From: a virus
Virus record (IMG/VR): IMGVR_UViG_3300020470_000050
Coordinates: 1-40,446 of that record
Direction: 5' to 3' (one strand)
DNA length: 40,446 bases
The translations under genes and the position numbers were made by a program. How positions within the stretch are numbered: position 1 is the stretch's first letter; each line of letters opens with the position of its first letter. Below, in pieces: positions 1-40,446 of the stretch. A model generated the notes under the pieces. The model ran no database searches, had not been told where the DNA came from, and worked only from the letters and a program-made list of their open reading frames with translations.

Positions 1-410
1 AACCCGCCACCAAAAAATCCTTTAGTTCCTAAAATCCTGCCTTGCCCTAGACCTGACGATTTACCTGTAGGAGCAATAGGAAAGTACGGAACAAAAATAA
101 TTCGGGGGTATGAACGAGATGGAAATCAATGCAAAGTCCTATACGAGGAAAGAAGTGTATTGGAAGTTGTTAACACTTACACTCCTCCACCAACGACACT
201 ACTTAATACAAGTGCGATAGCTGTTACTTCAGTTATCGGTGTCACTGTATTGGGTCAACCAATAGCAAAGATGCTCCAGAAGCAAATGAAGGGGCAAGTT
301 AAGAAGATCTCTAAAAAGATTACAAAGAAACTCCTTGCTATTCGGGGGAAGAAACCGAAGGTGTTGTCACTTCGTGAACGCCAAGCGGAGCAGAGGGGTC
401 TGAAGAAATA
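1..410. repeat. Imperfect terminal direct repeat, left copy
   Basis: Bases 1-410 match 40037-40446 along their whole length without gaps. I count 16 substitutions by eye, all between about position 88 and 333; the first ~86 and last ~75 bases are identical. Fifteen are synonymous in the gene that crosses them and one changes Ser to Gly. A true terminal repeat of a packaged genome would normally be identical, so this looks like an end-overlap of a circular-mapping assembly built from two closely related strains. Confidence 0.95.
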
Positions 411-411
411 G
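1..411 (+). CDS. C-terminal part of wrap-around membrane protein (continues from 39677-40446)
   Basis: The frame is open from base 1 to the TAG at 409-411 and is the same frame and nearly the same protein as the end of the gene at 39677-40446, which lacks only the last base of its stop. This copy encodes about 136 residues: a Pro/Lys-rich stretch, a cysteine-containing domain, one hydrophobic segment (roughly LLNTSAIAVTSVIGVTVLG) and a strongly basic tail. An internal TTG at 160 could be mistaken for a start, but the frame runs straight through it. Its last 74 bases overlap, tail to tail, the minus-strand gene ending at 338. It should be merged with the right-end copy when the contig is closed. 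Confidence 0.85.
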   Translation, partial: NPPPKNPLVPKILPCPRPDDLPVGAIGKYGTKIIRGYERDGNQCKVLYEERSVLEVVNTYTPPPTTLLNTSAIAVTSVIGVTVLGQPIAKMLQKQMKGQVKKISKKITKKLLAIRGKKPKVLSLRERQAEQRGLKK

Positions 412-1039
412 AATGAATATGATCTATTGGCTTTTCCTTAAAAGGTCTGGTCAAAATATCTGAACAGATATTATATGCAGAGCTAGTAGGAGCAAAATTT
501 ATTCCTTGAAGCTTAAATTTAGAGCACTCACGAAGCCTCGCAATTTCAAAATCAAGCCTCTTGTTAGCCAAGACTTGCTGTTGTATTTTCTCTTGGGTTG
601 TAGCGGCAGATAAACAACGAGTCGTGAATCTTTTATCCAACGGCACTGAAAGGGTCGCTGAGATCCCTCCTGTGATGCTTGTAGAGTCCTTCTGACCTGT
701 TCTTACATCTTTAAAATATAAAACACTGCCTGGGTTATCAATAATTCCATCATCGTTTACATCACTTGTATCGTAAACAGGATCTTGATAATAACTTTCA
801 TAAGGTCGCTTAAGCGATATAGCACCTGTAAGGAAAGGAGTAATGCTTAGCGTAGTCCCTTGGCATTGTATTCCGTTACCGTACGTGTTGGTATGGAATG
901 GTCCTTGTAGGACTTGTACTCCTTGGTTGATAACGCTTCCACTAGATGAAGCATTGGGAGCAGCGGTAGCACTAACGCCACCGACATCACCAGAGTAAGC
1001 AGGCAAACTGTAGTTAAACGTGAGTAATCCATAAGCTAT
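338..1039 (-). CDS. Probable exported phage protein, start uncertain
   Basis: About 233 residues if read from an ATA at 1037-1039 that overlaps the TAG of the upstream gene. The mature part begins around SGDVGGVSA and has cysteines, a calcium-loop-like Asp-rich stretch (DTSDVNDDGIID) and a C-terminal helix (QEKIQQQVLANKRLDFEIARL). From memory it resembles a protein of T4-like marine cyanophages that starts with a signal peptide. No ATG, GTG or convincing TTG lies between the upstream stop and the conserved part in this frame. An ATG at 1030-1032 sits in another frame and opens a hydrophobic, signal-like peptide, so either a non-standard start or an indel is involved. The open frame extends upstream to 1207, but that part is antigenic to nothing recognisable and lies over the previous gene. 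The 3' end overlaps the convergent terminal gene by 74 bp. Confidence 0.7.
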   Translation of the reverse strand: MAYGLLTFNYSLPAYSGDVGGVSATAAPNASSSGSVINQGVQVLQGPFHTNTYGNGIQCQGTTLSITPFLTGAISLKRPYESYYQDPVYDTSDVNDDGIIDNPGSVLYFKDVRTGQKDSTSITGGISATLSVPLDKRFTTRCLSAATTQEKIQQQVLANKRLDFEIARLRECSKFKLQGINFAPTSSAYNICSDILTRPFKEKPIDHIHSISSDPSAPLGVHEVTTPSVSSPE

Positions 1040-1464
1040 TGTTGAAAAATACTTGTTGTATCGGTGATACTTGTTTGATCGGTTGTACGTTGAATGATTG
1101 TTTGCTGGCTGACCCCAGGAGCAGCATATGTTTCGGTAAATTGAAACGCTGCTCCATCTGTTTGTAGCTGCCAGTCGGGTTTGTTGGAATGATCTAAGCC
1201 AACCCATGTGTAAGTAATACCATCAGTAGTTTGAGAAGGGGATGTAACAGTTGTAGGAGACACAGATGAACCAGAATGTTTCATATTTGTCCCAGTAACC
1301 GTGTATTGCCAGCCTGTATTTATGTCAATCGAGTTGATTGTCTCCGTAATTTTTGTACTCGTTTCCGTGTGTGACGTGACAGATCCCTGTGTAAACTGAG
1401 GGACCACTGGTACAGCCTGAACAGCAGGGCTAAACAGCAGTACGAAATATAGAAAGGTACGCAC
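1036..1464 (-). CDS. Small exported phage protein with signal peptide
   Basis: 142 residues. The N-terminus MRTFLYFVLLFSPAVQA is a textbook Sec signal peptide with a cleavage site after AQA-like VQA, followed by a Thr/Ser-rich mature chain that ends in SIFQQ. It is the middle member of a three-gene run (1972 to 338) of exported proteins, ten bases after the preceding gene. I recall a similar protein in marine cyanomyophages with the same PQFTQGSVTS start and TTSIF end, but its function is unknown to me. Export suggests a role in the periplasm or cell envelope late in infection, or as a virion accessory; this is inference. Confidence 0.85.
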   Translation of the reverse strand: MRTFLYFVLLFSPAVQAVPVVPQFTQGSVTSHTETSTKITETINSIDINTGWQYTVTGTNMKHSGSSVSPTTVTSPSQTTDGITYTWVGLDHSNKPDWQLQTDGAAFQFTETYAAPGVSQQTIIQRTTDQTSITDTTSIFQQ

Positions 1465-1474
1465 AATATTAATT

Positions 1475-1972
1475 TCACCTTACAGTAAGTTCGCTGGTTA
1501 CTTGTCCTACAGCCGTAGTATTTGCACCACCTGCTACAACCGTAACCACGCCAGAGCTGACTACAGTACCAGCCAAATTACCAGCAACACCACCTGAGAT
1601 CGTAGTGGTGTTACCAAAAGCAGGCATATCAGCAACCACACCACTGGTTACATCAACACCAGAGCCTATTGCTGGTATGGCGTCCCCTTGTTGCCAGCTT
1701 TCCGTTAGCGAAAATGCTGATCCTACTGTGTTCATCTCGTACGTTCCAACATCAAGCGTAGCTGCGGCTGTAGCTGATCCAGCCGTAAGCTTGCCTATAT
1801 GCTCTCCAGTGCTGACCTTTATATTGGACCCCGACACTGCGTAAGTTGACGGAATCCTAGTTGCGTTTGTACTACTAGCTCCAACTGTTAGAGAAGTAGA
1901 ACTAGAAAGCTTGGATATGATCTCTGCTTGGCAAGGAGAAGCCAGCAGAAGGAGGATCAATAACTTTTTCAT
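1475..1972 (-). CDS. Exported Gly/Ala/Thr/Val-rich protein with signal peptide
   Basis: 165 residues. The start MKKLLILLLLASPCQA is a Sec signal peptide (two Lys, a Leu-rich core, cleavage after CQA). The Cys lacks a proper lipobox (SP precede it), so I do not call it a lipoprotein. The mature chain is rich in small residues with many V/T alternations, as in beta-rich surface proteins. Its ATG overlaps the TGA of the holin-like gene (ATGA), so translation is probably coupled. First member of the exported trio; function unknown. Confidence 0.85.
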   Translation of the reverse strand: MKKLLILLLLASPCQAEIISKLSSSTSLTVGASSTNATRIPSTYAVSGSNIKVSTGEHIGKLTAGSATAAATLDVGTYEMNTVGSAFSLTESWQQGDAIPAIGSGVDVTSGVVADMPAFGNTTTISGGVAGNLAGTVVSSGVVTVVAGGANTTAVGQVTSELTVR

Positions 1973-2424
1973 GTCAATTTACCGTCAGGGCCAATGGGTC
2001 GCTGAGTGATCGGATCAACCTTCTCAGTCTTAATTACCTCGGCTCCGTTAATTGTAAGAGGAGTTTGCACTCTAATGATTTGTTCAGTCTGTGCTGTATT
2101 GCTTTTAGCAATCATGGCTTCCATGTCTTCCTTGCTAACACCGTTACTCTTCTTATCCTTTGTAGTCGCCAAACCAAATGTACTTAATGCACCAGTGAAT
2201 ACACTTGCTATAAAGGTTGGATCGAAGTTCTGTTTCTGAAACCCTGGTAGATCAACGTACGCCAAGGTGAGTATAAAACCACTCCATACAACAATACCAA
2301 GGCGTACAGCTACACCAATTAGTGCAACTTGTTCCTCTTTATCTGGAGTAATCTCTTGTAATTTTCCTAGTAATCCTTTTTTCTTTTCTTCTTTTGTTTG
2401 CTCAGGTGTTTTCTTTTCTTCCAT
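1969..2424 (-). CDS. Holin-like membrane protein
   Basis: 151 residues. A highly charged N-terminus (many Lys and Glu in the first 32 residues) is followed by two hydrophobic segments, about residues 34-58 (ALIGVAVRLGIVVWSGFILT) and 70-86 (FIASVFTGALSTFGLATT), then a polar tail. Two helices, small size and position between terminase and exported proteins fit a class II-like holin, but there is no sequence signature that proves it. The charged N-terminus is longer than in most small holins. Alternatives are a phage membrane protein of the adsorption or lysis-timing kind. No endolysin gene lies next to it. Confidence 0.6.
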   Translation of the reverse strand: MEEKKTPEQTKEEKKKGLLGKLQEITPDKEEQVALIGVAVRLGIVVWSGFILTLAYVDLPGFQKQNFDPTFIASVFTGALSTFGLATTKDKKSNGVSKEDMEAMIAKSNTAQTEQIIRVQTPLTINGAEVIKTEKVDPITQRPIGPDGKLT

Positions 2425-2476
2425 GAAATTCAGTGGTAGGCCGTCCTACACTAGACACAATTCCTCATTTTGAACA

Positions 2477-2656
2477 GTGCCAGAGATTACAGCAGCAATC
2501 ATTGGTGCAACAGCCAGTGTTGTTATCATGTCCCTTAGCAACATCAGCAACCGCAGAGATCGAGACACTAGAGAATTATTTAACCGTATTAATCAATTAG
2601 AAAAATTAGTAGCTAGTCATCATCCACCAGATCGTAATCGTAAATGGAGAGCTTAA
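2477..2656 (+). CDS. Small plus-strand membrane/coiled-coil protein nested in the minus-strand arm
   Basis: A GTG-started frame of 59 residues lies in the only gap of the left arm, on the opposite strand. The N-terminal ~20 residues form one hydrophobic segment (EITAAIIGATASVVIMSLS), followed by a basic stretch (NRRDRDTRELFNRINQLEKL) that looks like a short coiled coil, ending in NRKWRA. An in-frame stop directly precedes the region, so GTG at 2477 is the upstream-most start; ATG at 2531 would remove the membrane segment. It overlaps the minus-strand gene ending at 2653 by 4 bp tail to tail. The composition looks like a real protein and the other strand is empty here. The layout resembles a spanin-like or small structural protein, but function is unknown. 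No clear Shine-Dalgarno. Confidence 0.6.
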   Translation: MPEITAAIIGATASVVIMSLSNISNRRDRDTRELFNRINQLEKLVASHHPPDRNRKWRA

Positions 2657-2937
2657 AGAGGATTCTGTGGGAACACTTGAAAATCGCTCACAGGAAAATC
2701 CAAGTGCTCCCACACATGAGAATTAGAAGCGACATCTAAAGCATGGTCAGGAGTTTCAGCTACAACAACCGTCTGGAATCCATGATCAGTAACAGAACCA
2801 TACCCAACAAAAGCAGAAGGGATACGCACCACCCATCCTCTAGGTCTGTATTTAGTGATTTCCGTGAGTTTTGATCCATCCTGTTTTTGCTTCTTGTCTT
2901 TGGATTTTTTCGATTGGGACACCAAGAATTTGTGCAT
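2653..2937 (-). CDS. Hypothetical protein overlapping the terminase 3' end
   Basis: 94 residues from ATG at 2935-2937 (MHKFLVSQSKKSKDKKQ...). The open frame extends to 3024 but that part lies deep in the terminase gene; the ATG chosen has a purine-rich GAGGG about ten bases upstream. It overlaps the last 86 bases of the large terminase gene in another frame. A Lys-rich N-terminus is followed by a compact mixed domain (RGWVVRIPSAFVGYG, FQTVVVAETPDHALDVA). The part downstream of the terminase stop supports a true gene because it fills the gap and keeps a protein-like composition. I do not recognise the family. Confidence 0.7.
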   Translation of the reverse strand: MHKFLVSQSKKSKDKKQKQDGSKLTEITKYRPRGWVVRIPSAFVGYGSVTDHGFQTVVVAETPDHALDVASNSHVWEHLDFPVSDFQVFPQNPL

Positions 2938-4585
2938 CGAGAATGCCCTCAATATCACCCTTATACGCTGCCAATTCCAGTTCCCAGAGTTCTTGTTCAC
3001 GTTCCTTAATAGCTCTATCTTCATCTATAGCAAGAGACTCGTTCCAATATTGAACTGCACCAGCTAAAGAGTCTAATCTGTCATCATGTTGTAAAGATTG
3101 TTTATCGACAGTGAGATGAGTTAATTGATGAAACAACTGGTATGCCAAAGCTGTCTCTACGGAATCATCATCTCTAGCTTTGGAATCATCTTCAATTACC
3201 GAGCGATTAAAGATCAATCGATGTTGATTCATCACTGGTTCAAGAGCATTAATAATTCTTCTCTCCTTCTGGACGTTGCTCCTGGTCGCTTCAATCGTGC
3301 AGGGGTAAACCTCTCTGAGGTAAGGCTGTAATAGATTTTCCATCATGCCTTGACCAAACTGATCTTCTAAGAGAATCAGTTTTACTTTTCTACGTTTAGC
3401 TGCTTCTGCAATTCCTCTTAAGACAGGCTCGGTATAACCTTCACGGAAGGAACCCACTTCCAATACAAATAAATTTCCATTGAGATGAGCGACAATAGAA
3501 TAAGCAGTTTCATCTAAACCCTTACCTGAAGGATCTATAAACATTACACAACCTTGGAACTCAATCCACTGTCCATGTATAAACGCTGGCCTGTGATAAT
3601 AATCTCCACTAAACCCAACAGCAGGCAGGTCAGTAATCCGATACTCAGCACCAGAAGACCACACCACTTTCTCAGGTGCGTCTTGGTCAACTTCTAAAAC
3701 TACTAAGTCAGATAATCTAAGAGGGAAACGATTTAGATCACTGAGTGTCGTATCTAGTTGAAACTGAAGAGTGAATTGTGACTTACCGTAACTAGCTTCT
3801 CTTTCAATTAGATCTAGTTCATTAAAGCGATCAGGGTCAGTTGGTTTATTAACAAGTTCGACACAATTCTCTAGTATCATTGGTGCTAGAGATGCACCGT
3901 ATTTTTGTGGTTTCTTTGGATACCTTGAAGGCCAAACACGACATTCATATCCTTTTGTTTGCAATTTGTTGTATATACTTTCTTCCGTCTGAGGCGTACC
4001 CAGGAACATAATTTCTCCACCTGGTTTCAAGATCGCATTAAATTCTCCGACAGATACAATTAATTTCTCTCTCATTCCTACAGTCCACGCTGTATTAGGA
4101 ACCTCACAGTCATCTGCAAGTATTAAATCTGCTCTACTACCAGTAAGCTGTCCAAAAATACCGACAGATTTTACTGATGGGGATTGATCTGGTGTCGCTG
4201 GTCTTACATCAAATCTATTACTCGCACTTCTTTGCTCATCCCTATCTGGTTCTAAGCACTTCAATATATCCATCTCTCTAATCAACCTGAGACAGAACTG
4301 TGCAAAGTCATCTGCTCGCATCTTGCTTGCAGATACAACCATGATCTTCTTCTGTGGATCATTCCTTAACAGCCACAGCACATAAGCTGCTGCCATCCAA
4401 CTCTTTCCTACTCCACGAAAAGCCTCAATAATTCTTCTCTTTGGCCCATCCTGCATATATTCAGCTATATCTAACTGAACAGGAGTCGGATTAGGAAGTT
4501 GAAGGTGCTTCCATACGACAACTAAAAAATATCTAAAATCCTCTCTGAACTGATCAGGTAACGGCTGCCATCGTTCCTTTCCCAT
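2852..4585 (-). CDS. terL: Terminase large subunit (T7 gp19-type DNA maturase B)
   Basis: 577 residues, close to the 586 of T7 gp19. It is the ATP-driven packaging motor and nuclease that docks on the portal. The Walker A-type loop AFRGVGKS is at residues 55-62, in the same FRGxGKS form as T7. The Walker B LILADD is at 154-159. The C-terminal RNase H-like nuclease shows FIDPSGKG with Asp351, LLEDQ with Glu407/Asp408, and HDDRLDS with Asp501, Asp502 and Asp505. The ATG follows directly after the TAG of the 19-codon micro-ORF, so translation is probably coupled. Unusual for a T7-like phage, it is on the strand opposite to the virion genes. Confidence 0.97.
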   Translation of the reverse strand: MGKERWQPLPDQFREDFRYFLVVVWKHLQLPNPTPVQLDIAEYMQDGPKRRIIEAFRGVGKSWMAAAYVLWLLRNDPQKKIMVVSASKMRADDFAQFCLRLIREMDILKCLEPDRDEQRSASNRFDVRPATPDQSPSVKSVGIFGQLTGSRADLILADDCEVPNTAWTVGMREKLIVSVGEFNAILKPGGEIMFLGTPQTEESIYNKLQTKGYECRVWPSRYPKKPQKYGASLAPMILENCVELVNKPTDPDRFNELDLIEREASYGKSQFTLQFQLDTTLSDLNRFPLRLSDLVVLEVDQDAPEKVVWSSGAEYRITDLPAVGFSGDYYHRPAFIHGQWIEFQGCVMFIDPSGKGLDETAYSIVAHLNGNLFVLEVGSFREGYTEPVLRGIAEAAKRRKVKLILLEDQFGQGMMENLLQPYLREVYPCTIEATRSNVQKERRIINALEPVMNQHRLIFNRSVIEDDSKARDDDSVETALAYQLFHQLTHLTVDKQSLQHDDRLDSLAGAVQYWNESLAIDEDRAIKEREQELWELELAAYKGDIEGILDAQILGVPIEKIQRQEAKTGWIKTHGNH

Positions 4586-4645
4586 CTACTTCTTCTTTGG
4601 TGGTCTTCCTACCTTACTTCCATAAGTTCCTTTTCCTTTTGGCAT
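4586..4645 (-). CDS. 19-residue basic micro-protein with AT-hook-like core
   Basis: ATG at 4643-4645 begins 2 bases after the small terminase stop, and its TAG (4586-4588) abuts the ATG of the large terminase. The peptide is MPKGKGTYGSKVGRPPKKK. GRP flanked by basic residues is the core of an AT-hook, a minor-groove DNA binder. It exactly fills the gap between the two terminase genes without overlap, which argues for real translation or at least ribosome hand-off. I recall similar short KVGRPPKKK peptides in marine phages. The alternative is a leader that only serves to couple terminase translation. Confidence 0.6.
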   Translation of the reverse strand: MPKGKGTYGSKVGRPPKKK

Positions 4646-4647
4646 GA

Positions 4648-4884
4648 CTAAGCTCTTTTCTTCTTAAATGCTACGACATTCTCTATATCAGGCAACTGTT
4701 TCGCTAGTTCCCCAAACGCTGTACCCTCTACTGGCTGTGCACTGATCTGATTATCCTTCAAAAACTGTCTAGCGACATTCACATCAGCAACAGTCATCTC
4801 CCCAGATACCAACTTATCCATAAACCACTCCGCTAACCCTGCATGTAAATCCCCTAACACCTCTGTCGTACTCTTTCTAGCCAT
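4648..4884 (-). CDS. terS: Probable terminase small subunit
   Basis: 78 residues, near the 89 of T7 gp18. The sequence is helical and charged: a first helix (EVLGDLHAGLAEWFMDKLVSG), then VADVNVARQFLKDNQI, the pattern of phage small terminases, and a basic tail (FKKKRA). Position directly upstream of the large subunit supports recognition of packaging DNA. It is the first gene of the minus-strand arm and has a long, structured upstream region (4920-5004). The family assignment rests on position and the helix pattern, not on a catalytic motif. Confidence 0.8.
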   Translation of the reverse strand: MARKSTTEVLGDLHAGLAEWFMDKLVSGEMTVADVNVARQFLKDNQISAQPVEGTAFGELAKQLPDIENVVAFKKKRA

Positions 4885-4919
4885 AACTTTTCAATAATTC
4901 TTCCTAATCATACACAGTA

Positions 4920-5004
4920 TTGGCGGGAGTCTCACCCACCACAGGAAGACTCCCTTGTTAGCTCACTGGCAGACCAAGCTAACCTCTCAAATTCTACCCG
5001 CCAA
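4920..5004 (-). promoter_or_regulatory. Structured leader upstream of the small terminase gene
   Basis: Three nested perfect inverted repeats: an outer pair TTGGCGGG (4920-4927) with CCCGCCAA (4997-5004), and two inner pairs, GGGAGTCT (4925-4932) with AGACTCCC (4947-4954) and GTTAGCT (4957-4963) with AGCTAAC (4977-4983). The outer stem and first hairpin share GGG at 4925-4927, so they compete or the first hairpin shortens. The result is a closed three-way junction or a two-state switch. It lies 35 bases upstream of the small terminase ATG. The shape is not a tRNA (no anticodon or T arm). Confidence 0.6.
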
Positions 5005-5058
5005 AACCCTTGTCACCACTAAGTGTCCATATATGAATAGAAGTTATTCCTTATTCCC

Positions 5059-5106
5059 CTATAAGATCCCCTCAGATTCCCCCTATTAGGTATCTATTAG
5101 ATCCCC
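5059..5106. repeat. Two 13-bp direct repeats (iteron-like)
   Basis: CTATAAGATCCCC at 5059-5071 and CTATTAGATCCCC at 5094-5106 differ at one base and are 35 bp apart, with a partial third copy (CAGATTCCCC) between them. They sit in the middle of the divergent region and could bind a protein or mark an origin. Confidence 0.55.
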
Positions 5107-5169
5107 ACAGAACCCAATTTTTATCGGAAAAATGTGAGGGGTTAATCGTTATGTAAGAACTAGCTTCAA

Positions 5170-5209
5170 CCCCCCATGCCTTGTCCAAATTGTGTCCAAA
5201 TGAGGGGGG
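5170..5209. repeat. Tandem TGTCCAAAT sites inside a C6/G6 inverted repeat
   Basis: TGTCCAAAT occurs at 5182-5190 and 5193-5201, 11 bp apart (about one helical turn), flanked by CCCCCC (5170-5175) and GGGGGG (5204-5209). A weaker copy, TGTCCATAT, is at 5024-5032. Same-face spacing suggests a dimeric protein-binding site. Confidence 0.5.
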
Positions 5210-5240
5210 AGGGGGTCTAATCCATTGGTATGACTAGGTG

Positions 5241-5267
5241 GCATAACTGTTCTATAAGCAGTTATGC
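5241..5267. promoter_or_regulatory. Operator-like perfect inverted repeat
   Basis: GCATAACTG (5241-5249) and CAGTTATGC (5259-5267) form a perfect 9-bp inverted repeat with a 9-bp spacer. TAAGCAGTT at 5255-5263 recurs at 5288-5296. It lies about 100 bp upstream of the early promoter -35 box, a good place for a repressor or activator site. Confidence 0.5.
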
Positions 5268-5369
5268 AAGGCTATCAGGTCGATTTGTAAGCAGTTCTTG
5301 GAGTTGATCTGTCTTTTAGTTTGTAACCGCAATGACTAACTAGGCTATTCAAAAAGAATGCAGATCCTA

Positions 5370-5398
5370 TTGACATCTGATTCATTTCTGATTAATAT
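5370..5398 (+). promoter_or_regulatory. Sigma70-type early promoter
   Basis: A perfect -35 box TTGACA (5370-5375), 17-bp spacer and -10 box TAATAT (5393-5398). Transcription would start near 5405 and give a leader of about 22 bases before the ATG at 5427. This fits host RNA polymerase transcribing the early genes, as in T7. It also argues against the longer reading of the first gene from 5358, which would overlap the promoter. Confidence 0.75.
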
Positions 5399-5426
5399 GA
5401 TTAACGAACCCACCACAATTAGGTTT

Positions 5427-5861
5427 ATGTCTACTCGTTCACGGATCGGAATCCTTAACCAAGATGAATCCATTGAGTCTGTATATCATCACTCGGATGG
5501 ATACCCAGAATGGCTAGGAGTCTTTCTAAAGAGGAACTATTCAGACACTTCTAAGGTGAGGGAACTAATGGAGTTAGGCGACATCTCATGTATCCATTCA
5601 AAGACAGATTGGGACATGAAAGAAGTTGAAGAACCAATCATTAGAACTTTCAATCAAAGAGGTGAGAAGACAATGGCTCAAGAACATGCAGATCTAAATG
5701 ACTACATTTTCTATGATCCAATTCAGATTGAATATTCTTATCTTTGGAACACTGATCTAAAAGAATGGAAGTGCTACAAGGCAGAGTTCGATTACGACTG
5801 GAACATTCCAAAGGCTCCAACAGTAGTTGATATTCCTAAGACTTCCAGATTCTTTGACTAA
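5427..5861 (+). CDS. Conserved phage early protein (MSTRSRIG family), function unknown
   Basis: 144 residues. The start at 5427 (MSTRSRIGILNQD) was chosen over upstream starts at 5358 and 5397 because the promoter boxes lie there, AGG precedes the ATG, and the MSTRSxIG start is what I recall for this family in many phages. The sequence has ESVYHHSDGYPEWLGVFL near the start, followed by an aromatic, acidic C-terminal half (YDPIQIEYSYLWNTDLKEW). No catalytic motif is evident. It is the first gene of the plus-strand arm, so probably expressed first, and may act on the host. Confidence 0.85.
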   Translation: MSTRSRIGILNQDESIESVYHHSDGYPEWLGVFLKRNYSDTSKVRELMELGDISCIHSKTDWDMKEVEEPIIRTFNQRGEKTMAQEHADLNDYIFYDPIQIEYSYLWNTDLKEWKCYKAEFDYDWNIPKAPTVVDIPKTSRFFD

Positions 5862-5876
5862 TTCGTTTAAGCGAGC

Positions 5877-5930
5877 GACCAGGTGCAAACCCTGGTCTAG
5901 TCATTCCCTCAACTGAGGGAAGCCCACCAC
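5877..5930 (+). promoter_or_regulatory. Early leader A: two hairpins plus CCCACCAC box
   Basis: Hairpin 1 is GACCAGG (5877-5883) with CCTGGTC (5891-5897), loop of 7. Hairpin 2 is TTCCCTC (5904-5910) with GAGGGAA (5915-5921), loop AACT. The box CCCACCAC (5923-5930) follows, then AGAGG and the ATG at 5942. It is the first of three leaders with the same plan (others at 6286 and 6639). GACTA (5856-5860) can also pair with TAGTC (5898-5902). Confidence 0.65.
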
Positions 5931-5941
5931 AAAGAGGTTTT

Positions 5942-6148
5942 ATGACCACTTACAAGATTGTTCGTTACTACAAAGACCGTCCAACATGGGAGCCTGTAGA
6001 CCGTAGAGGATACGGAGGCTTAACACTTGAGCAAGCACAAAAGCATTGCTCGCATGATGAAACAAGTTCTTCAACTTGTATTACTCCAGCCAACAGGCAA
6101 CACACTGCTATTCATGGGCCTTGGTTTGACGGTTACACAGAAGAATGA
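5942..6148 (+). CDS. Small conserved phage protein (early)
   Basis: 68 residues, ATG with AGAGG five to nine bases upstream. MTTYKIVRYYKDRPTW starts a short basic domain; the GLTLEQAQKHCSHDETSS segment and the WFDGYTEE end are features I recall from many small phage and prophage proteins of unknown function. The TGA overlaps the next gene's ATG by 4 nt (ATGA). It is preceded by a two-hairpin leader. Confidence 0.85.
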   Translation: MTTYKIVRYYKDRPTWEPVDRRGYGGLTLEQAQKHCSHDETSSSTCITPANRQHTAIHGPWFDGYTEE

Positions 6149-6276
6149 TGGACAATTATTGCAATTACATAGAGCTAGGCTACACCATGCTAAACGAGCT
6201 ATCTCGAATAGGTGGAGAGGATTACTACGACTCTATTGCATATCTTGAAGACTTTGAATTTCTTAATCCTCAATGA
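6145..6276 (+). CDS. Small acidic early protein (43 residues)
   Basis: ATG at 6145 overlaps the upstream TGA (ATGA), the usual sign of coupled translation, and a second ATG follows at once. The peptide begins MMDNYCNYIELGYTMLNEL and ends DYYDSIAYLEDFEFLNPQ: acidic and aromatic, composition like its neighbours. It is too short for usual gene-length cut-offs but fills the space up to the next leader exactly. Unknown function; acidic small early proteins often inhibit or mimic DNA-binding partners, which is only a possibility here. Confidence 0.75.
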   Translation: MMDNYCNYIELGYTMLNELSRIGGEDYYDSIAYLEDFEFLNPQ

Positions 6277-6285
6277 TTCTCTCTC

Positions 6286-6333
6286 TCTGTCCTACGGGAC
6301 AGACTGAGGGACTCACCCTCAACAAATCCCACC
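6286..6333 (+). promoter_or_regulatory. Early leader B: two hairpins plus CCCACC box
   Basis: Hairpin 1 is TCTGTCC (6286-6292), loop TACG, GGACAGA (6297-6303). Hairpin 2 is TGAGGG (6305-6310), loop ACTCA, CCCTCA (6316-6321). CCCACC is at 6328-6333, 12 bases before ATG 6345. Nearly all of the second hairpin and flanks recur in leader C. Confidence 0.75.
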
Positions 6334-6344
6334 GCTTTATTTCT

Positions 6345-6629
6345 ATGAATTGGTTCGATGGTAGAGATAGCACTAGGCAATTACCTAGCGAGTGCATTGC
6401 AGATTGTTCTGGTAGTGGTGACGCTACTGAAAATGTAGAGTTCTGGGTTAAACATCTTAATTTCGATGGGCCTAAAGATTTATTCAAAGAACATCTACAA
6501 GAATATGGAGCATGGACTGACGAGCAATTAGAAGACCATGAAGAAAACAAGCTCAGAGTTTTATGGACATGGGCTTGTGATTGTTCGGAACAACCTGGTG
6601 ACTATGACTATCTTCACTTAGGAATTTGA
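6345..6629 (+). CDS. Small acidic early protein, unknown
   Basis: 94 residues from ATG 6345 (MNWFDGRDSTRQLPSECIAD). The frame is open from 6273, but that stretch is the hairpin leader, and the third leader likewise ends just before its gene, so the later start is preferred. The protein is acidic, with cysteines (ECIADCSGSG, WACDCSEQ) and many Trp and Asp residues (WVKHLNFDGPKDLFKEHLQE). The DCSGSGD and CDCSE cysteines might bind metal, but the spacing matches no motif I know. No known family. Confidence 0.75.
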   Translation: MNWFDGRDSTRQLPSECIADCSGSGDATENVEFWVKHLNFDGPKDLFKEHLQEYGAWTDEQLEDHEENKLRVLWTWACDCSEQPGDYDYLHLGI

Positions 6630-6638
6630 TTCTCTCTC

Positions 6639-6689
6639 TCTGCCCTAACTATTGGGCAGACTGAGGGACTCACCCTCACAAATCCCACC
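6639..6689 (+). promoter_or_regulatory. Early leader C: two hairpins plus CCCACC box
   Basis: Hairpin 1 is TCTGCCC (6639-6645), loop of 8, GGGCAGA (6654-6660). Hairpin 2 is TGAGGG (6662-6667), loop ACTCA, CCCTCA (6673-6678), followed by CCCACC (6684-6689). Compared with leader B, one T-A pair of hairpin 1 has become C-G on both sides, a compensatory change, while the loop differs in length. It starts ten bases after the upstream stop. Confidence 0.75.
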
Positions 6690-6705
6690 ATTTAATTTAT
6701 TTATC

Positions 6706-6849
6706 GTGGCTAGAACTACTATTGCGACACTGACTGAAGACAAAGAAAGACTTCAAGCTCAGGTAGCAGAGTTAACACCAGCAAAAGAACAGCTAGACAG
6801 TCTATGGATTGTGCTTGCTGTCGTATTCACACTCGGAGTTCTTTTCTAA
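6706..6849 (+). CDS. Small tail-anchored membrane protein
   Basis: 47 residues from GTG 6706. Residues 1-29 look like a coiled coil (TLTEDKERLQAQVAELT), and the C-terminus is one membrane segment (LWIVLAVVFTLGVLF). An upstream TTG at 6652 falls inside the leader hairpin, so the GTG after the CCCACC box is preferred. The stop overlaps the next ATG (TAATG). A small early membrane protein may act at the host envelope; nothing more can be said. Confidence 0.7.
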   Translation: MARTTIATLTEDKERLQAQVAELTPAKEQLDSLWIVLAVVFTLGVLF

Positions 6850-7031
6850 TGGGAGATATTATTTTCGCTTTCGGTGATTCCTCTAAGGAAGTCAAGCTGG
6901 AAGATATTAATTCTGTCGAAGACGTTGCTTCCAATATGAAGGAAGTAATGAAAGAAGAACTACGCCAGGAAGAAATTAATCATCCTGAGACTGTGTATCA
7001 GCGTGCATTTATCCCTGGTTGGGATGATTAG
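6849..7031 (+). CDS. Small acidic early protein
   Basis: 60 residues from ATG 6849, which overlaps the preceding TAA. MGDIIFAFGDSSKEVKLEDI is followed by a charged helix (EVMKEELRQEEI) and an aromatic end (RAFIPGWDD). It closes the first early run, 12 bases before a strong terminator. Unknown function. Confidence 0.75.
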   Translation: MGDIIFAFGDSSKEVKLEDINSVEDVASNMKEVMKEELRQEEINHPETVYQRAFIPGWDD

Positions 7032-7188
7032 GCAGGCTATCGGGACAGCGTTAGGTTTAAGTATCTACGCTGTCCTTTTTTTATTGCTGGCTAACAGTCC
7101 AGCAGTACAAGAACCATCACGAGGTAACGAATGGGGCCAACTGAATCAACCAAGAAGATCACATGCACTGATGGTGAGTGCAAAGTGA
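7024..7188 (+). CDS. Possible small membrane protein overlapping a terminator
   Basis: A 54-residue frame from ATG 7024, overlapping the previous stop by eight bases. Residues 5-27 form a clean membrane segment (AIGTALGLSIYAVLFLLLAN), followed by a polar tail. The terminator at 7043-7082 lies wholly inside its coding sequence, and its last 58 bases overlap the zinc-ribbon gene at 7131. Either this is a real overlapping gene, or the hairpin and T-run chance to encode hydrophobic residues. Confidence 0.4.
   Translation: MIRQAIGTALGLSIYAVLFLLLANSPAVQEPSRGNEWGQLNQPRRSHALMVSAK
7043..7082 (+). terminator. Rho-independent terminator after the first early genes
   Basis: A perfect 9-bp stem GGACAGCGT (7043-7051) with ACGCTGTCC (7067-7075), a 15-nt loop and seven T's (7076-7082). 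It lies upstream of the remaining early genes and the RNA polymerase, so it would have to be leaky or anti-terminated for host polymerase to reach them. Confidence 0.8.
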
Positions 7189-7382
7189 CTGAATACTTTG
7201 AACCAATGAGGAAGTATTCACGGACTGGCTTCGATGGCAAGCTAGTCAAGTGCCCTCATTGCGAGGCAACTCATCGGGTCTATCACCTGAGAGATAAGAC
7301 AATGACTTGCCCAACGTGCAAGACATCCAGTGATAAGTATCAGTGGATGATTGAGCGTGAAGTTATTTATTCCAGCTACTAA
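7131..7382 (+). CDS. Small zinc-ribbon protein
   Basis: 83 residues. ATG at 7131 has GAGG with ideal spacing. CPHC and CPTC pairs (about residues 42-45 and 62-65) form a four-cysteine zinc ribbon; two further cysteines near the N-terminus (TCTDGEC) may not be structural. Such ribbons usually bind nucleic acid or polymerase, so a transcription-modulating role after the terminator is possible but unproven. Confidence 0.8.
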   Translation: MGPTESTKKITCTDGECKVTEYFEPMRKYSRTGFDGKLVKCPHCEATHRVYHLRDKTMTCPTCKTSSDKYQWMIEREVIYSSY

Positions 7383-7466
7383 CTACCGAGGGATAACAGT
7401 GCGGAGTCTCAGTTGAGCAGGCGTGTCAACCCTCGACCAACCCAAATGTTTTTCTATTGCAATCCA

Positions 7467-7748
7467 ATGGCAACTAAAAGATCCGACAAGAATCAACTCA
7501 ACATCAGATTAGATGATGAGTCGATGGCATTACTTGATGCACATCGCAGCTATACGGAAGCACAGCTTAAGTTTAGGCTTACTGCTGAAGAGTGGGAGGC
7601 ACACTTTGGTAATGGATTATCAAGAGTGTATGTCGCCAAGACTGTACTCGTTAAAGCTCTAAAGGATCTCAATGTTTCTTATGAGCAATCAGTCAACAAT
7701 GAAACTACGGAACCTATTGATGTGGTAGCCAATGACGACTCCTATTAA
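7467..7748 (+). CDS. Possible ribbon-helix-helix regulator 1
   Basis: 93 residues from ATG 7467 (MATKRSDKNQLNIRLDDES). An earlier in-frame start at 7446 or 7413 would add a poor N-terminus. The NQLNIRLDDESMALLDAH strand-helix opening and a later SRVYVAKTVLVKALKDL helix are typical of RHH repressors, but the gap between them is long. The region before it has a hairpin-like pair CGAGGG (7387-7392) and CCCTCG (7430-7435). It overlaps the next gene by 17 bases. Confidence 0.65.
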   Translation: MATKRSDKNQLNIRLDDESMALLDAHRSYTEAQLKFRLTAEEWEAHFGNGLSRVYVAKTVLVKALKDLNVSYEQSVNNETTEPIDVVANDDSY

Positions 7749-7956
7749 TGATGTGATTGGTATCCAAACTAGGACTACCATTCAAAACTCTGCCCTTCTC
7801 ACTCATCTGAGTGAGCTTAAGGGTATGAGTATGTCAGGTGTATGTCGTTACGTCCTCGAAGACTGGCTTGATAAGCACTACGAGGAACAACGCATTGCTT
7901 TGGAAGCAAAGCAAGCAGCTAATAGAGAACTGCTTGAGAGGTTACGTGGAAAATGA
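7732..7956 (+). CDS. Possible ribbon-helix-helix regulator 2
   Basis: 74 residues. GIQTRTTIQNSALLTHLSEL and SMSGVCRYVLEDWLDKHYEE read as the strand, first helix and second helix of a CopG-like RHH, followed by a charged helix (EQRIALEAKQAANRELLERL). It lies directly before the RNA polymerase gene and overlaps the preceding gene, so the two small proteins may pair or regulate the same sites, perhaps the inverted repeats at 5182-5267. Inference only. Confidence 0.65.
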   Translation: MTTPINDVIGIQTRTTIQNSALLTHLSELKGMSMSGVCRYVLEDWLDKHYEEQRIALEAKQAANRELLERLRGK

Positions 7957-7978
7957 TGTACTGATTTTTGAAAGTAAG

Positions 7979-10312
7979 ATGATCTCTAATAGCGTGGATA
8001 ACTCACGCTATGTAGAGAATCAACTACAAACTAAGAAGATCCAGTCTCGCTCCAGATGGGGTGAGACTTTATCTTCTAAGGGATATGGACTTATCAAAGA
8101 TCACATTGAATACATAAAGAAAGAGTCTGAGTCTGGACGTGCTGGCGTTGCTTGGTCAAGACTCAAACCTTTACGGACTCTTCCCACTGAAACGATAGCA
8201 GCTACAGCTATTCGGACAATCATTGATACTCTTACTCTCAACCCTACCTTTCATACTGTCGGACAAGAGATAGCAGACAGGCTATGGATTGAGGCCATGC
8301 TTGAGAGATTAAACAAGGATGAGTTAGCCAGATACAACAGGAGCAGACAGCGTAAACGACATAAGATCAAAGGCTTGCAACACATGACAAACACTGTCCA
8401 ATGGACAGCCAAGGAACGCATGGCAATAGGTGGGCTGCTTATCTATATCGTTGAGAAAGAGACAGGGTTTATCAAGGTAGAAAGAGATGACCTGCCACAT
8501 AAGAAACGTAGGATTATTAAGCCAACTGCTGAGTGCATGAAGTGGATCGAAGAAGTTAAAGACAAGCAAGGCTTACTAATCCCTCACTATCTACCAACCA
8601 TTGCACCAGGTGTACCGTTTAACTCTGACCTGATCGGTGGATACCATGACCCACGCTTACAGATACCCTTAGTTAAATCGAACAACGAAGTAGTAGCTCA
8701 GCACTTGAAAGGTGATGAGCCATGCAAGAAAGCACCAGAAATATTTAGTGATGTTGGTTGGACTATCAATGAGTGGATACTAGAGCAGGCTATTAGTGCA
8801 AGAGATAATGGCTGGTCTATTGGTGTAGTGCAACAAGAGCCAGTGATACCGCCTTACCCTAAAGGTAAAGATGATGACAGCCCTGAAGTATTAGCGTGGA
8901 GAAAGACAGCTAAGAAGCAGCACATACTAGAAGAAAAGACAAGGAACTCACGCATTGGACTGGCTTGGTTACTACATATAGCTAGTGAATTAAAAGAACA
9001 AGATGAACTGTTCATGCCCTGCCAACTGGACAGTCGAGGAAGGATTTATTACAGGCCACCATACCTAAACCCACAAGGCAATGATCTAAGTCGGGCACTC
9101 TTACAGTTCTCTTACTACAACTACATGCAGACAGATGAGCATGTGAACTGGTTGCGTGTGCATGGTGCAAATGTATATGGACTAGGCAAGTCGGATTGGC
9201 AGACAAGAATTGATTGGGTTACTGAGCATGAGCAACTCATCCTTGCAGCAGGCAATGACCCTTGGTTAAGCCCTAACTTCTGGACTAGAGCAGAGAAACC
9301 GTGGAGTTTCTTAGCTTTTTGTCGTACCTATTACGAGTGGAAACAAGAGGGGCCAACCTATAAGTGCAGGCATCCCATCATCATGGACTGCACCTGTTCA
9401 GGTGTGCAGAATTTCGCTGGCTTACTCAGGTCACAAGAGATGGCAGAGCAGGTGAACCTTACGCAATCCGACAAACCACAAGATATATATGCAGCAGTCG
9501 TTGGCAAAATAAATGAAAGGCTAAGGGTATATAAGTGTAGCGACAGTAAGAAATGGTTGATGCTACAACCTGATCGCAGTCTTACCAAGGCAGCAGTGAT
9601 GACTATCCCATACGCTGCTACATACACAGCCTTCTATAAGTATGCGTATCAGTGGGCAATACAAAGAGCTAAAGATTTATATGGCAATAGCTGTTGGCTA
9701 AACAAACCTGGATCAATGAGTACCGTTCACTTCATGGCACGCATACTGCATGAAGAGTCAGCACGAATGATACAACCAGCAGTGCAGGCAATGAAATGGT
9801 TTAAGTCTGTCGGTACTAAAGCTGGTAAGTGTAACGTACCTTTACGATGGACAACACCATCAGGATTATTAGTACATCAGCAATACAATAGTACGAAAGA
9901 TAACAGGGTTAGACTTAAGTATTTGTCGGACATTTACTTAGACATTAGGGTACAAGAAGACTGTCCTACACTGAATACTATTAAGATGGGTAACAGTTTA
10001 ACTGCAAACATACTGCACTCATTTGATTCTTCTTTAATGTCATTATGTACATTGAAATCACGAGGTAAAAATGTTATAAATATAGGTGGGATACATGATG
10101 CTTTCATCACTGACCCAACCTCAATGAGTGTCGTTAGAGATGCAGCTAAAGAATCTTTCGTTGAGATATACAAAGATGACTGGCTAACCAAGATCAAAGA
10201 CACACTCAAGGCACAACTGCCTGTCGAAACACAAGTGGATCTACCTTCTGAACCACAGCTAGGTAACTTCGATCCAACCTCAACTCTGAACTCAAACTAT
10301 TTCATTACTTAA
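7979..10312 (+). CDS. T7-like single-subunit RNA polymerase
   Basis: 777 residues from ATG 7979 (T7: 883). The frame is open upstream to 7838 but that part overlaps the preceding gene; ATG 7979 follows a 22-base gap. Motif A holds the catalytic Asp470 in MDCTCSGVQNFA (T7 Asp537). Lys537 and Tyr545 in TKAAVMTIPYAATY match T7 Lys631 and Tyr639 with the same spacing of eight. Asp707 in IHDAF matches T7 Asp812. The DSRGRIYY and NPQGNDLSRALL motifs are also present. It is about 100 residues shorter, mostly N-terminal and between motifs A and B. The enzyme would transcribe middle and late genes; its promoter is not identified. Confidence 0.97.
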   Translation: MISNSVDNSRYVENQLQTKKIQSRSRWGETLSSKGYGLIKDHIEYIKKESESGRAGVAWSRLKPLRTLPTETIAATAIRTIIDTLTLNPTFHTVGQEIADRLWIEAMLERLNKDELARYNRSRQRKRHKIKGLQHMTNTVQWTAKERMAIGGLLIYIVEKETGFIKVERDDLPHKKRRIIKPTAECMKWIEEVKDKQGLLIPHYLPTIAPGVPFNSDLIGGYHDPRLQIPLVKSNNEVVAQHLKGDEPCKKAPEIFSDVGWTINEWILEQAISARDNGWSIGVVQQEPVIPPYPKGKDDDSPEVLAWRKTAKKQHILEEKTRNSRIGLAWLLHIASELKEQDELFMPCQLDSRGRIYYRPPYLNPQGNDLSRALLQFSYYNYMQTDEHVNWLRVHGANVYGLGKSDWQTRIDWVTEHEQLILAAGNDPWLSPNFWTRAEKPWSFLAFCRTYYEWKQEGPTYKCRHPIIMDCTCSGVQNFAGLLRSQEMAEQVNLTQSDKPQDIYAAVVGKINERLRVYKCSDSKKWLMLQPDRSLTKAAVMTIPYAATYTAFYKYAYQWAIQRAKDLYGNSCWLNKPGSMSTVHFMARILHEESARMIQPAVQAMKWFKSVGTKAGKCNVPLRWTTPSGLLVHQQYNSTKDNRVRLKYLSDIYLDIRVQEDCPTLNTIKMGNSLTANILHSFDSSLMSLCTLKSRGKNVINIGGIHDAFITDPTSMSVVRDAAKESFVEIYKDDWLTKIKDTLKAQLPVETQVDLPSEPQLGNFDPTSTLNSNYFIT

Positions 10313-10316
10313 TCAC

Positions 10317-10946
10317 ATGGACTTTATTGATCTCAAACCAATTCAACTGACCACACCTGAAGACACAAGACTTACTTACTCATGGTTAGTCGAAGCAGAC
10401 AACAAGTATCCTCCTGCTAGATGGCAGTCAACACTTGTTATTCCTAATAGCCCAAGGGCTGTTGAGATAGGGGAACAGTTAGATACTTACAACTTAAACT
10501 TCAAGAAGGCATTGAAGGCTGCCTTCCCTGATAAGAAGAAGGATGACTACAAGTGGAATGAACTTCCTTGGAAATGGGAAGACCACGAAGAATTAAAACT
10601 TAAAAATGCTTTGATCCTCAAGTGCAACAAGAAGACACACAACCAAGAAGGAACACCCAAAGCACCACCAATTATTTTTGATAGCAGTCAGAAAGAACCA
10701 CTAAATGATGAGCAGAAAAAGAAATATATAAAGATTGGCCCAGGTACTACAGCACAAGTAGCTTTGTATGTCAGTCAGTACAACTTAGGTGTCGGTACTG
10801 GTATTAGGCTCACACCTGCGGCTGTCAACATCAAGAACTTTATACCTTTCGGAAGCCAAGCTAATACAGCAGAGGACTGGGGATTCACAGTTGATGCACC
10901 ACAACAAGGGTCAGGAACCCCATCAACAAATGACTTCGACTTCTAA
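10317..10946 (+). CDS. Single-stranded DNA-binding protein (gp2.5-type)
   Basis: 209 residues (T7 gp2.5: 232). Beta-rich OB-like domain with conserved aromatic and Lys residues, and the hallmark acidic/aromatic C-terminus ending NDFDF, which in T7 contacts the replisome. ATG is 5 bases after the polymerase stop. Gene order RNA polymerase, SSB, endonuclease I, primase-helicase agrees with T7. Gly-Thr-rich segment (PGTTAQVALYVSQYNLGVGTG) is seen in this family in other phages too. Confidence 0.85.
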   Translation: MDFIDLKPIQLTTPEDTRLTYSWLVEADNKYPPARWQSTLVIPNSPRAVEIGEQLDTYNLNFKKALKAAFPDKKKDDYKWNELPWKWEDHEELKLKNALILKCNKKTHNQEGTPKAPPIIFDSSQKEPLNDEQKKKYIKIGPGTTAQVALYVSQYNLGVGTGIRLTPAAVNIKNFIPFGSQANTAEDWGFTVDAPQQGSGTPSTNDFDF

Positions 10947-11298
10947 TAAATACAGAAGCAAGTTCGAAGCTTCAATCGCTGCTAACTTACATGCAAAAAA
11001 TGTTGCGTTCACCTACGAATCAATACGACTGGACTACACCCTCGAAGGGACGTATGTACCCGATTTCATTTTACCTTCGGGCATTATGGTCGAGGCGAAA
11101 GGCCACTTGCGTACGGAAGATAGACGCAAACTACGTGCAGTTAAGACGCAACATCCCCATTTAGATATACGCCTCTGCTTTCAGAACGCTAACGAAAAGA
11201 TTAGCAGGAAGAAAAATAGTATGCGGTACTACGAGTGGTGTGACCGCAATGGTTTCAAGTGGTGTCACAAGGTAATACCTACTGATTGGTATGGATAA
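10930..11298 (+). CDS. Endonuclease I, Holliday-junction resolvase (T7 gp3-type)
   Basis: 122 residues (T7: 149). The catalytic set fits T7 exactly in spacing: Glu13, Asp45, Glu55 and Lys57 against T7 Glu20, Asp55, Glu65 and Lys67, in PDFILPSGIMVEAKG. Also DRRKLRAVKTQHPHLDIRLCF as in T7 (REQHPELDIRIVF). ATG 10930 overlaps the SSB gene by 17 bases; an upstream frame from 10789 exists but is not needed. It resolves branched DNA before packaging and breaks host DNA. Confidence 0.93.
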   Translation: MTSTSNKYRSKFEASIAANLHAKNVAFTYESIRLDYTLEGTYVPDFILPSGIMVEAKGHLRTEDRRKLRAVKTQHPHLDIRLCFQNANEKISRKKNSMRYYEWCDRNGFKWCHKVIPTDWYG

Positions 11299-11485
11299 AG
11301 AAATCAGATGGATAAAGGGCAGACTCTACCGAGAGGAGTGCCCTGGTAACTGGGAGCCGTATGATCCTGACGCACCTCCTGATACAGAGAGAGTGCAGAA
11401 CATAAAGAAACGCAGGGCTGAACTTCAGACCATGCTTGACCACATAAGAAAAGCTACCAATGACTTACAGAACAACAGGGAGTGA
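11291..11485 (+). CDS. Small hypothetical protein
   Basis: 64 residues, overlapping endonuclease I by 8 bases. The start is IRWIKGRLYREECPGNWEPYD, followed by a charged helix (RVQNIKKRRAELQTMLDHIRK). It sits in the replication operon and its end overlaps the next gene by 26 bases. Family unknown. Confidence 0.7.
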   Translation: MDKEIRWIKGRLYREECPGNWEPYDPDAPPDTERVQNIKKRRAELQTMLDHIRKATNDLQNNRE

Positions 11486-11654
11486 CCTTACTTATAAATA
11501 TAGAGTTCGTGTCCTCACTCCTAGAAATGAGAAGTTCGATGAGTACATCATCGCAGCTACTAAAGAGAGAGCTAAGCAAGCACTACTAGATAAGTATGGC
11601 AAGGATCATAAGGCTCTCGTCTTAGATCAGGAGCCAGGCAGTGTCTTCAAGTAA
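11460..11654 (+). CDS. Small basic hypothetical protein
   Basis: 64 residues, ATG at 11460, though a later start cannot be excluded because the first ten codons overlap the previous gene. The chain is beta strand then helix (YKYRVRVLTPRNEKFDEYII, ATKERAKQALLDKYG), a pattern like a small modifier or DUF domain. It overlaps the primase start by 14 bases. Unknown role in the replication operon. Confidence 0.65.
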   Translation: MTYRTTGSDLTYKYRVRVLTPRNEKFDEYIIAATKERAKQALLDKYGKDHKALVLDQEPGSVFK

Positions 11655-13254
11655 GGAAGTAAGCAGAGGGCCATGCCCTAACTGCGACACAAGAAAGGGA
11701 ATGATCCTCTTTTCGGATGGTCATTCCCATTGCTTCTCCTGTGATTTTCAAATACAACCTGCAACTCAGAAGAAAGAAAAGTCAATGCCAATAACTAGAT
11801 CAACAAGCAAGCTACTTACTACTACCATTGCACCTAACAAAGAATGGCGTGGCATCACTGTCGAAACACTGAAGTTCTTTAGTTATTGCAAGGCGTTCTT
11901 CAAAGAGCAACCAGTACATGTAGCTACCTATAACGATCAGCAAGGGCTGCCATCTGCACAGCACCTACGCTTTCAAGATAAAAAATTTATCTGGTTAGCT
12001 AATGATGGGATAGGGAACTTACAACTCTGGGGTCAGAGCAAGTGGCGACAGAACCACGGCAGAGAATCCAATGTGTTCTGTGTTATTACAGAAGGTGAAG
12101 TTGATTGCATGTCAACATCCCAGATACAAGGCAACAAGTTCCCTGTCGTATCACTCCCTTCAGGTACGCAGTCAGTTAAGAAAGCAATAGGTGCAAACCT
12201 TAAGTGGCTGAGTCAATTTGCATGGGTAGTCATCTGCTTTGACAACGATGAGCCAGGGCAAAAGGCAGCACAACAAGCACTTGAGCTACTACCTGCTGGC
12301 AAGGCTGCTATCTGTCGCATACCTGATCCATACAAGGATGCCAACGACATGCTCGTTGATGGTAAAGGTGCAGAGTTAAAAGATCTCTTATGGAAGGCAG
12401 TACCTAGTAGACCTGACTCTATTAAAGAAGCATCAACCTTATGGGATGTACTAATAGAACCTAATGCCAAGGCTATTGTTCACTTACCCTGGACTCAACT
12501 GAACGAGAAGTGTAAAGGTTTTCGTTCTAATGAGATGTGGTGTATAGCAGCAGGCTCAGGTACTGGTAAGTCCACAGTATGCAGGGAACTGGCCTATCAC
12601 TTCCTATCTCAAGGGTTAAAGGTAGGTTATATAGCTTTGGAAGAAAGTCTCAAGCGTAGCTTGCAAGGAATTGTAGGGGTTGCACTTAACAAGCCTTTGC
12701 ATTTAGATGAAGGTGTCGAGATCCCCATCATCAAGTCGGCTTTTGATTCCCTCTTAGGATCAGGCCGACTTTTTTTATACGACCACTTTGGCAGTTGTAA
12801 TCCCGACACCCTCATAGAAAAGATTACATACCTCGCAACCGTTGAAGAAGTTGATGTTGTAATACTTGACCATCTAACCATCGTTGTCTCAGGGATTGCA
12901 GACCTAGATGAGAGAAGGGCTTTGGATGTTACGTGTACCAAGCTGAGACAGTGCGTTGAATCTACTGGTATAGGTTTAATAATTGTGTCGCACCTCCGTA
13001 GACCTGAAGGCAAGGGACATGAAGAGGGAGTGAAGGTATCACTCAATCATTTGAGAGGTAGCCACAGCATTGCTCAACTAAGTGACATGGTAATTAGCTG
13101 CTCCAGAAACCAACAAGGTGACGCTGGTGAACGTAGCCAGTTGCAGCTAGGCGTTTTGAAGAACCGCTTTAGTGGCTCAACAGGGGATGCAGACACCCTG
13201 CTCTATGACGAGAAGACTGGTCGCCTAGTACAACAAACAAACTTCTTCCAATGA
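11641..13254 (+). CDS. Primase-helicase (T7 gp4-type)
   Basis: 537 residues from GTG 11641 (T7 gp4: 566). N-terminal zinc ribbon Cys12, Cys15, Cys31, Cys34. TOPRIM catalytic Glu151 (ITEGEVD) and Asp201/Asp203 (FDNDEPG). RecA-type helicase with Walker A AAGSGTGKST at 303-312, Walker B VVILDH ending at 411, and IIVSHLRRPEGKG downstream. It unwinds DNA and primes lagging strands at the fork. It ends in a 4-nt overlap with the exonuclease; T7 has DNA polymerase at that spot. A terminator-like hairpin lies inside the coding sequence at 12733-12776. Confidence 0.96.
   Translation: MSSSKEVSRGPCPNCDTRKGMILFSDGHSHCFSCDFQIQPATQKKEKSMPITRSTSKLLTTTIAPNKEWRGITVETLKFFSYCKAFFKEQPVHVATYNDQQGLPSAQHLRFQDKKFIWLANDGIGNLQLWGQSKWRQNHGRESNVFCVITEGEVDCMSTSQIQGNKFPVVSLPSGTQSVKKAIGANLKWLSQFAWVVICFDNDEPGQKAAQQALELLPAGKAAICRIPDPYKDANDMLVDGKGAELKDLLWKAVPSRPDSIKEASTLWDVLIEPNAKAIVHLPWTQLNEKCKGFRSNEMWCIAAGSGTGKSTVCRELAYHFLSQGLKVGYIALEESLKRSLQGIVGVALNKPLHLDEGVEIPIIKSAFDSLLGSGRLFLYDHFGSCNPDTLIEKITYLATVEEVDVVILDHLTIVVSGIADLDERRALDVTCTKLRQCVESTGIGLIIVSHLRRPEGKGHEEGVKVSLNHLRGSHSIAQLSDMVISCSRNQQGDAGERSQLQLGVLKNRFSGSTGDADTLLYDEKTGRLVQQTNFFQ
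12733..12776 (+). terminator. Terminator-like hairpin inside the primase-helicase gene
   Basis: AAGTCGGC (12733-12740) pairs with GCCGACTT (12764-12771), an 8-bp stem. Inside, TGATTCC and GGATCA extend it with one bulged T, loop CTCTTA. Six to seven T's follow (12770-12776). The form is that of a rho-independent terminator, yet it lies in frame within the helicase domain, around residues 365-379. It could attenuate transcription of the distal replication genes, or be tolerated because ribosomes cover it. Confidence 0.6.
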
Positions 13255-13991
13255 CACTACTAATAGATGCTGACATGCTTGTTTACACGGCATGTTGCAG
13301 TTCAGAATTTGATTGCAAATTCAACGAGTACCAGCATGTGCTTTTATCAGATGAATGTGCTGCCTTGGATTACATAGCTGCAAAGCTAGAAGAATATCAG
13401 TCCATCACTGGTGATAGAGGCAAGATCATCATGTGTTTCTCTGACTATCCCACCTTTAGGCATGAAGTATATAGCCAGTACAAAGCTAATCGAATAGGCA
13501 AGCGTAAACCCTTGGCATTTAAAGATGTAGCTGAAGCAGTGAGAAGGTATCACGATGTCGCTACCTATCCCAACCTTGAAGCTGATGATGTGATGAGTCT
13601 CCTTGCAACAGAGGAGGTGCACCCCACTCGTGTCATAGTCTCAGGTGATAAAGATATGAGGTCAACACCCTGCATCCTTCTGAGGAATGGAGATCTTGAA
13701 ACCATTTCTGAAAAGAGGGCAGATAGAAACTGGATGGTGCAAGTTTTATGTGGTGATAGGTGCGACAACATACCTGGGTTGGTAGGTGTCGGCCCAAAAA
13801 CTGCTGAAAAAATTTTAGGAGATTCCGAAACCCTTTCTGATATGTGGGACAAGGTGATAGGTGCTTACGAGAAGAGGAAACTTACATACAAATCAGCATT
13901 ACTTTCAGCACGACTCACTAGAATCTTGAGACATGGCGAGTACAATTTACATAAGCAAGAAGTAAAACTCTGGAACCCACCACATGATTGA
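13251..13991 (+). CDS. 5'-3' exonuclease (T7 gp6-type, FEN family)
   Basis: 246 residues (T7 gp6: 300). Metal-binding acids are seen in LLIDADML, NLEADDVMS, VSGDKDMRS and LCGDRCDN, and the helix-three-turn motif in PGLVGVGPKTAEKIL. The enzyme removes RNA primers and degrades host DNA for nucleotides. ATG overlaps the primase-helicase TGA (ATGA), and the next gene overlaps its end by 8 bases. Confidence 0.93.
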   Translation: MTLLIDADMLVYTACCSSEFDCKFNEYQHVLLSDECAALDYIAAKLEEYQSITGDRGKIIMCFSDYPTFRHEVYSQYKANRIGKRKPLAFKDVAEAVRRYHDVATYPNLEADDVMSLLATEEVHPTRVIVSGDKDMRSTPCILLRNGDLETISEKRADRNWMVQVLCGDRCDNIPGLVGVGPKTAEKILGDSETLSDMWDKVIGAYEKRKLTYKSALLSARLTRILRHGEYNLHKQEVKLWNPPHD

Positions 13992-14169
13992 CGAAGAACT
14001 TTGGCCTGAGATTCCTGAAACATTAATCAGGAAACTAGAAGAGATCTACCCTGATAGATGTCCATCAATAGAGGCAAGTGACCGAGAGATCTGGAGGTAC
14101 GGTGGACAGGTGGAGCTAGTAAGAATGTTGCGATCTGTATATAATGAGCAAAACAATGTCGAACAGTAA
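13984..14169 (+). CDS. Small acidic hypothetical protein
   Basis: 61 residues. MIDEELWPEIPETLIRKLEE opens an amphipathic acidic helix; the second half is EIWRYGGQVELVRMLRSVYN. Overlaps the exonuclease by 8 bases and joins the next gene by TAATG. Probably co-translated with replication genes; family unknown. Confidence 0.75.
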   Translation: MIDEELWPEIPETLIRKLEEIYPDRCPSIEASDREIWRYGGQVELVRMLRSVYNEQNNVEQ

Positions 14170-15644
14170 TGGCTACAGCAAGCGAAGCTGTTGATGCAGC
14201 ATATCAACAATATCTAGGCAGAACTGCTGGTGCTACAGGTAAGGCTTACTGGGTACAGACTTGGGAAGACGATTATCAAAAAGCTATAGATGCAGGCAAA
14301 ACCCCAGCCCAAGCTGAAGCTGCTGCCACTGCTAATACTAATAAACATCTTGCAGCGAGTACAGAAGGTAAGGTTTACGATAAAACTGGAATAGCTAAGA
14401 CAGCTTTCGAAGGTACGGCAGCATACAACACTGTTGATGACACTGCTAATTGGTACACCGCTGGTGTTACTACAGCAGATGATCCTAATGAATTCGCAAG
14501 TGGCATGAGAGATGAGGACTGGGCTACCAAGCTAAGTTCATCAAACCTAGAAAACTATACGCAAGGTTTAAATAAAATGTATGGACAATTACAAGGTAAT
14601 ACTTTAGGACAAGAAGGACTTGAGTGGTGGGGATATCAAAAGACTCAAGCTATTGACCATTACATGAGTGATGCTGGTGGTAATTATTCTTTTGATACAG
14701 CTAGCAAGCTTGCAGATTTCAGCATAAGTGAAGATATAAAAGCAAACACAGGACACCAAAACTATAAGAAGTTTGGATCGATAGGTTATGGCAACCCACT
14801 ACTAATCAAGACCAGTACTGATCCTTCAGGAGATATCCTTACAGAAAAGAAATGGTTAACTCTTGATCCATCAACAAATTTAAATCCAACTGGTACAAAG
14901 ATTGCTACGCAATATCAGATAGATGCAGACGGTGAATTTATATTGGATGATGCTGGAAATAAAATAGCGACAGGCAATACAGCAACACCTTACTCATGGT
15001 CGTACGTGCAGGATGCAACAGCACCTGGAGGATACAAGATAACACCAACACCTTTCTTTAATAGCGTAGAAGATTCAACTGTAGGGCATGACTATCACAT
15101 GGCTCACTACAACGTGGATGGTAAAAAAACTTTTGAGATTCCAAGTGGTGTCCAAAACATAAACCCCAGCTTGCTTACATCTACTGGCTCCGACAAATTA
15201 GACATCGCAACTTGGGCTGAAACTCCTGATGGTAAAGCAGCTATTGCTAACAATCAGTTTGGTATTAAGAACAAAGGGTTCAACGTAGTAGATGGAAAGC
15301 TTTCATGGCAAGATGATGGAATAGATCACAGCACAACTGATAGCAACCTTGGACTAGCACCTGGACAGCAGGTTCCTATTAACTGGGGAGGAGGATATGT
15401 AACAGATTTATCAGGAGGGCCAGTCGTTAAAAAATATGTACCACCAGTTCCACAACAAACAGGTGGAGCAGGTGCAGGTAATACAATTATTAATTTAGAC
15501 CAGCCTCAAAAAAGTACAACAGCAGCAGATAAAGCAACCAAACAAGAAGACTTAGGTATGTATTCAGGTCAAGGAAAGAAAGGTTTTAGTACACTCAAGT
15601 ACAAGCCAACAGGCAACATCAGTACACTTGGAATAGTCTCATAG
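14169..15644 (+). CDS. DUF4214-like protein, possible virion or adhesion protein
   Basis: 491 residues. YQQYLGRTAGATGKAYWVQT near residues 12-31 is the DUF4214 signature (a short helix often found in secreted or surface proteins). The rest is Gly/Thr/Asp-rich with many aromatic residues and extended stretches, and a C-terminal Gly/Thr tail (KKGFSTLKYKPTGNISTLG). No enzyme motif, no signal peptide. It lies between replication and head genes, where T7-like phages carry species-specific genes, and starts the late block. A virion role is plausible, as neighbouring genes are structural; function is not established. Confidence 0.7.
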   Translation: MATASEAVDAAYQQYLGRTAGATGKAYWVQTWEDDYQKAIDAGKTPAQAEAAATANTNKHLAASTEGKVYDKTGIAKTAFEGTAAYNTVDDTANWYTAGVTTADDPNEFASGMRDEDWATKLSSSNLENYTQGLNKMYGQLQGNTLGQEGLEWWGYQKTQAIDHYMSDAGGNYSFDTASKLADFSISEDIKANTGHQNYKKFGSIGYGNPLLIKTSTDPSGDILTEKKWLTLDPSTNLNPTGTKIATQYQIDADGEFILDDAGNKIATGNTATPYSWSYVQDATAPGGYKITPTPFFNSVEDSTVGHDYHMAHYNVDGKKTFEIPSGVQNINPSLLTSTGSDKLDIATWAETPDGKAAIANNQFGIKNKGFNVVDGKLSWQDDGIDHSTTDSNLGLAPGQQVPINWGGGYVTDLSGGPVVKKYVPPVPQQTGGAGAGNTIINLDQPQKSTTAADKATKQEDLGMYSGQGKKGFSTLKYKPTGNISTLGIVS

Positions 15645-15683
15645 TAATATCAAGCTATCATTAAGTAACTACAGAGATTAGCT

Positions 15684-16034
15684 ATGTGTGGTGGTGGTGG
15701 ATCTTCAGGGCCGTCTGAAGAAGACAAAAAGAAAGCAGATGAAAAACATGCAGAGAACATTGCTCTACAGAAAGAGCAGATGGAAGAACAGAAGCGACAG
15801 TTTGAATTAACTAGAGCAGATAACCAAGCTAGATACAGAGAACAAAAAGCACAAGCAAAAGCTGCACCACCTCCACCACCAGAGAAGACAGCAGGAGAAG
15901 CAGCACCAGCACTAGATTCTAAAAGGTGGGCTAAAGGTGGTGGCAAGAAACAATACACAAACCCACCAGTTAAACAAGCAGCAGCAACCAGGTCGTCAGC
16001 ACATGCGGCTAAGAGTCTTTACATCCCTACATAA
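15684..16034 (+). CDS. Small Gly/Pro/Lys-rich protein before the portal
   Basis: 116 residues. MCGGGGSSGP start, a long charged coiled-coil segment (EEDKKKADEKHAENIALQKEQMEEQKRQFELTR, in parts), a Pro run and a basic tail. The MCGGGG start recalls small virion-associated proteins located before the portal in marine T7-like phages. ATG lies 39 bases after the preceding gene. It ends one base before the portal ATG. Role unknown; an assembly or ejection accessory is possible. Confidence 0.75.
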   Translation: MCGGGGSSGPSEEDKKKADEKHAENIALQKEQMEEQKRQFELTRADNQARYREQKAQAKAAPPPPPEKTAGEAAPALDSKRWAKGGGKKQYTNPPVKQAAATRSSAHAAKSLYIPT

Positions 16035-17792
16035 ATGGACTTAAGCATTGACCCTATTGATCTAGCACCAGGGAAAGGAGCTAAAGATAAGAAGGAAGGT
16101 ACTACCCTTGCTGGTAGATACGACCAACTAAAAACTAACCGTGATCCTTTCCTTCAAAGAGCTAGAGATTGTGCAAAGGTAACTAACCCTGCTGCCTGCC
16201 CTGACTCCAACATGGGAGATCATGGAAAACTCAAGACACCTTGGCAATCAACAGGTGCAATGGGTGTTAGTAACTTACAAAATAAATTAAACCTAACTCT
16301 CTTTCCTCCTAACACTCCCTTCTTCAAGCTAGAGATTGACAGCCTTGCATTAAGGATAGAAGAGCAAGGGCCAGAGATTAAGACAGAACTCGACACAGCA
16401 TTAGTAAAGGTAGAGCAAGCTGTGATGACTGAGCTAGAAACTATGAGTGCAAGAGCATCACTTGCTCAGGCATTTCAACAGTTGCTAGTTACAGGTAACG
16501 TCCTTCTCTATGTACAAGAAGACAGGATCAGGACTATACATTTACAAAACTATTGTGTCGTTCGTGATCCAATGGATCATGTGACTGAGATCTTAGTAGA
16601 AGAAGAAGTATATCCTGAAGCATTGCCAGATGGATTCCTCCCTGACCAAGAGAAGGAAGACGAGAAGTTAGGCCCAGTCAAGAAGACAGTAAAGATACAT
16701 ACATGTGTTAAGACTGAGAACGGTATCACTCGCTGGTATCAGGAGTGTAAAGGTAAGGAGATTCCTAACACATACGGCATGTGTCCAATGGATTGCAGTC
16801 CTTGGATTGTGTTGAGGTATGAGCGTATTGAAAGTGGAGAAGAGTACGGAAGAAGTCATGTCGAGAAATACTACGGTGACTTGACTGCACTTGAATCTTT
16901 GTATCAAGCATCAATCGAAGCGGCCAGTGCGGCTTCAAAAATTTTATTCTTAGTCAATCCCAATGGAACCACTAGACCACGTACTCTCAGCAGTGCAGCG
17001 AATGGTGCAATAGTCCAAGGTAATGCTGCTGATGTAACTGTCGTTCAAGCACAGAAGCAGGCCGATCTACAAATAACAATGAGTATGATCGAGCGTATAG
17101 AGCAGAGACTTGAGTTTGCTTTCCTGCTTAATCAAGCAGTACAACGACCAGGTGAAAGAGTTACAGCAGAAGAAATAAAATATATGGCTCAGAGTTTGGA
17201 AGCCACAATCGGAGCCTTCTACTCAATACTTACTCAAGAACTACAGCTACCACTGGTACGCAGGTTGATCTATATGTTACAGAAGAAAGGCAAACTACCT
17301 GAGTTCCCTAATAGTCAGGAGACAGGTGAACCTTTAGTACAGCCAAGAGCAGTGACAGGTCTTGAAGGTATAGGTAGAGGTGATGATATGAATAAGTTAA
17401 CTGAGTTCTTATCTATTACTCAGCAGGTACTAGGCCCAGAGATAGCACAACAGTATGTAAATTACGAAGAAGCACTGCGAAGATTGGCAGCTAGTGCTTC
17501 AATAGATACGACAAACTTAGTTAAAACAAGTCAGCAACTACAGCAAGAAGCTGCTGCTGCACAAGCTCAACAGCAACAACAGCAGCAAGAGATGCAGATG
17601 ATGGAAGCAATGAAGTCCTCTGCTATGGCTAAAGTTGCAGACAACTACACTAAACCAGGTTCACCTTATGGCCCCCAATTCTCAGGAAACTCCGAAACAG
17701 GAGCAGCAGGAAGCATCCCTAACACCGTCCCCGATCTCGGGGCAGCAGCCGAAGGACTCCCCAGTGGCCCAGTCTCAGGAGGAGAAACCTAG
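16035..17792 (+). CDS. Portal protein (head-tail connector, T7 gp8-type)
   Basis: 585 residues (T7: 536). Recognised by the N-terminal GRYDQLKTNRDPFLQRARDC region, TPWQSTGAMGVSNLQNKL, LTLFPPNTPFFKLE and the long helical C-terminus with a Gln-rich run near the end (AQAQQQQQQQEMQ). It forms the dodecameric ring where DNA enters and the tail attaches. The start follows directly on the preceding stop. The last 125 bases overlap an out-of-frame gene starting at 17668. Confidence 0.95.
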   Translation: MDLSIDPIDLAPGKGAKDKKEGTTLAGRYDQLKTNRDPFLQRARDCAKVTNPAACPDSNMGDHGKLKTPWQSTGAMGVSNLQNKLNLTLFPPNTPFFKLEIDSLALRIEEQGPEIKTELDTALVKVEQAVMTELETMSARASLAQAFQQLLVTGNVLLYVQEDRIRTIHLQNYCVVRDPMDHVTEILVEEEVYPEALPDGFLPDQEKEDEKLGPVKKTVKIHTCVKTENGITRWYQECKGKEIPNTYGMCPMDCSPWIVLRYERIESGEEYGRSHVEKYYGDLTALESLYQASIEAASAASKILFLVNPNGTTRPRTLSSAANGAIVQGNAADVTVVQAQKQADLQITMSMIERIEQRLEFAFLLNQAVQRPGERVTAEEIKYMAQSLEATIGAFYSILTQELQLPLVRRLIYMLQKKGKLPEFPNSQETGEPLVQPRAVTGLEGIGRGDDMNKLTEFLSITQQVLGPEIAQQYVNYEEALRRLAASASIDTTNLVKTSQQLQQEAAAAQAQQQQQQQEMQMMEAMKSSAMAKVADNYTKPGSPYGPQFSGNSETGAAGSIPNTVPDLGAAAEGLPSGPVSGGET

Positions 17793-17895
17793 AGAGTTAG
17801 CTACTATTAAAGAAGAGAAGCCAGTTGCTAAGAAGAAGAAAGATAAAGAGCCGCAAGTTACTAAAGATGGCGAACGGCACATCACTATCAAATAA
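17668..17895 (+). CDS. Small Lys/Glu/Pro-rich protein overlapping portal 3' end
   Basis: 75 residues from ATG 17668, in another frame than the portal. An earlier TTG at 17635 is possible. Low complexity: Pro/Gln/Ser then KKKKDKEPQVTKDGERHITIK. The 103 bases beyond the portal stop continue the frame to a stop 23 bases before the scaffold gene, which argues that it is a gene. The portal tail is Gln/Gly/Ala-rich, so chance extension is also possible. Confidence 0.55.
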   Translation: MAPNSQETPKQEQQEASLTPSPISGQQPKDSPVAQSQEEKPRELATIKEEKPVAKKKKDKEPQVTKDGERHITIK

Positions 17896-17918
17896 CAAAC
17901 TTTCACCCATCACATCCA

Positions 17919-18725
17919 ATGCCAGAAGCAATTACTATTTCCGAACCAGAGACAGGTGCGTTATCTCCTGAACAGGAGGCAGATGCAAAAGATCAAGCAC
18001 TTGTAAATGAATCAGAACAGAATGGGCCAGTTAAATTTGCTGGTAAGTATGAGTCTGTTGAAGAGCTAGAGAAAGGATACGCAGAACTTCAGAAGAAGTT
18101 AAGTGGTCAAGAAGAAACGACAGAAGAAGTATCTGAATCGAAGGAAGAAGCAGCACCTGCCAACGCTTCAGAAATCTATGGTGAATACATAGGTAGTCGC
18201 CTTGATGAAGCTGGTGTTGACTATCAAGGGATGAATACTAAATGGCAAGAGACAGGCAAGCTAGATGATGACGACTACACAGCATTAGAAGGTGCTGGCT
18301 TTAGTAAAGATATGGTTGAAGCATACCTAGATGGTGTGCAGTACAGAGCAGAGCAGGACTCACAACTTGCAGCTAAAGAAGTAGCAGCAATTAAGAATGA
18401 GTTCGGAGGTGAGCAGGTCTACAACGATATGATTACATGGGCTGCTGGAAACCTAGACAAAGCAGAGGTTGATGCATTTAATAACATGCTTAAGACCAGC
18501 AACCCACATCAAATAAGGATTGCTGTCGCTGGTATTCAAGCTGCCTATATGAACAACGCACCAAGAGAACCCAAGCTTGTCGGAGGTAGAACGCCTAGAG
18601 CGAATACCACTAAGTTTGAATCAACAGCACAGTTAGTAGCTGCTATGAATGATGAACGATATGCAACTGATCCAGCGTATAGACAAGAGGTACAAGAAAA
18701 ACTTAGTCGCTCAAAAGTGTTGTAA
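17919..18725 (+). CDS. Scaffolding / capsid assembly protein (T7 gp9-type)
   Basis: 268 residues (T7: 307). Very acidic N-terminal half (about residues 1-90), KYESVEELEKGYAELQKKL near residues 43-62, and a basic C-terminal helix (PAYRQEVQEKLSRSKVL) that would bind the capsid protein. Position between portal and capsid genes as in T7. It directs prohead assembly and leaves before packaging. Confidence 0.9.
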   Translation: MPEAITISEPETGALSPEQEADAKDQALVNESEQNGPVKFAGKYESVEELEKGYAELQKKLSGQEETTEEVSESKEEAAPANASEIYGEYIGSRLDEAGVDYQGMNTKWQETGKLDDDDYTALEGAGFSKDMVEAYLDGVQYRAEQDSQLAAKEVAAIKNEFGGEQVYNDMITWAAGNLDKAEVDAFNNMLKTSNPHQIRIAVAGIQAAYMNNAPREPKLVGGRTPRANTTKFESTAQLVAAMNDERYATDPAYRQEVQEKLSRSKVL

Positions 18726-18734
18726 GGGGTATTA

Positions 18735-18832
18735 TATAAACAACCTAAACATTCTCGTATAAACAACGGCCCCTTGCGAGGGATACCCTGCGTTGAAGAG
18801 ATAGTGAAGGGCAACCTTTCTTTCTTTTTTCC
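18735..18832 (+). promoter_or_regulatory. Capsid gene upstream region with tandem 10-bp repeats
   Basis: TATAAACAAC occurs at 18735-18744 and 18758-18767, 23 bp apart. A short hairpin CCCT-TGCG-AGGG (18771-18782) follows, then a pyrimidine-rich tract before the GTG at 18833 with no Shine-Dalgarno. The capsid gene of T7 has its own strong promoter here, so a phage-polymerase promoter is expected; these repeats are the obvious candidate. Confidence 0.5.
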
Positions 18833-19798
18833 GTGGCTAACTTTACTAGCTCACGGCTAGGTCTTGTAAACAATACAGGAACTAGCTATGACGCTCTGTT
18901 TCTTAAGACCTTTAGTGGTGAAGTACTAAGTGCTTTCCGCAAGGCAACCGTGTTCGAGTCATTACACACTGTACGCACAATCAAGTCTGGTAAATCTGCT
19001 CAGTTCCCTATCATTGGATTAAGCAGCACAGCCTACCATACACCTGGTACACAGCTTACAGGTAATGCTATTAAGCACGCTGAAGCTGTTATCAACATCG
19101 ATGACAAGCTCGTATCAAACGTATTCGTTGCTGACATTGATGAGGCTAAGAACCATTATGACGTTCGTAGCCAGTACACCACAGAAATGGGTAACGCATT
19201 AGCGTACACATTTGATAAGAACGTAGCAGCTACTATCTGCCAAGCAGCAAGAACAGCTACTAACTTCAACACTGACCTACCTGGTGGTACTCGTATCAAG
19301 ATTGTTGCTTCTAGTAAAGCAGCTATCACAGGGGCACAACTAGTTAGTGCTATGTGGTCAGCAGCAGAGCAGATGGATATAGATAATATTCCAGAGGACG
19401 GAAGATACTTAGCTCTTGGCCCAACTGAGTACTACAAAATTGCTCAGACAACAGACGTACTCAACAGAGACTGGGGTGGTTCTGGAGCATACGCAGATGG
19501 AACAGTCTTAAAGGTTGCTGGTATCAGCATCGTTAAGTCTAACCACTTGCCAACTACAAACCGTTCTCAAGTAACTGGTGAGAACAACACATACCATGCT
19601 GACTACACAGACAGCGTTGGACTTGTGTTTAACAAGCAGGCTGTTGGTACTGTTAAGTTGATGGATCTGAAGATGGAACAAACTGGTTCCGATGTACATG
19701 CATTATGGCAAGGTACATTCATGGTCGGATCTATGGCTCATGGTACTGGCGTACTTCGTCCAGACTGTGCTATCGAAATATACACAGCAACCAGCTAA
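18833..19798 (+). CDS. Major capsid protein (T7 gp10-type)
   Basis: 321 residues (T7: 345) from GTG 18833, MANFTSSRLGLVNN. The N-terminal region, LKTFSGEVLSAFRKATV, TVRTIKSGKSAQFPIIGL and the alpha/beta HK97-fold core with RYLALGPTEYYKI are typical of T7-like marine phages. No second frame-shifted capsid form is evident. It makes up the icosahedral shell. A terminator follows immediately. Confidence 0.96.
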   Translation: MANFTSSRLGLVNNTGTSYDALFLKTFSGEVLSAFRKATVFESLHTVRTIKSGKSAQFPIIGLSSTAYHTPGTQLTGNAIKHAEAVINIDDKLVSNVFVADIDEAKNHYDVRSQYTTEMGNALAYTFDKNVAATICQAARTATNFNTDLPGGTRIKIVASSKAAITGAQLVSAMWSAAEQMDIDNIPEDGRYLALGPTEYYKIAQTTDVLNRDWGGSGAYADGTVLKVAGISIVKSNHLPTTNRSQVTGENNTYHADYTDSVGLVFNKQAVGTVKLMDLKMEQTGSDVHALWQGTFMVGSMAHGTGVLRPDCAIEIYTATS

Positions 19799-19805
19799 TT
19801 ACCGT

Positions 19806-19829
19806 GGGGGCTATATGCCCCCTCTTTTC
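19806..19829 (+). terminator. Rho-independent terminator after the capsid gene
   Basis: GGGGGC (19806-19811), loop TATAT, GCCCCC (19817-19822), then TCTTTTCT. In T7 a terminator also follows gene 10, which allows strong capsid expression with partial read-through into the tail genes. The next ATG starts two bases after it. Confidence 0.85.
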
Positions 19830-19831
19830 TT

Positions 19832-20440
19832 ATGGGTCTTAACCTCACATCAGAACTAGAAGCAGTCAACAAAGTATTAAGGATGATGGGTGAAGCACCT
19901 GTTAACTCCTTGGCTGGTCAGTTCGGTCTTGCAAAACAAGCAAACGATACACTTAAAGAAACAAGCAGAACAATCCAATCAGAAGGGTGGTCGTTTAATA
20001 CTGACTACGAGAGAACTCTGACTCGTACTGCTGGTACTAATGAAATTGAATTGAGTTCAGATATAAGCAGAGTGAAGATTGATCCTTATGAATACCCAGA
20101 TAATGAGGTAGTACAAAGAGGATTAAAGTTATACGACAGAAGAAAGAATACTTCAGTCTTTGAAGAAGATTTAATAGCAGATGTAACGTACTTCCTAGAG
20201 TGGACTGACCTACCTGAACACGCTCGTCAATACATAATGACAAAGGCAGGTCGCACACTACAAGAACAGATACTAGGTAGTGCAGAACTAAGTCAGATTA
20301 ATATCACAGCAGAAGCAGAAGCAAGAGCACAGTTCTTAGAAGAAGAAACTAATGCAGGAGATCACAATATGATTAGAGGTAATCCTAATCACACAGGAGT
20401 ATTTCAGACTTACCAGCCAAGTCGTACTGTTCTTAGATAG
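19832..20440 (+). CDS. Tail tube protein A (T7 gp11-type adaptor)
   Basis: 202 residues (T7: 196). ELEAVNKVLRMMGEAPVNSL is the family's N-terminal signature, followed by SEGWSFNTDYERTL and the ARQYIMTKAGRTLQEQILG helix. It forms the ring under the portal to which the nozzle and fibres attach. The next gene follows after two bases. Confidence 0.95.
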   Translation: MGLNLTSELEAVNKVLRMMGEAPVNSLAGQFGLAKQANDTLKETSRTIQSEGWSFNTDYERTLTRTAGTNEIELSSDISRVKIDPYEYPDNEVVQRGLKLYDRRKNTSVFEEDLIADVTYFLEWTDLPEHARQYIMTKAGRTLQEQILGSAELSQINITAEAEARAQFLEEETNAGDHNMIRGNPNHTGVFQTYQPSRTVLR

Positions 20441-20442
20441 TC

Positions 20443-23379
20443 ATGCCTTTAATTACTTCTTCTATCCCTAACCTCATTAATGGAGTTAGCCAACAGCCGC
20501 CTGCTTTGAGGTTGGCATCACAAGCAGAAGAAGTTGTCAATTGTATGTCGAGTCCAGTTGAAGGACTAAAGAAAAGACCACCATTAAACAATGTCGCTCG
20601 CTTGTTTATTGAGGACAAGTCAACAGTCCGACCATTTGTTCACATGGTTTCGAGGACTAATGATATTAACTACATCATCATCATTCAAGATGGTGCAATC
20701 AAGGTAGCAAACCTAGACGGAACACTTATAACTCCTGCAACACCAGATGGAGTTAGCTATCTAAATGTGACTGGTCATCCTTCAGAGATGTTCAGGGTTG
20801 CATCTATTGCTGACTACACATTCATTGTTAACAAAGAGAAGGAAGTGGCTATGTCCACCGACTTGTCACCAACAACAATCACTGATGTAACAGCAATGGT
20901 GTTTATTAAGGTTGCAAATTATGACACCGAGTACAGCGTTACGTTAGGCGGTGTAACTAAATCCTATACAACACCTCCTGCTGGTGGAGAACAGATTGAA
21001 TGTTCTTACTCTCAGGCAGCTAATAGTTCTGCGGTCATAGTTAGTGCAACAGATCATGGAATGGTTAGTGGTGATAAGTTTAAGATTAGTTTTGGTACTG
21101 CATCTGGTGGAATAGCAGGTACTTATGAAGTAGATTCTTCCACTACAGACCAATTCACCTACACAGCAGGGACACAAAATGATGCAAGTATTAATACTGG
21201 TAATTGCACAGTCGTACCTCAGATAAAACTATCAACAGTCACGATTGCAGATAAATTAGCTCAACAATTACATTCAATAGGTGGATACACGGTTGACAAT
21301 GACGATTACATAATTCACATCAAGAAGAATGATGGAAGTGATTACACAGTAACAGGTAAAGATGATAAAACAGGAGAAGGATTGAAGGTAATTAAAGGTG
21401 TTGTCGATGACCTAGACGACTTACCCATCAAGGCTTATGACGGTTTTATTGTTAAAGTACAAGGTTCTCAAGCTACTAGGTATGACGATTACTACGTTAA
21501 GTTTGTAGTTAATGCAGACTTTCCTCCCACCTACTCCAGTGATGCTACAGATATTTACGGTGATGGAGTATGGAAAGAGACAGTAGCCCCAGGTATTACA
21601 TATAGATTTGACGAGGCAACAATGCCTCATGTATTAGTTAGAAATTCAGATGGCAGTTTTACTTTTCAGAAATACTTAAAGGGAGAAAAGAGTGCTACCT
21701 ATGCACAATCAGGAACAACAATTACTGTCACTAAAACAGATCATGGACTAGAAAGTGGAGATCTTTTGTTTTTTAGACCTGGAGGTTCACCTTCTCCTAA
21801 TAACCCAGGAGTATTCCCTGTAACTCCTGTCACAAAAGATACGTTTACTTATACACCTGGAACTAATCAAACATTATCTAATCAATCTATTACCTATGGA
21901 ACTACGTGGTCAGGTCGTATAGCTGGTGATAAGAAGACAGCCTTAGAACCTACCTTTGTAGGCAGGACAATACAAAACTTAAATATGTTTAGGAATAGAT
22001 TAATAATGCTGTCAGAAGAAAACGTCATCCTTTCTGCCAGTGATGACCACGGAAGATTCTGGCCTGAAACTGTTCAAACTATGGTGGACAGTGATCCAGT
22101 AGATCTTGCTTGCGGTGGTAGCTCTATCAATATTCTTTTATCTACTGTCGCCTTTGCTAACACTCTTCTCTTATTTAGTAGGAACGCTCAGTTCAGATTA
22201 GATGCAGGACTAAATGTAGGTTCTGCCTTAACGCCTAAGACAGCCACCATCACACAGATGACCTCCTTTGACATGGACATATCTGTTGACCCGATAGCTG
22301 TTGGTCGTAATACATACTTCCCTATAACAAAGGGAAATTTTAGTGGACTAAGAGAGTTCTTCCTTCCTGACTCCAGTGGTTCAGTACCTTTATCAGAAGA
22401 CGTAACAGCCAGCATCCCTAGATATATACCAACAAATCTATGTAGTCTTATCTCTGCTGTGGCAGAAGATGCTGTCGCAATGCTTAGTCTTGACCAACCT
22501 AAGAGAATATATATTTATAAGTTCTTCTTTGAAGAAGATACAAAGCTTCAGTCAGCTTGGTCTTATTGGGAAGTTAGCGGTGCAAAGAAAATAATAGGTG
22601 CGGCAGTCAAAGGCAGTGATTTGTATGTGCTTACTGAATATGACGAGGATGGAACCTCATCTCAATCAGGAACTTATTTAGAGAAAGTATCACTAAGACC
22701 TGAACAAGTAGACCCAGGAACAGAGATAGAAATACTGCTAGATAGAAAAATTACTGAATCAGAAGTTACATCGACAAGTCTTAATAATGCTGGTGCTTTA
22801 GGTGTAGAGACTGTCATCACTCTTCCTTACCCTATTAACACTGGGGCAGACATGATTGTAGTAGGAAGATTTGAAGAAGGTAATACTCTCCTGAGACATG
22901 GACAAGTTATTGAACCACTCTCTCAAACATCTAATACGATCACAGTCCTTGGAGATTTAAAAACTCAAGTAGGAGGCAAAACGCCACGCTTCTTTATTGG
23001 CGAAAGATACACTATGACTTACGAGTTCAGTACTCCATATATAAAAGAACAGCCGCAAGGTGGTGGTGTTGCATTAGCAGCAGGGCCGAAACTACAGATG
23101 AGAACTTGGACTGTAATCTTTGATGAGTCGTCAGCTTTTGAGTTAAAGGTTACTCCTGCAAGTAGAGACACAAACACTTATCCCTATAACGGAGTTATCG
23201 TTGGTGAAGCTCCTCCACTCATCGGAGATCCTTCAGTTCTTACAGGATCTTTCCGTGTACCTGTGATGACCAGCAATATAGATACTAAGATAGTAATTAG
23301 TAGTACGAGTCCATTACCTTGTCGATTCCAATCAGCCGAATGGGAAGGGTTCTATCATACGAGAGCGAAAAGGAAGTAG
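20443..23379 (+). CDS. Tail tube protein B / nozzle (T7 gp12-type), with two extra domains
   Basis: 978 residues (T7: 794). Start IPNLINGVSQQPPALRLASQ is the classical gp12 signature. Two similar inserts account for much of the extra length: TDHGMVSGDKFKIS ending DQFTYTAG (about residues 200-245) and TDHGLESGDLLFF ending KDTFTYTPG (about 430-480). The core includes NRLIMLSEENVILSASDD and PVDLACGG. Forms the hexameric tail nozzle. Its 3' end overlaps the next gene by 40 bases. Confidence 0.94.
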   Translation: MPLITSSIPNLINGVSQQPPALRLASQAEEVVNCMSSPVEGLKKRPPLNNVARLFIEDKSTVRPFVHMVSRTNDINYIIIIQDGAIKVANLDGTLITPATPDGVSYLNVTGHPSEMFRVASIADYTFIVNKEKEVAMSTDLSPTTITDVTAMVFIKVANYDTEYSVTLGGVTKSYTTPPAGGEQIECSYSQAANSSAVIVSATDHGMVSGDKFKISFGTASGGIAGTYEVDSSTTDQFTYTAGTQNDASINTGNCTVVPQIKLSTVTIADKLAQQLHSIGGYTVDNDDYIIHIKKNDGSDYTVTGKDDKTGEGLKVIKGVVDDLDDLPIKAYDGFIVKVQGSQATRYDDYYVKFVVNADFPPTYSSDATDIYGDGVWKETVAPGITYRFDEATMPHVLVRNSDGSFTFQKYLKGEKSATYAQSGTTITVTKTDHGLESGDLLFFRPGGSPSPNNPGVFPVTPVTKDTFTYTPGTNQTLSNQSITYGTTWSGRIAGDKKTALEPTFVGRTIQNLNMFRNRLIMLSEENVILSASDDHGRFWPETVQTMVDSDPVDLACGGSSINILLSTVAFANTLLLFSRNAQFRLDAGLNVGSALTPKTATITQMTSFDMDISVDPIAVGRNTYFPITKGNFSGLREFFLPDSSGSVPLSEDVTASIPRYIPTNLCSLISAVAEDAVAMLSLDQPKRIYIYKFFFEEDTKLQSAWSYWEVSGAKKIIGAAVKGSDLYVLTEYDEDGTSSQSGTYLEKVSLRPEQVDPGTEIEILLDRKITESEVTSTSLNNAGALGVETVITLPYPINTGADMIVVGRFEEGNTLLRHGQVIEPLSQTSNTITVLGDLKTQVGGKTPRFFIGERYTMTYEFSTPYIKEQPQGGGVALAAGPKLQMRTWTVIFDESSAFELKVTPASRDTNTYPYNGVIVGEAPPLIGDPSVLTGSFRVPVMTSNIDTKIVISSTSPLPCRFQSAEWEGFYHTRAKRK

Positions 23380-23837
23380 CTTATCAAAGACGTACAGAGT
23401 TAGAAGATATTAGATTTATTGGTAAGAATATGAGAGATGAAGATATAGCTGAGATCAGGGCACAGTCAGGACTAACACCCATCGCTAGTTTGTTCTACTG
23501 TTTCTTTAAGAGTAACCCCTGTATGACTATGGTTAGCAGGCATGGACACCCAATGGGTATGTGGGGTGTTGTACCTGAATCAGAGACATCTGGTCGTATA
23601 TGGATGTTGGGGTGTCAGTCTATGTTGGATGACCCAAGTGACAAGCGTACATTTCTAAGAAGATCTAAAGTAGAACTAGACAAGATTATTCAGGAGTATC
23701 CTGTATTATTTAATGTAGTAGATGCTAGAAACAAAGTTCATGTCAGATGGCTTCAATGGATGGGATTTACATTCATTAAAAAGCACTCAGAATATGGGCC
23801 AGAGAGTCGTCTGTTTTATGAGTTCGTGAGGATCTAA
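23340..23837 (+). CDS. Acetyltransferase-fold phage protein (T7 gp13-type)
   Basis: 165 residues from ATG 23340 (T7 gp13: 138). A TTG at 23319 would add seven residues inside the gp12 gene. Sequence pattern (FFKSNPCMTMVSRHGHPMGM, RTFLRRSKVELDKIIQEYPVLFNVVDARN, RWLQWMGFTF) is that of DUF2833, a GNAT-like fold. In T7 gp13 is needed for virion morphogenesis but absent from the mature particle; an enzymatic activity is unproven. Confidence 0.85.
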   Translation: MGRVLSYESEKEVAYQRRTELEDIRFIGKNMRDEDIAEIRAQSGLTPIASLFYCFFKSNPCMTMVSRHGHPMGMWGVVPESETSGRIWMLGCQSMLDDPSDKRTFLRRSKVELDKIIQEYPVLFNVVDARNKVHVRWLQWMGFTFIKKHSEYGPESRLFYEFVRI

Positions 23838-23839
23838 TT

Positions 23840-24538
23840 ATGTGCGGCCCTATTCCGATAGTAATGGGAGTCCTGTCAGCAGGACTTTCAATAATGCAGC
23901 AGCAAGCAGCGACTAGAGCACAGAACGCAGCAATAGAATTTGAGAACCAAGTAGCAGAGCAGGAATATCAATACAACACTCTGCAAGCACAATCAGCAAG
24001 AAATAACGAAGCACAACAAAAACAATTACAAGATGATGTTATAGCTCAGAACTTTTTCCTTGCTAATAAAGCATACGAAAGTGATATTGCTGCATTGAAC
24101 TTAAGAATGATGCAAGAACAAGCAGCAGCAGGAGCAGAGAAAAGAAAAACTTCACTTGCTGCATTGCAAGCTAAAGGAGAAATAGTTGCTGCTGGTCGAG
24201 TAGGAAATAGTATTCAAAACCTTATTGCTGATGTTCAACGACAACAAGCAGCATTTGATTATGCAACAGATAAGAACTTAGCCTTTACTGGTAAGCAACT
24301 GAAAGAACAGAAACGTGGAGCAGGAGTAGAAAGAGCTAGTCGAATTGCAAGTCAACAACCATACTTAGAACGAACGATATTAGATCCTATGAAACCTATA
24401 AAACGAAGCAAGGTGAAAGGGCCAGGATTCTTAGGAATATTAAATGCTGGATTAAGTGGAGCACAAGCTGGATTCACTGCTTCTTCTGGTATCAAAGCAG
24501 GTGGTGGAGAGGTCAGCCAATGGAATCCTTGGGCTTAA
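23840..24538 (+). CDS. Internal virion protein (T7 gp14-type)
   Basis: 232 residues (T7: 196). A hydrophobic Cys-Gly start (MCGPIPIVMGVLSAGLSIMQQ) precedes long Ala/Gln-rich helices and a Gly-rich end. The gp14 position between gp13 and gp15 and the membrane-prone N-terminus support the call. In T7 gp14 is ejected first and forms an outer-membrane pore. Confidence 0.88.
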   Translation: MCGPIPIVMGVLSAGLSIMQQQAATRAQNAAIEFENQVAEQEYQYNTLQAQSARNNEAQQKQLQDDVIAQNFFLANKAYESDIAALNLRMMQEQAAAGAEKRKTSLAALQAKGEIVAAGRVGNSIQNLIADVQRQQAAFDYATDKNLAFTGKQLKEQKRGAGVERASRIASQQPYLERTILDPMKPIKRSKVKGPGFLGILNAGLSGAQAGFTASSGIKAGGGEVSQWNPWA

Positions 24539-24541
24539 ATC

Positions 24542-26815
24542 ATGGGAACTAAATTCACACAAAAAGGTCTTCAATCTCAGAAGAAAGCTTACAGCAATGA
24601 ATCTACTGGTGCTGTTGGTGGAACCCTTGCAAAAGGATTAGCTATAAACACACCTGGTCTTAATCCTCAAGCTGCACCTGTCGATTCTTTCGTAAGAACA
24701 GGTAGACCTAATGCACCTGGGGCTGTTCAGTTAGGTGAGCTTGCAAGACTTCCTGAACCAGCAGAGATTACAGATCTAAAAAATCTTACTCAACAATTAG
24801 GACAGTTAAATTCTAATTTACAAAATGCTGCTGCTGGTTTCTTTGCAGACCAAGGACGCAGAGAAGAAGAAGCTGCTTTAAAAGCGAAATCTATTATCGA
24901 GCAAACACCTAATGACACAGGTCGTAACCCAGAAGAAACCTTAGCTCAGATTGGTAAAGAGATGATTGTCATCTCAAGTAATCCTGAAAATGATATTAAA
25001 GAAAGAAGAGGTGCAGAGAAAGTATTATCTCAGTTACAAAATGATGGAAGATTAAAACGACATATTAATTCAGAACTTAAGAAGCAACAAGTAATCACTA
25101 ATGCTTCTAATTTAAAGCAAACATTATCTGGCTTATATGTAAAGAATGAGGCAGGTGAAGATGTTCCTTTTAATTCAATATCATCTAGTGATCCAAGATA
25201 CCTTGAAATAATAAAACCTCGTATCTATGGCGATATTGAATTAAGCCCTAAAGAATATAATGATGTTAGCGGTACAATTACAAACACTCTTGCTAACTAC
25301 AAAGCAACACATGACAAGAACCATAAAACATATTTAATCAACGAACTCAGGTTATCCCAAGCCACTCGTATTAAAGAGATTGGTAATACTTTAGGTACAA
25401 ATGGAACATCTTCTGTCGTTGAAAGTGTTATTAACTTACAAACAGTATTAGATGAGACTCGTCTTAAATTACCTGGTCTAAGTACAGAACAAAATAATAA
25501 AGTAAGTACAACTTTAATTAGTGATTTAGTTAGTGGATTTATGAGAAATAATAAAGGTGCTAATACAGATGCTTTAGAAGAAGTTCTTTCTAGTTTAATG
25601 ATTGGGCCAGTAGAAGGTAGAACAAAACAAGTTGAAAACGCAGACGGTAGCGTGAGTACGATAATTAATGAGAAGCAAAGATGGATTAATCAGTTCGGTG
25701 GTGAGCCTTGGTTAGAACAACAAATCATTACTGCTAAATATAATCTTGCAGAACTAGATAACAAAGAAGAAAAAGCTTATATTATTACTGAAAAGAACGA
25801 AGCTGACGATTCTTTAAGAGATGGAACTGATGAAGATCCTAGTGTCTTAAAACTGATCCAAGAGAAAGATTTCGAGAGAGCAAGAACAAAGTTAGAAGAA
25901 TTAAAAACAAATTACAGAACTAAAGCTATTGCTAACAATGTCGATTCTTCTGCTATTGCAGAGGTCTTAGATCATTACGATAGTGTCTTTAAAAAGTTTA
26001 CTAAAGCAGATTCATTTGACATGAATAGTCGAATGACAGAAATCTCAAAGTTATTACCATACGCTGTTACTGTTGCAGACTCTGCAAAGATATTAGAGTT
26101 AGTAGATTCACTTGAAGATGAATATGGGTACGATAAAAATGTTGTTGATTTTGGTTTGAAGGTTAGAGAGAAAGTTGCATTTTCAAAGCAGCCACAAGTA
26201 AAAGCAAGAATAGACCAATTAAAGAAAATGCTAGGTGATATAGAAAAAGATTGGATGAAATATGGTAAGCAATCTTATTCTGCCGATGGAGAAGATTCGA
26301 CAGTAGAGAGATCGCAATTTCTTAATGCCTATGCAAATGGTATGGACATAGGAACAGAAATTATTATTAGAAATTTAAAAAACAACACACCAGGAAATAT
26401 TGAGAAAGAACTTCAAGCAGCAATTACTAGAAGAGCATTAGGTTTAGAGAAAGAAACTGAAAAGAAATGGTCAACAGATCAGGGTGTTGAATTTGAAGGG
26501 AACTATGAGAGTTCTTTAGATGATGTATCAGATCAATTCAAATTAGACAGAGCAGATATTGGGCCTAATAATCGACAGAAATTAATTAGATCAGTTCAAA
26601 GTTACAAACCTATGTTTGGTGCTGACACTATTAGAGACATGGCAACTAAAGCTTTTGAAGGGAAAATGGATAGGAGACTAAGACGAATCTTAATAGAATC
26701 AGGCATGAAGCCAGGTGACTTCTTTGTAGAACAAATGGAGAAGTTCAACGGTTATATCGAATTAAGTAAGCAAGAGAGAGATAATCTTCTAAGATTGAAC
26801 GAAGTACCGCTTTAA
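24542..26815 (+). CDS. Internal core protein (T7 gp15-type)
   Basis: 757 residues, very near T7 gp15 (747). Mostly helical, Asn/Lys/Glu-rich with no membrane segment; RRLRRILIESGMKPGDFFVEQM near the C-terminus. Recognised mainly by size, composition and place between gp14- and gp16-type proteins. In T7 it spans the periplasm during ejection together with gp16. Confidence 0.85.
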   Translation: MGTKFTQKGLQSQKKAYSNESTGAVGGTLAKGLAINTPGLNPQAAPVDSFVRTGRPNAPGAVQLGELARLPEPAEITDLKNLTQQLGQLNSNLQNAAAGFFADQGRREEEAALKAKSIIEQTPNDTGRNPEETLAQIGKEMIVISSNPENDIKERRGAEKVLSQLQNDGRLKRHINSELKKQQVITNASNLKQTLSGLYVKNEAGEDVPFNSISSSDPRYLEIIKPRIYGDIELSPKEYNDVSGTITNTLANYKATHDKNHKTYLINELRLSQATRIKEIGNTLGTNGTSSVVESVINLQTVLDETRLKLPGLSTEQNNKVSTTLISDLVSGFMRNNKGANTDALEEVLSSLMIGPVEGRTKQVENADGSVSTIINEKQRWINQFGGEPWLEQQIITAKYNLAELDNKEEKAYIITEKNEADDSLRDGTDEDPSVLKLIQEKDFERARTKLEELKTNYRTKAIANNVDSSAIAEVLDHYDSVFKKFTKADSFDMNSRMTEISKLLPYAVTVADSAKILELVDSLEDEYGYDKNVVDFGLKVREKVAFSKQPQVKARIDQLKKMLGDIEKDWMKYGKQSYSADGEDSTVERSQFLNAYANGMDIGTEIIIRNLKNNTPGNIEKELQAAITRRALGLEKETEKKWSTDQGVEFEGNYESSLDDVSDQFKLDRADIGPNNRQKLIRSVQSYKPMFGADTIRDMATKAFEGKMDRRLRRILIESGMKPGDFFVEQMEKFNGYIELSKQERDNLLRLNEVPL

Positions 26816-26827
26816 GAGGAAACAGGG

Positions 26828-29800
26828 ATGGGGCAGACAATTATAGATGAAGAGACTAAGATCGAGTCTCAAACATGGTCGGCTCCTGCAAACTTTGAAC
26901 TACCTACTAAGTTTGAAGATATTCTTACTGACGAATTAACAGACGAAAGAGATACTGAACTTATAAATAATCAGAAAGATACAAATCTAATTCAAGAAAA
27001 AGAACAAAGTAACTATGTACCTCCTACACCTGGAGAATATTTAGCTAACCATCCGTTAAAGCCTATGACCGATTGGGCAGGCAATGTTTTGCATACAGCA
27101 GGACAAAGAATGGTACAAGAACCTTGGGATTATCTCTCAGGGGATCATTACTGGAATACAAGATTAAACCCTAACGACACTTTTCATAACAATCCATTTA
27201 ATCTTTCAGGTAAAAAGAATGATCCTTTCTCTGTAGAGAATGATCCTACATGGATAGAAACAGCTTCAGGGGATAAATATTCATTAACAACTGGTAGAAA
27301 ATGGACTGATTCTTATTTTAAGAATTTAATAAATTTCGAGAAACTATCAGAAGAACAAAAGAATGAACTACTAAATGCTCCTGGTTCAAAGCTAATTCAA
27401 CATCCAGGGCTAACAAAAGTTCAAAGCAAAGCTAACGAGCTAACAGAATATAATCAAACAGTTTCACCTGAATTAAGGAAAGGCCCAACAGGAGATTTTG
27501 GTGTACCTGAGAACAGAAACTTACCTTTTATCAATAAAACTTGGGATAGAAAAGAAGATTTAGAAAACCTTGAAGGAGTAGTAGGTGATTTCTTTGGCTT
27601 TGGTATTCCTATTCTTTTAACTGTTGCTGCTCAAAAAAGAGTATCAGCAGGACTTTTACCAAAAGGCAGCACTTTAAGATCTATTTATGATGCTCCAGGT
27701 AAGCTTGCACAAGGACTAATAGATAAAGGAGGTTGGTCAACATTTGCAGGTAGAACTTTTAGAGGTACTTACGAAGCACAGGTTGCAAGTTCAATTATTA
27801 CTAGAGCATTAGATTCAAAACCCTCTGGCAACCCTAATGACAACAATAGAATAAGAAGGGAAAAGGCTCAGATTGAAGATTTATTATTTGGTGCTGCTTT
27901 TGGTACAGCAGGAGAATATTTAGGAGCAACAAAGAATTTTATTAGAAATGCAAAGTTACCTTCAGTACCTTTCACTAAAGCAAATCTTGCTAATCGTTAT
28001 AACCAACTTACTGAAGCTATCGCAGATGCTATTGTTCATAGTCAAAACTTTGACTTAGCAGTTAAACAAGCAGAAGAGGCACAAAGATTAGCAGATGGTG
28101 GCCCAGTAAATGTTAAAGAAGTTGTTCCAACTGAAAGGGTTACAGGAAGTAAACCTGTAAGTGAAAGAGGCATCACAGTTAAAAGAATAGAACAAAAAGG
28201 AACACAAAAAGAATTAGATAATCAAGTTGTCGAAGCAAATAAACAAGTAGAAATAGCAGATTCTAAATTAGTTAAATCAACAGAACAATTAGCAGAGAAA
28301 GCAGAGAATACTAAAACTGAAATTACAGCAAAACAAGACCTTGAAGAAGAAGTAAGAACAGCAGATCAAGATGCCAACTACAACGAATTAACAAAGAAAC
28401 AACTTCTTGCAAAAATAAAAGAAGTTTATAACAAATTAAGTCCAGAAAAGAAAAAGAAGTTTCTTGCTGACAATGGATTAACTGATGATCCTTTCTTTGC
28501 AACAGATGAAGTAGCAAAGCAAACAAGAAAAGGTCGTAAGAAGATAGAACCTGGTACACCTCATCCAACAGATCCTAATAAAGTTAGAGGATATAACAGT
28601 AGATGGGTTACTAAAAAACACTTTGATCAAGTTACTGAATCAAAGAAAGGTGGTAATAAAATTAGAAGACAATTCGGCCTACCAGAAGAACGCACTGCTT
28701 TTGAGACAAAGCTTGATGAAGCTAACAAATTAATTGAAAATCAAAGGTTACGTGACGAGAAAGGAATAAATAAGATATTCACTGAACAAGGTATTAAGGA
28801 CTTCTTAGCAGATCTTGATATAGAACAATCAAAGCTTAATAAGAAAATAGGTCAACTTGGGCCAAGTATTGAAGATGCAACAAAACGTGGGAAAAAAGCT
28901 GAATTTATAAAAGCAGTGGAAAGAAATCAGGAGATAAGTAGGGAAAGAGATTTAGCTAAAAAACAAAGAAAAAATATAAAAGAAGGAAACAAGGAAGCTG
29001 AAAAGACTTTTAAACAAATAGAAGCAGAAGTAGAAGCGGAAGTGAACTCTATGACTGATGCTGAAATTAGAGAAAGCTTGAGACAAGATAATCCAGAACT
29101 TGCAAAGTTAATTGATGACCTTGAACGAGTAGACGCTAAGATTGAGAGCAACCTTAAAAAATGGGATGACTTGCTAACTCGTTCTGCGGATGATTTGAAG
29201 TTCTTGGATGAAATGATTGATGAAAATAATAAATATATGGATAGCTTAGATGAACAAATATTTGATCCAAAAACAACAATCGAAGACAGACTTAAATTAG
29301 AAAGAATGTATGCAAGTGCTGATGCTAATAGACAAGATTTAAAACTAGAAAAGAAATATCAAGCTGAACATCTTACAAATGAAATAGGTACTAAGCCTGA
29401 GACTGTCGAAAGCCCTTTAACAGAACGTCCTCTCTTTGATTTTGACATTAAAGGTGCGAAGCCTAGGTGGAGGCAAATGAGTATTGAGTTTGAATCAGAT
29501 ATTGATAGAGCTATTTATATAGTTACTAAAAGACAAAAAGGAAGTGGCCCTGCAAAGTCAAGACCTTTATACATTGAACAGGCTAATAAAGATGCAAGTA
29601 GAGCTAATCATAAATATCTAGCTTTCTTATATGAAAATGGTTTTGAAGATAAAGATATTCTCAAACATGCACCAAAAATATATAACAAATTAGCTGATAA
29701 TTATAGTGCTAATAGTGTTTATGAGTTAAAAGATACTGGTGCTTGGAAAGATGGTAGCGACTTTGATTTTGAAATAGATGAATCAGAATTTTACAATCCA

Positions 29801-32800
29801 GAAAGAAAACTAGGCGACATAATTAAAGATGTAGATGATAAGTTAACTGATGAATATAAGGCTAGAACAAGTCCTAAAGATCCAGGTGATGCGTTTGATC
29901 CTAACAACTTTATTGATGATGAAATAATCTTTGAAGCACCTAAATTACCAATACTACCGAAGAAAGGAATTAAAGGAAAAGCTTATGAGCCAATATTAAA
30001 ATCAAGAACAAATGCAATCCTTAATAGAGCTTTAGAAGAAGGTATATCCCCTGCTGGTTGGAACAAGATATTAGATGATATGCAGAGAATCTCTGGACTA
30101 TCAGATACTAATTTCAAAATAATGCCAAAGGCATCAAGAGGGCCAATATCAGCAAGGGCAGCAGCAAATTATGGAATAGAACCAGGCACTATTGTTACAA
30201 GAAGAGGTGGCTATGACCCAAGGAAAGATCTAATAATAATGTCGATGATGGTTGATGGAGAATATTTAGAATTTAGTAGGGGTTTACAAACTGCATGGCA
30301 TGAATCTTTCCACAGATTGCAACACAGATTTCTTTCAAAAGCAGAGAAAGAAATGCTTAAAAAGGCTGCACCAAAGTTAAGAGAAATAGTTAAAGATGGT
30401 TTCCCTGAAGTAAGTGGCGATTTTATTAATAAATTAAAAGATCACGAATTACAAGCTTGGGCTTTTGGTGCTTGGTCAAATAAAAATATTAGATCTAAAT
30501 ACGGAAGAGATACAACATGGTCACAACCATTTAAGAAAATAAGAGAAATATTAGAGTCTGTTATTGCAGTACTTAGGTCAGAACATAAGACATGGGATAG
30601 TTTATTTGAAGGGGCAAGGAAAGGTGAAATAGCACAACGACAAGCATTAGAAGTTCAAGCTAATGCAAGAAGAATGTCATACGAAATAGATCCTGATGAG
30701 TTAGTAAGTGGAATGGGTAAGTATCAAGAAGGTATTGAAAATGGCGATATAACTTTAGACACTGCAATGGAATCTGAAACTAGAAGATTAATTAGTCGTA
30801 GCGGTCAAACTGACTTTGTAAGTAGAGATAACACAGCTTTAATTGCAATGAACGCAACAATGGAAGATGCAATAAGAGGAGCGTTTGGAAGCAGAGAAGA
30901 AGTAACAAATATGCCAGCATATAAGCTTAGACAAGTATGGGATAAAGCATCAAAACAAGTAGAAGCAGATGGTTTTGACCCTGCTAAAACTATCGAACTA
31001 TATGAATACGCAAGGAAAAATGATATTCAAGCAATGGATGATATTTACGCTGCTGCTGGAATCCTCTACCACAGAGATTTAAACCTTAAATTAATGGCAG
31101 AAGCTGCTGTTGGTTTTAACGGAGCAGATACAGATAAAGGTGCTGCATTGTTTGGTAAGAAATTACTGGCAAGAATGGAAGATCAAATAAAGTTAGATAT
31201 TGCTTGGACATCTGTTACAAGAAAAACAGGACAGATCTTACGTTTAGCTGCTACACCACATGAAGAAGTCTTAGCATCTTCATTAGCTTCTGGTGTCGAA
31301 TTAAAAATGACTACCAGCAAGGAAGCTGCTACAGCAGCAACCTCTGGAGGATTTGTACCACAACAAGGATTAATAGGTGAAGGTGTTTACTTCTCTACCA
31401 GTTCAACTCCTGGGCCTATAGGTAGTGTGGAACTTTATGGAACTACACCTGAAGATATTTTAATTCTTGATCTTGTCTCTACAAATAAAAGGATTACAGA
31501 CCTGATTAATGAATTAGGACTAGGTGTAACTAAGAAAACAAAAGACGGTATTCAACTTACACCTCAACAACAAGAAGGAATCAAAGGATGGGCAGCAGAA
31601 CAAGGATACGGTGGTATTAGATATGGAACAGACTTCACTTTAAATCCAAAGACAGGAGATCAAGTTGTCGTCTTTGATGTGAATACTGCTAATAGAATGA
31701 TTGATTCAGATGCAGCAGTTCCACCACCTAAGAAAGAAACACCTTCTATAAGAACTCTTTTACAAACAGCATTACAAAAGACAGAAGAAGTTCTAGGTAA
31801 AAAGTTACCAAGGAAAGTTAGAAAGTCTATTGAGTCAGGAAACCTAACACCAGAAGCAAAGAAAATACTAGATACACTTGCTGCTATTACTTACTCAATA
31901 AAAGATGATGCTGGTGCAAAAAGAGCAATGTCAGATCTTATCGAAAGAGTTCCAGACGGCAAGCTAGACAGTTCAACATGGGCAAATTTATATAGAAATT
32001 CCATTTTCCTTAGAATGAGAACATGGATGAAAGTGTTATTCGGTAGTGGATATAGAGCAGCAACACTTCCTATTACTCAAATAGTAGGAGAATTTGGCGA
32101 TCAATTAAACATGAGTGATGCTCAAATAAAACTTTCACAAAGAAGGCAACATTTGAACCTAATGATATATCCCCAATACATAAGAAATATTCCTTATGGA
32201 CTAAGGATGATGGTTGCTGCAATGAAACATAATGAGGTATTCGTAAACCTTGGAAGAAGAAAATACGAGAACCTAAGTACAAGAAGTTTTAAAGAAAGAC
32301 AAGATCAGTTGGAGTTTGATTTTGAAGCAAAAACAAGATTAACAGAGCAGCCACCTGAAGGACATTTCATGTTAGATGAACATGCTAATCCTGTTGCTCA
32401 CGGGATTTGGCAGATTGCATCAACACTTTCTGGCAGAGCATTAGGAGGATTTGACACCTTTATGGCTGGTGTTACTGGCCCTTCAACAGAATGGGCAAGA
32501 ATAATGGAGATGGAATTATTTAATGCAGATGTAAAAGGCTTTGAACCTGGTTCTTCTAAAGCATGGGATTGGGCTGCTAATAGAACAGATGAAATATTAA
32601 AATCGCACTTCCAAGATATTGATCTTGCTAATGGCGACATTATTAAAAATGGTCGATTAACAGGCAAACATGCAAAGAAAGCAATGGATTGGGTGAACTT
32701 TACTGATTCAGTAAAAGTAAAACAAGAAGAAATAAGTTATGAATACGCAGTTAGACAAGCAAGAGAAGAAGGCATAACTGATCCTTTAAAAATAGTAGAA

Positions 32801-34309
32801 AGAGCAGACTTCTTAATGAAAGAAGAATTAGATCAAGGAAGTCAATTCAGGCAGGCAGTACAAGGAACTCTTAACTTTATTCCAGACGCAGTAAGTAAAG
32901 GTCATGGCAGCGACAATCCTTTTATTGCTAACACCGTAGGTATTGCAATTCCTATAATGAGGACTCCTGCAAACTTAACCAAGTCAGTCATAAGAACACT
33001 TCCTGGGGCTAACAGAGCAGTTGATAGTTTCTGGAGAGATATACACAGTGAAGATCCGTTTACAAAACATAGAGCATTAGGAGAGGCAGGAGTTGCTTAT
33101 ATGACTCTTGCTTTTGGAGTAATGATTGTAAATAGTGGATATGTCGAAGTAACAGGGCCACCTCCTTTAAGTACAGCAAGAAGAAAAGAATTAGCAGATA
33201 AAGGATGGCAAGCGTGGAGTATTCGTTTTAAAAATCCTTGGGCTGGTGATACAGAAGACGAATGGAGTCCTTACTATTCCATAGAAATGTTCGATCAACT
33301 TGCAACTATTTTAGGTGCAGTTGGTGCTTACACAGAGAATTACAAAGGATTAAGAGATGAAGATAGAGCATCTTTATTTGGGGCTGGAATGATTGCTCTT
33401 CGACAGACAGCACAAGAAATAGGAATTGGTCAATTAATTAAAGGGCCAACAAAAAGTCTTACTGATCTGATGGATTTAATTACAGAATTAGGCAGTACAG
33501 AAAGAACAAAAGCAGGTAGCAGACATCCTTTTGAATATTATTTAACTAACAAATTGGCAGGCTACTGGCCTGGTGTTATGGATGAATCTCGTAATGCAGT
33601 TGATCCTTATGTGAAACGTATCAATCCAAGTAAACTTCCTATTCCTTTAAATGTTGTCGAGAATGTTGCTAAGACGATTGCAGCTAAGTCAGCAGGACTT
33701 TCTGATCTAATTCCTAATCGTTTGCATCCTGTTACAGGTGATCCAATCGTTAGTTACCAGACCCCTGGTAATCAAGGAATAGATAAAGATATGCCTTGGT
33801 TAAAGATGCTTAATGCAAATCAACCTTGGGGTGTAACAAAAACAAGATCACTTTCAACTGATCCAGTAGACGAAGAAATGCTACGAGTAAAAGGAAGAGG
33901 GGGTACTTTCCAGATCTGGAGCAGAAGAACTTTTGGTTTACCAGATAGAGTATTAGATCAAAATGAATTAAATAGACTAATAGAAATTGGTACGAAAGAA
34001 ATTAGGATAGATGGACTAACAATGCACGAAGCATTGAAATCTAAACTTACTTCACCTACTTATCAGTCGTTAGATTACGAATCAGTCTCATCTTCAATAT
34101 CAACATCAAGAGGTATTTCTTTAATGAAAACTATCAAACCTTATGTAGACAAGGCTAAAGAAGCTTTCATCATTGAATATGACACAGGAGTAGGTTCACT
34201 TGGATGGGAAATAAAAAATTTCAAATCTGAGAGCGAAAGAAGACAGTATGAGGCAGAATACGGAAAACAATCCAGTATCCAAGACTGGAAGCAATTAGCC
34301 CAAGCCTGA
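26828..34309 (+). CDS. Giant internal virion protein (T7 gp16-type) with putative peptidase module
   Basis: 2493 residues, almost twice T7 gp16 (1318). A hydrophobic segment at about 251-268 (VGDFFGFGIPILLTVAAQ) is followed by a long charged coiled-coil region (about 410-870). A zinc-peptidase-like motif HESFH is at 1158-1162 with Glu1207 in HELQAWAFGAW as possible third ligand. GEGVYFS (1517-1523) and the following ELYG resemble ADP-ribosyltransferase-fold domains. The C-terminal third has a gp16-like membrane segment near 2087-2106 (AYMTLAFGVMIVNSGYV). No lytic transglycosylase motif was found, unlike T7. The gene sits 12 bases after gp15. It probably forms the ejection channel; the enzyme modules are inference. 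Confidence 0.9.
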   Translation: MGQTIIDEETKIESQTWSAPANFELPTKFEDILTDELTDERDTELINNQKDTNLIQEKEQSNYVPPTPGEYLANHPLKPMTDWAGNVLHTAGQRMVQEPWDYLSGDHYWNTRLNPNDTFHNNPFNLSGKKNDPFSVENDPTWIETASGDKYSLTTGRKWTDSYFKNLINFEKLSEEQKNELLNAPGSKLIQHPGLTKVQSKANELTEYNQTVSPELRKGPTGDFGVPENRNLPFINKTWDRKEDLENLEGVVGDFFGFGIPILLTVAAQKRVSAGLLPKGSTLRSIYDAPGKLAQGLIDKGGWSTFAGRTFRGTYEAQVASSIITRALDSKPSGNPNDNNRIRREKAQIEDLLFGAAFGTAGEYLGATKNFIRNAKLPSVPFTKANLANRYNQLTEAIADAIVHSQNFDLAVKQAEEAQRLADGGPVNVKEVVPTERVTGSKPVSERGITVKRIEQKGTQKELDNQVVEANKQVEIADSKLVKSTEQLAEKAENTKTEITAKQDLEEEVRTADQDANYNELTKKQLLAKIKEVYNKLSPEKKKKFLADNGLTDDPFFATDEVAKQTRKGRKKIEPGTPHPTDPNKVRGYNSRWVTKKHFDQVTESKKGGNKIRRQFGLPEERTAFETKLDEANKLIENQRLRDEKGINKIFTEQGIKDFLADLDIEQSKLNKKIGQLGPSIEDATKRGKKAEFIKAVERNQEISRERDLAKKQRKNIKEGNKEAEKTFKQIEAEVEAEVNSMTDAEIRESLRQDNPELAKLIDDLERVDAKIESNLKKWDDLLTRSADDLKFLDEMIDENNKYMDSLDEQIFDPKTTIEDRLKLERMYASADANRQDLKLEKKYQAEHLTNEIGTKPETVESPLTERPLFDFDIKGAKPRWRQMSIEFESDIDRAIYIVTKRQKGSGPAKSRPLYIEQANKDASRANHKYLAFLYENGFEDKDILKHAPKIYNKLADNYSANSVYELKDTGAWKDGSDFDFEIDESEFYNPERKLGDIIKDVDDKLTDEYKARTSPKDPGDAFDPNNFIDDEIIFEAPKLPILPKKGIKGKAYEPILKSRTNAILNRALEEGISPAGWNKILDDMQRISGLSDTNFKIMPKASRGPISARAAANYGIEPGTIVTRRGGYDPRKDLIIMSMMVDGEYLEFSRGLQTAWHESFHRLQHRFLSKAEKEMLKKAAPKLREIVKDGFPEVSGDFINKLKDHELQAWAFGAWSNKNIRSKYGRDTTWSQPFKKIREILESVIAVLRSEHKTWDSLFEGARKGEIAQRQALEVQANARRMSYEIDPDELVSGMGKYQEGIENGDITLDTAMESETRRLISRSGQTDFVSRDNTALIAMNATMEDAIRGAFGSREEVTNMPAYKLRQVWDKASKQVEADGFDPAKTIELYEYARKNDIQAMDDIYAAAGILYHRDLNLKLMAEAAVGFNGADTDKGAALFGKKLLARMEDQIKLDIAWTSVTRKTGQILRLAATPHEEVLASSLASGVELKMTTSKEAATAATSGGFVPQQGLIGEGVYFSTSSTPGPIGSVELYGTTPEDILILDLVSTNKRITDLINELGLGVTKKTKDGIQLTPQQQEGIKGWAAEQGYGGIRYGTDFTLNPKTGDQVVVFDVNTANRMIDSDAAVPPPKKETPSIRTLLQTALQKTEEVLGKKLPRKVRKSIESGNLTPEAKKILDTLAAITYSIKDDAGAKRAMSDLIERVPDGKLDSSTWANLYRNSIFLRMRTWMKVLFGSGYRAATLPITQIVGEFGDQLNMSDAQIKLSQRRQHLNLMIYPQYIRNIPYGLRMMVAAMKHNEVFVNLGRRKYENLSTRSFKERQDQLEFDFEAKTRLTEQPPEGHFMLDEHANPVAHGIWQIASTLSGRALGGFDTFMAGVTGPSTEWARIMEMELFNADVKGFEPGSSKAWDWAANRTDEILKSHFQDIDLANGDIIKNGRLTGKHAKKAMDWVNFTDSVKVKQEEISYEYAVRQAREEGITDPLKIVERADFLMKEELDQGSQFRQAVQGTLNFIPDAVSKGHGSDNPFIANTVGIAIPIMRTPANLTKSVIRTLPGANRAVDSFWRDIHSEDPFTKHRALGEAGVAYMTLAFGVMIVNSGYVEVTGPPPLSTARRKELADKGWQAWSIRFKNPWAGDTEDEWSPYYSIEMFDQLATILGAVGAYTENYKGLRDEDRASLFGAGMIALRQTAQEIGIGQLIKGPTKSLTDLMDLITELGSTERTKAGSRHPFEYYLTNKLAGYWPGVMDESRNAVDPYVKRINPSKLPIPLNVVENVAKTIAAKSAGLSDLIPNRLHPVTGDPIVSYQTPGNQGIDKDMPWLKMLNANQPWGVTKTRSLSTDPVDEEMLRVKGRGGTFQIWSRRTFGLPDRVLDQNELNRLIEIGTKEIRIDGLTMHEALKSKLTSPTYQSLDYESVSSSISTSRGISLMKTIKPYVDKAKEAFIIEYDTGVGSLGWEIKNFKSESERRQYEAEYGKQSSIQDWKQLAQA

Positions 34310-34317
34310 ACTAAGCC

Positions 34318-37300
34318 ATGAGTTACACAGCATCGTACATAGTAAATTCTTCGTCAGCACAGGGTACTACTGACTTTCAGTTCACCTTCCCTTATATCAA
34401 AGAAGAACATATTGAGGTCTACCTTAATTACAGCAAGATCACTCAAGGTTCAGGATCTAACCAATATCAAGTAATAACTAACGTATCTCCTAAACTTATA
34501 CGACTTAATACAGGTATAGCGTCAGCAAATCTAAGAGTAGAAGTAAGAAGAAACTCATCATTAGGAACTCCTCTTGTCGATTATGCAGATGGTTCAACCC
34601 TTACTGCTAATGACTTAGATACAAGTTCTCTGCAAAGTTTATATATAGACCAAGAGCTAAAAGATAATCAAAGCAGAACAGTTGTTGTTGATGAAACCAC
34701 AGGACTACCTGAGCTTAACAATCAAAAGCTAACCAATGTAGCTGACCCAACAGCAGCACAAGATGCAGCAACTAAAAACTATGTAGATACAAACGATGCT
34801 TTAAAGGTTAATAAAGCAGGAGACACCATGTCAGGTGCACTGGCGATGGGGACTAATAAAGTAACAGGAGTAGGCGACCCAACAGCAGCACAAGACGTAG
34901 TAACAAAAGCATACTTAGAACGCACTGGTAGTATTACTTCTACTCAAATCTTAGACGGAACAATCGTTAATGCTGATATAAATGCAAGTGCTGCAATTTC
35001 AGGGAGCAAAGTACAATTAGCTTCTGGATCTGGCCCAGGTGCTTTATCTACAAGTGATTTTGTCAAGCTAAGTAATATAGAAACAGCAGCTACAGCAGAT
35101 CAAACTGATGCAGAAATTAGAACCGCTGTGGGTAATGCCACCGATTCCAACGTATTTACTGATGCACTAAAAAATAAATTAGATGGCATCGATACAGGAG
35201 CCAAGGACGATCAAACTGCTGCTGAGATAAGAACATTAGTTGAAAATGCTACTGACTCAAATGTATTTACTGATGATGATCACACTAAGTTAAATGGTAT
35301 AGAAACTGCTGCAACAGCAGATCAAACCGATGCTGAGATTAGAGCAGCAGTAGAAAACGCAACAGATTCAAACGTCTTCACAGATGCTGATCACAGCAAA
35401 CTTAACGGAATAGAGACAGCAGCTACAGCAGATCAAACAGCAAGCGAGATCAAAACATTACTTCAATCTGACAAACTAACTAGCTCTGAAATAGCAACAG
35501 GGGCATTAGACGGAAGGTATTACACAGAAACAGAAGTAGACGCTAATTTCTATAAATTAGGAAGTGTTGGTGAAATTCAATCTGGTGAAACTTGGTCTGC
35601 TGCTGATAATAAGATTGCAACAACAGCAGCTATAGATGCTCGGATCACTGATCTTGTCGATGATGTAGGTGGTTTTGTTCCAATAGCAAATGAAACATCA
35701 TTCCCTACTGCAAACCCAGATATAAATAATGGTGCTGGTACTTTAGTTAGCATCAAAGAATTTGCTTCTTCTCATACTCCCTCTGGTGGAAGCGTTACTA
35801 TTGCAAACGGAGCAGGCAGTGGAAACACCGTAACGATCACAGGATGCGGATCAACAGTACTAGCTGCTGGTTTTGGTGGAATTGTCGAAACAACATCTAC
35901 TCTTCATACTTATACATTCCATCGTTTATCTCCTAAAGCAACTGAAATAACAACTGTTGCTGGCTCAATATCTAATATCAATACTGTTGGCGGGTCTATA
36001 ACTAATGTAAATACGGTAGCTGGTAATAATTCCAATATTACAACTGTTGCTGGTGTGTCTAGCAATGTTACAACTGTCGCTGGAATATCAGCCAACGTCA
36101 CAACTGTTGCTGGAATAGCAGCAAATATTACAACTGTTGCTGGTGTATCTAGCGACGTAACAGCAGTAGCAGGTAAAGCAACTGAAGTAGGAAGACTAGG
36201 TACTGCTGACGCTGTTGCTGACTTAAATACGCTAGGAACTACAGCAATAGTTAGCGACTTAGATACATGTGCAACCAATATTTCTAATATAAATACTGTC
36301 GGAGGTTCAATCTCTAACGTAAATACTGTTGCTTCAAACATGAGCACAGTTAACGATTTTGCTGACAGGTATCGTGTTGCTAGTAGTGCTCCAAGCAGTA
36401 ATAACGATGAAGGAGATCTTTATTTCGATACGACTTCAAATGAATTAAGAGTTTATAACGGATCAACTTGGCAAGGTGGAGTCACAGCGACAGGGAACTT
36501 AGCAGGACTAGGTGCTAACACCTTTACAGGAGTACAAACATTTGTTTCTACTCAGACCTTTGACGGAAGAGATGTATCTGCTGACGGAACAAAACTAGAT
36601 GGTATTGAAGCTAATGCGACTGCTGATCAAACAGCAGCAGAAATTAGAACACTTGTAGATAATGCTAGTGATTGCAATGTTTTTACTGACGCAAATAATA
36701 CGAAATTAAATGGTATTGAGACTGGTGCAACTGCTGATCAGACTGACGCAGAAATTAGAACAGCAGTAGAAAACGCAACAGATTCAAATGTCTTTACCGA
36801 TGCTGATCATACTAAGTTAAACGGTATTGAAGCGGGTGCAACTGCTGATCAGACTGCTACAGAGATAAGAGCAGCAGTGGAGGCTGGAGATCTTAGCTCT
36901 CTATCTGTTGATGGTGATGTCACATTCGCTGGAGATTCTAATAAGGACATGGTATGGGACAAGTCAGATGGTGCTCTTGAATTAGCTACTGGTGCAAACA
37001 TCACTCTTGCAGATTCAAATATTATCCGATTTGTAAATGGATCTTCAGGGACTAGCGGTGGAAATGAAGGAATTATGTTTGGAGCCTCTGGATCAGAACT
37101 ATTAAAAATATTTAACTGGGGTTCTACAGGATCTAGTGCTAAATCTCGTTTTGAAAGTGGTACTGCACAAGGATTTGAATTTAAAGGTGCAGCTTTTAAT
37201 GTCAGAAACAATGTCCCAAATGACATTATTTATTCTGATGGAGCTTATGTAAAACTTTATTTTAGCGATGGAACAAACTCAGCAGAAAAACTTGCAACAA

Positions 37301-37662
37301 GCAGTGCAGGTGTAAGTGTAACAGGCACTTGTACTGCAACTACATTCAGCGGATCAGGTGCAAGTTTGACAAGCTTACCTGCTGGTCAATTGACTGGCAC
37401 AGTTGCTGATGCAAGATTATCTACCGTATCCTCATCAAAATTAAGTGGTGCTTTGCCTGCACTTGATGGTTCTGCCCTAACTGGAATACAGGCAGGAGCA
37501 ACAGGAGGAGGAAACGATGCTATCTTCCATGAGAACGAACATACAGTCACAACAAACTACACAATCAGTTCTGGTAAAAATGCTGTATCAGCGGGTGATA
37601 TATCAATCAACAATAATATTTCAGTTACAGTCCCTGCAAACAGATCATGGGTAGTGCTTTAA
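34318..37662 (+). CDS. Tail fibre protein (T7 gp17-type N-terminus)
   Basis: 1114 residues. The N-terminal domain (SYTASYIVNSSSAQGTTDFQ, FTFPYIKEEHIEVYLN, and LTANDLDTSSLQSLYIDQEL) is that of T7 gp17 and anchors the fibre to the tail. The shaft has two arrays of a 37-residue repeat (see repeats) and a TTVAG run, plus a GDLYFDTTSNELRVYNGSTW motif near 700. The last ~100 residues may be a tip domain. It binds the host surface. Next comes a 40-base gap and two smaller fibre-like genes. Confidence 0.9.
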   Translation: MSYTASYIVNSSSAQGTTDFQFTFPYIKEEHIEVYLNYSKITQGSGSNQYQVITNVSPKLIRLNTGIASANLRVEVRRNSSLGTPLVDYADGSTLTANDLDTSSLQSLYIDQELKDNQSRTVVVDETTGLPELNNQKLTNVADPTAAQDAATKNYVDTNDALKVNKAGDTMSGALAMGTNKVTGVGDPTAAQDVVTKAYLERTGSITSTQILDGTIVNADINASAAISGSKVQLASGSGPGALSTSDFVKLSNIETAATADQTDAEIRTAVGNATDSNVFTDALKNKLDGIDTGAKDDQTAAEIRTLVENATDSNVFTDDDHTKLNGIETAATADQTDAEIRAAVENATDSNVFTDADHSKLNGIETAATADQTASEIKTLLQSDKLTSSEIATGALDGRYYTETEVDANFYKLGSVGEIQSGETWSAADNKIATTAAIDARITDLVDDVGGFVPIANETSFPTANPDINNGAGTLVSIKEFASSHTPSGGSVTIANGAGSGNTVTITGCGSTVLAAGFGGIVETTSTLHTYTFHRLSPKATEITTVAGSISNINTVGGSITNVNTVAGNNSNITTVAGVSSNVTTVAGISANVTTVAGIAANITTVAGVSSDVTAVAGKATEVGRLGTADAVADLNTLGTTAIVSDLDTCATNISNINTVGGSISNVNTVASNMSTVNDFADRYRVASSAPSSNNDEGDLYFDTTSNELRVYNGSTWQGGVTATGNLAGLGANTFTGVQTFVSTQTFDGRDVSADGTKLDGIEANATADQTAAEIRTLVDNASDCNVFTDANNTKLNGIETGATADQTDAEIRTAVENATDSNVFTDADHTKLNGIEAGATADQTATEIRAAVEAGDLSSLSVDGDVTFAGDSNKDMVWDKSDGALELATGANITLADSNIIRFVNGSSGTSGGNEGIMFGASGSELLKIFNWGSTGSSAKSRFESGTAQGFEFKGAAFNVRNNVPNDIIYSDGAYVKLYFSDGTNSAEKLATSSAGVSVTGTCTATTFSGSGASLTSLPAGQLTGTVADARLSTVSSSKLSGALPALDGSALTGIQAGATGGGNDAIFHENEHTVTTNYTISSGKNAVSAGDISINNNISVTVPANRSWVVL
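35098..35450 (+). repeat. Tail fibre 37-residue repeats, array 1
   Basis: Units start with a GATCAA codon pair (Asp-Gln) at 35098, 35209, 35320 and 35431, exactly 111 bp apart. Each encodes DQTxAEIRxxVENATDSNVF... KLNGIETAATA. The fourth unit diverges after its first residues. The shaft likely repeats a triple-helix or beta unit. Confidence 0.9.
35947..36174 (+). repeat. Tail fibre TTVAG decapeptide repeats
   Basis: About eight imperfect copies of a roughly ten-residue unit (NITTVAGVSS, NVTTVAGISA and similar), in frame within the tail fibre gene. Such Val/Asn ladders are common in cyanophage fibre shafts. The antisense frame across it is a composition artefact. Confidence 0.85.
36625..36900 (+). 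repeat. Tail fibre 37-residue repeats, array 2
   Basis: Units begin at 36625, 36736 and 36847, again 111 bp apart, and match array 1 (for example TDAEIRTAVENATDSNVFTD). The two arrays are separated by about 1.2 kb of shaft. The same unit in two places points to past duplication and possible recombination. Confidence 0.9.
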
Positions 37663-37702
37663 GCTATAACTAAGCTAAACTACCAACAAAACAGATCATG
37701 TC

Positions 37703-38227
37703 ATGGCTTACGGAAATTTAAAAGTAAATAATCTGGTCTATGACACAGGATCAGGTGATGTTACTAGGGCTGTTAATTCATTAGCCCCAACTGCTTCACC
37801 TACCTTTACAGGTGGTGCTGACTTCAACGGAATTCTAACAGAAAACGTAGTCATAACAGCAGGTAAGTTATCAGACAACACAACAATAAACGTAGAAAAC
37901 GGCAATGTCTTTTTATTTAAGACAACAGAAACAACGACTTGTACTCCTAACCTTAGATATAACTCTTCAAATACTCTTTCTTCAAAGATGAGTGTTGGAG
38001 ATTGTGTCACGGTCACAATTATTACAACTGCTGCTGCTGCTGGTTATTCAGCCCACATAACTATTGACGGTGATGCTATTACAGAAAACTGGGTAGGTGG
38101 TGCTGCTCCCTCTGGTGGAGGAAGTTCTGGTAAAGATATTTATTCTTTCACAATTATAAAAATAGCTAGTACTGGAACTGGTAATAATGATTTTACTGTT
38201 ATCGGAAACCTTATCCAGACTTCGTAA
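37703..38227 (+). CDS. Tail fibre-like / adhesin-associated protein
   Basis: 174 residues. The start MAYGNLKVNNLVYDTGSGDV and PTFTGGADF are motifs of cyanophage fibre or fibre-assembly proteins; the C-terminal half (YSFTIIKIASTGTGNNDFTVIGNLIQTS) is beta-rich. It follows the tail fibre and precedes the glycine-rich adhesin without gap (stop then ATG). A distal fibre segment is likely. Confidence 0.75.
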   Translation: MAYGNLKVNNLVYDTGSGDVTRAVNSLAPTASPTFTGGADFNGILTENVVITAGKLSDNTTINVENGNVFLFKTTETTTCTPNLRYNSSNTLSSKMSVGDCVTVTIITTAAAAGYSAHITIDGDAITENWVGGAAPSGGGSSGKDIYSFTIIKIASTGTGNNDFTVIGNLIQTS

Positions 38228-39109
38228 ATGAAAGATCAACATAAAAAAGAAGCTCCTCTTACTGGTCTTGTTGGCGGTGGCGGTGGCCCTGTTGGTAACT
38301 GTAATTTTTATTCACCCCCACCTTCAGGACAAACAACTATTACTGCTCATGGATCGGGCACATGGACTGCACCAGAAGGAGTAACTTCTGTCTCAGTTGT
38401 TTGTGTAGGTGGTGGTGGTACTGGTGACTACGCAGGTGGAGGTGGCGGTGGCTTGGGATACAAAAACAATATCTCAGTCACACCTGGTCAAAGTTATAAC
38501 CTTTATGTAGCTAACTCCAACTCAAGCAGCAACAACGCAGGACAAGATACTTGGTTCATACAGCAAAACAGTAATTCATACTGCACTGGAAAAGGTGGCG
38601 GTGCTGGTCATGGTGGTACTGGTGGTGGTGGAACAGGTGGCGGCTATTACGGAGATGGAGGCGGTAATGGCGGTAATGGCGGTACTAATGGTCATAACGC
38701 AACTGGTTCTGGTGGTGGTGGAGCAGGTGGATATTCAGGTAATGGTGGAAATGGTGGTAATGCTGGTTGTTGCTGGAGTTTCAATGCTGGTAGTGATGGA
38801 TCAGGTGGCGGTGGCGGTGGCGGTGGCGGTGGCTGGACTCAAAGTATTGGAGGAGGAGGAGGAGTTGGTCTTAACGGACAAGGCTCAAACGGATCTGGTG
38901 GTGCTGGTGCGGCTGCCCCTGGTGGTTTTGGAGTAGGTGGAGCAGGTGGATCAGGTGGTAATCAAGGGCAAAGTGGTAACGGCACTGGTGGCGATGGTGA
39001 TTATGGTGGTTCTGGTCGAGGAGCTAGTTCAGCAGGTCAGGGTGGTATAAGAATTATTTGGCCTGGAACAGGAAGACAATTCCCATCCACTAGAACTGCG
39101 GATGAATAA
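38228..39109 (+). CDS. Glycine-rich tail adhesin
   Basis: 293 residues, with runs of Gly and repeated GGxGGxGG and GNGGNGG blocks from about residue 65 to 275, including ten successive Gly codons near 38808-38839. The start is ordered (GTWTAPEGVTSVSVVCVGGG) and the end RIIWPGTGRQFPSTRTADE is non-glycine. Gly-rich adhesins such as gp38 of some T-even phages form polyglycine II sandwiches that bind receptors; this protein has the same look and place. The overlapping frame across 38595-38936 is an artefact of the GGT/GGN codons. Confidence 0.85.
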   Translation: MKDQHKKEAPLTGLVGGGGGPVGNCNFYSPPPSGQTTITAHGSGTWTAPEGVTSVSVVCVGGGGTGDYAGGGGGGLGYKNNISVTPGQSYNLYVANSNSSSNNAGQDTWFIQQNSNSYCTGKGGGAGHGGTGGGGTGGGYYGDGGGNGGNGGTNGHNATGSGGGGAGGYSGNGGNGGNAGCCWSFNAGSDGSGGGGGGGGGGWTQSIGGGGGVGLNGQGSNGSGGAGAAAPGGFGVGGAGGSGGNQGQSGNGTGGDGDYGGSGRGASSAGQGGIRIIWPGTGRQFPSTRTADE

Positions 39110-39156
39110 TGATTAGTATTATAAAAAACAACTAAGTACAACTATTTCTTAAAACA

Positions 39157-39477
39157 ATGGCTATTGAATGGACTATTTTCGGATTAGAAAGAAAACCTAC
39201 TGAAGGAAGTCTTTCTGACGTATGCACAAAAGCTCATTGGGCTGCTATTGACAGAGACAGCGGAAAAATTAGCTACAAATTCGGAGAAACAACTTTAAAT
39301 GCTCCTGACAGTTCTTCTTTCGTAGCTTTTAATTCATTAACAAATGATACTGTTTCTAGTTGGGTTAAAACTTTACTAGGAACTACTGAAGTTAATTCAA
39401 TAGAAAATGGATTAACAACTAAAACGACTAATCAGAAAGATTCATCTATAGTTGAAGAAATACCTTGGGCTGGATAA
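39157..39477 (+). CDS. Small phage protein, conserved in marine phages
   Basis: 106 residues, MAIEWTIFGLERKPTEGSLSD start and acidic C-terminus ending in SIVEEIPWAG. It resembles a small protein I recall from marine cyanophage genomes near tail genes. It is preceded by a 47-base gap with an A/T-rich sequence (see finding). Not catalytic; possibly a virion or assembly protein. Confidence 0.75.
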   Translation: MAIEWTIFGLERKPTEGSLSDVCTKAHWAAIDRDSGKISYKFGETTLNAPDSSSFVAFNSLTNDTVSSWVKTLLGTTEVNSIENGLTTKTTNQKDSSIVEEIPWAG

Positions 39478-39479
39478 AT

Positions 39480-39674
39480 ATGAAAGTAATCGCAATCACT
39501 TCTCTCGCTCTTAACGTATTAGTTATCGGCACAGGTGCAGGTCTTTACTTTAATAGAGGAAAGATCATTGACATGGCACTAGATAAAGTAAAAGGTGAAA
39601 TCCCTTCATTGGTAAAAGGATCAATCCCTTCCCTTCCAAATAAAACAGGATTACCTAGTATGCCTCGTTTCTAA
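39480..39674 (+). CDS. Small membrane protein
   Basis: 64 residues, starting two bases after the previous stop. Residues 5-23 form one membrane segment (AITSLALNVLVIGTGAGLYF). A short helix (IIDMALDKVKGEIP) and a Ser/Pro-rich end follow (SIPSLPNKTGLPSMPRF). Like a small cyanophage protein I recall. It precedes the terminal gene, to which it may be coupled. Confidence 0.75.
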   Translation: MKVIAITSLALNVLVIGTGAGLYFNRGKIIDMALDKVKGEIPSLVKGSIPSLPNKTGLPSMPRF

Positions 39675-39676
39675 GT

Positions 39677-40446
39677 TTGGATGAAATACCAGATATTAAA
39701 GTCGATAATATTTTTATCCCTAGTAATTTTATCGACAGAGTTTCTACGAACATTCCCAATGTTCAACCCATAACTCTTACATTAGAGCAGCCTAATTTAA
39801 TATTTGAAATCCCTGGTTGCGTTGAAGCACATCCAGATTCAGGCAGCAATAAAAAGTTAAAAACAGATGACGACAGAGGAGTTCAGGTGTACTGTGACGC
39901 AGGGATGCCCTCATATAATCCTGTCGATTACAGGCCAGAGGATATAGAGCCAACTCCCAAAGCCACCACACCAAAAATTAATCCTGCTAAACAAGAAGAA
40001 AAGAAAGAACAATCCACTTCAACGACAGACAACAATAACCCGCCACCAAAAAATCCTTTAGTTCCTAAAATCCTGCCTTGCCCTAGACCTGACGATTTAC
40101 CTGTAGGAGCAATCGGGAAATACGGAACAAAAATAATTCGGGGGTATGAACGAGATGGAAATCAATGCAAAGTCCTATACGAGGAAAGAGGTGTACTGGA
40201 GGTTGTTAACACTTACACTCCACCACCAACGACATTACTTAATACAAGTGCGATAGCTGTTACTTCAGTTATCGGTGTAACTGTATTGGGTCAACCAATA
40301 GCAAAGATGCTCCAGAAGCAAATGAAGGGGCAAGTCAAAAAGATTTCTAAGAAAATCACAAAGAAACTTCTTGCTATTCGGGGGAAGAAACCGAAGGTGT
40401 TGTCACTTCGTGAACGCCAAGCGGAGCAGAGGGGTCTGAAGAAATA
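39677..40446 (+). CDS. Terminal membrane protein with basic tail (cut at the window end; completes at 411)
   Basis: Frame open from TTG 39677, three bases after the upstream stop, to the last base; with bases 1-411 (only the final G is new) the stop is TAG, giving about 256 residues. N-terminal part acidic (DEIPDIKVDNIFIPSNFIDR), a GCVEAHPDSG and VYCDAGMP cysteine-containing region, a Pro/Lys/Thr linker, a second domain with PCPRPDDL and YERDGNQCK, one hydrophobic segment and a basic tail. It resembles a protein of T4-like cyanophages. An ATG at 39681 opens only 30 codons in another frame, so the TTG start is accepted. Confidence 0.8.
   Translation, partial: MDEIPDIKVDNIFIPSNFIDRVSTNIPNVQPITLTLEQPNLIFEIPGCVEAHPDSGSNKKLKTDDDRGVQVYCDAGMPSYNPVDYRPEDIEPTPKATTPKINPAKQEEKKEQSTSTTDNNNPPPKNPLVPKILPCPRPDDLPVGAIGKYGTKIIRGYERDGNQCKVLYEERGVLEVVNTYTPPPTTLLNTSAIAVTSVIGVTVLGQPIAKMLQKQMKGQVKKISKKITKKLLAIRGKKPKVLSLRERQAEQRGLKK
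40037..40446. repeat. Imperfect terminal direct repeat, right copy
   Basis: Second copy of bases 1-410 (about 96 percent identical). The zone equivalent to 338-410, coding on both strands, has no difference. See the left copy. Confidence 0.95.

Follow-up and report, generated by a model that had tools for sequence, protein, structure and literature searches.

Two covarying RNA leader families between cyanophage early genes, one with a predicted tRNA-like fold

Why would the short gaps between the small early genes of a phage carry repeated hairpins just ahead of the start codons? The window studied here (the whole stretch of DNA analysed, a virus record of 40,446 bases) encodes an RNA polymerase of 824 residues that is 49% identical to the one from the Prochlorococcus phage P-SCSP1u, a T7-like podovirus. 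Three leaders, A, B, and C, lie between a predicted sigma-70-like promoter and the RNA polymerase gene, among small and mostly unassigned genes. Only three of the ten proteins of this block match a PHROG family, being those encoded at 5358-5861 and 7131-7382 and the RNA polymerase itself, and a nucleotide BLAST of the whole region for phage relatives gave no match in 50,697 records. Also, positions 1-300 and 40037-40336 of the window are 97% identical, and these ends are probably the terminal repeat of the phage genome.

Two kinds of leader in the early gene block

The original prediction described the three leaders as sharing one plan, that is, a variable hairpin, a second hairpin built on GAGGG/CCCTC, and a CCCACC box before the start codon. 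Stable hairpins are found at all three leaders, with none of 200 shuffles being as stable (z scores in Table 1), and a CCCACC box lies 3' of each one (5923, 6328, and 6684). A plan common to the three is not supported, the leaders belonging to two unrelated families: B and C form one (type I), whereas leader A, with CCCTC and GAGGG in the opposite order, belongs to a tRNA-like leader family (type II). Moreover, the elements begin further 5' than had been proposed, at or inside the stop codons of the upstream genes.

Leaders B and C each correspond to a single imperfect hairpin, UGA.UCUCUC..UCUGYCC-loop-GGRCAGA..GAGGGA.UCA, in which the end pairing UGA/UCA is followed by a 1x1 mismatch, the lower stem UCUCUC/GAGGGA, a 2x2 internal loop, and the upper stem UCUGYCC/GGRCAGA. 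The first three bases of this hairpin are the UGA stop codon of the upstream gene. The first of the two hairpins proposed for B and C is present as the upper stem of the long hairpin, and the second, GAGGG/CCCTC, exists as an alternative fold that competes for the same GAGGG. The change from TCTGTCC/GGACAGA in leader B to TCTGCCC/GGGCAGA in leader C is confirmed in the sequence, although, taken alone, it is weak evidence of covariation because B and C are near-identical copies, and the proof comes from their relatives.

In a pattern scan, the only strong promoter-like site near the leaders is the one at 5370-5398, ahead of the first gene. The CCCACC motif is present in 10 copies on the plus strand of the window, compared with about 3.5 expected from composition, and the positions noted, in addition to those given above, are 4935 and 5409. 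Four copies directly precede early start codons, and one of these four, at 5409, follows right after the predicted promoter, just past the likely start.

Table 1. Positions of the leaders, their structural parts, and neighboring features in the window.
Feature	Position	Strand	Basis
Predicted sigma-70-like promoter, TTGACA-17-TAATAT	5370..5398	+	Pattern scan, 10/12 matches; 5' of first early gene
First early gene, upstream of leader A	5358..5861	+	ORF; PHROG match
Leader A, type II tRNA-like leader	5856..5921	+	R2 match 5856-5925, E=1.1e-11 (R1 and R2 E-values are rough); z=-4.7
Leader A, P1 (acceptor-like)	5856-5860/5898-5902	+	MFE fold
UAA stop of upstream early gene, overlapping leader A P1	5859..5861	+	ORF 5358..5861, sequence
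Leader A, P2	5862-5866/5871-5875	+	MFE fold
Leader A, P3 (T-arm-like), loop UGCAAAC 5884-5890	5877-5883/5891-5897	+	MFE fold
Leader A, discriminator-like base	A5903	+	MFE fold
Leader A, P4 hairpin	5904-5910/5915-5921	+	MFE fold
Small early gene following leader A, 68 aa	5942..6148	+	ORF; without family match
Leader B, type I hairpin	6274..6315	+	R1 64.0 bits (an identical sequence was in the seed); -23.8 kcal/mol for the fold, z=-4.5
Leader B, end pairing UGA/UCA	6274-6276/6313-6315	+	Fold
Leader B, lower stem	6278-6283/6306-6311	+	Fold
Leader B, 2x2 internal loop	6284-6285/6304-6305	+	Fold
Leader B, upper stem	6286-6292/6297-6303	+	Fold
Leader B, alternative hairpin 2, UGAGGG/CCCUCA	6305..6321	+	Excludes lower stem of long hairpin
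Small early gene following leader B, 94 aa from ATG 6345	6345..6629	+	ORF
Leader C, type I hairpin	6627..6672	+	R1 65.6 bits; z=-6.1
Leader C, end pairing UGA/UCA	6627-6629/6670-6672	+	Fold
Leader C, lower stem	6631-6636/6663-6668	+	Fold
Leader C, upper stem	6639-6645/6654-6660	+	Fold
Leader C, alternative hairpin 2	6662..6678	+	Competing fold
Small early gene following leader C, 47 aa, GTG start	6706..6849	+	ORF
Leader D, third, unrelated structured leader before gene at 7446	7387..7435	+	Conserved core in 18 IMG/VR stretches
RNA polymerase	7838..10312

Covariation, folds, and distribution of the two families

When IMG/VR was scanned with a pattern for the type I element, 23 stretches matched, some of them on contigs 50-86 kb long. 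In the isolates 9515-10a, P-SSP6, and P-SSP10, BLAST locates the element in gaps between genes. Because this first pattern itself fixes bases, the conservation of type I is partly imposed by it; for this reason, a covariance model (R1) was built and searched against about 1 Mb of fetched DNA, and its matches, which include divergent copies that the exact pattern would miss, weigh more. The 45 best R1 matches comprise 34 distinct copies from cyanophage-like contigs and from 9515-10a and P-SSP10, these loci, like those of type II, being metagenomic and partly redundant, so that copy counts are not counts of independent events. With the exact pattern, from which divergent copies would escape, no match was obtained in 257 Gb of cellular genome contigs.

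Among the 45 best R1 matches, double changes are observed at 9 of 16 pairs, pairing is kept in 98.6% of cells compared with 89.5% in shuffles, and the covariation is 0.303, against 0.132 for shuffled and at most 0.079 for slid alignments. For example, in one copy (L044, position 5033), UGA/UCA is replaced by UAA/UUA, which preserves both the pairing and the stop codon. The internal loop is variable, from 1x1 to 3x3. Columns 7/59 hold a U.G pair without exception (31/31), and this invariance argues for an RNA rather than a DNA cruciform or palindrome. A cruciform or REP-like element was rejected on this basis and on the model scores, of 20-30 bits on the reverse strand versus mostly 50-70 bits, which favor RNA.

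Both mutually exclusive folds are kept in 32 of the 34 distinct type I copies, which carry a third strand able to replace the upstream strand at GAGGGA; shuffling the downstream sequence gives a mean of 4.4 and a maximum of 11. In divergent copies, this third strand tracks the second one (GAGGGU/ACCCUC; GAAGGG/CCCUUC). The long fold is favored over the alternative by 2.4 kcal/mol on average. In fold computations, cutting off or covering the first strand leaves only the alternative fold, and a hairpin forms at the 5' end of the putative cut product. The upstream stop codon lies exactly at the start of the element in 23 of 34 copies, compared with 0.45% of random positions, and the next start codon is 25-40 nt beyond the element in 32 of 34. 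Readthrough of the stop codon driven by the hairpin was rejected, the downstream frame being open in B and C and closing inside the hairpin in L034 and L035.

The type II family came from inspection of the gaps between genes in 9515-10a, followed by a pattern search with 60 matching stretches in IMG/VR, of which a few are chance matches. A second covariance model (R2), built from seven seeds with the window not among them, gave 123 matches corresponding to 103 distinct copies. The fold common to them starts with a short P1 and with P2, a small hairpin; P3, closed by the 7-base loop UKCRANN, stacks directly onto P1 at its 3' strand, and a discriminator-like base and the P4 hairpin follow. The minimum free energy fold of leader A is exactly this structure, of 5+7 bp, with P4 beginning one base after P1. 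Double changes are present at all 22 pairs, pairing is kept in 95.1% of cells versus 64.8% in shuffles, and the covariation reaches 0.696 compared with 0.171 when shuffled and at most 0.096 when slid. Because the structure had guided this alignment, P1 was also tested outside it: of 98 elements, 53 have complementary 5-mers, compared with 9.5 after swapping strands between elements (maximum of 21 in 500 swaps). The covariation, together with the 27 different T-arm stems and 21 different P1' 5-mers observed, makes a phage attachment site or a tRNA remnant, which would keep a fixed identity to the 3' end of one host tRNA, somewhat less likely.

The sum of P1 and P3 is 11-13 bp in 78 of the 84 parsed copies, with a modest trade-off between both lengths (r=-0.29). 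With a stacked acceptor/T-like arm of about 12 bp and a T-loop of 7 nt, the predicted geometry of type II is that of the acceptor/T arm of a tRNA minus the anticodon arm. Departures from tRNA are the small P2, the missing anticodon arm, and a T-loop that often has G at position 55. A complete cloverleaf is not formed, neither the window nor any of ten related loci containing a tRNA according to ARAGORN, and tRNA genes were rejected as an explanation of the leaders. The discriminator-like A is followed by UU in only 35 of 103 copies as parsed automatically, and the pattern that fetched many of these loci had required ATT. The upstream stop codon is often at the P1/P2 boundary, and the start codon lies about 12-53 nt past the discriminator. 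Also, type II-like elements are found ahead of the major capsid gene in both P-SSP7 and P-SSP2 (L054 20632-20692; L111 27142-27228), and the family is not limited to early genes.

Type II is present in the isolates P-SSP7, P-SSP2, 9515-10a, P-SSP10, NATL2A-133, S-CBP2, and S-SBP1, and also in S-EIV1, an unrelated freshwater phage of 79 kb outside the T7-like family. Of these isolates, 9515-10a and P-SSP10 have both types, whereas P-SSP7 has type II alone. Searches with R1 and R2 found neither family in T7, in the roseophage CRP-125, or in P-SCSP1u, the nearest isolated relative by RNA polymerase. Several copies lie in tandem gene blocks, for example, four within 1.7 kb of an 85.7 kb contig. 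In a PHROG search, the proteins near copies in large contigs are mostly unassigned, and one protein of an 86 kb contig resembles S-EIV1.

The original prediction had assigned the leaders to no named family, and Rfam agrees. At the gathering score, Rfam 15 finds no family in the window and, at E<5, none near its leaders, with two chance matches elsewhere; the leaders of L100, L063, L103, L110, L058, and L053 match no family, and in L061 and L133-L135, nothing but a chance snoRNA appears at E<0.5. Known riboswitches and other Rfam families were thus rejected at the leaders. The same search found Glutamine-II in 9515-10a, which served as a positive control; this riboswitch lies near psbA (L053 35862-35917). 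The literature searched, which includes few subscription papers, shows no description of either family, although one in subscription papers is possible. Both leader families are previously unlisted and absent from Rfam. Moreover, covariation and a conserved position in related phages, whose absence would have spoken against the original prediction, were both found, and the two covariance models, with their many compensatory changes, strongly support its view of an RNA element whose structure is conserved while its sequence changes.

Two other sites were noted. Leader D has a long conserved unpaired core, GAUAACAGUGCGGAGU..CAGGCGUGUCAA, with compensatory changes in its outer stem (CGAGGG/CCCUCG to UGGGGG/CCCCCA in L003) and its inner stem (CUC/GAG to AUC/GAU in L007 and L028), and appears riboswitch-like, without an Rfam entry. 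In P-SSP10 (L051, about 2905-3000), an insertion of about 95 nt relative to 9515-10a lies just 5' of a type I element and carries ACTGAT direct repeats and the inverted ends GTAGGAGT/ACTCCTAC.

Possible division of the early mRNA

In both families, the element folds on the coding strand, starts at the upstream stop codon, ends shortly before the next start codon, and shows compensatory change. The reading favored here, to which about an even chance is given, is that leaders A-C would be cis-acting intercistronic elements at which host nucleases divide the polycistronic early mRNA. Every nuclease assignment and each cutting step is inferred. In type I, RNase III or Mini-III would cut inside the internal loop and remove the UCUCUC strand, so that GAGGGA could pair only with the downstream CCCUC, leaving a new mRNA with hairpin 2 at its 5' end. 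In type II, the leader would mimic the stacked acceptor/T arm of a tRNA, and cutting by tRNase Z after the discriminator-like base would produce a downstream mRNA that starts with P4. Alternatively, RNase P could cut 5' of P1, which is less attractive because this cut would remove the upstream stop codon. Hairpins at the 5' end are a known kind of protection against 5'-end-dependent decay, and in both families, they would shield the phage message in this way. Also, ribosomes finishing the upstream gene would cover the first strand, and cutting may depend on translation.

The original prediction had suggested an RNase III processing site as between T7 early genes. This is plausible for leaders B and C, whereas for leader A, a tRNA-like processing site fits better. 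Like the T7 sites (e.g., R1.1), type I elements are imperfect hairpins with an internal loop between same-strand early genes, within and around the block 5' of the RNA polymerase gene, and the predicted 3'-side cut would be about 10-12 nt from the stem base, as in T7, where R1.1 RNA is cut into pieces of 47 and 13 nt (PMC4858673). However, sequence and loop layout differ, type I has a stop codon in its stem and, unlike the T7 sites, a conserved second fold that can form after a cut, and R1 finds no match in T7 (V01146) up to E=1. Regarding type II, the C4 antisense RNA of P1/P7 (RF01695) and the phage M3 RNA also place a tRNA-like element, recognizable by a tRNA-processing enzyme, in a phage transcript, and RNase P cleaves both of them as well as model hairpins of acceptor plus T arm (PMC11143913). 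Unlike C4 and M3, type II elements occur in arrays, carry a P4 hairpin, and are located at the stop codons that precede many small genes, and they match neither RF01695 nor any other Rfam family. Cyanobacteria possess RNase III, Mini-III, Z, and P, and infection by P-SSP7 raises host RNase E (PMC10989914). More tentatively, at least two unrelated cyanophage families, the T7-like podoviruses and the S-EIV1 group, may place tRNA-mimicking leaders at early stop codons so that host tRNA-maturation enzymes make single hairpin-capped mRNAs, with type I perhaps reaching the same result by cut and refold.

The main rival, possible but rather unlikely, is a translation-coupled switch without cleavage, in which the ribosome at the stop codon would cover UCUCUC or P1, flip the fold, and set downstream initiation or stability. 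The position of the stop codon inside the first strand in most copies would suit such a switch, as would the nearly isoenergetic exclusive folds of type I and a third strand that tracks the second. However, the start codon, 25-40 nt further on, is hidden by neither fold, and a simple switch would not need the tRNA-like shape of type II or its near-constant 12-bp stack.

Gene shuffling and other alternatives

Each leader travels with its downstream gene. In the window, L001, and L024, the gene following leader C is preceded by different genes, and the junction always falls at the leader. L001 lacks the 94-residue gene, and its one leader is a B/C mosaic, such as recombination between the two copies would produce. 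This shuffling resembles that of the PeSLs described for T4-like phages in effect but not in anatomy (PMC4503421). The PeSLs (promoter early stem-loops) of T4-like myoviruses are, like the leaders, small intergenic stem-loop cassettes tied to the shuffling of small early genes, but they consist of an early promoter and a stem-loop terminator, and the leaders show neither a strong promoter-like site nor a U-tract. To our knowledge, the tRNA-like fold has no counterpart among PeSLs. The same observations (one downstream gene joined exactly at the leader to different upstream genes, the mosaic in L001, and the PeSL precedent) could mean that the elements are cassette spacers, kept mainly as homology for swapping small genes. 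This is improbable, as compensatory change erodes identity while it keeps pairing, an outcome not expected if recombination alone were selected for; gene swapping is likely a side effect of the leaders and unlikely to be their sole function.

About equally improbable is that the leaders are regulatory aptamers or protein-binding sites, of the riboswitch or autoregulatory kind. Their location before start codons and their conserved loops (UKCRANN, ACUGA) recall such elements, and manA, wcaG, PhotoRC-II, and Glutamine-II are structured leader RNAs of cyanophages as well (PMC2864571), although these four are all in Rfam and none matches the leaders described here. Against it, the elements precede many unrelated small genes, in several copies per genome, and type I has little conserved unpaired sequence. 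Transcription terminators or attenuators, to which stable hairpins after stop codons might point, are very improbable and were rejected because no U-tract lies 3' of the hairpins; also, the hairpins of B and C are absent from the terminator scan list, and further same-strand genes start within 25-40 nt. Least probable are phage or host promoters, which intergenic repeats do carry in the halovirus HF2 (PMC8707807), the sequence at the leaders being not conserved but varying with the pairing kept and with an invariant G.U pair, and the elements sitting in the early block and not before most late genes.

Finally, the leaders constitute two covarying RNA families outside Rfam in the early, host-takeover block of marine cyanophages, including the model isolate P-SSP7, and one of them, type II, extends to S-EIV1, an unrelated freshwater phage. 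With them, the architecture of phage mRNAs gains a tRNA-like module, and they suggest a reason for the swapping of small early genes as whole units. Moreover, with a stop codon within a conserved fold, a link between translation and the fate of the RNA becomes directly testable, and the leaders offer a testable answer to how these phages would organize their early mRNAs at a time when host RNase E is raised by infection.
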